Shown here one piece after another: positions 1 through 64,000 of a stretch of DNA of 64,000 nucleotides. The DNA lies in contig CM038923.1 of assembly GCA_021904315.1 (NCBI GenBank), positions 19,350,038 to 19,414,037 on the forward strand, read 5' to 3'. How positions within the stretch are numbered: the first letter of the stretch is position 1; each line of letters begins with the position of its first letter. Made by a program: the position numbers and the translations under genes. Under the pieces are notes generated by a model that did not search any database, had not been told where the DNA came from, and saw only the letters and a list, made by a program, of their open reading frames with translations. The stretch is from Sphagnum magellanicum. Lineage: Eukaryota; Streptophyta; Sphagnopsida; Sphagnales; Sphagnaceae.

Positions 1-2820
1 AAGTGCTATGACACATCAACCGGCATTACTTAGATTTGGCATTCTGAGGCCATGATCAACTGATTTCTCACTATGGTACTAGATCTGTTCCAGGCAGAGA
101 CTGCAGGTGGATCGAGCTGAAGCACATTATGCAGAAGGTTCTTTGAAGCTAGTACTTGTGATGCTATCTGGTTTCATATGAGAGGTAATCTCTCTACTCA
201 ACTACTCCCTCAGCATGGTAAGCTCAAGCTTTCTTATTCTCTTAAAAGTTGAACTGATGAATTGGATTTGATCTACCAATTATGCTTGGTGCTTGGGCTC
301 TTAACATGGATCTATGATGAGCACAGTTCCAGTTTGTAGCTCGTAAGTGCCCATTTCTGTGCTGCCCATAGCATTGAGCGAAGCAGCTTGCTTGGATGCT
401 GGCTGCATTGAAGTGATTTTGCACAATGCAAGCTGAACTTGTAATCAGGTAATGCAACAATTACAACCAAAGCAGGGGACAACAAACCAAAATGTGTTAT
501 GCTGGAAAGCTACAAATATAGCATGGCATATATATTCAGGTTCAAGTTTGATCTCAAGGTGGAGAACCCAGGAGTAACTCTGTATCATTGCTTCTCTCTC
601 CCCATGTCTGGGTCACCAGATTAGGGCTCTTGCCATACACATACCTGGAAAAATTCTTTGTGCTTTCGGGTTGAAGTTTTCTGGCCATGAAATAATGTTG
701 GTTGTATGTTTGTGTTAGCACAGTAACAGAAACGATGCTGTATATTGCACCTTCAATTGCCGGAAGTAGAGCAGGTGGTTTAAATGCAGGAGCTTGTGAT
801 GTAATGATGTCTTTACAAGAGATTGTGTGTCAATTGGCCATCCTGAAGATATGGATGCACTTGTTAAGAGGGCTTTGGATTTTGTGAAGCATGCATTGCA
901 CTTGACAATCCATGGTGCACAAACAGCCTTCAAATCAACCCACAGAACTGGTTGCCAATTAAGGAATTCGAACAAATGTAATGTCTGTCTGAAACTTGAT
1001 TTGTACAAGTTTAATTGAAGGGATTTAAACTGGAAAAAAATTGTTTTGTGATCTAAGTTTTGGGTCAGGCTACAATGGAGATTGTCTGAAAGTTAATGGA
1101 TACCTCGAAGAAAATTGAAGCAGGGTAGGCTTGACGACTCTTTTCACTTCTGATGTGAATGCCAATGCTTGAATTGTGAGATGTTTTGTTGACTTCCATC
1201 CTATTCATTTTGTATGAGAAGCAGCTCCTATACAGTTGATGAGTCCATCCAGTGTAGCTTCAGATCCTTAACATCAACTTAATGTTAATTGGCTTCATTT
1301 GTAGTCTTACATGCTGGATTGGTGCAGGATCGAAGGACGGTATGTGCTGGGAAAATCAAGCATGGTAGTAATTTCATTCAGGTCCAGTGACACAGATTTT
1401 TCCAACATGAATCATGTTATGACATCAAAAGGACTTTGGAGTCTCAATGCATGGCACAATTGTTCAAGGCATGCTGGTGATAGATAGCTGATAAGAACTG
1501 CCTTACAGCATCTTATACCTATGTTGAATGCTTCACCATAATTGCGAGCATCTATTTGTAAAGCGTGCTATAGCTCTACAGCATACAGATGTTGATGATT
1601 GCCATGGTGGCCTTGCAAGCATTGTAACAGTAAACCTGTTTATCTCTTGACTCCTTCCCCATTTTCATCCTCTTTGCTCTGCTGCAACCTTTGAATGCAA
1701 GAGAAAAAGCTCCCTGTGATTACCAATCAGGTTCTTCTGCCTGCATTTTGAAGGACTGATGGTGCGTTGACTCAGAATGCCCTTGGTTGAGCTGTTGATT
1801 CCATGATAGATGGGGTGGACTACAATTTGTAACATGAAGCTTGTGTTGAGATTTGAACCATCAACCACTTGCAGGGTTGCCACAAAGCACTTGCTGATTG
1901 GTGTTTTGGGTTGTTGGATGATCAATTGACAGGTGCAAGAATCTGCAGGAAAGTTTTCAGGATGGTATGACACCTATCATCTATGGGGCAACAGCCAAGA
2001 TAGAGGCATTGTGTGCAACCAATTGATCGCCTATGTGGATGGTACCTGCTAGCAATTTTCAGCATGCATCCTAGGCAGGATTCATGACTGGTTTGAAGAG
2101 CATTTTTCTTCTTTCTGGTGCTATGAAATCTGTCACTTGATGCCCTTTCTGTGTGTATTGAAATGGTGTCCAATTATCATAAGGCTGTAAACAGGCCAGG
2201 GCACCATATCCCAATCTTGAAAGCTTGTTCTCTCTCGGTAGTAATCTATGTGTTTGATCTATGTACATGTGGTTTTGTTAATTTCTCTGGGGTAATCTAT
2301 GTGTTCCATCTCTGTCCATGTGCTTTTTTTTACATCCCTTAGGAAGTCCTGTGCACTTGGCACTGCTAGTCTTTGTGGGATTTCCCAGGTTCCTTGTCAC
2401 TCTCTTTACGAGCAGTTTGGGAACAGGATACCATTGGAAGAGGGCTTGTTCATGAATCTAAAGGGCATTTTTGATATAGTAAGAGTTGCTCCTCCTTTGA
2501 CATCTTTTCTCCTCATACATTCTCTGCAGTTATTCTGGAGATTATGCACTACTGCTTACGAAATAAGGTACATCTCAACCTGGAGATGGAAAGCCTCTAT
2601 GTTCAGCCATGCAGATCCTGTCAGAATCCAATTCTGTCAAGCTTTCAGAAAATTTCCAATTCAAGCACTGCGGCACTCACTCATGGAAGCTATTCATCAT
2701 GTCTTTGCTGCTTTGTTTGTGTTTCAGCCAACATGATGAAGGTGGCGGGGAATGTGCAAGTTTTGCAATGGTGATAACATCATGAGCACCACCAAGATAA
2801 AAGTGGATTTTTCTTCTACC
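1..2820. other. Upstream spacer without a recognisable gene
   Basis: Moderate GC compared with the AT-rich spacers further right, with only short open frames and none that I recognise. An imperfect tandem duplication at about 2249-2330 repeats a phrase beginning GTAATCTATGTGTT. An open segment at 2585-2720 reads MESLYVQPCRSCQNP at its start and ends at a good acceptor-like TTTGTGTTTCAG, so it could be an exon of an unmodelled transcript. No domain was found in it. Low-copy regulatory or 5' exon DNA for the GRAS gene downstream is possible but unproven. Confidence 0.4.
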
Positions 2821-2849
2821 AGCTGTCGGAACCTCCAATCAAGGAGCTT

Positions 2850-3086
2850 GTGTTTCTGAAACAGCAGCAACAGCTGAGACACTGGCAACAATGCATCTTG
2901 AAGAAGAAGGTGCAGCAAGAGGCAGCCAATCTTCAGGCACACAATGTCACACCAACCACTAGCAAGAAGATCATCAATTCCTTTCTTTCCTTCTTGCTTG
3001 CTTGCTTTTCTGTGCCTAAAAAAAAGCTGACTAGAACATGTAAAAGTGTTGTGGTTCACGCTTTTGAGGTCAAACAAGAGATTTGA
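2850..3086 (+). other. Glutamine-rich open segment, possible exon
   Basis: An open frame begins with LKQQQQLRHWQQC and runs through a Lys/Gln/Ala-rich stretch that would form an amphipathic helix. Plant transcription-factor N-termini often look like this, and a GRAS gene lies 3 kb downstream on the same strand. There is no start codon context, no conserved domain, and the frame dissolves into low-complexity TTCC/TTGC DNA at 2980-3010. It could be chance, an old exon, or leader sequence. Confidence 0.2.
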
Positions 3087-3739
3087 GCATCTTTTGGGCT
3101 TTGAGAATTCGCTCACTATTTGCACGCACGCACGCAAGCACGCCCCTGTCAACCCTAATCAGGAAACGGCAGGCCGTTGTTGCTGGCCTCCTGCTCCTTG
3201 AGCTCGTTGTTTTTCTCTCACAATCTCGCCGTGGGTGTAAAGCTGGAGCAGGAGGAGTGGGTGGGACGGAGAGACCGAGGGCTGTTGTGAGTATTTGTGA
3301 TAGAATTGCATCTGTTAGGAGATGCTGGATGCTTGGTGTCCAGAACTTAACTGGGTAGAGTACTTCCCGCTTTCTGTTTCTTCCTCATGTGCTAGCAGGC
3401 TGTTTGATTACTTCTCGGGTGGGAGGAGTAACAATCCATGTCAGGGAAAGTGAGCTATTCCCTTCAATCTTGTGATGGCTCTCTAACGTAGTAGTAGTAG
3501 TAATACTCTTCAGGAGCGAACGAAGTTGGGGGGGCAGTTGTGTTTGTTGTGGGTAGGAGGGTACTTGCTGCCAGTTCGTAGATATTTTGCAATACATCCA
3601 ATGTCTGTCTGCAGGTGTACCATTCACAGTTGTGTGGGTCTTTTCCTGCACTGTCCTTCTTGGGAAATTTTGATCTACCAATTGCCGGTCCCGGAATGCC
3701 ATCCTACTCGTCGTCTCTGGATTCGACGATTTGGGATGG

Positions 3740-4046
3740 ATTTTGTGACTCTTCTTCTCCCTCTCTCTATTGGTGGCTACTAGAGACTCCAGGGTGTGTG
3801 TGGGCGTTTTCCTCCCCTCTTGTTTGTCTCTTGTAGTTTCCGTTCATCTTTCTTATTATCTGAACTCCACGTGCGATTCCTCTTCCCAGCCGTTCTCGAA
3901 TATTCTCTCCTCTTGCACTCATTAGGTAGTAGTACTTTCCCAAAAGCCCTGCAGATCAATTGCATTCTCTCCATAGGAGTTAGGGGTGGGTGCAGGTCAT
4001 AACCTTCTTGGCCTTTCTCTCTCCCTCTCTCTCTCTCTCATCATCA
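3740..4046 (+). promoter_or_regulatory. CT-rich promoter / 5' leader-like region
   Basis: Dense pyrimidine runs occur here (CTCTTCTTCTCCCTCTCTCTATT near 3748-3770 and CTCTCTCCCTCTCTCTCTCTC at 4018-4039). Such Y-patch/(CT)n tracts are common around plant transcription starts and in 5' leaders. The position, 1.8-2.1 kb before the GRAS reading frame and on the same strand, fits a long leader, possibly with a 5' UTR intron. No clear TATA box was identified, so the transcription start is inferred only. Confidence 0.35.
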
Positions 4047-4480
4047 TGAGTCTCTGTTGGAGCCTTTTATCTGTATTCAACTTTGTGTTGCAGTTGCTGA
4101 TCTCGTTTGGTTGTCTCTTGAACCACGTTGAAGCATTAGTGCTGTACCCCGTTCCGCCAGTTGAGGGCCTTGTTGCAGGTCGCCTCCCATCACTGCTGCA
4201 ACAACCCATGCTGGTGGAATGGGTGCCAAGGTTTATCCCTCATGCAGAGTTTGTGGTTTCTCTCCTGAACTATTACTACATGATTGCTCTAGAATTTCTC
4301 TCACTTGAACACAAAGAAGTCTCTCCTCCTCTAAGTCTACAGTCTCAAGGGTCTTCTTCTTCTTCTTCTTCTTCTTCTCGCTCTTTTCTATATCAGTCTG
4401 CTCGATCTTCTTTTCTTCGTGGTAGTGTAACTGGGGTGGTGGGGAGAGTGTCACGGCATTTCTGGTCAGCAGTTGCGTAG
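4046..4480 (+). other. Unassigned 144-codon open frame with poly-Ser tract
   Basis: An ATG-initiated frame begins MSLCWSLLSVFNFVLQLL, a hydrophobic start, and later encodes a run of about ten serines from a (TTC)n microsatellite. It matches no family I know. It lies in the inferred 5' leader of the GRAS gene, so it may be an upstream ORF, an alternative first exon, or chance. The microsatellite alone keeps part of it open. Confidence 0.2.
4350..4379. repeat. (TTC)n trinucleotide microsatellite
   Basis: About nine TTC units in a row inside the leader-like region upstream of the GRAS gene. Probably length-polymorphic. Confidence 0.9.
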
Positions 4481-4811
4481 TTGGTTTAGTCACGTCGATA
4501 TCCATCGTCTTGGGTTCTCCTCCTCTTCGATGCCAAAGTTCCTTGCAGCAACAGCTGCCATTCGTCCTTGGACACAACAAGCGTTTCTTTCTTACACAGA
4601 CTTGCTTGAACGACTGATGTGTCCTGTACTTGGTGGGGAAGCTTTCGTACTCACCACAGCAGCTCGGCCGTCATGTGTTTGATCATCCGGCCCGCTTCTT
4701 AGATCATTGCAAGATGCTGCTGTCTACGGGACCACCTCTGTTGCGCAGCCTGGCAGTTCAAGATCATAAGTGAGAGAGTCAATTCACAGCTGGTCCTGGA
4801 GCTTTGGTTTG

Positions 4812-4943
4812 ATGGGATCCAAGGATTGGAGTTTGAATCAATACTCTTCAGAGTCTGCTCTGCGGCGCAGTGAAAGCGGTTGTGGCGGAAGTGAGGAGCA
4901 ATATGGGTCCTCGCAGGAGAGTGCAAGATGCGAGGAATATTGA
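4812..4943 (+). other. Short ORF (43 codons) in GRAS leader
   Basis: An ATG-started frame begins MGSKDWSLNQYSSES and is Ser/Glu/Gly-rich, ending in TGA. Its composition resembles disordered GRAS N-termini, but it does not connect in frame to the GRAS exon at 5820 without an unrecognised splice. Either an upstream ORF or a fragment of a longer N-terminus. Confidence 0.2.
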
Positions 4944-5819
4944 CGATTGAAAGATTGCGACAAGTTGCAAGGGTATGAGGAAGCTGATGATCGCTGTGCA
5001 ACTTTGTACTTATCACAGTAAGCTAAAGGACTCCACCTGAGCAATGCTTCAGTCTGCTTGAAAGCCGCGGTGTTCCTGAAGCATTGAAGACGAGTATCAT
5101 GGAGCTGGAAGATTCAACTCGCTTTTGTCAAATGTGGAGCGGTGTGGCTTCTTCCATTGGGGTACCTTGAGGCCCAAAAGGTGTTTGTTGTGAACACTTT
5201 GAAGCTTTTCTGAACAAACTTCTCCTTGACCAGTCTAGATGCTTCTGTGTCTGGCACATGGCAGGTTGTGCACATAGCAAGACTAATCCAGGATCACATC
5301 TTCAGAGTCAATATTGAGTTCGTGTTTGTGCCGGGTGCTTGCTCATGACTTTGGGGGCATTGTTCGTATGAAGGAGCATATCAAGCTTGGCAATGGGTAT
5401 CAAGGACAGACCGAGGTTTCAATGACATTACTGGCATGATCAGAATTTCAACACAGATACAGGTGCAACAGCAAAGCCATCCATGAGTTGGCCTGCTGTG
5501 TCAAATCAAACTGTTTAGCTCATTCATGGTGAAAGTTTAGTGGGTTTTGTAGGAGTTGCTGCATCTATCTTGCAGCAGCAAAAGTTCAGTGTAAATTGAT
5601 CTCCATTTGTCTGCAGAAAGGCAGTGGAAAGGGGGGGTTTGGGAGGCAATATGGCAATAGAGGAACAGATCAAGAGTTGATGTCCCCTTTCCTGAGTCTG
5701 GAACTGATGAGAGCTCTAAGGCCTGTGGGATTCCATCTCTGTCACACGGTCTGCGTATTCTTAGCAACTCCCCTGGCTTCTTGCAGTTCAAACTTCAGTT
5801 GCCCTCTGCCCTCCATGAG

Positions 5820-7886
5820 ATGCTTGGCTCTTCTGATTCACATGGGTCAGCTCCTACTGAGCCAGTAGAACATGGCCGATCTGATCTCCCCAGCCAAGGA
5901 CAGACACCTGGTCGTATTGATCTCTCTCGTCCTGGTGGACTCATGCAATTGAGGAATTTGCTCTTTGAGTGTGCACAGGCTGTCTCATCAAATGACTGGG
6001 AAATAGCTCATGATCGCATCCGGGGCTTGTTAGGGAGTCAGTTATCTGCACAGGGAGATTCATTTGAGCGTGTTGCTTCTTACTTCACCGCAGCCCTTGC
6101 CACTCACATTTCAAAAGCTACAGGCACACAGGTGAGCTCACTATGTAGTAGGCCACCCTTAAAGGATCTTCTCGCAAACTGATTGCTTAGAAACACTGTC
6201 TGTCTGTCTACTGGTACAGACTTCCTGGAGGATTTGCATTTTGGGCTTTGCACATATGTGTCTGTCTATAATCCCTGTCTTGTGTAAGGAACTGATCTCG
6301 GGCTTCTTTTTCCAGCAAGTGCTCTAGGATTGAGGCAATGCATATTGACATTGTTCAATAGTAGTTTCCAGGTCTCACCAAACTCTTCAGTTCCTGATCT
6401 GGCTAGAGCTTGATCTCATATTTTGCATTGGGCCAGACTTCTAACCAAATTTGTTCTCAGGGCCATTGGGAATATTAGAATGGGCTCATCTATTGCAGAC
6501 ACTTTACAGCATGAGTTGCCTAGGGCTTTTTCAAATTGTCCTTCAAGGCTCTTTGAAAGATTCACAGAATCTAATGGTGAATAAGCAGTTTCGTCTGTGC
6601 CTTAGGGTGTCTAGGAATGTATTAGCTTACTGTCAAGGTTGCCTGGACATGGTCCCAGTCATGCTGTGTCTAACTAGCTTGTTGTAGAAACTAAATTAGA
6701 GGCAGGTAGTATGCAGACTATTTTGTGTTTGGCACAGAGATATTGCAGCTTCTTTAGAGGTCATGTTTCTGCACTTGTTCATGACCTCTGAGTTGCAAAC
6801 AGATTAGGCAGATTGTGAATGGCCATGGTGAACTTGGAGAATTCACCATACTGTTCAGAGTTGGAATCATATGCATGGTTGCTGAGAGGTTTATGATGGG
6901 TGGGTCTGCAGATCAGTTTACCATTGGCATTGGTCCAGCCACCTGGGAGTGATGAGTTGCTGACTGCGTACTTAGCATTGAACCAAGTAACACCATTTGT
7001 CCGATTTGCACACCTGACAGCCAACCAAGCATTGTTAGAGGCGCTTGATGGTGAGTGGTATCTGCATATTGTGGACTTGGACATAGTCCATGGACTGCAA
7101 TGGCCACCATTCATGCAAGCTCTTGTGGATGTGCGAGCAGATCAAGGGGCAGGCCTTCCACAGCTTTGCATCACCGGCATAGGGAAAGATAGACAAGTTC
7201 TCGAAATGACTGGCAGGCGTCTTGTCAACTTTGCTCAATCTATTGATCTTCCCTTTGAGTTCATTCCACTGATTCATCAGAATCTAGATTCTTTGAGGCC
7301 CACTATGCTGCGGTTGCGCACTGGGGAAGCTCTTGCAGTCAACTGCATGTTACAGCTCCACACACTGCTGGATGAAGAAGGGACAGGAGCACTGCAATTT
7401 TTCTTGGGCATGTTGCACTCTCTTAACCCACGGGTGGTAACCCTTGCTGAGAGGGAGGCCAACACCAACCAAGCATTCTTTCTAGATCGATTTGCTGAGG
7501 CACTTCATCACTACTCTATTCTTTTTGACTCCCTTGAGGCCACACTACCCCCAACAAGCTTAGAAAGGACGCGAGTAGAACAACTATGGTTCTGGAAGGA
7601 GATTTCCAACATTGTGGCTGCCACCCGTGAGGGTCAGGAGTCGTCCTCATCATTGGACTCGCGTGTTGTGAGGTACCAAAAGTTTGATCAATGGCGAATT
7701 TTCATGGAGACAGCGGGATTTCAATTACTTCCAACAAGCAAATTTGCACTTGCCCAAGCCAGACTTCTCCTCAGACTTCACTACCCATCAGAAGGCTATC
7801 GGTTGGTGGAGGACGATGCAGGTTGCTTATTGCTGGGCTGGCAAGATTACCCTCTTTTTGCAGTATCTTCTTGGAATGCAGTTTGA
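5820..7886 (+). CDS. LAS: GRAS transcription regulator, LATERAL SUPPRESSOR/SCL18-like
   Basis: Nuclear GRAS-family regulator. The angiosperm LAS clade promotes axillary meristem formation; its role here is inferred. Two exons, 5820-6131 and 6912-7886, join in phase 0 (CAG|GTGAGC ... CTGCAG|ATC) to give 428 residues, close to Arabidopsis LAS (about 445). Seen in order: leucine heptad I from about residue 40 (LRNLLFECAQAV); the VHIID-type core near 154-168 (LHIVDLDIVHGLQWP); leucine heptad II; a PFYRE-like block with LAEREANTNQAFFLDRF; and a C-terminal SAW block ending GWQDYPLFAVSSW. The core LHIVDLDIVHGLQWP is what places it near LAS rather than SCR, DELLA or HAM. Start: ATG 5820 gives the expected length. 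The frame stays open upstream to a TAG at 5658 with no other ATG, so a further 5' exon is possible. The 780-bp intron is a difference from intronless angiosperm LAS. GRAS assignment is near certain; the subfamily is likely. Confidence 0.88.
6132..6911 (+). other. Intron of the LAS-like gene
   Basis: Starts GTGAGC and ends TTTATGATGGGTGGGTCTGCAG. It interrupts the GRAS domain between leucine heptad I and the segment LTAYLALNQVTPFVRFAH. Several stops in every frame. No gene or repeat seen inside. Confidence 0.85.
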
Positions 7887-10800
7887 TTCCACTCACTGCA
7901 TTGCTTATTAGACCAAAATTTTAGGCGGCCCCCCTTTTTTTCCCCCAATTCTTCGCAGCCTGCTGCACTCTGTCAAAACCTGCACACAAACCAGCTTCAT
8001 GGCTAGCTCTAGAAAAACTCAGTAGTCAAACCCATCACAGGGTGTAGTTTGCTACTCATCATTATTGACTCGTTGTGGATTTAGAGATACACTCTTCAGC
8101 TCTAGCCCAGCTCCTACAATGGTGTAGTAAAGGTTTTTACTTAGTTACATCTCTCATGAGCTCAGGGGCATATTTGTAGCTGGTTCCAAATTGCAGGAGG
8201 AAGATTGATATTGTTCTTAGCACTGTCAATGAGCATTTTGGATTAGTTTCTTCTTCATTTTTGTTCCAAACAGGGATGCAAAATAGGCTAGCTAGCTTGC
8301 ACATGGCTGGACCACTGGTCCTATTGTACCATGAGCTGTGATATGATCACAGACTGCATGGACTATTTGGAAACTCAAAGGCATATCTCATTCTGAAGCT
8401 CTAAGTTCTGATGTGATCTCTTCTCTCATCTAGAGTCAAAGTTTATTGTTTATGCTCATGAGTCCAATTCATTTGATCAATCTGCTCACTATTGTTGTTG
8501 TCATCACAAAGCTTTCAAGAAGTGCTCCTCCATGGTTTCTTTGGTGCTCATGGCTGGCTGCATTTGAAATTCTTAGAACCTTCATGAACAGCTCAGTGAA
8601 AGAGAAATGCATGAATTTGAAGTTTTACAGTTTATTTGAGAATTTTTTTTTCTAGAGTCCTATTTTCTTTGTTGAGGTCTGAGGAGGATTGTCTGCAGCT
8701 TTTCAATATCAGGGTGAAGTTTGTCTCCTTAACTGTGATCTGTTGTTCTGTCTTTTGTGTCTTGCAGTCAACTTGGTATACTACTAACCTTCTGTCTGAA
8801 GCAGGCTGCTGGAATGTAATCTGCGAGTGTATGTACCTCAGAAGAAACAAATGTGTGCACAGCTTGAGCTTCAGAAGACATGTAGCTGAAGATGTATGTG
8901 TAGTTGCTAAAGTTGTGTAGCTTTTGTTGCAATAGCACTGGTAGTACTGAGCTTTACACTGTTTTGTTTTTCCCTATCAATTCTTGTATACAATTGCTGC
9001 TGCTGTATGATGGGTTCCTGAAGAGTTCTGCCAGCCTTCCTGCAAGTTTTGAATGAGTGTTTGTGGGAGCTGCAGTGACGCAGCAGTTGGATGTTGGACG
9101 TTTTTCTAAGTTCTCCTTACATGTGGCTGCTGTATGCTAATTTCTCTAGCAGCTGCTTGATCAGTATTATGCAGCTCAGCTCGCAGTGTTTGGTGTCCCA
9201 TTGATGAGCATGAAATGGTCTAGAGTATGGGCCATGAAGATGTAGACTGATCACATAACTAGTGATGAAGCTCGACTGAAGCTGCAGCTTGTTACTGTCT
9301 CCATCGTCATGGTCGAAGATCACGAATGATCGATCCAAATCGACTTTTGTGAAACCTTGTGGAACAGGAGTTCTGAACGAGGCCGCGAGTTTACGCAAGT
9401 TAGAAACCGAGCTGAGAAATCTAGTTCACATAATGAATGGTGTAAGACTTTTGAGATGGAGCTTTTAGACTTCGCAAAATTGAGACGACTGAAGGCCGCG
9501 CTTCGTGCAGCTGGTTCTTATATTCCGTTGTACGTTTTGTGTTGCTAGATCATGATCTAAGAGCAACAAGAAGAAAGTGTCACGCGGGGGATGGCTGTCT
9601 GGACTCTGAAGGTAGCTGCCTGTCTCTGCACGTGGTTCATTGTTCGAGAGATCTGCTGGGATTGGTTTTTGACTCCAGCTGCCAAGCTCCTCTGAGCAGC
9701 AGCAACTGATCTCCCGACTCCCGCCAGCTTCTCAACTACTGGTCTAAGTCCAGCTATCAGTTATAAGTACTAAGCCGAAGGAAAAGCAACAAAAAACCTT
9801 GTTAAAACTCCTGAACTTCGAGCACGGAGCACAAGACACGCGTGTCAAGCTCACTTGCAGCAGATCCTTGCATTCGAAAACTGGTCATCCGATCAAAAAA
9901 CTTCAGAACTATCGATCGATGTCGTAGTTCGACCATACACATGATGAACTTGGTGTTGCAGCTGGATATATGCAAAGTACTTACCGCTTGTCTATATGGT
10001 ACAGCAGCAGCTGAGCTGCCCTCATGTGTCAGGCACGGGCCAAACCCACCCCCGTGACGAACTTGCATCGTTCAGCAAATTGTACGTGAATCCTGATATC
10101 GACGCTAGCTGGACGTCACACGGTCAGAAACAGAATCTATAAGCTGCTTTCCACAACCAACTTTGAGATCCATGCGTAACTTTCGCCGGAGCCTCGACTG
10201 AATGATCGCAAGTGTTATTATACAGATCCAAAAACAGTCAGCAGGTCTCGAGACACCAAATCCTCAAATTACTTACATACTAGATTTGCACGATACCAGC
10301 TACTTTGGTCTTCTTTCATGAAACGTTCAAGACTACACGCACGCGGGCCTGATGCAGATCAGTTTTTGCTGTTTCTTGGGTTTGTTTTCGTGGTCTTTCT
10401 AGCTGAGCTTCAGCTCGGAACTAGTGTCAGGCACGATCCTAGTGAATATCAAGCAGGTTCTTAACGGATGCATTATCGGAATCGTTAGTAAAGCTCGGAT
10501 TAACTAACTAAGCTGCCTTATAATTCGATGGATCGACTTCCGGATTTCTCGACTTCTCATCTCAAGGACCTCCACCAGCTGCTAGATCAAGGACTCAAAT
10601 TTTCTGCGCTTATGATCAGACGGGTGATCATCATCAATGATGCACTTGTATCAGATCCTAGTGCTCTCGCATCAGATCCTATAACTTGTAACCGCATGAG
10701 GCAATGGATTCCGTATGTAGACCAAAACCTGATTAGCTGAACAAATCCTTAATAATGATGTTTATGGAATTTTTGCTGATTAGCTGATTAGTACAAACAA

Positions 10801-11039
10801 TCCTTGACGATGTTTATGCAATTTAATGCACCATCGATCGGCAATCAAATGACCCAAAAGAATTCAAAAATCGCGGAGCTCGTCAATGAAATCATGATCT
10901 ATATAACACGACTACTGTCTGTCTCCGGGGACATAAAAACCCATAACATACCGTTCTTTTCAACGATCTGTTTTTTTCCTTCTGCATTTCAAACTTCTGT
11001 GCAAAATAGATTAAATGTAGCCTCAGACTACTAAGATCA
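7887..11039. other. 3' flank of GRAS gene and spacer
   Basis: The first few hundred bases probably include the 3' UTR of the LAS-like gene. Short open frames exist on both strands (for example around 8446-8920 and 9802-10068), but none has a domain, consistent codon use or splice support. A short direct repeat containing ATCCTTAATAATGATGTTTATG and ATCCTTGACGATGTTTATG occurs at about 10745-10820. Nothing else recognised. Confidence 0.5.
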
Positions 11040-12260
11040 ATAATGCAGTACTAGAGTACTGCAAGCTTCATGATGTTGGCATTAGACTACAAGAAGATTA
11101 TTAACTATGCAGTCTCAGATCAATTACAAGATTAATGTCGCGTTAGACTACAAGCTGCTTATTAATGCAGAACTAGATTACAAGATTAATGACAACGCTA
11201 GACTACCCCATTATTAATGCAGAACTAGATTACAAGATTAATGACAACGCTAGACTACGCCATTATTAATACAGTACTAGATTACAAGATTAATGCAACA
11301 TTACACTACAAGATTATTAATGCACTAGAAGACTAATGTTGTAGTACTAGATTACAAGATTACTGCAGCATTAGACTAAAAGATTACTACAACATTAGAC
11401 TAAAAGATTATTAATGCAGTACTAGATTAGAAGATTATAACAGCATTAGACTACAAGATTAATAATGCAGTACTAGATTACAAGATTATAACAGCATTAG
11501 ACTAAGAGATTAATAATGCAGTACTAGACTACAAGATTATAACAGCATTAGACTACAAGATTAATAATGCAGTACTAGATTACAAGATTATAACAGCATT
11601 AGACTAAGAGATTAATAATGCAGTACTAGACTACAAGATTATAACAGCATTAGACTAAAAGATTAATAATGCAGTACTGGATTACAAGATGACTGAAGCA
11701 TTAGACTAAAAGATTATCAATGCAGTACTGGATTACAAGATGACTGAAGCATTAGACTAAAAGATTATCAATGCAGTACTAGATTACAAGACTACTGCAG
11801 CATTAGACTAGAACATCAATAATGCAGTACTAGATTACAAGGTTAATGTAGCATTAGACGACAAGATTAATGCACTACTCTAGAAGATTAGCGTACTATT
11901 ATATTATCACTAAAATTATCTTAATCTACAATTTACACCTACTAAGTTCAAGATTACAAGATTGCAGGTTCCAAGATGAATACAGTAGAAGATTGATTTA
12001 TACTATTTGTAATATTATTAATGTTAAATTCTAACAAATGTGCAACTTCTGGAGTCTAATGGGTCTACATTAAATTACAAGAGTGCAGATTACAAGAATA
12101 ATGCAGCAGCATTAGACTAGAAGATTTAATTTAATGTAGTATCAGACCATATTCTGATTAATGGAGTATTATTAGTATCCGAGATTAATTCTGCATTAAG
12201 CTAGAAGATTAGTGTAATTGCAGAGTAGAAGATTTATTTATGATCAGACTACATGATTAG
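11040..12260. repeat. Minisatellite, about 51-bp unit built of two half-units
   Basis: Tandem copies alternate between TACTAGATTACAAGATTA and GCATTAGACTACAAGATTA half-units, each about 25 bp. In the core (about 11400-11820) they form a regular 51-bp higher-order period. Copies become irregular toward both ends and fade out near 12260. All frames are stop-rich, so it is non-coding. Confidence 0.92.
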
Positions 12261-12277
12261 ATAATCAATCACACAAA

Positions 12278-12330
12278 GGAAGGAGGGAGGGAGGGAGGGA
12301 GGGAAGGGAGGGGGGTGGGTGGGTGGGTAC
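12278..12330 (+). repeat. G-rich (GGGA)n/(GGGT)n tract
   Basis: More than eight G3+ runs separated by single A or T bases sit directly next to the minisatellite end. The pattern fits a parallel G-quadruplex on the plus strand. Flanked on the right by CTTA/CCTA-like simple sequence. Confidence 0.9.
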
Positions 12331-13974
12331 TTATACTTACTTACCTACTTATTAAAATGTGAACTTGAATTGTATGAATGAGTAGCTAGCTGCTGTGCAA
12401 TCTTTGTATTTTGAAAAACCATCAACACTTATAATTAACTGAATCACAGAACCCATTACAATCATACAAAAGGCTGTGCAATAATATTAGCATGCAATAA
12501 TAGTAGGCTGGGTTCAATCATAGAGAGTAGCACAAATGATTGCCGAATGATTAAAACGGTCCAGTATTTTCTTCTTTTTTGCACGGCACAAGTCAGATTC
12601 CAGAGTTCAGACAGGAAAAACAAAAAAAGGGCACTTCAGGCTTGAATTACTTCCTTATTTACTTACTTGCTGAATCCTGATCTCCCTCCTTCACTGCCTA
12701 AATGCAGACCCATCACAATTACCATCCGGCATTAAACACTAGTTATATACTAAGGAATGACTATTATTCTTTGCTGCAGCTTGTGGGTTTTGCTTGCTTA
12801 GACATGATGCATCTTCTGTATGACCAAAACACCCATCATAAACCTGCATATAATAAGACCAGCAACAAAATCTAAAACCCATTGTAATAATAAATACTTT
12901 CATATTATTAACCAACATGCACCTCCCCTGCCCCCTTTTCACTAAAGGCTATAAAAGAGTCAATTTAACTAAAGCCCTTCAACTTCTGGTTGTTAAAGCT
13001 GGTGCTGCAGGTTACTTGAGAGTGCCAGTGTTTTTGTTTCCTGGCGAAATTTCCCCCATTTTTGACAAAAGAAAATCCAGTGTCAAGGAAGGGTAACCTC
13101 CAAAGGATTTTTTTTGAAAAAAATGTGCAAAAGTTGCCATATCTTGTGGAAAAACATCGTAAAGTCGTCATATTTAGACAATATTTTCCTGGAGAGATTG
13201 CCAAAACATAGCAGGATTTTAAATATATATATACTTTACTCTGTCATTTGTACCCGGATTTGGCTCATTCCTCTTGTGGATGATCATGAGTCCACCTACA
13301 TCACAAAATTGACAAAAAAAACCACCCCTCCTCAATATTCAATTTGTGGAAGAAAATTTAAAATGGCATGCTATTTTGGCCATGCCAAGGTATTGAAGGC
13401 TAACTCAAATTCATGAGTAGAAAAAGATGATTCAATATCATTTTATTTTGGCCATGACAAGGTATTAGAGGCTGACTTAAACTCATGTATGTCCTATGTG
13501 GACCAAGGTGTTGAATATTCATTTTTCAATTCAAGTATGTGCCAAAAGAAGATTTTTTCAATGTGAGGCTATGTGGGCCATGCCAAGCTTTTGAAGATTG
13601 ATTCTAAAATTCGAATATGTGCAAAAAGAAGATTTTGGACCTTACTATGTTTGCCATGGGCCAAGATATTTGAAGCTCAACTTAAATTTCATGTTTAGAG
13701 AAAAAAAGAGGTTTGTGACACCTTGTTTGCAATGCCAAGGTAAATAAGTATATAAATGGAAGGTTAAGTTAAATTCTTAAATGTAGGGAAAGAAGATTTG
13801 TGGGGCTATGTTTGCCAGGACTACCAAGGTATTTGAAGACATAATTCATATATTCTGTAAGAGAAGAATTGATGTGAATGAACTGTGCTAAGTAAATGTC
13901 TCTTCAATGAAAGGGGGTGCTTATTAGAGATAGTTAAGTTTAACCAAGCTAGGTTGACACCGTAGCAATTCATA
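12331..13974. other. AT-rich spacer
   Basis: No gene recognised. From about 13380 to 13860 a loosely repeated phrase (GGCCATGCCAAGGTATTGAAGG and variants) recurs roughly every 80-120 bp, suggesting an old, heavily diverged tandem or transposon-derived repeat. Confidence 0.5.
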
Positions 13975-14636
13975 TATCAATATTAACTGTGAAAGTTTAA
14001 GCATCCTAAAGCACCCTAGGTTGAAAATAGTCTTTGGATAGATGACCTTCGTACTTTGAAGCCAATAATGTAGCAACGACGTGCATCCCTGCAAATGAAT
14101 GACTCAAAAGGATGGGAAATGAGAATAAACTGTTGATGGTGCCAATAGGGTTTGAGATAGGTGTGCTCGCATGATAATATGTACCTGAAAAAAGATATCA
14201 ATATTAACTGTGAAAATTTAAGCATCCTAAAGCACACTAGGTTGAAAATAGTCTTTGGATAAATGACCTTCGTACTTTGAAGCCAATAATGTTGTAAAGA
14301 CGTGCATCCTTGCTAATGAATGACTCAAAAGGATGGGAAATGAGAATAAACCGTTGATGGTGCCAATAGGGTTTGAGATAGGTGTGGTCGCATGATAATA
14401 TGTACCCAAAAAAAGATATCAATATTAACCGTGAAAATTTAAGCATCCTAAAGCACACTAGGTTGAACATAGTCTTTGGATAAATGACCTTTGTACTTTG
14501 AAGCCAATAGCATCGCAAAGACATGTATCTATCCATGCCAATGACTCAAAGGATGGGAAATTGGAATAAACCGTTGATGGCGCCAATAGGGTTTGAGATA
14601 GGTGTGTTCACATGATAATACGTACCTGATAAAAAA
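13975..14636. repeat. Three tandem copies of a 221-bp unit
   Basis: Copies start at about 13975, 14196 and 14417, each beginning TATCAATATTAAC and ending near GATAATATGTACC. Copies are highly similar and the spacing is constant at 221 bp. Because 221 is not a multiple of three, the open frames seen on the minus strand change frame in each copy, so they are not coding. Confidence 0.93.
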
Positions 14637-17600
14637 TGTCAAGGCTCATTTTCGAAAGGATAGAAGCACTGCTTAATTCCAATAGACTTTTGGATGGGGT
14701 CCTCCAAAGAATATAGTGCCGCAAAGGCATGTAACAGCCGCCTCTTTTCCCCTTCAAAATGCACCATAGAAAGGGTTGTTCTATAGCTTTTTATATGACC
14801 TTATCCACTTTAGAGGTGTATAACCTGTCCAAGGTCAATTGAAAAGTAAAAACTTTACACTTAATTATGAATGCAATTGCATCACAAACTTGGGTCTCAT
14901 TGGTTTCTAGAGAAAAATATATTTAAGGTTGGAAAGTTTCTTTTGTTCCATTGGGTGTCAAGTCAACTAATCTACCAGCCAGATTGGGTCCCCTATATAT
15001 TAGCTGCTTATCTACAATACTTTTAAATGTGATCCTCCTCCTGCCATCTTCAAACCACACAAGTTCCCCCTTACCTATGAGAGTTATCCTAAAGTTATGA
15101 AAAGCTCATCATGAGAACCCCTAGTTTGGCCAAAACTGGGGTAAAAAATGCAAACTCTTTCAAAAGTGATACAAAATGAAAAGAATGATATCTAGTGAGC
15201 TCTGTGCTCCTCTTATTCCTTACTTCTACCTTTAACCAATTGTGACCTATTCAAGGTTGCTTTTAGGTTGAATGTCTACCTACCCATATCCCTACATGGA
15301 TGATATCATACCCAATGCAACATATCACCATCCAACACCTGGGATCAGGATTAGGAATGAACTCCAATATGGAGAGTAGAGTGCATCCCAAAACTCAACT
15401 AATTATCCAAAAACATTGTCTATATATTCTCAAATGATGTGAGCCTCTTTAAATGCCTTGTCATTGCCAAGTGACATTTGAATATTCTTTTATTCCATCT
15501 AGTATTGCCATACTTCTAATCCTTAAAAAAAATTGTCTCATCAATATATAGGTTTTCTTTCGAGATAGCGATCTCGTAATGCTCTTTGGGTGGCTACAAA
15601 AGACATACCCATATGCCATCTTACCCAATGCACTTTGTATACCATATGAGGGCCTAGCCATGGTTGGGGTCACAATTTCCATACAAGAATTCCTAGATGC
15701 TATAGTGAAAATTTTAAGCCTAAATGTGTTTTTTGGTGGACTTTAGCTTCTAATAACATGTAAAGGACCCTTCTCTGTGCTCCAGTTTTATATATATAGA
15801 TATATATATATAATTGGCACAAATATAAAATATGATATTTCAAAATATCCCCTCCTCTTTTCATGAATATATGTTGGTGCATGTGTTGTCCCCACCTATT
15901 TCCATCTTGGATAAAATCCATGGCAATACAAACTCGTCCTTGAACAAGCTGTGAAAACATGAAATGAAATATTTTGCATCATAAGTTACACATTATTATA
16001 TGTATGCATAATAAGTTTCAAGTTCATAACTGAAATTTACAGTACCTTATGAATTTTAAAATAATATTTTGGGTGGATATTTTATTTTCCTAAAATATTT
16101 TCAAGGAATAATAAAGAATTGTAAACCAACTAAATAAATGGTTAAAATTTTTATTTAAAAATTCTTTGCAGATATATGCATAAAATTATGTATATGAAAA
16201 TGAAATTGCATTCCAAGTAATCAAAATATTGTTTGAAAGTTTTGAAAATGCAGAATTTGTGTTAAGATATCAAATTTTCCTACCCCTACCATGGCTAGAG
16301 CTATGATGATCTTATTAGCATTAGTTATTAAAAATGGTCAAAGGCCATTCACCAAAAAAACTAACTAATATATTTCTAGTTCAATTTTTTCCTTGCCCAT
16401 GAGTGTTCTACCCATTTCTTGTTGAAATAAAAAGGGGAGAAAAGGAATAAATATTAAACGCTCTAATGAAGGAGATCCCAAAATCGAATAATGCTTAAAT
16501 GTTTTTAGCCTATGGACAATTGTATGCTTCTCATTAGAGGTTTTTTATCTATAAAATTTCAAATAGAAATCCAATGATTTTTAGTTTTGAAAAGGTCATA
16601 GATGCCAATGGATGAAACAGCTAAGTAGGAAGAACTATCAAGAAGTATACTAGACCTTAGCTCTACCTACCAATTGCTAAGTCCTTCCATGCTAGGTCCT
16701 AGCAAGCGTAGATGCTCCAGCCCATGCTCTTCTCCAATGTTCTAATTTCACTAAATTGCATCATCATTGCTTGCTCTCACTAAACTCAAGAGCTGACACA
16801 AAATTTGTGATGCAACTTTAGGATTTTACTAGGAATTGCATGTTATAGTGAAAGGCACTTAGCATAGTTTGTGAGTGTGTAATTTGACTTAGATTCTATT
16901 ATACCATGCATCAAAGCTGGCATAGTATATTTCATAAAGTAACCACATTAGATTTTGAGTGAATCTTACTATTTTTGATTCTTGTACCCAATGCTGATTT
17001 CCTCGATTGAGTGTTTGTTAATGTTTATATGCAATAATCTATGGGATATTGTTCATTGATCTAGATGCCGAAAGCAAAGTCCTTCTTCTTTGTTGACCCT
17101 GTGTGCAAGTCTTGAAAAAAATGTGGACATTTGGGCACAAAACCTTGTTTGTTGTCTCTTGCTTAAATGAAATATTCAATCATTTAGAATAACATTTTAT
17201 TTTTCAATAAGTCAAGCATATACTAAATCCCTTGTGAATTCTAAATTTTTAATGTTTTGAACAAAAAATTAATATACTAATGGCACCCACATCTAAAATC
17301 TACTTATTTTGGAGAACTTAAATTTATTTCAATGACTTAAATTATGTACCCAACACCCAAGTCAAAATTTAAAAACCTTTTAGATTTTTTTGTGTGCCTT
17401 AATGAAACTAAAATAGAGATATTTATATCTTTGGTCAATTTACTAGAACCCCATTGTTAAATTATTTTTATAGCATATATGGATGTTGTTGATGAAGAAT
17501 TTAAGAGAAAAAATATGTTTACAATTCAATTTAGTAATGCATCAATTTTAATTTCATTTACATTTTAATTTAATAATGCATGACTTTTTATTTTGAAATC

Positions 17601-20600
17601 ATGTTGCAAGACTTCTGTGAGCAATTAAATCCATATATCTAATCATTTGCAATATATTTCAATGTATACCTTGTTGAAGATGATGTTAATATGTATTCTT
17701 ATCATCACTTTTGTTTCCTTCATTTTAATTTAGCATTCATTCCTTAGTGATTATGTTCAAATGTTTTAGCAAAATATCATGTTTCATTTTTACCCTCAAG
17801 AAATGAAAGACTTGTGTGAATAATAAATCTTATGTATTTCAATTCTAATATAAGAACAAAGTCAAACTTGTATGCATTTTTCAAGTTGCATTCTTAAAAT
17901 CGAAAGTGATTGATTTTACTCTTCAAATTTTATTTACAATGATGCATCAAATTATAAAAATATTGTTTAATGGCCCAAAGCTTTGATATTAAAATTTTTT
18001 GCAATAATTTCATAAGACTAGATAAAAACATATTTTTCTCTTCACCATTTACATGGACATTAAAACTCACATGTTATTGTGCCTTTTCATGTTACTTTTT
18101 GAAAATGTATTTAAATAATAATTTTTTGAATTACATATAAACATATGACTTGCTTGAAGCTTGAAGCCTAAACTTTGGATAAATCCAAACAACATCCACA
18201 CACATATATACATGGACCACTTAAGCCATAATCCTAAATAAATCCAAAGAACATTCTAGTTTAGTTTCCATTTTACACTAGCATGGTATTTCATATTGTG
18301 TTGAACAATGTTCTTGTTGTGTATAACATAATAGAAATAAATAAGTAAATTGATTTTCTTCATGTATGTTTACTAAAATTGAATGGATGAAAGAATATTA
18401 GCCATTGTGGCAAACCACCACCATTTAGTGAACATGTCATCATATTGTAGGTAATCATGTTGGTAAGAACAATGCCATTTGTGAACTACAAGAGTTAGAT
18501 GCTTCCATTTACCTATGCTTTTGGTTTGTGTCTAGAACTTAATACAACAACTCATGGGAAGATTTGACCCTAAGGCCATAACTTGCCACAATTTGGGGCA
18601 TCATGTTTGATATCAACGGTTCACTTGTTAAGGAGGTTGGTATGTGGGCAAGTTGCCAATTACAAGAATTGAAAATGAGTTCCCCATTGCAAAACCCCTT
18701 GTGAAGTACATGCAAAACAAATGGATCACTAAGGTTGGTATTTGGGTGGCTAGTGCTTGAACATTTCACATGCAAGCTAAGACACAAAAATTCAAGAAAC
18801 TTAAACACTAACTTGCAAACATAGAAAGGTGTGTAAGTAGAGTATGTGCCTTGATGATCTCAATTATGAATTCAAAGGTGACGTTCATTCTTCATTCCTC
18901 AGTGGTATGAAGATCATTCAAAGAGACCATTAGATTCATTTGTGATCTAGATCAAAATGTGGGATTCCAAAACCACATCCATATTAACATGTGAATATTA
19001 AATGAGAGCTTTGTGACATTGAAGGCAAATTTGTCTAAATGTGAATCAAACACCCTACACCCTACCTCCATTTCACCCTATTGATCTAATCGATGATGGG
19101 AAAGGTAGAGCTCTCTAGAAACTTGAACAATAGAAATTTGTTGCAAATGACGAGGTCAACCCACAACTTTTGAATAATGAATAATACTAGGTCCTACTTG
19201 AAGCATTTGATGTGTCACATGGAAAATTATTGAAATTTTTGTTTCAATTTCAACTTTTGTTTTGTTACACACACTGGATTTCATGGAATCCTTTTCAAAT
19301 GACTTGGCTTTTGTTTTATCTAGATCTATTGAATTGGATCCATATACTTAGGTTGAAGTTGTTTGGCAATTTAATTACTTTTTCTACATGAACAAAACAT
19401 ATTTTCTCCATTGTTCAAAATTCAAACACATTTGGTTGTTGAAAGTCAAAGCTGATCAAGAGAGAGATTTTCAAATCTATCTATGAAGCAAAGGTAGTTT
19501 GTTTTGTTTTGTTTTGTTTGTCAAGCTGAGATCTCCCAAACCACGGTGCTTCATGGTGCATGCTTGGTATCTTCAGAAAGGTCTTGATGAGTAGGGGTGC
19601 ACCGACTGTTTGGAGCTACAGTGTGGAAACTATTGATTATTGAACCATTTTTTCAATGAAAATTAAATCAAATTGAAACTGAAACTGTATTGGAATTTGG
19701 TGGCATTCTTGGTGTTGTTGAAAAGCCCTTGGTGAGGTAGATTTAATAGAGTTTATTTCACAATCTTCTGAGCTAAGTTGTGGAAGCTATTGATTTTTGA
19801 GTGGATTTTGTTGCTGGAAATTCAAACAAATTGCAAAAATTGGGTTCAGACTTACACCAACAGCACACACTACACTAGTAGTATTCATTGAAGTTTGAAG
19901 CTGCACACAAATTATGCCAATGGAAGCCACACTGATTTCAAAACTGAAAAAAATCTGGTGTCGGATTCAATCATGTGTCCCCTGCCTCATGTCAATGGGT
20001 GTCCATAAAAACCAAGAAGAAAAACAAAAAGAGAAGCAAACAAAGGAGAAGAATAGAACAATAACAACACACAGAACCTTTTGAACAGAGAAGGATTATC
20101 TTTTTGAGGCAAACTGGGCTTTGAAAGGTTCCACACTTTGTAATTAGAGGGCCTTTGAAATTACAATCACTTTGATGATGATGATGATGATTCGGAAGGC
20201 AGAAATACCAAAGAAGAATCTTTCTTCTAAACGTCAAATTTAGCTCTAGTTCAAACTTTGAAGAAATGGATATAAAACTAGAATATCGACTATTCCAAAT
20301 CTTGAAAGTTTTGGAAAATTGGAATCCACATGATGAGACATATTATTCATGATCTAACCTGCATTATTGAGCTCAGAACATTTGCCAAATGTTATAACCA
20401 AGAATAAATCTTATTGAGTTCTGCAATAATAAGATTGGTTACGAGATTTGTGAAAAATTAAACCTCCTTCAAAATTCAAATGTTCAAGCACAACACTTTG
20501 TTTTGCTCAAGGTCGAGCTTGGTCAAGACAGAATATTAAATTGGTTAAATGTAAGGAAACCACCAATTTTGTTGGCTTTTGCCATCTCGGCCTCGTATCA

Positions 20601-22050
20601 ACTACCAACACTTTATATCAATAATAGTTGGTATCATGAACCCTACCAGACTCCTAGACTCGTTCAACCTGAGGCAATACTAACCTTGTAAGCAGTCTGG
20701 TAGGGACGGCACTCCATTGCGATTTTGGGATGTAGTCATGTGGCAATCATATGTAGGATGATTTAGCCAAATTTGGCTACACACTAGATATGAAAGTAGA
20801 AAAAAATCAAAATCCTTTGCATGGGTTGAAATCATATTTTTCAGGTCAAAATTTTGGAATATTATTATTTTAAAAATTTAAATTAAATAATTAAATAATT
20901 TTTATAAAAAAAACTACTCCACAGGAAGCACCAGTGTGAGGATGGTTATTCCTTTTTAAGAGAAGAGAACCCCTGTTTCAATTCTGACAATTTGAAAATT
21001 TTTGAGGTTTTCGAGATGCATGTTTGAGATCGATTCTTTAAAAAATTTAAACCATTTGGTTTCAGCTTTGGCACACTTTTTTCAAATTCACGAACCTTAA
21101 ACCACGGTTTGAAAACTGAGTTTGGCTTTCATACACACACACTACACATTCCTCAAGGTTAGAGATTGTAATACGCAAAACATTTTACAACTAAATTAAA
21201 ATAAATAATTTATATATCTATGAAGTTCCGTTTACTTGTTGACTTTGTTTTTTTCCAAGAATCAACTTACCTACATTAAGAATCTGAACTTGTGTTTCAA
21301 AAAATTATTATATTTTCATTAGTAAATGATTGATTCCATGGTGCTCCAATTCTTGTGCCAGTTCCAACAAAAAGGATGTGAACTTGGGTCCAGGTGACAA
21401 AGAACCTGAACCTCAGGTTGAACCCACAAACCAAGGAACCTGCCAACACTAGTAAGAACGGAACCAGAGACTTGAGAGCTAATACAAGCCTTGTACCTGT
21501 TACTATACCAGTTTCAATACCAAATATATATTGCCTTGCCGGGGTGTTTTTCCTTTGTTATTTATTTATTTATTTGTAAATATATTCCTGTCTCGTATAA
21601 GCAGAAAATCAGTCCTCAACCCAAGACTATAACTGGGGTGGTATGAAAATTCAACAAGAGCACAATACCAGGACAAGAAATTTGAATATTTTTGAGATTT
21701 TCGAGATGCAAGTTTTTATGCTCAAAAGTGGATATGAGACCAACTCGGTAAACTACTCAGCTGAAAATTATTTTGTATTAATTCATCCTTCAAAACTGAT
21801 TTTGTCCTCTCTCAAAGAAAGAAGAGGTTCAAGAGATACCTAGTCAAGGACCAAGGGGGAACATCACACGACCATGTGTGTGTGTTTATTTTATTTCCAT
21901 TAAACTGCTTGCCATGGTGACTCCCTATCATATCTATTTCTTGTCTGCAGCTGTCCAATAAACACAGACATTGTGTCCCTCAAGAGAGTTCACAACATAA
22001 GTTAATATGCAACAATAATTGTTAGATCAACTGCACCTAAAGTTATACAC
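14637..22050. other. AT-rich spacer, probable decayed transposon DNA
   Basis: No supportable gene. On the minus strand, open pieces at 15461-15682 and 15700-15960 read partly protein-like (for example VTPTMARPSYGIQSALGK) but are frameshifted and match no family I can name. A TA-rich microsatellite lies at 15787-15812. The remainder (16-22 kb) is low-GC, with short runs of simple sequence and stop codons in all frames. Confidence 0.5.
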
Positions 22051-22160
22051 GACAAATTTTCTGTCAAGAATTGAATGTTAAGAGATCCATGGCAATTGGT
22101 GACAAATTTTCTGTCAAGAATTGAATATTAAGAGATCCATGGCAATTGGTGACAAATTTT
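22051..22160. repeat. 50-bp tandem duplication
   Basis: GACAAATTTTCTGTCAAG starts at 22051 and again at 22101. A third truncated copy (GACAAATTTTTG) begins at 22151. The two full units differ by only a base or so, implying a recent event. Confidence 0.9.
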
Positions 22161-22973
22161 TGTTGCAAGATATGGGAACACATATCAAAATTTGGGAAGA
22201 TGGTGGGATGATATATCTACTGCACCTTTGCTTGGATCTAAGTTAACAATGAAGAACAATGTTCTTGGGCCTTGCAAATTCCAATGCACACAGCTCCAAC
22301 GCCATTGATCTACCTGCATATCACAAGTCAAACAAGTAGGCTATCTTGGAGTCGTAAACAAAACAAGTAGATGAGGGAAGCCCAGCAGCAACAATCACAA
22401 AAAATTTCATGGTCCAAACTTTGCTTATTGATGCTTGTTCTATAAGCTTTCACTCTGAATGAAGGTAACTTCATCTTTAAGAAAAAGCTAAGAAGCTAAT
22501 CAAATCTCAACCCGAGATTTACAATTTGCACCACTAAAAATAATATGAATTAACATGAGTGGAGCATAAATTCTATGCATTAGATAGAAGCAGTGATTTT
22601 TTCCAACACGAAAAAAAAGATTTCAACCTATACAAAAGATTTCTCATGGAAAAAATGGCCCAATTTCACCAGATTTTGAAGAGAAAAAATTCCAAATCGC
22701 CAGATTTTAATGGTAATTTCCAGTAGGTAGTCAAAAAATATAGGAATGTTGCTTTTCTTTTTTTTTCCTACTTTCATATCTTGTATCTAGCCAAATTTGG
22801 CTAAAATGTTTTTTGGATGATTGCCACTTTGGCTACATCACAAAATCCTTTTAAAAAAACCCTGTATAGGAGGAAAGGGAAACATCAAGTCTTTTTTAAC
22901 AGTTCTGCTATTTCCTTTTATTTCACTGCACTTGGCCCAAAAGGAAATTGAAAACTTTGTTCATTAATTGGAA

Positions 22974-24137
22974 CTAGTGGTAACCCGTGCCTGCAAGGCA
23001 CAGACGGTTTTAGATGATTTTAAAATTTTCTAAAAATTAATGGTTTAAAATATCCTTTCTTCTAATAGTAAAAAATAATCCAGTCTTATAATTTCAATTT
23101 GCAACGTCCTTTAGAGTCGGACGGGCTCGGCACCAGGCACACCGATTGTCCAATGGTCCAATGGTCACATTCTTTTTGAGTTGTCCAGTGGCCCAAAAGC
23201 CACAGTCGACCAATCACGCAAGGGCCCAAAAAAATTCCCTGTTCATACTGTTGGCCATTGTTTTGTAATGTGCGTGCGTGCGTGTGTATGTGGTGTTCTC
23301 CACTGGCTGAAAAGCTGTGTTCGACCAATCACAAACCATTATTTTCTGGGCCCAACAGAATTCATCCTATTCACATTCTACTGACATTGATTTTGTCCAC
23401 TGGCCCAAATTCTTCGTTCCACCAATCACGAACCGTTTTCGAGGGCCCAAGAATGCTGTACCTATTCACACACGTTCGCTGTAGAAACTTTGACGTAACT
23501 ACATGGGTGTGTGAAGTATGTCCCACTGGCCGGGAATCTACCGTCGACCAATCACAAACCATTTTCTAGGCCCAAAATTTGTTCCCTATTCACACTACTG
23601 ACGATTTGAGGTAACGTCGGCTTGTAGGCAGTTTGTCCAGCGGCCAAGAATCTAGAATCAACCAATCATGATCCATTTCCAGGGCCCATTTTCAATTGAT
23701 CCTATTCACATTATTACTGAAGCAGTTAGGTGAAGATTAAGGTTTTTGTACGAAACCCCGTCCATCTTTTACTTAACTTGTTTTTTTCCTTTTTCTCGCG
23801 ACGGAAAGAAAACCCAGGGCGCCTTCCGATTAGCTCCGTACTCATCGTACGCACCTATGGGAAGAAAGCATGGAAAGTAAACGGACTGAAGTGGAAAGAA
23901 ATGGGTAACAAAGTGTAAAGTAAAAGAGAAATCCGGAAGTAACGGAGCCAATGGGATTACGCCAGAGAGGTAATGAAAGCGAAATGACGTCAGAGAAAAA
24001 AACAGAAAGACAGAAAAACTGTGAAAAAGAAGAAGAAAGAGGGTACCAAAGAAAAAGGGGCCAGGAATCGAAAGAAGTAAGAGATAAGTAAAAGACAGAC
24101 AAACACACTGCCGGACTAAGTGAATTAATATATAGGA
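22974..24137 (-). mobile_element. Non-autonomous Helitron, 1,164 bp
   Basis: Read on the minus strand, the 5' end at 24137 is A|TCCTATATATTAATTCAC, with the TC start preceded by the target A. The 3' end at 22974 is CTAG|T, followed by the target T. A hairpin stem GTGCCT/AGGCAC with a 3-nt loop (22987-23001) lies nine bases inside the 3' end. These are the standard Helitron signatures: A-T target, no terminal inverted repeats, no target duplication. There is no Rep/helicase gene, so it would need a partner in trans. Its interior holds the CCAAT/GGGCCC array. Confidence 0.85.
23182..23720. repeat. Five-copy CCAAT + GGGCCC promoter-like module array
   Basis: Each unit has the same order: GTCCACTGGCCCAAA-like start, ACCAATCA, GGGCCCA, then CCTATTCACA and CTGAC. 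The ACCAATCA boxes start at 23209, 23324, 23421, 23547 and 23661. The spacers diverge while the boxes are kept. ACCAATCA is a CCAAT box (NF-Y target), and GGGCCCA contains the site II/TCP-type TGGGCC element of plant housekeeping promoters. Whether it drives transcription is unknown. Confidence 0.85.
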
Positions 24138-25163
24138 TTGTCTTAAGTATTGATCCCCTTGCATTCATGGAAAGAAAAGGATTGGGTTTGTGGGGAGAAG
24201 ACTTCTAAATAGGCAAACTTTCCTGACTCCCAATCATGTGCTGTACAAAAGTATTGCTTGCTTCTTTTTTTCTCGAGCTGCCCATTTTCCCTTGTCCAAG
24301 ATGCATCTGGAGATGATCAGACACATTTTGGTGCTGCCCATTATAGACTTGGGGTCCTGTTATGCACATTTTGGGCCTGTAATAGACACCCAGTATACAT
24401 ACCAGACCCAAAAATGTGCATAAAATACTGACACAAACTCTTTAATGGGCAGCATCAAAATGTGTCATCACCCATCTTTTTTGAGAAAAACAAGGGTCAG
24501 GCCAAGAGCAGATAAGGAAAATAAGAAGCCCTCCAATAAGGACCCTTTTGCTTATTTATAGTGTTCCTGTTTTGGGGTTCAATTACTTTTCCCATTAAAA
24601 TCGTGATAAGGTGATGGTTTGATGTATTTTTGGTGATCCAATGACAAGGTAATGTAAATCCAATGGGTGCAAGAGAGCACCACTTCTTCAGTCCACATTT
24701 AAGTAGAAGGACCCTACCTACCTACCTACCTATATGGGCCCATTTACCTACCTACATATTATCCCCTGAACCTACTAAATCTATTGATGTGAAAAGACTG
24801 AATGTCATCATTGCCATGTGGCTATTTGCAAAAGCTTTAGATGTCCTCCATTTAAGCGATCTTTTAACTTTTCAATGATAATATAAGGTGGACTTCAAAT
24901 GTAGGTAGGCCTATCACACAAAGTTATATTGCAATACTTGCATTTGGGGATATAGTACAAAATTATCATCAATCAATTAAGTCAAGGCGTAAACAAAGGG
25001 AGAATAGTGAAATGCAATATCTTCATGTTGGTAGAAACTCTAATTGTAAATATTAACACATTGTTTTAAGTGATTGTTATATCTTCACGTAATACTAACT
25101 TACATCGACAATGGGAGAATGTGTAAGATAGTGTGACACTTTCATTGTTAAATCATTTTTTTT
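24138..25163. other. Spacer with CCTA simple repeat
   Basis: No gene. A short (CCTA)n tract at about 24713-24762 is the same simple sequence, in the opposite orientation, as the TAGG arrays at 55.7 and 57.3 kb. Confidence 0.6.
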
Positions 25164-25434
25164 CACTATAAGAGAATGTGATTTTTCTTACATAAAAAGT
25201 CAATGATGGCTTATGAGACATGTGAAGTTTGTGGTTTCATCCACTACAATGTACAATTTTCATTGTTTATTGTGACATATATTATGTGTCTTTACATAAT
25301 GTCAAATTGTCATCTTATGCCATGGTAAATTTCACATATTGTACATTATAACAAAAGAAACCACAAGGTTTATCTCACACATGTGTCATGAATCACCATT
25401 TTTTGTGTGAAAAAACCCATATTCTCTTGTAGCA
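25164..25434. mobile_element. CACTA-like MITE with long inverted repeats
   Basis: The left end begins CACTATAAGAGAATGTG, and the right end, read in reverse, begins (TG)CTACAAGAGAATATGG. The two arms align for roughly 95-100 bp, including a shared GTTTGTGGTTTC / CTTGTGGTTTC block and ACAATGTACAAT / ATAATGTACAAT. The termini resemble the CACTACAAGAAAA ends of En/Spm elements. No coding capacity. The 3-bp target duplication is not clean (TTT versus TTG), so the family call is tentative. Confidence 0.7.
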
Positions 25435-25689
25435 TTGAAATTTCTTATCGTCGAGTAAGATTTTTTATTTTGTCATTTTCTTTCCTTCTCTTTTTTTCTA
25501 GATTTTTTTTTCTTTTTCTAATTTATTTTTCTCCTTAGATTCAATATATGATATCTAGATACAAAAATGGACTAGTGAATGTAGGTATTTCAGGATTGGC
25601 CTAAATATTAAAATGATGCACAATTTGTGAGTCACATGCGAGTATTGCAGGTTCAGTTGTGGAACTTTGCCATGGACCTCATTGAACTA

Positions 25690-25860
25690 TGGGAGAACAA
25701 TAGGAAATCATTCAAAAAAGAAAAAAAGAAAGAAAAGAACATCAAATAATGCAATAACAAAAAATCAAACAAAAAGAGTATAAAGAAAGGGAAAGAAATG
25801 AGGAAGAGAAAAGGAAAAAAAAAAAAAAAAAAAGAGAAAGGGAGGGGAAAGAGGAAAATA
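25690..25860 (+). repeat. Purine (A/G) low-complexity tract
   Basis: About 170 bp of mostly A and G, with an A run of about 20 bases near 25813-25832. It explains the spurious Phe/Leu/Ser-rich frame on the minus strand. Confidence 0.9.
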
Positions 25861-28800
25861 ACTCGTTCCATGTCCCTCATTTGGAGCTACAATGTGCTTT
25901 TATGTTCTTCTCCTCCACAAGTCCTTCCTCCTTGAACTTGAAGCTCCACACTAATGGCAACAGGGAGAAAGAAAGTGGGGCAAAGGAGACAAGTGATGAT
26001 GGCACTAGTTAGAAATAGAGAGAAAAAGATGAAAGGGTGAGGAAGGAGGTAGGTAAGATGGGGAAGGTTTAGGAGCCAATCACGTTGCGGTTGTGTGAGG
26101 TTGAAATTGTAGTTCAAATTCAAGAATATTTAGAACGGCCTCATCCTCAACTAGTGCATTGCATTGGTGGGTGTTGGTTCATGTGGGCCCACCAATGATC
26201 ACCTCATTATTTGGTTATTGATTATTAAGTTGGTTATTGGGTCTTAGTGTAAAGTGAGCCTTATTAGGTAATTTTCAAGTCACTTTTCTCTTGACACAAA
26301 ATTACAAATTTCTAGGTTATAAATAGGTGGTGGGTTGGGGTTGGATTTCTAAGCTTGCATATAACATGTAATAACCTATCAATGGTTTTCACCACATTTG
26401 TAGGTTAAACCATTGAGCCATTGTAAACCTTGGATGAAGGATACCCAAATAATTCAAGGTATTGAACAAAGTTTCATCTTGAATTCGAGACCTTGAAAAC
26501 ATAAAATGTTTTGCTCAATTTGTGGCACTTGTGCATGAAGACCAGAAAGCTCCAATCACAACTAATGCTAAGTGAGTGTCAAGTCGATGCCATGAGAGGG
26601 AAATTTTTTTTTGTTACATTCATACCAAAAATGTTTGCGTATGTCAAAACTTAGGTGGAATCCTACATGGCACACAATGTTAAATCAATGTTAAGTAGGT
26701 GTTAGATTAACATGAAATTCACAAACAAACATAGATTTTATAACTAAAATATAATGTTAGGTAACAACCCATAAATTGGGGCTTTAAATCAATGTTAAAT
26801 TAACACAAATGTTGTTTCACTTTTTCTTAAGTTATCCTCTTGTTCTCCTCCCTATTCTCCATACACATTCCCTAACATTCATCATCATGGTGTGAATCCA
26901 CCATGAAAAGGGTAAGTTACATTTTTTTTGAAACCTTAATTAAGATTGACATTAACTTAAAACTAAGGTGTGAATGGAAAGCAACTAACATTTAAGTTAG
27001 TGTTACCTAGCATAGATGACATCTTTGTTTTATGATGTTATCTAGATGTTAGGCTAACTCCATAGGCCTTACCACCAGGTGCAATTGTAGTTTAATTTTT
27101 ATAAATATAGATTGCTATCATGATTATAAAAAAATTGTGATAAGATGAGGAATCAAGAATAGGATGGTTTATCAAGAATTTGGATATAAAAAATAGTTTG
27201 ATAAAAAAATACAAAAATGCAAATGAAAAATTCAAATGGACTTGAATTTGAATCAATAAAGGTGCATTCATAGCAAAATGAGTCAAAATTATTAATAAAA
27301 ATTGATCTCTATTACTTTGAAAAAATATCATTAATTGTATTTAATGAATCATTTATTCATCATTTGGAATTTTTTTTGTTTGCTTATGAAATTAGAATTA
27401 TGAATTTGAAGTCATTTCATTATGTTCTTAGAGTCTTTTGTCATATGCAAAACACTTGTTGAATGACCTTTTCTTTAATTTTAAAATTTAAATGTTTTTT
27501 TTATTATTCAAACCTTCACCAAAAATTTTCAAATTTATTGTGAGTTTTAATATATTTCATAAGAAGGGCCACATGTGTAAATCCTTTTAGGTACACATGT
27601 GTTGTATCTTTTTAAAGGATATTGATTCTAATTTTGAATGTTTTTAATGACTAAACAAATTCAAAATTTGTGATCATGCTTCTATTAAAAGTTGTACATT
27701 TTATTATAATGTAGGTCCTAATGCAAAAATATATATATTTATTATAAAATGGGTGATGGTTGGTGTTAATGTTGATATCTAGTCCCCAAAATAACATTTA
27801 AAATACAATTTTGGTATTAAATAGACCAACACATGCAAGCTATATGTAAGATGAATTCTTGGTAAGGACTTTCAACCTTGGTTCTCATGGCTCCTTTTAT
27901 TGTGACTACACCCACCAAAAACTTTCAAAGAAAACTTGATAAATTCACATGGTCTTGCAATTGTTCACCAATGGATTTTTCAAGGTGGCTTGCAAATAAT
28001 TTCAAGATGAAGCATCTATGGTTTTACCTATAGATTGAGTTTGCATCAATCTAATAAACCATACATCCATCCTCTTACATATTGTTCATAAATAAATGTT
28101 TGCTATTGGATTTACCATATTTCTTAGTGAATTTTTTCATTTGTGGCAACTTGTAAGCAAATTAAATATGACAATAGGCATCAATTTTACTACAATATCC
28201 TTATGGATGAACTTGACTCATACCAAAAAGTATAATAAATTATTATCATAATTTATTTATTTCTCATTTAAAATTGTATGCCATTTGATTAAATGTTTAT
28301 TAACATAATATTGTGAACCTATTAGGAAATAAATATAATAATAAAATAATTTATTTTTACATTAACATACAAAAACAATATCAATCACATGTCACTTTTT
28401 GTTTCGTAACATGTTAAACAAATATAACATATATCAAAACTAAATTTGTTTGGAATAATATCTTATGAAAATTTCAAGAACAAGTACATTACAAGGAATA
28501 TTGTCCATTCCAACCCATGCATTTGCAACTTATACTTGCAACTAATGTCGATTTGAATGAAAATAAAAATAACCCTTATATCATTCATATTTAAAAGCAT
28601 AAATAGATGAAAATGTAATTTTTTTTGCAATTTGAAAAGTGATTCAAGGGCCATTGGACACCACATGACATCTTTTCAACTTGATTATAATGGTAGTCGC
28701 AATGCACATGTTATTAAATATGAGAAAAATGAGTTGGCTAATGAAATTGCTAGATTTAGTGGTCTAATTGTTTTCCTTTAACTTTTTTCAATGAACTAAC

Positions 28801-31196
28801 CATTAAATGTGTAATAACATTTGATGGATTTATGAAAATTTTGAAGGACCTAAGACAATTAATGGTAGAAATAGGTTTACTATAATTTCTTATTTATGAA
28901 ATTAAAATAATTATGTTTTGGTAGTTTCAATTGTGGGTTTAACACATTGCAATGACTTATCAATGCTTGAGTGGGAATTTATTAAAGTTGCATCTATGTA
29001 ATAAAAATAACTTAATTTTCAAAAAAAACTCAATCCAAGGACATTAATTGGCATACCTAACATGTAGAATTCACATAAAAAGGACAAGTTAGATTCTAAT
29101 GGGCATTCAATTGTAAGTCCAATTTATGGCATAAATGATAAGTTTGTCTTAAAAAAAATCCAAAGTTGTCCAATGTTCATTATGACTAAATATTCAGTAA
29201 AAGAAACCAATTTAAAAATCATGATGTATAGTAGTGATTTCATCCTTTAAGATAGTCTTTTTATGTGCAAATGATGCCTCAGAGGAAGATACAATATTGT
29301 CCAATTACTAATGTGGTAAGACCCTTCAACAAAAATTCATAATATTGCAAAGGTCTAGTCAATTCAATCAACATGTCGTTTGTTTCCACTATATTGTAGT
29401 ACCTTTTGCCATTCCAACATCTTATTGACACTATTTATTTCTTTATTTATTTTCACTTTGTTAATAAAACTAATTGTTTAAAAAATTCAAATTCTTTGAG
29501 TTTAGTGGGGAAAAAAAATGCCAAGTAATTTCACACTACATAGGCACACCACACCACCAAGCTTTAGGGCAAACAATCAATAATAATGTCAAATTTTTTT
29601 TTAGAACTTTTGACATTGCAAGTAGTTGATTTTGAGAATCATAATAAAAGATCTATCAAAAATTGTTGATGTAATATATGTTTTGTTCACTCATCGATCT
29701 AAAGCTTGAACTTGGAAAAAAAATTATTGTGCTTGAATGAGAACTCATTGAACTTAATATACATTTGATTTTGCCTTCACAATTTCAGTATTGAGCTTTC
29801 CTTGTTAATATGACAAATGGTGGATTGAAACATGATTGGCCAAATGTGCAAGTTAACACATTCTTGCAAGGAAAGGAATGAAATGAAATAGAAAAATAAT
29901 CAACCAACCATATGTCAACCCAAATTCATTGTAACTTGGATTTTTTGAATTAAGAAGAAGTTGTATTATGTTGCAATGCTTGCCTTGGATTTGAAACTTT
30001 GAATCAAGGCATGGAATATGAGCAAACACTAAAGCTGAAAGGGAAACAAAAATTTGCAAGGAACAAAATGAAGGAACTTTTCACTTATAATACTTGAGAT
30101 AAATCTTGAAGTGTGGGAGTAGTCGGGGAGAAATTTGACATTATATTTTCACAAGTGCAATTAACATTCTCATTATGCATTTTGGACATTCAAAGCATGT
30201 TTTGAGAGCCAAATTGTATTTGATTTGGATGAACTGGCCATAACCAAATGAAGATGCTTGCATTTTTTTTCTACCAAGGGAAATCAACAGCTTCACACAA
30301 AACTTGTTTGTTTCATTTACACTCAAAATGGGTTGTGGGGGTAGGATGAGGATCTGCTGAGTCCATTTTTTTTGGGTACGAAAGTGAGGGAGTGATAATA
30401 AAGATCTTTTTAGTTATGCACAATCCTAAACCATCAAATGTTGTAGCTGGGTATTGTGCTTGTGAAGAGAGGTGGAGACTTTTCTTGAGGTCAATGTAGT
30501 TGTTGGTTTACCTTAGCCTAGTAAAGTGCAAGGCTACAGGTTTTAGTGCAATAAGGGTGAAAGGAGAAAATTGTTTTGAAGCCAAACTAAAAAATGCAAT
30601 GATGAACTTTCAAAGTTGAGAGGTTTTCTATTCTTGCCATCAAACCCTACAACCTGAAACTTTGCCTGAACTTCAAAATCAAGGGGCTTATTAAAGTAAG
30701 AATGATCAGATCCAAGACTGGCAATCAAGAAAATTTGACTCCACCCCAGAATAGGTGGGGTTCTGATTTTTCAAAGTTTTTAATAGATTTGAAATCAACA
30801 ATTCTCCCTTTTTTCTAAAGGTTATTAGACCCATAACTGAACAACTGAACAACAATAGTTTCATTGGGTATGACCAGAAAACAATTGAAAGATAAAAAAT
30901 CAATGCCATAGTTGATGTTTTCTTCATTCAAATCAAACCAGATTCAAACAAAAGAAATTTGTAATAACCAACATGTTTGCAAACCTTAATGTGATGACCT
31001 TCTAACAACCTGAATCCAAATGCTACCACGTCAGGTTTGCCCTTTCCTATAAGCAAATTCTTGGTCGAATAATCGTTATCAATCCCTCAATAAGAACTTC
31101 AATGAGGTTGATTGACAACTTGAAAAATTTGAAAATAACTTGGATGAAATCTTGAGGAAAGCCTGCATTAAAGTATGAGGTGGGTTGAAGACATGT
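25861..31196. other. AT-rich spacer
   Basis: No supportable gene. 26160-26420 contains TGTGGGCCCACC and TTATAAATAGG and looks like the promoter part of an LTR or an unknown transcript, but no ends or target duplication were found. From 26.6 kb on it is low-GC DNA with stops in all frames. Confidence 0.5.
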
Positions 31197-31466
31197 TCAA
31201 CCCTCAAAAGAAAGTGGTGGAACCCCAAGTGGACTCCCCACTAAATAAAGAGGTTGGAGACTATATTCAACTCCAAAAAGAAGCAAAAGAAGACTACACT
31301 CAGACCCCGAAAAGGAGAGGTTGATAGCATGTTCCTCTCCACAAAAGAAAAGGTCAAAAGCCTCGCCCCCAAAATTAGAAGTTGAAAGCCTATTCAACCT
31401 CTCAAAAGGAGAGCTCCAAACCTTGTTCAATCTTTCAAAATGAGAAGTCAAAGGCATGTTTGACAA
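31197..31466 (-). repeat. Degenerate 33-bp minisatellite, open on the minus strand
   Basis: Seven or so imperfect 33-bp units keep an open minus-strand frame with an 11-residue periodicity (FERLNKVWSSP, FERLNRLSTSN, then more diverged units). It lies about 1 kb past the stop codon of the ABCF3 gene. No domain recognised. It may be a remnant of a repeat-containing protein or simply a minisatellite whose period is a multiple of three. Confidence 0.65.
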
Positions 31467-32423
31467 AGTAATCCACTACTGGTTTCTGTTCCAGCTCCCT
31501 CACACCCATTGATGCAAACCAAAGAAACTTCTGCTTGCATACAATTCCTTGGAGATGCGGACCATGCATCCTTGAAGTTTGCAATGCTATTATTGTTGGA
31601 AGTCACTCAGCCTAAGACTATTTTTAGCTTGGGATGCTAAAATTCAGAGTACCTATTGGATCCTGTGTCTCCACCCTGGCTAAGCCACACCCCACTAAAG
31701 TCATTCATTGTATTTGCAAGGGTGAACACTTTCTTACTGCATCATCATATATTGAACTTGCTTTTTGACTAGCGCATACTGGAATACCATGAGTTCCACA
31801 AGAGAAAGAGGGCACCAATAGACCAGTGAAGAGATAAAAACTAAGTTCAAAACCAGAATACCTACTTCAGGCACAACTCACATTGTGAAGGCAGTATGAC
31901 TCACAAGGTCTACTCCATCCCTGCAAACAGAAAAATTGGGTGGTATATCAGTTAATCCTCCACTCACATCAGACATCAAGCTTTACCTATAGGCTCTTGT
32001 CAAAACCTACAAGTGGAATCAATTGAAGTATAGTTGGATGACCTATGAGTAAGGGGTTGCCAATTGAGTTGCATCCCTTCGTCCCAAGTGCACTATACTA
32101 CCTACTGTGCTCAGAGAGAGTTCTATAGAGTACCTATCTTTGTTTTCTTGCATCAACAAAGACTGATCCGGAATTTGAGGCAGAACCTACCTCTCATCTC
32201 AATTATCATTACAACTACCCGCAATGCTATATGGACTAATAATTACCCCAGTTCTGGAACGTTAAGGAACACCCAACAGTTGTGGAGCAGACTGGAGAAA
32301 ATTCCCCAGAGAAGCTAGGATCCACACATACGAAGTTACCATAGGATCCATGGCAAGATTGCATTAAGCAATGCTACAGTTGAGAGTGGAAACTTCAACA
32401 CCTGCAGAATATGCACCAGGCTA

Positions 32424-35400
32424 CTAGCTGGCCCGAAGAGTTTTCTTGTACTCCGCAAATGATCCAAGAAAGGGAGTTGCTTTTCCACCAGAAACAACCC
32501 AAAGTTCATCCACACTTCCTGATATGAGATGCTCATCATGGCTCACCTGCAAAAAATGATAATGGCTTGTATTAAAGACAGTTCCTAGGTCAAAATGTCA
32601 CATTATAACTGCAACCTTTCAATCAGGTATACTCCATGTAGAGACAATTAAGTAGACTTACAAAAGGAAGTTAGGTGTGAATTTTGGAGACAACAAAGAA
32701 TTGAGATTTGAAATTAAAGACAAGTCGATTGTGTGGGATGATGATCCCAGAATGAGATTGTATGTTTTGAAATCTTGTCTGCACAAAGTTCCTCTAAAGT
32801 TTCAATATACATTCATGTAGAACTGTCAATATCCATCTTGGATAGGAAGTGAAGGGAAAGGAGAGAGTTGAGAAATACCATTAGCACACCTCCTTGAAAG
32901 AGGGCTAGTCCTTGAATAAGTGCCTCTACTGCATCCAGATCCTGCAAATTTTAATCATCTTTTAGAACAGCTGCTCTTCCAATATAGTTCAACACATTAA
33001 GAGTGAAGTAGCAGTGCAGGTTAGCTGGGGTGGTGAACCAGATCCCATCAGAAGTCCATTCCTAATCACCCTAAGCTGAAAAAGGTTGGGTGACCTCACA
33101 AGATAGCAACACCACAACTAGGCATAGAGCCAACCACCCAAAGGGGCCTCTACCCTCAGTGTTGCCAAGCAAAGGGTTCTCAGCAACCCTTGATCTGGGG
33201 AGCTTAGGATTTAAACATTTCTTCTTTACCATGGCTTTCAAAATCATTATGGTGGTAACAATTATAAGCCAAGAATACTTTGTCTGAATTTGGCCAAGAT
33301 ACTCTAGCATGAGAAAAGAGGAACATTTGAGGTATGCATACTGAGATAAGGATGATGACCATAACACTGCTCTATGCATACTACTAAGTCACAGATTATT
33401 GGCATAACTGGAAGGGAGAAAGGATTACAAGATGATTGGATGGTTCATCAAGAAGTAAAATGTGAGGTTTGTTGAAGGTGATCTTTGCAAAGGCTACCCT
33501 GCTTTTTTGGCCACCTGCATGCCACCTCCAAGTTCCCAAATGTCAAGTGAAAAAGGTACACTGCAAGCCAAAAAACTCTTTCTCAAAGCTATAGAGCTGC
33601 ATGGCTCCAGAATATGATAGGAAGGGACAGACCCATTGACTACAACTTACACAGTTCATGACCACAAAAAACTGTACAACTGTGCAAAACTGTCAATGTG
33701 GTGACCCTTCAAGACACTGCCTGGATCTTTTGCATCATTATATCAAAACCAATGTTGGTAGACAAAATCTGAGTTAGAAATTGCACTCTCAGATATACTG
33801 AAACCAGGGAAAGAGAACATGGGGGAGGAAAAACCTGAGAGTGTGTACATAGATTGCAAGGCAAGGCTGCCAGTGAGTCCAAAGGACCCAAGATGAGCAC
33901 GAAGCCTCTGCTCCAACACACCCTACAATGCCACCCGCACATGCCTTAACTAGTTAGCACCTCAACATCCTTCTTCACAAGCTTTTGGATCAAGCTTAGC
34001 ACTGAATCTGATCCTTCCCTGGTCAAGAAAATCCCTTCACACTTGCACAATAGAGAAACCCCCCTTCTAATCCATGACTTTCATCAAGGACATGTGCTAT
34101 ATAGCAGATTGCCTGAGCTAGTTAGAGACCATGGATATCAGTAGCCGTTGTCAGGTAATCAGCCAAAGAGTACAACAGGTGGTTCACCAAGGCAATGAAA
34201 ACTGCTAGTTTTGTATTGCAAGAAAACCAGGAAAGAGGCATGCTTGCCCACGCACACACAAAGAAAAAGATTTGTCAAGGTGATATTGAAGGCACCATTT
34301 CTAAGATTGAGAGAGGGAAAGTGAGAGACCGGGAAACAATGAGACATATACAGAAGTGGTGTTGATGAAAGATCAAGTCCATCCACATGGTGCTGACTGA
34401 AAACTGCCATCCGGACCTACATCAATCAACCGAGATTCATCCCAATTAAGTGTTGCTTGCATGCATTTTAGACCAATATCTCTGAAATTGGGAGGATGTG
34501 CTCATATCAACCACAATTTTCTGATTGCAAGTAGAACAGTCACTTACCTTGGGTGACCGGAAAACTGTCCCTGAAGAAGGCTCCAATTCCCCTGATATCA
34601 ACTTCAGCAGAGTAGACTTCCCAATCCCATTTGGGCCAACCACTGTCAAATGCAACATAGTTTCACCTCTGTGTAAGGTCTTCAGGTCAAGAAAAGTCAG
34701 GACAAAATCTACACAATTTAAGCATCATCATGGAGAGGAATTAAGTCCAGTGCAGTTTGTTACCACTGCTCTCTACATAAGAAAACAATCCCTAAAGGAC
34801 ATAAACAACAATGATAACTAGCAGAAAACCTGGAAAAGAAAACTCTGGATGATATCATAAGGAGCTTCAGGAAAGTACTCACTTGCAAGACGGCTATCAA
34901 GGTCAATACCAAAATTAAGATCCTTGAAAAGCAAAGGGCCACCTGGATAGCCAAATGAGGCATCGCTGCAAGGATGAATAAAACCAACACAGATTAGCCA
35001 TAGATGGATTTGATCACATGCAACCAGATGTCTGTGTGAACCAATGACAGAGGGAGCATCATGTATATCCCACACAAAAGGTCAATACATGTGCTCCAGA
35101 TTCATAGTAGTCTGTTAATGAAAAAACATGCCTGAAACTGATGATGGGGCCACTTGGTTGGTCATCAGGTGTTGGGAAGTCAAACTTGTAGCTGTAGACA
35201 TCAATTGACAACAATTAGCTCGACCCACATTGTGCAAATCAAGAGAAACTTCAGTATACATGCCAGTAACATCAAGAAAAACCTGTGGACTACAAGTAGG
35301 TAATTGAAGGGAGATTCTGTTTTGTGAACTGGGTCCCTCAGAGATCAGACTAATCAACCTACCACACTACAGGTACAAGTGGACAAAAGACTACATATTT

Positions 35401-38400
35401 CCAACTAACTCTATTCTAGGTAGACTTCTACCATATTATTGGCACACATCAAGAGAGATTTCCTTCCAACTGTCTAGAGGTGGTGCAACTGAAGTTTTCT
35501 GTTGGAAGGAGGAATTGTAAGGGAAAGGCAAAATATGGTCCCAGCTGGGTCCAACAATAAGGGTTTTGAGGTAGAAGTGCCTGGAACTCCAACAATGATG
35601 TAACACCTGATGGGGTAAAACATACTTTCACCTGCTACCACACTTCATTTATTGTGGTAGCTGTAACTCAAAGTCAATTTTGTGACAGTCCAAGATTGCA
35701 AATTTTTGTGGTGTGGTAAGACCCATAATCCTGCCTCACTGAAAAATGCATCTAAGATTGACATACACCAAATACTATATGCAAGAGGACCTGAAAGAGA
35801 ACTTCTTGGTGCCTAGTCTCACCACATGAGACATACTGCACATAGCATTCTAATGGTCTAATGGCAAGGTTATCTTAACAATGAAATGATACACTTACTC
35901 AGGATCATTGACAACTGCATCCACATGGCCAATGCGCTCTAACGCCTGTGAACATATTACATCCAACTCAGTTGTGTCTAGCACTTTTTAGCCAACTGGG
36001 TTAGAGCTTCAAAGCTTTCCAGTCAAATTATATGGGACATCAATACACATCATCATGGCTCCAATCACCACAAGAAAGGTATCAGAACAGAAAAATGTAC
36101 GCCATGCTGCTCCTCAAGCCAGACAATCTGCAGGGTAGAAATGTAACTCTTTCTCTCCCAGGTGCTTGAGACAGTCTATCGTTTCTTCACATCTAAAAGC
36201 AAGAAATAGATGGCTGTGTTCTCACCTTTATTCGAGATTGCACAAGGGATGCCCGCTTGGCATTGTACCGGAACTTATCCACAAATGCCTGCAAAACTCA
36301 GTCAAACATGCAACAGAATTTTGCATCAACACTTGAAGGGCTCAATCACAACAGCTTAAATATCAATGTTGATGTGCAGACAATACAGTTGGACTTCAAA
36401 CATCTCTGCAGCCAAGTATGGTTTCCAGACCAAATGCAAATCAATCACTACAGCTGGTGTGTTAGTCAGGTGCAATAGATGTCTTTTTCGATCCATTAAG
36501 GCCATACACCCAGTTCATTCTTGATATTGGTCTATCTTATCAAACTCTCTACCTGTCAGATTCACTGCAGGTGAAATCTACAAAAAGAGTCTTACGCCTC
36601 CAATTATTTCAAATCATGGTGACAAACATAAGAACACTTATTAAGCCTGCTATTGCCCTGACAAGGGTGTGCTCTGTCCCATCAAAGATGTAGTTCAATA
36701 ATATTTGGACAACCTGACAAAAATAACTGGGAATGTGAAAGACAAAAGGGGTGAAGATGAAAGGCCAACCTGAATGTGGCCACGAGTTCGCTCATTTGCC
36801 TCAAAGGCTTTCTGCTGATTGCGGAGACGCTCATCACGTGTACGCTCAAAAGTATCATAGTCACCCTTGTAACTTATCAACTTTTGCCCTTGCAAGTGCA
36901 GGATGTCTGTTACAACCTGTGACAGTACCAACTATTTGTGCAACATCAACATCCAATTTCAAAGGGCAGTACATTCACCCTTCATAATAGGTGCATCAGC
37001 AATCCCTGCTAGAAACAGCAGAACTGAGACCAAAATTGTATTTAAAACAGCTCTAATCATTCAAAACTATCAAACAAAGTCATCATGCTTCATGACAATG
37101 TGAATTGGCAACTGAATTGACAGACCGTGTTGAGGAACTCGCGAGCATGAGAAACAACAATCAATGTTTTGGGCCATTTCACCATGTAAGACTCCAGCCA
37201 CAGAACTGCATGCAGATCCAAATGGTTCTGCACAGCAACCATGCCCCTCTTGCTTCATAAGACAGCCTTGTTCATGTGCAAGCTGGAATGTCAAGACTGA
37301 TCATATCAGGATGTAGGAACAGTATTGAACAAGCTTGATGGAAACATTGTGTGCATCCAAAGTATGGTACCGTAGGTTCATCCAGAAGAAGCAGATCAGG
37401 TTCAATAAACAAAGCTCGTGCCAGTGCCACACGCATCCGCCATCCCCCTGAAAATGTTTTGGTTGGCCTCTGTTGCATTTCTGATGTAAAACTCAAACCC
37501 TGCATGGATCCTAAGAGAAAAATCAGCCTGATAAAACAGCACATCAGAAGCAATAAGCAAGTAGTTTGCTCCAGACTTGACTCCAGCTAAAAGTAGTTTT
37601 TGCATGAAGACAAAATCAGTGACTTCTGTTTACATCAAGGAAGATAAAGAGAACTCACAGCTAGAATTGATGCAGCACGAGACTCTGCAGAATAGGCATC
37701 AATTTGCTCTAGTCTCTTGTAAATCTGCACTAGCCTATCTGATCTGGATTGTTTTGCCTCTCCTGTAACCTCCCCTTCCTTAGTCTTGCCATTCTCCATC
37801 AAAATCTCAGGGTTTTCTCTGCCATTTTGCACACCAAGGAAACTGCCATGTGATCTGCTCATTGGGAGTCCTGAATTTGATATTGTAACTGAATCATCTC
37901 TCTGTAACCAAAGACACCCGGGCAGATGAAGTCAACCTCTCTTCTTGCACTGGCAGAAATGTAAAAGGTATGAAATGCACAGAACATGGACAGGATAGGC
38001 AAGAGCATCACAAACAGATGCTTACTCCAGTCAAATGTCTTTGGGACAAAGAGAGGAAGCTAAACCTGTTGGGCCAACTGTGCCTCCTCAGCCAACAGCT
38101 GAGTCCGTTCAACATCAGAGCTCAGGACACACTGAAGAACTGATGTATCATCACCCACCACTTCTTGCTCCACATGCAGGATTTGGCAGTTCTGAGGAAT
38201 ACCATCAATTGCATGCAAAGCCATTTGCTTCAAAAAAGTGGTCTTCCCCGTCCCATTCCTGCCTACCAGGCCTGCTCAGCTCACAAATTCAAGGTCATAA
38301 CCCGGACCCTTGCAATAACAAAGAACTCCCCATGTATTGGACTTGTATCTTAAGGAAAAGACTCCAAAACACACTCAGAAAAATGCAGGAACAAACAAAT

Positions 38401-39904
38401 TTGCCTAAGAAGTTTCATAGTGTACCATAGCGCCTTCCATAAGCCAGTGTAACTGAAGCCTCATTGATCAGTTCCCGACCTCCCATAGATATGCTGAAAT
38501 TTTCCATGCGAATGTCCTTTGGTACACTTCCTTCTCCCACACCACCATGGCTCACCATAACAGCTGGCATGCCCTTATTGGCTTCATTCGCTGCAGCCAC
38601 ATGGGCTTCATATTCTGTCTGCTCATCCATACCCAACCCAGAATAAGCACTCTTACACTTCACTCCCACAATCATCTCTCAAAGATTGTATAAGAAAAAC
38701 ACCTGCTAAGAAGAGTGACACACAATGCCTTGCCGATGAGCAGAGTTTACCATAGCAGGTTCCCCTTGTTCTAGATACTAAATGCTCATTTCAATGTGGC
38801 ACTTTCAAATTGCTGCAACCAAGCATAATGGTTGCACAATGCTCCCCAAGAAGGAAGTTCATACATGTCCATGAGATCATCAATGAGATTGCAGAGGAAA
38901 CTCCACAATAACTATTGAAGATCACCACTGCATCAGTTCCAGGCAAACCAAAACAAAACACACAAGAGGCACTGTGTCATGACCCTGAGAGTGTCAATCC
39001 CAAAGTATCAGACCCATCATCTACATCACAAAATGACAAATTACCTGTCTCTGACGCTCTTCTTTCCTTCGACGTCGCTCAATCTTGGCAAGATCTCGTT
39101 CTGAGATTTGAGGGGGAGCTTGTATCTCCTCTGATTTGGAAATGGTGTCACCTTCAGTCAAGCCATCTGACATCCGCACTGGTGCAGCCATTTTCCAAAA
39201 CCCTTCTTGAGTTTTGTCTCCTCCACGTGCACCAAATCTTTCTGCAAGTTCAGCACATACCTGACCCACACCAGCCTCCTTGTCAAACAATCAAGGTACC
39301 TATGACCCAATACAGTTCTCACCAAGACAACCCCAGCAAACCAAACCCTAACTATTAGGTACAGACAATTTGCATTGCAGACTGATCCATAGCTGTGATC
39401 TGCATCAGGTTTATATCCATTCAATTTCGCTAGAATGGTTGGAAACAGGTACTCTTTCTCAATGAGAGGTCTTGATCATGTACTCCTGCTAATGTACTTC
39501 CCTTGGAAACAATCAGTGAAAGGTCAGGAGGAGCCACAATATGCTTCTGCAATGTCAAAGGTTGCTTACCATTCTCGAGGAATCATTCGGCAAGTTTATG
39601 AATCAAAGCTTTCTATACGAGATTTCCTTCCACCTTCCAGGTACAGAAACTTCGAAACCCTAGATAGAAGTGCGAGTAGTCTTACCGTCCGTGCTTCATG
39701 CTCATCGTTTACGCAATTCGAGTTCACAAGGAGCAAGCCAACAGCCTCAAAAGCTTCTTCCCCCTTCCTTCCAAAATCGAAGGTCTCGTCCTTGAGCACG
39801 TTCACAATATACTCTAGAATGGTGCCATCCACATCCCGTGCTCTCTCGCCAAGAACCTCGTACACACCTTGCTCCACGCTCACCTCCGCTTCCGCAGACG
39901 GCAT
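32424..39904 (-). CDS. ABCF3: ABC transporter F family member 3 (GCN20-type ATPase)
   Basis: Soluble twin-ATPase of the ABCF/GCN20 group, without membrane segments; in yeast it acts with GCN1 on ribosomes to activate GCN2. Eighteen exons join in frame to 749 residues (Arabidopsis about 715): 39904-39686, 39260-39045, 38618-38426, 38271-38066, 37901-37659, 37499-37371, 37227-37126, 36916-36770, 36288-36226, 35945-35899, 35191-35132, 34965-34883, 34642-34548, 34416-34330, 33922-33835, 33514-33429, 32941-32879, 32546-32424. Walker A1 GRNGTGKT (about 213-220), signature FSGGW (375-379), Walker B LLLLDEPT (395-402); Walker A2 GPNGIGKS (572-579), signature LSGGQ (658-662), [12 protein letters not shown]-loop VSHDEHL. 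A charged linker lies between the two ATPase domains. Start ATG 39904 matches the conserved N-terminus ([14 protein letters not shown]). All catalytic motifs are intact, so it is very probably functional. The intron after exon 11 begins GC rather than GT. Confidence 0.96.
39261..39685 (-). promoter_or_regulatory. First intron of ABCF3 with two telo-box motifs
   Basis: AAACCCTA occurs on the plus strand at about 39345 and 39656, both inside intron 1. The telo-box is a known 5'-proximal element of plant translation-related genes, which fits an ABCF3 ribosome factor. Activity inferred only. Confidence 0.4.
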
Positions 39905-40700
39905 GTTTTCTGTCTCTCCTTCCTCTTCTCTCTCTCTCTCTCTCTCTCGGATTCCTTAAGACAGTCACAGAGCTCCTCAACTTCTTGGAGACAAACAAAA
40001 CAGATGCCTAAAAGAACAGGCGGCTGTTAACCCTGAAACAACACAACGCCTGCTGTATCAGCTCGACCTGCAAAACAACTCCCGAGATTGGAAAACCCAA
40101 CACGGAAAGTTCTCGTCTTCGAGAACAAATCAAGCCGTTGTCATCTTAGGGATTTAAAGATCTCACAACATTGATCGAGTAGCGATAGGTCAAGCAGAGT
40201 TGAGAACAAAGTTAAAGCAAGCGCATTCTACGTACTTCCTAGCTCTACAAAAACTGCGAGACTGTAAATCTGATAGGAACGCTTCATGCTGCAAAACCAA
40301 AGAGAAGCAGAGAACAGCAAAAAGAGGACAGACACAGGAGACACACAAGAGAGAGAGGAGGCCGGCAATTCTTCTAACCGAAATAGGATGCGGTCAAGGG
40401 ATGGAGAGAGGTCTGGAAAAATTGCAACGCCGAAGACCCAGGCACTTACATCGTTCAATCGTCGTACTCGCAGTGATCGCACGCTTCCTCCTCTTTTACA
40501 GTAGTGAAGAAATCTGTGTTCCTGATCACTCACAAGAAAGCTGAAGATGGTTTCTTGGACAAAAAGAGAACATGATGATGAGGCGGGCTACCTTTAGGGA
40601 TTCGAGAGATGGAGCCGTGAGGTCACAATCCGCTTGCTAGGTCTCGAACATGGAGAATCCAAGAGCTGCTTGACGAAGACCTTTGTTGACTGGAAGGAGA
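39905..40700 (-). promoter_or_regulatory. 5' leader and promoter region of ABCF3
   Basis: A (CT)n run at 39929-39950 on the plus strand (GA-rich in the transcript) lies just upstream of the ATG, as in many plant 5' leaders. The rest is GC-moderate, with open shadows on both strands but no recognised protein. The divergent PPR pseudogene begins about 0.9 kb from the ABCF3 start. Confidence 0.4.
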
Positions 40701-40794
40701 CGATCTAGGTATGTATGTCATGTGATTTCATTTTTCTTTGCACGCCCAAGGCTTGCTTGTTTCATCTGATCAGGGAAGGTGTGAGGGGACGGTG

Positions 40795-42357
40795 TCTCGC
40801 ATGTATGCAAAATGTAGGGAGCATGGAGAAGACTTTTTAAGTGTGCAACAAGATTGCCTTGGAATGTGATGCAATCTCTTGGGATGTTATTGTATCGGAA
40901 ACACATTGTGAGATGTGGGCAAAGAGCATAAGGCATTGGTGCAAGGAATGCAACAAGAGAGTGTGCTGCCAAGTTCCTAGTCACTTTTGCAACCTGTCCT
41001 GAATGTGTGTGCCAGTATGGTGGTATTGCTCATAAGGAGATTATTCAAGGTGTTTAGACATCAAATGTGTCCATGTGGGGAATTACCTCATTGACATGTA
41101 TGCAAGATGTGCAAGCATAAAGGAGGAGGCTCAGAGAACATGTTCAACAAGAAGCATGCACATGCTGTGTTCTCTTGGAATGTGATTGTATTTTGGCCAA
41201 GTGAAATCTGCACAAGATCATTAAGGCTTTGGATCTGTCCTTACAAATGCAAGGGGAAGGTATCTGGCCAGACACCCCCCTTCTCTTTTATGGGAGTGCT
41301 GAATGTATGTGCCAATGCAACAGCAATTGAAGAGGGCAGGCATGTTTGTGACCAGATCTTTCAATGTGGTTGGAGTCAGATTGTATTTGTAGGGAGTATG
41401 TATGGCAAATGTTGGAGCATGGAGGATGTATGAAGAGTGTTACAGTGAGATACCTTCACACAATGAAGTCTCATGGACTACCATGCTTCAAGGATTTGGC
41501 GATCCATGGGCATGGTAAGGAGGCTCTTGAACATTTTAAACAGATGTAAGAAGAGATGTCAAGGTAAATAATGTCAATTTTATTTGACCTTTCAGCTTGT
41601 GGCCAGACCTGGTGGATGAAGGCCTGGGCCACTTTGATTCCATGGGCTTCATTCGCAGTATATGCACAACACCTGAACACAATGCCTGCATAGTTGACCT
41701 TCCTGGCTGTACTGGCCATCCACTGAGGCAGAGCATGTGATTGAGACAATGCATTGTAAACCAGATGGCTATACTCTGTGATTTCAGACGTTGTGGTAAC
41801 AAGGAGATGAGAGAGCACATAACAAAACAAGTTCTTGTATTTAACCATAGGCTATGTGCTGCTATCAAACTTTTATGCTGCTGCTGACACCTGGAGTCTT
41901 GGTGCAAGGTTTGGTGGCAGAGATCAAAAGGGGTGTGAAGAATCAGCTCGGTTGCACCTGGATTGTGATAAATGACAAGGTGCATTAATTTTACACAATG
42001 AACAAGCCCATTCTTAACAAGATTGAAATCCAAGTTGAACCGAAGACATGTAGGGTCAGATGCATGGCATGGGTTGTGTGCCAGATATGAAATCTGTGCA
42101 GCACAATGCAGGTCTTTCATTTGTGCCACCATAGCAAGAAATTGCCTATTGCATTGCAGCTCATGAGCACACCTCCTGGTATTCCTCTCCAAATCTTCAA
42201 GGATCTACACATGTATGGTGAATGCCCCACCTCCATGATGTTCATGGGAACAATAGTTGGGATGCCAATCACTTTCATTACTTCAGGATATTGCTGGTTC
42301 TTGCATGGATTATCGGTGATGCCAGGACTCCTATCTTCTCAAATGGCCCTCATGTGA
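40795..42357 (+). pseudogene. Decayed DYW-class PPR gene
   Basis: Normally an organelle RNA-editing factor of the PLS-DYW class. Fragments in order: MYAKC (near 40800), LIDMYARCASIKE, FNKKHAHAVFSWNVIV, VLNVCANATAIEEGRHV, MYGKCWSMED, IHGHGKEALEHFKQM, YVLLSNFYAAADTWSL, GCTWIVINDKVH, and the DYW-domain start CHHSKKLPIAL followed by TPPGIPLQIFKDL. They fall in different frames with many stops, so it cannot encode a protein. In the DYW part the catalytic HSE has become HSK, and the first Cys of the CxxC zinc site (CGDC) is Tyr (YGEC). Intronless layout as usual for the family. Divergent from ABCF3. Confidence 0.9.
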
Positions 42358-44170
42358 AGGACCATTGTCATGCAGAATATATTCAAGAAAGAGCCTAAAT
42401 TACAACTGAAGCTTTTCTGTTTTTTTATCTTTGTTATAAAACAATCTTCTACAACAGAAGTCCCCAAATAAAGGTAACACTACATTCTCAAGGTTTGGCA
42501 ACCAACTTTCTTTTTGAGGTAGCTCATTTGTTTTGTTGCAGTAGCACCAATGTAGTGCTGAAATATGTTCTCTTGATCTTTCTCCTGGTAACAAAGCTTA
42601 GCTATGTGTCTGTCTTGTTCCTTGGCAAGGGTTTGTGTGGAAGCAATTTTTGTGTCATAGGCACCAGGGAAAAGGGAGTTTGCCAAGCAACTCAACTGAG
42701 ACAAATTGCAATGGGGAGAAATTTCCTAAGAAAAAGGATGCATCATTGGTGTCATGAGCAACTAGGGAAAGGGATTTTCTCAAGCAACTCAAGTGAGACA
42801 AATTTCATGGAGCAGAAATTCCCCAAGCAGGTAAACTTTGTAAAATTGGTCCCATTATCCACGTTAGAGGTCTTAACTGAACAGAGATGAATCCAGGGAC
42901 TAAAAAGTTACAAGCCAACTACTTGGGTTTCTCATAAATGAAATGATATAAGTTAATCCCTTCAGTAAAGTAGGATGTGTATTTTTGCAAGCATTATACA
43001 TACCACTAAAGTTTGAAATGCAATTGTTATCAAAATGTTGTATAAAATGAGCAAAAGGTCTGGATACAACTGGAAACTCCTGCACACTTTCCAACTAGTG
43101 ATCTACAAATTCATTTATGCAAAGCCAACTGAACTATTTTACCCATATTGAAGTCTAAAGTCTAAAGTCTAAACTATCAAATTTCAAAAATTGAATATTT
43201 CAGCAATAACTGCAGCACACAGGTTGCAGGTATTGTAACTTCTGCGGAAAACCTCTGTGATCAAAAGTCAAACATATACAAAAATTATATTATGAAACCC
43301 AAACAATAAAGAAATTGAGTATTGGTGGGCAATGTGAATGGAGAAAGTAAATTGAAAGATACACTTGGTTTAAGGTTTCCTTTATGACTAAGTGCTTTGT
43401 GCACAGCTGAACTATGTCAAATCTTATACATTCTTTTCAGAGCTTTTCAAAGTACATTAATTTCTTCCTCACCTATCCAATATAATGAATTCCAAGATGA
43501 CCTTCAACAAAAGTCATTCCTTGCCAACTTGGAGCTAAGGTTATAATAGACCTTTTTGAGGTGCTTGAATCACCCAAACAGAGGACTAAACAGTGCAATG
43601 TATGAATGAGCTTTTGGACAAACAAATGACTGAGAGTCATGTGATTTAGCAGTAGAAATTAGTCATTGCACACATCCTATTCATTCTTGCATAAAGGCCT
43701 ACCTGCTGGAACTTCTGGGGCCAATGGATGGTGCTTCAATTCCTTTCCTCTAGCCTTCATACTGACATATTTTCACCTTTAAATTCTGCTTCTTCCTGAC
43801 AACAAGGGGTAACAAACAGCTTGGGCACTTTCCATAGAGTTCTTAACAGCTTGGCCTTACAACTTGGCCACATTATGACAGTATTGCTTGCATGAAACAG
43901 AATAGAGGATCATGAGAGTTGATTGCTGATAAAAAAATCTCTCTAGATATTGAACAGAAAATGTATACAGAAAAGATATATAGAGAAGGTAATTTCATAA
44001 CTCTTGGTCAAAAGGATCTATTTACAGCTCAAACTACAGCTGACAGTCTGTCCATACTATAGCTGACAAGAAACCAACCCTTTTGGTAAAATTAGTCATA
44101 AGCATACAAATGCGCATAGTTCATCAGTACCACATATATCAAAGGTGGCATATACTTCTGCAAGTAGAGA
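42358..44170. other. Spacer
   Basis: No gene recognised. A diverged tandem duplication of about 97 bp occurs at roughly 42672-42830 (AAGCAACTCAACTGAGACAAATT / AAGCAACTCAAGTGAGACAAATT). A short (AGTCTAA)3 run lies near 43150. Confidence 0.6.
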
Positions 44171-46351
44171 TTAAAAAGCAATGACAGAAGTATATTGCAA
44201 TTCTTGTGACATAGAATCAATATCAGGTGTGGTGTCACTCCTGTTATTTCTCTTTTTTCTCATTTTTCCAACATACTTTTGAGGTCCATAGAATGGTGAT
44301 TCATTATCTCCACCATTCCCTTTCAATGATTTTGCCTCATAATGTGTAATTTTTCCGTTGGCAACATTGTACAACATCAGGTGCCTCCTCCATCTATCTT
44401 ATTTTAGAGCACAAATCAACACTTATTGAGTGCTAGAGGAAGCTTCATTAGGACCACAACAATGAAGCTCCACCAACACATTCTTTGGGTTGCGTTGACA
44501 AACCATATCTATTCCAGACTGTGGGAGTGTGTCAATGTTTGACATCCAGTTTCACCTTGTAGGTCTCCAAAATTTTGTTACAATCACACAAGGGCTTTTG
44601 TTTGCCTGTAAGCCATGTCTTTGAGTTTATTACAGACCATTGGGGCTGGGGCTGGGCAACAGAAATCAACTCACACACATGCCTTTCCACTTAAAACTTG
44701 TATTCACAGGCTTCATTTTGATCCAAGAACATCCAAATGCCTTTGAAATCGGGGTATACTGTGCAGAACATGCCATGATACTTCTTCTGCTTCCTTTCGT
44801 CAGGGAATTTGTTTGTTGGAAGCTCCAGCTGAAACTCAAAATTAACCCTTGCAATTGATTTTGGACCTCCCACATCATGACTCTCTGCACAAAATCCAGT
44901 ACCACTCATGAAATGAGATGGCATCTCCATCATGCATTGGCTCGACTCCAATGTTGCTTCTACAGGCCCAGCAAAAGAAGCTGATGCAGAAGCAACACTC
45001 TTGCAACCCCCAGTCACTCCTGATGTCACTTGAGAAGAAGTGGCTTGTGCTTGTCTCATCTCCACAAACGTGTCCTTGAACTCTCTCATTCCTTGTATTG
45101 AACTTCCTGAACAAATTGCAGCATCATATTCCAAACATTGGTACAATACATCTAGGCAGTTTCGACACCAACCAAAATGTTTTGAATTGTCATGAGTTGG
45201 AATCCACGATTTTGTTCTTTTCATGGGACAGCTCACATAAACTTTGGACTTTATTACTTTCGGTGTTTGGCTGGTTTCTGTTTTTCTAATCAAAAATGTC
45301 AAAATAGGAGTCAGGCAGCTTTCCTTCGGCTCTGCAGGAACATTCTCTATGTAGATGCCCCTGCGCCTAATATATTGCTGTTCAGGAACAGGGTTTCTAT
45401 TCCAGACACTGTGTTCATAACCAGTACTAACTATCACTCTTACGTCATGTTGGTTATTTTGCTGTACATCATTTGCTCCTCAATGTTCACGATTGTAGTC
45501 ATTGTCCCCCCCCTTGACCACCCTCAGCCTCATCTCTTTCACCAGGAGTATTTGTACCTCCAACATGTAAATTTCCTCGCTCTCCAGTACCAGTGTCAGT
45601 GGCAGACCACTTTGTGATGAAATTCAAAGTGCTTTGCAACAAGTTCAATCCCAGATTCCTGTGTCAAGGTCAGGATAAACTCCGCCATCACCAGCCTCAT
45701 TTCCTTTGCTAGGCATACCTCACTCTGCAATTCCAGTGCCAGGCCACTTCATGATGTTGAGCTTCATAAAGTATTCCCACAAGTTCAATCCCAACATTCC
45801 TTTGCCAGGGTCATTACTTTTAGCATAGACTTGACCAATATCAAGGTGATGCTCTTCTGTCAGTGTAGTTGCTACACCTTTGACTATGAAGTTGCATAAA
45901 TTGCCAACATTCAAACTTTGCAGGAACTTTTCTATCATGAAAAACAATGCAACACTCAACAATACAGGTGCACTTTGTGCCTTTTCCTGCTCAGGTGGAG
46001 AGGTTCTCATCTTTTCCATGATGACTGACATTTCCCAATTTTGCATGGAAATTGGACTTTCAAATAAATTTTCCTCAAGGTTTTCCCATAATCTTGTCCA
46101 CTCCCATTTGCCAATAGCCTCTACAACTATCACATTTCTCAAGTCAAGAAAACTGTTGCAAAATCAAGTCCTACCCCCACAATTTGGGCCATTTTTTTGG
46201 CATCTTGGAAGAGAAACTGTACCCCACCTTCAAATATCCTAGCTGCAACAATTACTCTTCCCAAATGTTGCACCTCTTGGAAAAATTTGGGCTCATTGAT
46301 AGAGATGATTGAAATATTGTATGCTCTGCGAATGTTGTTCGACTTTCTCAC
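44171..46351 (-). pseudogene. 3' exon-like pieces of the SERAC1-like gene
   Basis: Three protein-like blocks lie downstream of, and on the same strand as, the hydrolase part. (a) 46351-45725: two overlapping frames, FQEVQHLGRVIVAARIFEGG then EAIGKWEWTRLWENLEENLF, frameshifted at about 46140 and ending at a GTGAGG donor. (b) 45437-44691: a Ser/Ala-rich linker followed by VNFEFQLELPTNKFPDE and IWMFLDQNEACEYKF, possibly a beta-rich domain. (c) about 44394-44171: HLMLYNVANGKITHYEAK and a Lys/Arg/Asn-rich end with a stop. I do not recognise these domains. They may be the C-terminal half of the hydrolase gene or a separate decayed gene. The frameshift points to decay. Confidence 0.45.
45577..45815. 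repeat. Diverged tandem duplication, about 140-bp period
   Basis: CTCGCTCTCCAGTACCAGTG... AAGTTCAATCCCAGATTCCT at 45577-45662 recurs as CTCACTCTGCAATTCCAGTG... AAGTTCAATCCCAACATTCC at 45720-45801. One copy falls at the end of an open minus-strand exon; the other is stop-containing. Confidence 0.75.
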
Positions 46352-46362
46352 AAAGGTGTGTT

Positions 46363-46395
46363 AATATTGGATATATATATATATATATATATATG
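46363..46395. repeat. (AT)n microsatellite
   Basis: About 15 AT units upstream (gene sense) of the exon-like block at 46351. Confidence 0.9.
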
Positions 46396-47043
46396 CAAGT
46401 TGGTGCTGAGGCATGACAAACCCCACTTGTTACCACTTTTGAAATCTCATATACACTCAGAACAGCAAAAAATATGTAGATTTAAATTTGTAGCAAACAA
46501 AGATCTATTTTCACCAACAAAACAAGATGCTTGCAATTACTATTTGTCATAAACTACAGACAATGTTAATGTTGTATACATGAGTTTAAATTTTAAGTTC
46601 ATTTATAATCCAAAACAAATGCCACCATGATAGAAGCCAAAAAAACACAATTGTTGGAAAATAATTTCATTATACATGCTTGGCTAATAGGTGTAAAGCC
46701 TTGCTAATTTGAGTCAAATTACCGGTTCCTCTTTCCAGAGTTCGAAAGATCCGCATTCACACTTTTTGATGTTTTCATTATAGTGTACCAAACATCTTGA
46801 TCATTCTTACAGTTTAAATTTCACATTAGGGGTAACATCCAGCATAACCTTTTTTGTATGTTCAGTGACTACTAGACTACCACTTCAACGTCAAAAAGTT
46901 CGTTTCTATCAATTTTATTCAGACTAGAGGTGACCCAGGACATATAGCAACTACAAACAAAGAGTGTGATCGTTAATGAGATTGCGATGGACTCTTCTGT
47001 AAGAGCAAAATCGACATTTCTTTATTGGTAGTTGTGCTTTTAT

Positions 47044-48331
47044 TCAACTAAGAATGTAGAAGTTATTGTAGGTGAAAAGAAGAGGCACTAGAGCACTCAC
47101 CACCATTTGACACAACTCCAGAAGCAGCCTGTACACTCGACTCTGTTTGCTTCCAGGTATCCATTCAGCTCCAGGATACCAGTCTTTCCTTACATGCTTG
47201 TCTTCCCATACATGCACTTTAATCCACTGCCATTGAATCATTCCCATCAGCTATGCACAACTCAATTTCATCAAAACTTTCCCACACGTAGGACCACGTG
47301 GTTCTTGAGGTTTACAAGAACGAGAATATCTGGAGTGAGAATACCAGAGACATTAGACCAGAAGAGCTTTCTGAATTGGTGCAAGTACAGTATATACGTA
47401 CATCATGTGTGACATTATTTCCGTAGATGTCACTATCAATGTGTAAGGTCCCCTGTGTAATGTAAACTTCACGCCCCGAACTAGAGGGATTCAAGATCAG
47501 ATTGTCACGTTTGATGTCCCGCAACGTCCTCGCCCCGAAAAACTTTTCACGCCCCGAACTGGAGGGATTCAAGATCAGATTGTCACTTTTGATGTCACGC
47601 AACGTCCTCACCCCGAAAAACTTTTCAATGTCCCGCAATGTCCACACCTTGAAAAAAATTTCAACATCCCGCAACGTTCTCCCCCGGAAAAACTTTTCAA
47701 TTTCATAGCTCTTGTCTTTGTCTGAATACAAAGCAAAACCTTTCAAATTCCTCACAAATGCCCCTGCCCCAGTGGAGCTGGTCACCACCTCTTTCATGGC
47801 CTTGAGAAACAAGTCATTTAGCACTAGTGCTCCATAGCCAACGCCAATCAGCGCAAGAGACTGATGATTCTTGCATAGATCCCACTCATCCCTGCACAGA
47901 CACATAACAACGTCCCGGTCAAAGGCTACATGACCTGTGATCTAAATTTGCCGTCCATTTCATCATTGCGGCTTGACGTACTTGACTTACCAGGCGGTTT
48001 CCAGTCATCCATTAGCCCAACGGGAATCCAATCAAGCGGAATGCCTGATCTACAATCCCGACGTGCTGATGACAAGAGTTTTGAAGAGGTCATCTACAAC
48101 ATCAGCAACACTGGGTTGACCATGATACGACACGAACAGCAGCCGGACGTCAAATCCCAAGTCAGCGGGTAGCCACTTCTCCGGACAACATACATCAGAG
48201 TGACTGCACTGCGTCCACGCGCTCTTCCATTTGCTGGGATCTCGAGAGTAGCCGTCGAAAAACAGAATGTCCATTTCTGTCCTCCGCATGTCTCCAGGAG
48301 GCGGCCATAGCTGATGAACAGGGGTCTGCAT
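47044..48331 (-). pseudogene. SERAC1-like alpha/beta-hydrolase gene, nucleophile lost
   Basis: Resembles the SERAC1-like hydrolase-fold proteins of plants, a fold also found at the N-terminus of hydrolase-NB-LRR proteins of early land plants. Pieces in order: DILFFDGYSRDPSKW and CCPEKWLPADLGFDVRLLF (48331-48050); RDEWDLCKNHQSLALIGVGYG, where GHSxGG is expected, then VRNLKGFALYS (from 47891 after a TGTGCAG acceptor); the in-frame repeat block; and VRKDWYPGAEW...VYRLLLELC (47247-47101, GTGAGT donor). The elbow reads GVGYG, so serine and the preceding His are absent and hydrolysis is not expected. Frame 0 hits a stop at 48050 before a good GTAAGT donor (47990), although that donor is in the right phase for the next exon. 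Either a pseudogene or an unusual splice. Upstream exons may exist (acceptor GAATGCAG at about 48327). Confidence 0.6.
47462..47710 (-). repeat. In-frame EKFF..RTLRD tandem repeat in hydrolase gene
   Basis: Four copies of a block E[KI]FFxxxTLRD[VI]. The last two are extended by 14 residues (for example KSDNLILNPSSSGR) to a 26-residue, 78-bp unit, while the earlier ones are 12-15 residues (36-bp spacing). All lengths are multiples of three and the frame stays open throughout. It replaces the region after VRNLKG where the fold normally has a VPH-type strand and loop. Confidence 0.88.
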
Positions 48332-48419
48332 TCATGAACATGACTTGTTAATACAAGAAGATCGAAACTCCAGGAATTTTTCTAAAAGCGAGCTCATAAC
48401 ACCGATCGTGTACAACGAA

Positions 48420-48725
48420 TTCAATCCTGTATCAAGAGCTGATGGAAGCAATCCCTACCTGCATGATGAGAAGCTCTGCAGATCACATATGTAAGCACCA
48501 AGCTCGCAGCAAGCAGTATTCCAAACCCTTCCGATGATCTGGTTTCATAATAGCAGGTCACACAATCTTCAGTGCTCTGTAACAGATGATGGAAATACTT
48601 CCTACCGACATGCTGAGCAACTCTGCGGATCGTAGTCGATGTACGAAACAAGCTCCCACGCAGGAAGTTGTATTCGATCCTCCTCCGGTAACCTGATCTC
48701 GCAATGGCAAGCTACACAATTCTGT
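48420..48725 (-). repeat. Two diverged tandem copies, about 140 bp, upstream of hydrolase gene
   Basis: Minus-strand copies both run from a GATTGTGTG.CCTGC / AATTGTGTAGCTTGCC start through a CTGCAGAG/CGCAGAG motif to GGTAGG.A....TTCCATC and end TACAG. They lie in the likely 5' exon/promoter region. Each carries a GGTAGG donor-like site and a TACAG acceptor-like site, so each copy could offer an alternative first exon. Confidence 0.7.
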
Positions 48726-51133
48726 TAAGCGTGGCTCAATCTTAAAGGCTAGCTAAGAGCTGCAAGAAAGTATAGTAAGAAGTACTGGGATTAGCAGAGA
48801 AAAGATGAAGGGGCGAAATTCCTCTCCTGACCTGCTTCTAGAGCGTTTTCAAAAATACGTGCAAAAGAGGAGCCACTGCAGTTTTCTAAATTGTTAGAAA
48901 ACAATGTATGAGACACCAATGTTTTCTGAAAGGCTGCAATTGTATTGGCTAACATGAGTTAGATGTCTCAAAGTTACAATCATGACCTATGAATTATAAG
49001 TTGTAACAAACTAATTTCAAACTCTATGTGCATTCAAAAGCTACAAGTTGATCTTCAGACAAACTTTGAACTCAATAACTTGATAGGAAGTGATGAAGAT
49101 TTAATCAAAATCACTATCACATATATCTTAATTTCTAACCTAAAATAGCCACCATTTAACCCTAACCTAAGTTCTAGAAAAATATGACTACAATGGATGA
49201 ATGTTGAGCGTAATCATTAACATGCGTCAGAAAAGCATAATATTTTAAACATGATGAATATTAAACACATTCATCCAACTTTGAAGATTAAGAAATAATA
49301 ATATTTTAAACATGTATTGCTTACTTCACACTCTTCATCTGTACTTTAAAATATGAACTTGTAATAATCATGAAACCTCGTCAAACTTTATAAAATTAAA
49401 GCACCCAAGAAAAGGAGAGAAAAATAAACAAAGGGGAAGGATCAAAACCTAGGCAAGCAAACAACCCAAAGAGGCATGCCACACAAAGAAAAGAGAACCA
49501 CCGAAACTTCCATTAGTCACATGAAGCATATCAACTAAAGTAAGGAGGCATAAGCCCAATATTTTCCAAGCCTAGAATAACGCTTCCTCGCAATAAGGGC
49601 CCATCTCAAAATGGAGGGGGCTTGTGTTTTTTTAAAGTCATCAACTCTCTATCTGTACAAGGAATGCAACATTGATAAAAGAGGGACTCTAATGCTTTTT
49701 ATTATCCATGCCATGTTAACACATTGATAAAAAAATTGTCAGATTGTTCATAAAAACACCCATTAACCTCTATGGCAAGAGAAAAGAACACGTTCACTAA
49801 ATGATGGTCATAATAAAATCCTTCATTTAAATCGCCATGATTGTTGCCACCCCACAAGAAAGAACACCTCATGATACCAAGTTTGTTCAATTAAGGTGAG
49901 CTATGACAATATTGATCAATATGCGAATGTTATCAACTGACAAAACATTGTCAACTCGTCAATGAGAAAACTTAAAAAAAGACAACAAAAAAATATGAAT
50001 TTGTTTTCATAAGACATGAAATCTTGCATCTCTTACAATGAACATAAAAACATTTCAAATGACATCATGAAATGTAGTCCTCCCTCCACCATGCACACAA
50101 TGAAATTGGCTTTTTAAATCAACAATTCAATGTCAAGTTTAAACCACAAACTTTCTATTGCGAAGACGTAAGATGGAGGTAGTCTGAACACTCTAGACTT
50201 GTAATAGTGCCTTCCAAAGTTCTGGAAGGCACTTCTTTTGATTTCTATCCTTTTTTATTTAGGTTTCTTTCCTCTAATAGCATAATTGTTGAAGCCAAAA
50301 TGAAAGGAAAATGATCCTTCACATCCAAGGGCACTAGAATCAAAGTGCCAAGTTACCTACTTACCTTAAAAGAAGCTCATCAAATGAAAACGTGAGGGAA
50401 AAAAATCATATTTCTTTATGTAAGTGAAAGATGTATCTTTAGGCATTTCAGCAACATGCAGGTGGCCTACTAGGCTTGCCCTTCATCACAAGAACCTCAA
50501 TTCCAAGAAAGGTCTAAAACGGACCTTTTTCTTATCAGCAAAGCAACTGAAGAATTTCTTTTCATGTATTAGGAAAGCACCTTATATTCAAGAATATCCT
50601 AAGAAAAAGAAGGGGTTATATTACACTACTCCTTAAGAGGTGGAAGCCTTATAAAAGTGAGACAAATCTTTACACCTATGTAAAAACTTGCTTTAATTTC
50701 TATAACCTTTTTAAATGACCATTGTCAAGTACAAGAACTCCACAAGGATCTTTAGAAGTGGAAGAAATCTTCTAGGTGGAAGCTCCTGCCTTATGAAAAT
50801 TAGGGCAAGCTTTTATGATGGAGAAGGACAGGGCCTCAACCCTTCCTTGTTTTTCTATGGTGCCCATCATTTAGGCTACCACCTTTGTGTCTAGGCACCT
50901 CCAAACGAGGAAGGGCTTTTAGCTCTAACCTTTCCTATCCAGAATGCGCTGGCCCAAAACAAGTACACTAATAATGGAGGCCTTTACAAAGAGTAATTTC
51001 CCTCCCAGGTCATGGGATCTCCCTCTTCTTCATCCTGTTTGGCGGGTTCTTCCACTTTTTCATCAAGAGATTTCATCTACTCAATTACTTTTCTTCATCC
51101 TGAAAATGGGTTGCGTCTATCACAGTACGTTTA
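48726..51133. other. AT-rich spacer
   Basis: No gene recognised. Short open frames lack domains. An Ala/Ser-type simple sequence is absent; the DNA is ordinary low-GC spacer. Confidence 0.5.
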
Positions 51134-51229
51134 GTAACACCGTAGGAGCAAGGAGTTCCTAAAATAACTTCCCTTGAGGCGTGAGCCTCCGAGAGGCATT
51201 TCAAGAACTCCTTGCTCCCAGCGCGTTAC
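51134..51229. repeat. Nested hairpin with 14-bp perfect outer stem
   Basis: GGAGCAAGGAGTTC (51145-51158) pairs with GAACTCCTTGCTCC (51205-51218). Inside, GAGGC (51176-51180) pairs with GCCTC (51185-51189) around a GTGA tetraloop. Outside, GTAAC (51134-51138) faces GTTAC (51225-51229). Confidence 0.85.
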
Positions 51230-51269
51230 CCTACACTTATAGGCCTTCTCACTCCTAAGGTAGAGGGGG

Positions 51270-51440
51270 TGTAATATCTCTCCCCATCCTATGCCTCATG
51301 ATCTATGTATGTTAAGGTTTATGATAATGTTCACCTTGTGGTGTTGAGATGGGTAAAACTGACGGGTGAAAGGCATTCCCAGTATGCCAAATTGAACTTG
51401 GTTATGACCTCATCCTATGTCACTTATTTTAAAGAATTGA
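51270..51440. repeat. Dispersed repeat copy A
   Basis: CCTATGCCTCATGATCTATGTATGTTAAGG ... GATGGGTAAAACTGACGGGTG ... TATGCCAAATTGAACT... parallels 63110-63260 in order and spacing. A weaker relative starts at about 52085 (CCCCTCCTATGCCTCACAATCTCTAAGCAT). Probably fragments of one retroelement family. Confidence 0.6.
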
Positions 51441-51584
51441 ACTCTCCCTTTTCAATTCAAATTAACAAAAAAACCAGTATATTTCATCACTCATATAGTT
51501 TTTCAAAAACATTCTTTCATTAGAAATTCAAATATAAAATACTTGAGAGAATTTGTTTAGTGATAGGTAAAGCATGTGGACAAG

Positions 51585-51650
51585 GGTGTTACCAGAATAA
51601 AGCACCCACCCCAAGGCAACCCAAGGGCAGCACCAAATTCTGGTAACACC
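51585..51650. repeat. Second hairpin with 14-bp perfect stem
   Basis: GGTGTTACCAGAAT (51585-51598) pairs exactly with ATTCTGGTAACACC (51637-51650) across a 38-nt loop. It shares the word GTAACACC with the flank of the hairpin at 51134. Confidence 0.9.
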
Positions 51651-51924
51651 TCATGTGAACGTATTACTATTCATAATGCCATGTTAGATATTTGTAGAAG
51701 CCTTTCATTGCACCCAAAAGAAACAATGGGCCCTTATGAAATGTGTAGGGTGCCCTCCCAAAAATGTAAAATGACCTCCCCATATCAAGAGGAATATTGA
51801 GCATTTAAGGCGCCTTGCAAATACACTAAATTTTTTTTAATAGGTTATTACATGTAAGATAAAACCTGGGGGTGGGTTCCAAAAGTAAGTAGCCTAGGCC
51901 AAGAGACTATTGGAGTCCAGCCCT

Positions 51925-51970
51925 GCAGGGTTTGGGGTTTTAGGGTTTAGGGTATTTCTTGCAATAGGGT
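51925..51970 (+). repeat. Short interstitial telomere-like run
   Basis: GGGTTTGGGGTTTTAGGGTTTAGGG contains two exact TTTAGGG units and two variants. Too short for a telomere; may be a repair scar or a telo-box cluster. Confidence 0.7.
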
Positions 51971-53420
51971 TAACCATCACAAAAACAAGAAAAAAAAGGT
52001 GACGAAAAGGTTTTGGTGATCACAAGGTGTAGGAGGGTGAAGGTTTTTAACTCCCAATCTTGAGGAGTAAGGTAAGAATCTTGCCCCTCCTATGCCTCAC
52101 AATCTCTAAGCATAATATTCTTCTTTCTAGTAGAGATTTTCATAAAGTGCCAAGTCCAAATACATTTCAGAAATTTCTCTTCCCGGTTATGATAATGGTT
52201 GCGCCAAGCTTCACCTTGGGTAAGGCTATGGGGTGGAAGACATCACCAAAATGTGTGGCCCTAGATGTGATCTTAGTTTGGGAACACCTTCAACCATGGG
52301 ACCTTACCTGACAATAAATATAGGAAGAGGCATGTATGCCTAATGTATTACTTATGTCAAATGTGAGAACCATTTTAATTCATAAATTCAAAAAATTTGA
52401 GAACCGAAATAAGTGGTTATGAAAAAAAATTAATAACCACCAAACACTGGTTAAAATAAGTAGGCTATGCATGGAATATTACAGGAACATGTACAACATG
52501 TTAGATTTTTGTTATATAATGTAAAATCAAAATAACTCACAACCAACTTGGTACATTATGATTAATATTAAGAGAAGTGTAAAGGTCCCTAGGAAAGTGA
52601 AACTTTAAAGCATTTCCATGGGGGCTCCATTAAACTAGAAATCTTGGATGAGGTACAAAATCAAATTCAATGGATGCATGAGAACACTATTGTGACCCTG
52701 GAAAAATGCACATCTTTGTGAGTCTTGGAGAAATTTTAGAACAATCTCATAAATATAATCAAATCGTATTTATTGACTCCTCCCTATTTTTGATTGGCTA
52801 GATAGTTTGATTGGTCTAGGTGGGTCACTATTAGTAACCTCCCACCTATTTGCAATTTGGGTTTTAGGGGTGAGATTGGAAAAAAGTAAGTAACCCCAAC
52901 AATTTTTTGCAAGGTTGCATATTGAGCAACCATCAAAGATGCTCTTACAACAAGCTATCCCATGTGACCCACCTTAGTAACGTTGTCTTCCAATTGTGGT
53001 TGACCCCATAAGTTTTTTTTAGAGCATCTCCACTAGAGATCAACAAATTTTTCGAACAAAATCAAAAGTTGCTTGGGAGTCGGACTTAGGTCAAACTAAA
53101 AACATTGTGCCCTGTTGCAATTACACACCACAAAGCAAAAGGAAATGAATCAAAACAACAAAACAACTGAAGTAGTCAATCAAGGACACATGCAACAAGA
53201 AAAGAAAACTTTGTGTTGTAGCAAGATGAAAAAACAGGTCCATGCTTCTTCTTCATCTTTCACATAGCAGGTTTCCATTTTATAAAATGTGCGTAAAAAG
53301 ATAAAAAGAGCTTGCATTGTAGCAAGCATGCATAGAATGTAAGTGCATCTCCATCATATTATCCTATTGGCATCATCAGTTGCAATTTGACTAAAATTTT
53401 ATCAATGGGCTCACCCCCTT
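51971..53420. other. AT-rich spacer
   Basis: No gene recognised. Includes the weak third relative of the dispersed repeat at about 52060-52310. Confidence 0.5.
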
Positions 53421-53640
53421 TATCTTGCAGTCATCAATTTTCTTTTCAATCTTATCCTTTGAGGCTCCTCGCTCTAATAACAACACATTTTGTATCATTG
53501 TCACCAAAAGCCCCATTATCTTGCAATCATCAATTTTCTTTTCAATCTTATCCTTTGGGGCTCCTCGCTCTAGTAACAACACATTTTGTATCATTGTCAC
53601 CAAAAGCCCCATTACAATGTTTTGGATCTCAAGTTTGCTT
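53390..53640 (-). repeat. 96-bp tandem duplication, open on the minus strand
   Basis: TATCTTGCA.TCATCAATTTTC starts at 53421 and 53517, with a truncated third copy near 53607. On the minus strand each unit encodes 32 residues (MGLLVTMIQNVLLLERGA[PS]K then DKIEKKIDDCKI), ending KGVSPLIKF and a stop. The pattern recalls the helical C-terminal tail of MYB/SANT-like proteins that accompany Harbinger transposons, but this is a guess. Confidence 0.6.
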
Positions 53641-55689
53641 CGCTAAAATAAAACACCAACACAGTTTTTTTTTATTATTATGTGCACTTGATGCACTGCA
53701 AGCTTGCTACATAAAAGAAGAAACTACAACATGAACTTTTTTTTTCTTCCTACAATGCAAGTTCTTTTCATTAAAAAAATTATTTTTATTGCATGCAATT
53801 GCTACAATGCTTGAACTATTTTTTTTTCCTTGTTACACATGATTGCTACAATGCAAGCTTGTTGTGTAAAAAATCAAACGATAATGCAAGTTTGCTTCAC
53901 AAAAGAAAAGAAAAAATGTAGCACAAGTGTAATATTTTTTCTCCTTATTGTAGGTGTTGTTATAATACATGTTTGATGCATGGAAGAAGCACAACAAAAG
54001 GAAAATGAAACATATAAGAAGAATGTTTCTTGTTCTTCTTATTGTAACATGAAAAAAATAAAATTTCATACCTTGTTCAATTTTTTTAAAAATTTTCTTC
54101 ATGCCTAATTTGTTTTTAATCTATCTAGATTTGTTAGTAATATTAAGCTAGATCTTTAACTTCATTTTAAGATTTAAAATTAAAATCCAATTCTCATAGG
54201 CCAAAAGCAAATTAGCAAGTTTTATGAAAAGAATTTAGTATTTAAAAACAAAATGTGATCACATGTCAAATAGATACAAAACAAAATAATTAAATTTTGT
54301 TTAAATGAACCTTCAAATTCATTTAATTATTACCCTAAATCTAATTCAAAATCTATCAATTTACAAAAATATTAGAAGTCTTGCAACTTGCCTCTACATC
54401 ATTTGGCTAATTTTTACTCACCAAGATTAATTTCTTTAAGTTATTTGATTATAAACGACATCTCCTCAAATTGGTGACAATTCCAACAAGGGAAAAATTT
54501 GTTTCGGAAATGTATTGTTAAGAAATCAACAATTGAAAACATGGCTGCATTTACTTTAATAACAAACTCCTTTGCAAGTTCATTAGTGGAGCCTTAAACA
54601 ATGAATGCAAATGATGATAAGACATCAAGAAGATAAGAAACAAAGATTTCCTATGATACTTTTCAACTATAGCCACCCCAAGCTCACAACCAATAAAAGA
54701 ATATTTCAATGTCAAATTATTTAATCTAGGATTTAACATCAAGGCTAACATATTGTGAATTTTTCCTTCGTTATATCTTCTTAAAAAGAAAAAGAAAGAC
54801 TCAATGACCCCAATGACTTCCTTCTTAATGTTCTGTGCCAAAGTTCCCAATTGTATTTTGAAGCCAAAATCATCAAAACATCAATAAACAGAAATGGTTC
54901 GTTTTTTCCTTTAGCTTCAAATTCAAGGATATGGTTGTGTTCAAAGCATCATTCAACAACCAATGACCCTTGCATTAGTTTAAGATGCAAACAATCATAA
55001 CCAAAAAAAAAGTCTATTATAATCTATGATATATTATGTCATGTTAGTGGAAGGGGAACATGATCAATGATCCTAGGACCAATCTACCCATTATAACAAA
55101 GGACAATGGTTTCTTAGAATTGACAAGTTTCCTAAAACATGGTCACTTCGCTTGTAAACTTGCACAATTCACATTCTTAATCAAAAGGCAACATTTTCAC
55201 TACATTTTGCAACTTGATTTATGACTAGGTTGTTAATCATGGAAGACATCTATGATTACATGACTATGTAATCAAATAAGACACATCATTCAGCACACAT
55301 AATCACTAGTGTGGCTCACTTGTAAGACAATTTGTGACTATGACTTTTGCAATTATAAAATCATGGAGGTCATCAATGCTTGATGAGATCTATAAATTAT
55401 GGCCGTTAGATATAATTCATTAAATATAAAAAATATATATTCTCCACTCATGTCATGTAGACACATGGTATAAAGGCTAAAAACCTAACCTATATGTTAG
55501 GAATGTAGGTTAATTTAACTAACAAGCTAAGTTAATTAAGCTAATTCATTAAATTGCAAGTGTGAGGACTTGAACCCTTCACTTCCACATGGAGGGAAGA
55601 AATCTTTAATCCTCACTTAATAATTGCACCACCTGATTTTTACATAACAAAAATTGTCACCATATTGTTATAAACATTTTTTTTAACCT

Positions 55690-55860
55690 ACTTTATAAGT
55701 TAGGTAGCTAGGTACTTACCTAACAACTGAGAACCTACCTAATAACCTAGTAAGTACTTAGCTTAGTAGGTAATAGGTATGTAGTATTTAGAGGTAGTAG
55801 TAAGTAGGTAGTAGGTAGGTACCTAATAAATAAATAAATAGGTAAGTATGTGCTTAATAA
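55690..55860. repeat. Degenerate TAGG/CCTA simple repeat
   Basis: About 170 bp of interspersed TAGGTAGG, TAGTAGG and ACCTACC words followed by (AATA)n. Same family as 57310-57720. Confidence 0.85.
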
Positions 55861-57309
55861 TAGGCACACATACATACTACAACTCTTTTACCACCAAGCT
55901 ACCCCATTATTGTGTAGATAATTTAACATTCATTTTATTTAAACCATACTTCATTTAAACATTGCACAAATTTTCAAATATAATAAGTCATATCTTATTG
56001 ATAATTTGTCCAAATGAAAAAATTGAAAAATTATTCATAAATTTCCTTCAATAATGTATACAAATAAGTAATTTTTTTTAAATGTAAATTTAGTTCAAAG
56101 GAAAATTATTTGAATTTTTTTATTAAATAACATTTGAATGACCATACTTTGGAAAGATTAAATTCAAACACATGATTTGTACATGAAAAAACCTTTATGG
56201 CTAACACATGGATAAATAAAATATTTTTTTCATATCTTAAACCTTCATTTGGTTTAGGAATTTATATTACCATTTTTTTTGAATATATCATAATTTTTTA
56301 ATAACTTTTAATTTACATGTATGAATCATATTATTTATCCACATAAAATATTTATTAATGGACGATAAATAAATTATATTCCTATATATATAATTATATT
56401 AATCATATTAAATATGAGGTATAATTAAATTAAATTTGAATAATATAATTTTATATCAATATACGAACTAATTTTCTGAAATTATAATTTATATTCACTT
56501 TTACACATGTAAAATACATTTATTTATTTTCATAGATATATTACATAAAATTTCATTCAAATTTATGATAAAAGTTTAATGTACAAATAACTTATATATT
56601 TCCCACATTTTATACTTCTATTTTATTTTTAGATTGAAATATAAAAAATATTTAAAATATATCATAATTTTACCATTAACTTTTATCTCAATGTATAATA
56701 TTTAATTTAGTCACATTGAATATTTAATTTGGATTATATATCATATATATATAATTTAATAAAAAAAATTATATATTACCTATATGTATAATATTAATCA
56801 AAATAAGTTCCTTACATGTATTTTATTATGTTCATTTGTAGTTTCATTAAATTATTAATATTCATTTTTGAATCATTTTAAAATAATTGTATGACCACCT
56901 ACGGTACTACATCATTTAATATTAATGATTATATAGTTATACAAAATGCCACAACATCATGACAATTTTCATGTCATTTGAAGTAGTCAAAATTCAGTCA
57001 TAAACTAAATCTATACATTTCATTACTCGAAAACATTAGAGCTCAATAATCCACATCGATGTTTTATTTTTGAGCACACATGCGAAAACCATAACGAATG
57101 AAATATGGTTGATGGAAAATGGATGAAGTATGTTTATTTTGTAAATTTTCATACATCAATCATATAAATAACTAATATATTATTCATATTTATTTCACGT
57201 AGATAATGAAGTTGTAATATATGACTATGGTCATTGATAGAGTCATTTAGGACAACTAGTCATTATTTCCTTGGTTATAAAGGACAACTTTTTTTATTAA
57301 TGTACCTAT

Positions 57310-57720
57310 TGAATATGTAGGTAGGTAAATAGGTACATAATACCTATTTAGTAGGTAGGTAAATAAGTAGGTAGGTACACACATATGTACGTACATATTA
57401 CTTATTAGGTGGGTGGGTAAGTACTTAGTAAGAAGTAGTAGGTAAATATCTAGTAATAAGTAGTAGGTAGGTACATACTACCTACCTAGTAGGTATGTAA
57501 TATGTAGGTAGTAAGCAGGTACTTAGTAATATGTACATAATAGGTAATTAGGTAGGTATGCACTACATATATGTAATAGGTACGTATGTATATATTGCAT
57601 AGTAGGTAGGTAGATGATAGGTAGTATTAGCCCATACATACTAGCTAATTTATAGGGAGCTAGTAAATAATTAGTAGGTAGCTAACATGTAATTAAACTA
57701 CTGACATAGGTAGGTTATTG
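57310..57720 (+). repeat. Degenerate TAGG array, about 400 bp
   Basis: Imperfect (GTAG)n/(TAGG)n with embedded TACATA and AAATA variants. Differs from the plant telomere repeat TTTAGGG. Confidence 0.88.
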
Positions 57721-59070
57721 ATGTATGCAGGTTAGTCATGTAATTGCAATGTAGTCATAAAAAATAGTTTTAATATAGTCATGTAGTCATAATACAATTA
57801 CAATGTAATCACAAATTTGAATAAAAATATATGTGTTAAGACATGACTATATGACTAGATTAGGACATTAATATTAAATGTTCAAGTCATGAAAGACACA
57901 TTTTGGTGTTGTGTTTCGAGTACAATTTTTTATTCTTTAAAAACTAGAACAAAATAATTTGCACTTTACCTTTTTATTATTATTAATGTGTTTAATTTTT
58001 TGAACTTGAGGCTTGCAATAAGAAACCTTCATTCATTTTTGTCTTCCTTTCCCTAACTTTTCAAGCCATGTAATACATTTATGTAAATCTACCTAAGCAA
58101 ATTTGATGTACACATGTTTCAAGCCTTTAAAAACTTTTTTTTCAAAAATTGCATATTGACAAGCCTTCAAGAACGCATGTATAAAACAAGTCCCCTAACA
58201 ACCTTTCCATCACGAGTGAAAGCACACTACACTATCCATAAAAGGTTGTCACAAGGCAATTTACGCAAGATTTTTAAATTTGTAATTGGCCATGTGATTG
58301 AATATACTCGACTAAAATGAAAAGGGTCTCAACACTATAATGTTATATATATTATAATCACATTGTATGAATTTCATGGATAGTTTTTGAATAACCATAA
58401 CATAATGGACTTTCAAAAAAGTACCCAAAAACTTGTAACAATCCATAATCTATGAGTATGGACTCCATGCACCTTCATATGATTTTTTTTAATGAGTAAA
58501 AGGACTCAATGGTGATATGATGTGACAACATTGATACCAAGGAAGACTTTTTGGAAGGATTTTAATCATCAATTTTTTCTATGTACCTTTAATTATATAT
58601 ATATTTTATAAAGTCCTTTATTTAACAAAAATAATAATTTAGAAACTCATCTTTCAAATTTAGGTTTTCCATAAGGTAAACTAGGGTTTAATTTTTTTTA
58701 TAACAAATTTTTAATGATAACTTGTAAAACAACTTGTGTGATTCAAGATACCTAGGTGTTAATTTAAGCAATTATGGACTTCCACATGTGCCTAAAAGTG
58801 TTATACATTAATGTGCTTTTACCCTCACACCCAAGCTTCACAACTTACTACTAACTTCAAAGCAACTGTCATGGTATTCAAATTTGCACCTTTATTTTTG
58901 ACATAAGCAAGAATATTTTTGGTCAAACCGTATTGTTTTAAATGGTCTTCCAAAAATTTTGTCAATGTTTGCCCTAATGTTTCAAATGTTTCAAATAACC
59001 CAACTATAATGTGTTTTGGCATCTAATCTTTTCTCAAGAAATTTGCAACTAATGCAAAAACATGTGCCCC

Positions 59071-59901
59071 TGATGCGCTCCCAAGTCACGGGGTGAAACA
59101 CACTTGAGGGTTTCACAAAGTCAAGTTACGGAAAGTTGAACTTGGTAGCACGCTCCCGGCTTCCAACTCTAAAAAGGGGTAGAAGGTCGAGTTGGGAGCC
59201 CCGGGATTAGACTAGGAAGAGGGACTAGCTTAGCTTGTGTGATTCTGCATCCAAAAACCAACCCCACGAGGTTAGTTTAGCATTCGGGACACCCTTTGGT
59301 GTTGGGACTTGCCACGAGCACTTGGACACACAAGACTCACCACGGCCCGGACTCGGGGGAAGCCACCACCTTCCCCCATATAGTATTCTCTGCAGCTCGC
59401 CACCGAGGCTACATCCAAATGGCACAAATTCCCGGGACTCCCAAGTTGGAGTCCCGAAATTGTCCTGAAATCGTCCCGGTTGGAGTCCCGGGACTTTGGG
59501 AGGTCATATCTTCTCGCCCTGACCTCCGATCACGACGAGGTCTAAAACAAAGTTGTAGCGCTCGTCGAGATCTTTTCAACGCCATGTCACACGCTCAAAT
59601 CGGATGTCGAGAAGAGGTTGATTCCTGACTTTTAGTGGTCGGGAGTCAAACTGCTAGTTTGACTCCCGGCCCTTCTTTTGCCCATAACTTGGGCTGCAGA
59701 TGTCTGAATTGCCAATGCGAGGGCATTTTCGATATTTACGTTTCAAGACCTTTCCAATGACACCAAGAACACCCCAATGCGAGGTGTTTTGCCCCTTGCT
59801 GTCGAGCTCTGAACATTCGGGAGTCCCGGAAGACTCCGAACCTTCAACTTTTCCAAGTGTTGGGCTTCACCCCCACACTTGGCCAAAGTGGGGTTGCGAC
59901 A
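59071..59901. mobile_element. Solo LTR, 831 bp, with 5-bp target duplication
   Basis: Starts TGATGC and ends GCGACA (TG...CA), flanked on both sides by GCCCC (59066-59070 and 59902-59906). Its GC content is far higher than the surrounding DNA. It contains repeated GGGAGTC/GGAGTCCCG words (about 59430-59490, 59640-59670, 59818-59830). There is no internal retroelement DNA, so it is a recombination remnant. It lies inside the hAT pseudogene, whose frame is restored when the LTR and one GCCCC are ignored. Strand of the element not determined. Confidence 0.92.
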
Positions 59902-60259
59902 GCCCCTTTGGACATCTACAAATCAAAACTTATAGTAGTAAAAACACATTCTACAAAAATTTGTAAGACATATGTTTATTTTGTCTTCTCAACCAAGTTT
60001 GGTAACACTTATTGACTATAGGTTTTTCTAGGAAGGAAAACAACATCAAGGTATAATTGCATTACCAAACGTTTCAACCAAATACTATCAACAAATTGAA
60101 TGGGCAAATGGTTTTTGACAATTAATAAACCCAAATTTTCCACAATTTTTTTCTCATGCACATTATCCTTTTTGTAAGAAGCTAAATGCCAAAAAAATTG
60201 GAGATTTCATTGACATTTAATATAAACCTTTCTTTTGTAAGTAGTCTTTCTAATGGATT

Positions 60260-63109
60260 TTTAAAACTAGTGATCATTTTTTTCAACTAAGAACTTAAAC
60301 TTTATTCATACCTCTCACCTTTAGTTCTTCTTTCCATTTTTATTTCACTTTCATTCATGAACAAATCACATCCCTTGTTAAAAAAAATTGGTTCCATTTT
60401 CAAAATATGTTAATATATTAAAGCTAAGGAAACCAAACAATCAAATAATAATAATTTTTCATAATATGAGAGAAGACAAATGCACTTGCAAATCATTCAC
60501 AAATATGGTTATTTTTCACAAAAAATATAATGCAAAAAAAGAGCCCAAGGTTAATAAAAACATGCAAGTGCAAAACTGTTTCAAAATGTCTTTTAAGAAT
60601 GCAATGCAAAAGTTCAAGGTTGCAACCAATGTCTTCAATTTGCAAATTATTTTTCCACAAAAAAATCCAAATGCATTTTGAACACACTATTTTCAATATA
60701 AGAAAATAAATATCAAAATCAACAAAAAATGCACAATTTGGGTAGAAAATGACCATCCTTGAAATGTAAAGTTTTTGTCAAAGCTATAAAGAACCAACAA
60801 CCTTCTACTCCAACAAAACTCTAATGAGTAGGACAATGCAAGGGTAAAGGTAATACCAACCACAAAACGAGGAAAACAACATGACATTGAATAATAACAA
60901 TAACATGATGAACAACAATGGCCATATTAAAAAATGTTGACAAAAACAATGAGCACCAATTACATAATAAGTATTTACAACAACACAAAAAACACCAAAA
61001 AACATGACAAACATTAGCAACACAATGAACACCAACAACATGACAAACACTAACAATTTGATAAACACTTACAACAACATGTAATGAATACAAGAAACAT
61101 GATGAACACCACCAGCATAGGGAAGATTAATAACATAATGAACATTTGTAACAACACAATACACATAATTAACAACACAATGAATATTAACAACATGATT
61201 TGCATTACAACAAAATGAACACCAACAACATCATGAACATCTGCAAACATACTTTAAAAACAAGAAATTCAAAGGACAATGTGATGATAAACACACACAT
61301 AATCCCACTTCCCATGCAACAAAAATAACACCTCCTTAACCTTAAACCTACACCATGTCTCCACCTTAAGACCTTAACTAAACTTAAATTCTTTCCTTTT
61401 AGACCCCTAAGAAATAAACCTAAAGGTTATTCATATAACCTATTTAGGTATCAAAAATATTTATTTCACAAAAACATGATATTCTTAATAAACCAAGTAT
61501 CCCAAATTTGATATCTAGAAATTGAGATAACACCTTACATGCTACCTAACCAATTTTTTGGTTGAAAATCAAGTTAATTTTGAACTAGGGTTTAGTAATT
61601 GCCCAACACTAGTTTGAACATCTTCCCCAGTAAAAATATTTTAAATATATAGTAATTCTTTGGAAGATCCTATTCGCAAGTGAATTACTTATTAAACAAG
61701 ACCAACCCAACTTATCACAATGATTATATTTTGTTTAAAACAAGTAGTTCAAATATTTTAACATCCAAAGAAATGGGCTCAAGGCCAAGGGTTTTTTTTC
61801 AATTTTGTGGTACTGAAAATTATGCAAAATATTCCAAAATAAAGAAAAATTAATAAATTTTACCAATTTTTTTGTCAAAAAAACAACAAATCTTGTAACA
61901 AAAAGACATTACTCAGAAAATCCTAATTGAATATCTGAAAATTTGACAACTTTTTAAATAAACTAAAGAACTCACAAAACTCCTTCATGATCATGGTCTG
62001 TATTTTCAATTTTTTTAATGACACATTCATGGTAGTAATTTAAAAAAAAATTGTGCTAAAATTCATAAATAATTTAAATGTGGCAACTAACTACCCTAGG
62101 ATAAAAAAAAGTCTAATTATGACCAAATTTTTTTTCATAATTATTTTAAGAAATGACGATTTTTTAATCAAAGGAATAAACAATAAATTATTCCCATAAA
62201 TTATTTTTTCTCCTTAACTCAAATCACCAAGAAAAAAAGGTTGTTCATAATGTGTTGATGATCCAAGGTAAAAGATGTAATGTATATAAAAAAAGTTGTG
62301 AATTCAAATCCCATAATTCCAATGGATAGTACTTTTTTATTTTTCTCCAATCACATCTCTCATGTGTTTTTGTCTATCCATGAACTCGTATTTTTATTTT
62401 GTAACCCTCCCTTCCATTAAAAAACCAAAAGACTTATAACATATGATTAGACAATAGAATTTTAGTTTGAATGGGCTTCTAGGATGCCTTGGGCACAAAA
62501 CATTTTCATTGGATATGAAATCTTGCGTGTTGTGAAGTGCAAAGTGTGTTCTACCGTCAAAACTTGGAAGCCATAAGCTATTGTTGCTAACTTTTTAACT
62601 AAATTTTGTTTTAAAGCATGAGGGGAAATATAAATTAAGAAGGATTTGCCCTAGTATAAGGTGAAAAAAAAAATATTACACCAAATATTGTTGGCACAAA
62701 TAGAATTTAACCCAATACAAAGTTCAATAGCATGTTTACTATAATAAAATAGGTCAATGACAACACTTGAATTAAGAAAATGAAAAAAAGAGTTCAATTT
62801 TTCACCATTTTCACATTTTGAAAGTTGGGCATCATGTCCTTGTGTATGAAAATACAAAATCCATAAATGCATTGGTGCCATACATTGAAACTTTATGGCA
62901 AATATAATGATATCATCTTTATGTGTTCCTCTTTGAATGTAACTCACATAAACATCAAATTTTAAATGTGTGATTGATCCTAGCCCAAAACATGTAAGTT
63001 TCATTTTTTTGTGTTATGCTAATTATGTGACAATTTGGATCATCCAAAGTACATTGTGTAAGAAGGGACTTTCACAAGTCTTGACCCATCTTAAGCTACA
63101 TACTTTCCC
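60260..63109. other. AT-rich spacer with cryptic repeats
   Basis: No gene. At about 60870-61250 a cryptic simple sequence built of AACAACATGA, ATGAACACC and AACAACAC words recurs irregularly; it explains the long Val/Leu/Phe-rich frames on the minus strand. The rest is low-GC DNA with poly-A/T runs. Confidence 0.6.
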
Positions 63110-63260
63110 TTCTTATGCATCATGATATTTGTATGTATATAGGCTCATAATAACCCTTGTCCCATGTTTTAAAATGGGCAAAACCCATGGGTGGGGGACA
63201 CTCTTGACATGCAAGGTCAAACTCAACTAACAGTTCATGTTACACCCTTTATTTTGAAAA
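63110..63260. repeat. Dispersed repeat copy B
   Basis: CTTATGCATCATGATATTTGTATGTATATAGG ... AATGGGCAAAACCCATGGGTGG ... GCAAGGTCAAACTC parallels copy A at 51270-51440 in word order and spacing. Confidence 0.6.
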
Positions 63261-63379
63261 TGTCCCTATAACACGATGTAATTAAACTATTACCTATGTA
63301 ATTACTTCATGGTTAAGTTTGGTGATTTACTTGTTAGTTGAATTTCATAATTTAATTATGATTTGGTTATAGTTTTAAT

Positions 63380-63540
63380 TGATGTGCTTGACTCACACAT
63401 GATAATTCATGTGAAAAGTCGTGTGAAAAGTTTTTTGCACATTAATGTGCATTAATTCACATATAATAATTCATGTGGAAAGTTTTTTCCACATTAATGT
63501 GCATGTTGATTCACATGAAGAACCATGTGATGTGTAGACT
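63380..63540. repeat. Diverged tandem duplication, about 65 bp
   Basis: TTCATGTGAAAAG ... TTTTTTGCACATTAATGTGCAT is followed by TTCATGTGGAAAGTTTTTTCCACATTAATGTGCAT. Each copy contains the palindrome GCACATTAATGTGC or a near match. Confidence 0.8.
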
Positions 63541-64000
63541 TTAGGAAATTTCTTATTTAGTTTCTTTTTGGTTAGTACATAAATGAGTGTTTACAACCTT
63601 TGAAAACACCTTCACTTGAGGAAAACAAGTTGTTGTATGAAGTGCAAAGCTTCATGAAATAGAATTGTGAAAGGGATTAAGATTTTAGTCTTGAATAATT
63701 TTGGCATAATTTATGTGTGTGTGAAATCCATGTTAGGAAAATGGTGTGGCATATTAATTATACATATAAAATAAAAAGGTAAGAGAATATTTATGCAAAC
63801 AAAAACATAAAGTTCTATAGTTATGTAATAAACATACATAGTTTCGATCCTAAATTCGCTTGTGATTTGCACCTTTGCCACCCCACCTAGAGGACTTACC
63901 CTACACAAACAACTTGTGTTTATATGAATATGGGTTCCACTTATTTTTCATTTTTATGGAATATCATTTGCTTAATTAAATTGCCAAGTTGATTTTAATT
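63541..64000. other. AT-rich spacer
   Basis: Nothing recognised in the last 460 bases. Confidence 0.5.

Follow-up and report, generated by a model that had tools for sequence, protein, structure and literature searches.

The segment at positions 22974–24137 of the window (the whole 64,000-nucleotide stretch of Sphagnum magellanicum DNA analyzed here) is confirmed as a real and ordinary non-coding plant Helitron, 1164 bp long and non-autonomous. Taken as a whole, the evidence is best explained by a non-coding Helitron subfamily that is mobilized in trans and carries an old five-unit tandem array, most likely as a passenger that has been shortened repeatedly; we put the probability of this reading at roughly 0.8.

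The element has the ends of a plant Helitron

In minus-strand orientation, the element starts A|TCCTATATATTAATTCAC and ends GTGCCTTGCAGGCACGGGTTACCACTAG|T. Its 5' terminus is thus TC (24136–24137), preceded by A, and its 3' terminus is CTAG (22974–22977), followed by T. A hairpin, GTGCCT-TGC-AGGCAC, occupies 22987–23001 on the same strand, with the CTAG 9 nt downstream. These ends (A|TC, 3' hairpin, CTAG|T) had been recognized in an earlier note made from the sequence, and all of them are present, the one correction being that the sense strand of the Helitron is the minus strand. We scanned both strands of the window for CTRRT lying 6–13 nt after a stem that has 6 bp or more and is at least half G+C. 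This gave two sites, and only the one at the Helitron end had CTAGT; in 20 order-1 random sequences the average per strand was 1.05 cases with CTRRT and 0.05 with CTAGT. When folded as single-stranded DNA, the 3'-terminal 40 nt gave -7.6 kcal/mol, which was equalled or bettered by 2 of 200 shuffles, and at least five of the six stem pairs are conserved in 29 of 31 3' ends of copies.

Canonical plant Helitrons are described as having 5' TC and 3' CTRR termini (PMC7385966 and PMC13286980, both in excerpt) and a hairpin of 16–20 bp located 10–15 bp from the 3' end (PMC13286980, in excerpt). The element has such termini, and its hairpin, 15 nt long (17 nt as folded) and 13 nt from the element end, falls at the edge of the quoted size range, which we count as agreement. 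The family also has several copies with common termini of about 30 bp, and its insertions fall between A and T with no target-site duplication, as seen in the flanks and in the empty sites of copy L018 (see below). In its target the element departs from the Helentron/HINE group: the oligo-T given for that group (PMC7492417, in excerpt) is replaced here by A|T. Xuan1, a non-autonomous Helitron of an active wheat family, resembles the present element in its TC start, its CTAG end, a hairpin with a 6-nt stem near the 3' end, the lack of a transposase gene and insertion at AT; for Xuan1 real-time movement has been shown and a partner, Feng8, identified (PMC13286980, in excerpt), whereas the present element is known from sequence alone.

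Copies share both ends, and one has empty sites

A search of the source genome (439 Mb in 31 contigs) gave at least 78 matches to the Helitron (40 of 313 first-look candidates scored), and relatives were found at dozens of places, many with fewer repeats. Among the matches scored, four other full-length copies are 87–93% identical to the window copy. The terminal 87 bp of the 3' end gave at least 40 matches at 97–100% (40 of 203 candidates scored). We extracted the sequence of 40 related loci, the window copy counted in. The CTAG side was recognized at 29 of them, the TC side at 37 and neither in L020; both were recognized at 27, which provides the further copies with both ends that the earlier note had asked for. 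The base outside the CTAG end was A in all 29 recognized ends and that outside the TC end was T in 35 of 37, all but L024, where two copies are joined, and L032.

Among the 27 copies with both ends, flanks were common to L018 and L019 only, so these two represent one insertion that was duplicated; the few further flank matches are dispersed repeats. The joined flanks of L018 (120 bp per side) gave nine uninterrupted matches of 239–240 bp at 93–97% (match table; 14/14 candidates scored). Judged from these full-length alignments, the nine are empty A|T sites, the homologous uninterrupted sites that the earlier note had also called for, and we regard them as the decisive test of Helitron identity. 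The joined flanks of the window copy yielded no empty site, matching only the copy's own flanks and repeats over 30–40 bp (24/24 candidates scored). A match to the flank of L023 was rejected as an empty site: it begins at the junction and has the look of a short repeat in its own right.

Some loci have unusual arrangements. In L024 (oriented positions 2400–3330) and L039 (oriented positions 2280–2420) two Helitron copies abut head to tail. At the junction the TC-side end is several bases short and joins the CTAG-side end of the next copy (ATAG in L039), as if one copy had inserted into the end of the other and the pair had then moved as one. The copy in L025, whose TC-side end is cut short, has GGTTTTCTAGAA on both sides (oriented at about 1489–1500 and 2228–2250), a 12-bp direct repeat that is unusual for a Helitron.

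The array consists of five diverged units

The Helitron contains a tandem array of five units of 97–126 bp each, which on the plus strand occupy 23181–23295, 23296–23392, 23393–23518, 23519–23632 and 23633–23745 (units 1 to 5). The far limit of unit 5 was set by hand for the alignment. The earlier note had described five CCAAT + GGGCCC modules in fixed order. The number of units stands, but GGGCCC is exact in only four of the five, being replaced by AGGCCC in unit 4, and a fixed order is a property of any tandem repeat that adds no support of its own. Moreover, the recurring boxes are four rather than two. They are CCA[CG][TC]GGC and ACCAATCA, both found in all five units, GGGCCC, and CCTATTCACA, which is exact in four of them; CCAATCA is likewise present in every unit. 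The array holds five CCAATCA and four GGGCCC within 565 bp, and CCAAT followed by GGCCCA within 40 nt occurs six times on the element's plus strand, whereas 2000 order-1 random sequences generated from the element averaged 0.0155 occurrences and never had more than 2. A remnant of the first box, box A (TTGTCCAATGG / GGTCCAATGG), can be read on the plus strand at about 23146–23166, where TRF reports a row at 23148–23166. The TGACGTCA palindrome at 23985–23992, in the Helitron interior outside the array, is the only one in the window and is presumably a bZIP motif.

Identity between units is 64–76% in an 80-column core and 31–75% in the linker, where alignment is poor. The array was proposed to be recent, which does not hold, as the units differ by 24–36% in the core. 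By their letters the boxes resemble binding sites for NF-Y (CCAATCA, which we take to be the core of the NF-Y site) and for TCP proteins (GGGCCC, a site II-like box). The site II (TCP) motif is given as TGGGCY in the excerpted text of PMC8725346.

Unit number has probably fallen since the copies dispersed

Across copies, one given unit is on average 93–95% identical (unit 1 in 19 copies, unit 2 in 16, unit 3 in 6, unit 4 in 6 and unit 5 in 7, leaving out L019, L032, L033 and copies covering less than 90% of the unit). As this is well above the 64–76% found between units, the five units predate the spread of the sampled copies. We then counted modules, defined as CCAATCA followed by GGGCCC or GGCCCA within 45 nt, with the limits of L020, L025 and L038 set by hand. 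Among 30 copies, seven had no module, five had one, six had two, six had three, two had four and four had five; some of the low counts reflect changed boxes in a fuller array (L018 and L029). The 93,966 bp of copy flanks contained no module, and no copy among the 40 loci examined had more than five units.

The missing units are not the same in all copies. Units 1–3 are present in L025 and L027–L031, units 1 and 2 in L035, L036 and L040, while L024, L032 and L033 have the composition 1-2-5. Furthermore, L032 and L033 carry a hybrid unit with spacer letters of unit 5, the trace of an exchange between units 3 and 5. From these patterns we infer that five units are the older state and that the trend since dispersal has been repeated contraction, by loss and not gain, probably with exchange between units. 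In L025, L027–L031 and L055 unit 3 is directly followed by a segment of the element (from within positions 852–910) in inverted orientation; this is probably one rearrangement that was later copied.

The terminal modules recur without the array

The array is flanked by terminal modules that can be found without it. The 3' module spans 22974–23142 (element positions 1–169) and the 5' module 24085–24137 (element positions 1112–1164), both on the minus strand. L056, a relative with no array, matches positions 1–127 at 100%, 128–169 at 83% and 1112–1164 at 80%; it has extra sequence between 127 and 128, and different sequence between the terminal pieces. The first copy in L039 belongs to this type too. 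Since the terminal pieces recur in these two array-free relatives, the array and its neighboring interior are a feature of the present subfamily. A further 18 matches of 41–42 bp to positions 128–169 (23101–23142; 40 of 102 candidates scored) suggest that there are more array-free relatives like L056. The earlier note had pictured an array amplified inside the Helitron and then spreading. Its location between modules that recur in L056 and the first L039 copy agrees with the first half of that picture, but the five units had arisen by duplication before the sampled copies, which since then show a trend towards unit loss.

Copies lacking the array also exist within the subfamily. Nearly the whole array is missing from L037, L038, the second copy in L039, L041, L042 and L045, which resume at element position 737, and five of these six retain the same small fragment of unit 3. 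They are found at different sites, showing that this lineage transposed without the array. Array-free copies are about 500 bp long. Nine other loci (L046–L054) have in common only the TC-side part, about 200 bp of it with the window copy and 250–340 bp mutually, with other sequence beyond it and no matching 3' end in the stretches examined. Being alike in the TC-side part only, they form a related subfamily with different interiors.

Coding content, possible partners and surroundings

No Pfam match was found in two reading frames of the Helitron, nor were there Rfam or tRNA matches. The Helitron_like_N domain (PF14214) has at least 150 matches over the cut-off in the genome (150 of 576 candidates scored), indicating that sources of helicase exist there. 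When 50 end positions (40 from the 87-bp 3'-end search and 10 from the search for relatives) were compared to the 150 helicase matches, and about 3.5 kb were inspected around each of 20 matches, no autonomous partner with these ends could be paired: a distance below 40 kb was seen for only two end-helicase pairs (12.5 and 34.6 kb), and in each of them the helicase match fell outside the element's side.

Pfam searches of ten window frames identified a plus-strand GRAS-domain gene, whose last frame ends near 7883, and an ABC-transporter gene with minus-strand exons, of which the nearest one found is at 34449–34724. Both genes are oriented towards the Helitron, at distances of about 15 and 10 kb. 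Several other repeats were seen in the window. An inverted repeat adjoining the Helitron (24320–24466), with 37-nt arms that are 86% complementary and separated by 73 nt, has the appearance of a small MITE-like element. Segments 20721–20806 and 22761–22847 match each other at 80% in inverted orientation, and part of this repeat matches 30–40 bp stretches at 22 other genome places and in the flank of L029, so it is probably a high-copy short repeat. Local tandem arrays were also detected at 11159–11871 (period 51 bp, 14 copies) and 13974–14642 (period 221 bp, 3 copies, 90% matches).

The boxes show clustering between units but no robust protection between copies

If the boxes were important for the spread of the element, inherited variants should avoid them while private changes made after insertion should not. 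The raw counts agreed with this expectation: differences from the consensus were 0.020 in boxes and 0.039 in spacers (P = 0.006), and shared variants were seen at 7 of 170 box sites versus 41 of 377 spacer sites (P = 0.009), or 5/166 versus 27/337 without CpG sites (P = 0.03). Private variants were alike in boxes and spacers (P = 0.58), and when the box mask was shifted along, only 2.3% of the placements gave as few shared variants. For these counts L019 was left out as a segmental duplicate of L018, as were sites with fewer than five copies and, in the shared/private tests, columns within 8 of an alignment break; the box limits were chosen after seeing the units. A listing of the variants showed that many inherited spacer variants stem from the single unit-3/unit-5 exchange in L032 and L033, and that others fall in a GT/GC-rich simple-repeat stretch of unit 1. 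Without the exchange tract, shared variants numbered 6/170 in boxes and 29/377 in spacers (P = 0.088), without the GT/GC stretch as well 6/170 and 20/341 (P = 0.29), and with CpG sites also removed 4/166 and 15/311 (P = 0.23). Unit cores alone, with the exchange removed, gave 6/170 and 12/209 (P = 0.34). We therefore rejected protection of the boxes between copies, as the raw deficit lost significance once the exchange and the simple-repeat stretch were taken out. The deficit keeps the same direction in all counts, so there may be weak constraint on the boxes.

Comparison between units used the unit alignment and simulations with a uniform rate and similar mean identity. In 842 simulations of the core, the observed lag-1 autocorrelation of identical columns was reached in 0.1%, the 10-column variance in 0.4%, the longest run in 3.4% and the number of columns in runs of at least 4 in 11%; in 252 simulations of the full unit the corresponding values were 0, 0.8%, 1.2% and 2.8%. 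Permutation of the core columns gave P = 0.003 for the autocorrelation and 0.08 for the longest run. Such clustering would be more in line with constraint on the boxes than with the array being purely a passenger. The suggestion that the boxes matter is thus borne out in part: identical columns between units cluster beyond the uniform-rate simulation, but between copies it finds no robust support (P = 0.088 to 0.34 after controls).

Source and role of the array

The preferred reading can now be laid out. A short non-coding Helitron subfamily would be mobilized in trans by the rolling-circle helicase of an autonomous Helitron, inserting between A and T without target duplication, presumably by a rolling-circle mechanism. 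Its copies would carry five old and diverged tandem units, bordered by terminal modules also known from array-free relatives. The array would have formed before the sampled copies dispersed and would later have lost units time and again, through exchange or deletion between them. Most likely it is a passenger, and copies with few or no units went on transposing.

Alternatively, the array could be a captured host promoter or enhancer that multiplied within the Helitron and was spread by it as a functional NF-Y/TCP module recruiting nearby genes. The boxes match known plant motif cores (for site II, as given in PMC8725346) and are dense within the array, identical columns cluster between units, and the related L056 is without the array. 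There is also a precedent, as Arabidopsis RC/Helitrons have spread binding motifs for PHERES1 (PHE1), with binding measured by ChIP-seq (PMC6914339, in excerpt); the present Helitron likewise carries transcription-factor motifs across a genome, although its motifs are only predicted ones and differ in kind (CCAAT, GGGCCC). We nevertheless consider this origin unlikely. A search with 23515–23770 (units 4–5 and a little following sequence) gave 36 matches in 27 places (27/27 candidates scored), all of which are family copies in the 40-locus sample, six of them matching beyond the array only. The 22 long matches to 23100–23420 were likewise all in sampled family copies (40 of 102 candidates scored), and the weaker ones consisted of the 41–42-bp terminal-module matches plus three weak ones from unit to unit, again inside family copies. 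Since the array was found inside the Helitron family only, no donor promoter appears in the genome among the candidates scored for these two queries, and the earlier idea of captured promoter fragments finds no support; a donor may have diverged below the search thresholds or been lost from the genome. Many copies with fewer units, box constraint between copies that is not significant after controls, and the location of the window copy between two recognized genes that point towards it from 15 and 10 kb off also argue against this origin. Pattern scans of viral contigs with element strings gave no match in two cases and an AT-rich 17-mer in 9 contigs, and a scan of prokaryote genomes gave a 16-mer of the element in 5 contigs; we rejected the 17-mer and 16-mer as signs of relatives and take them as chance.

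A second alternative, about as improbable as the first, is that the repeats aid transposition as protein-binding or replication-aiding units and were kept for that reason. The five-unit array lasted until its units had diverged while the boxes stayed, and a similar role was proposed by the authors of the rice Mothra study, in whose view tandem blocs improve transposition efficiency (PMC4683698, in excerpt). The array-free and short-array copies at many sites (no module in 7/30, one in 5/30) count against it, and the existence of an array-free lineage argues, in contrast to the Mothra proposal, against a need for repeats in transposition.

Slightly less likely still is that the array is a mobile regulatory cassette, in which five CCAAT + GGGCCC modules are kept for NF-Y/TCP binding and were carried to about twenty loci, and unit number tunes output. 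If this were true, the five-, three-, two- and zero-unit copies would be a natural dosage series of one enhancer. Regulatory activity of the array as such is possible. Finally, the idea that this is no Helitron at all but chance ends flanking a local repeat, which nothing but the shortness of the end motifs would suggest, is refuted by the presence of both ends at 27/40 loci, the A/T target preference and the nine empty sites of L018, and has practically no chance of being right.

Comparison to known families and significance

The closest published case that we found, judging from the excerpted paper, is DHH_Mothra of rice, with two direct-repeat blocs in which the repeat number differs widely from copy to copy (PMC4683698). 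Compared by description, both families are non-autonomous and have TC/CTAG ends, variable repeat number and length subtypes. DHH_Mothra differs in its host, in subtype consensus lengths of 1252–2741 bp, in a bloc of 20% GC and in a captured gene fragment (PMC4683698, in excerpt), whereas the family studied here has a single block of CCAAT/GGGCCC units of about 115 bp each and includes array-free copies. The Cg_HINE Helentrons of oyster similarly are non-autonomous rolling-circle elements that disperse short central tandem arrays, but they are animal elements of the Helentron type with satellite-like central repeats, an oligo-T target and subterminal inverted repeats (PMC7492417, in excerpt). 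In the open-licence literature we found no paper on this family when searching with short element strings, and none on the combination of NF-Y and site II.

Altogether, this is a cleanly delimited Helitron subfamily whose copies, at different places in one genome, carry a single kind of repeat unit in numbers from five down to none. If the boxes bind factors, the copies would provide a ready dosage series for the effect of transposon-borne motif arrays on neighboring genes. If they bind none, the family would be a caution that finding recognizable motif cores in a transposon says little about regulation.
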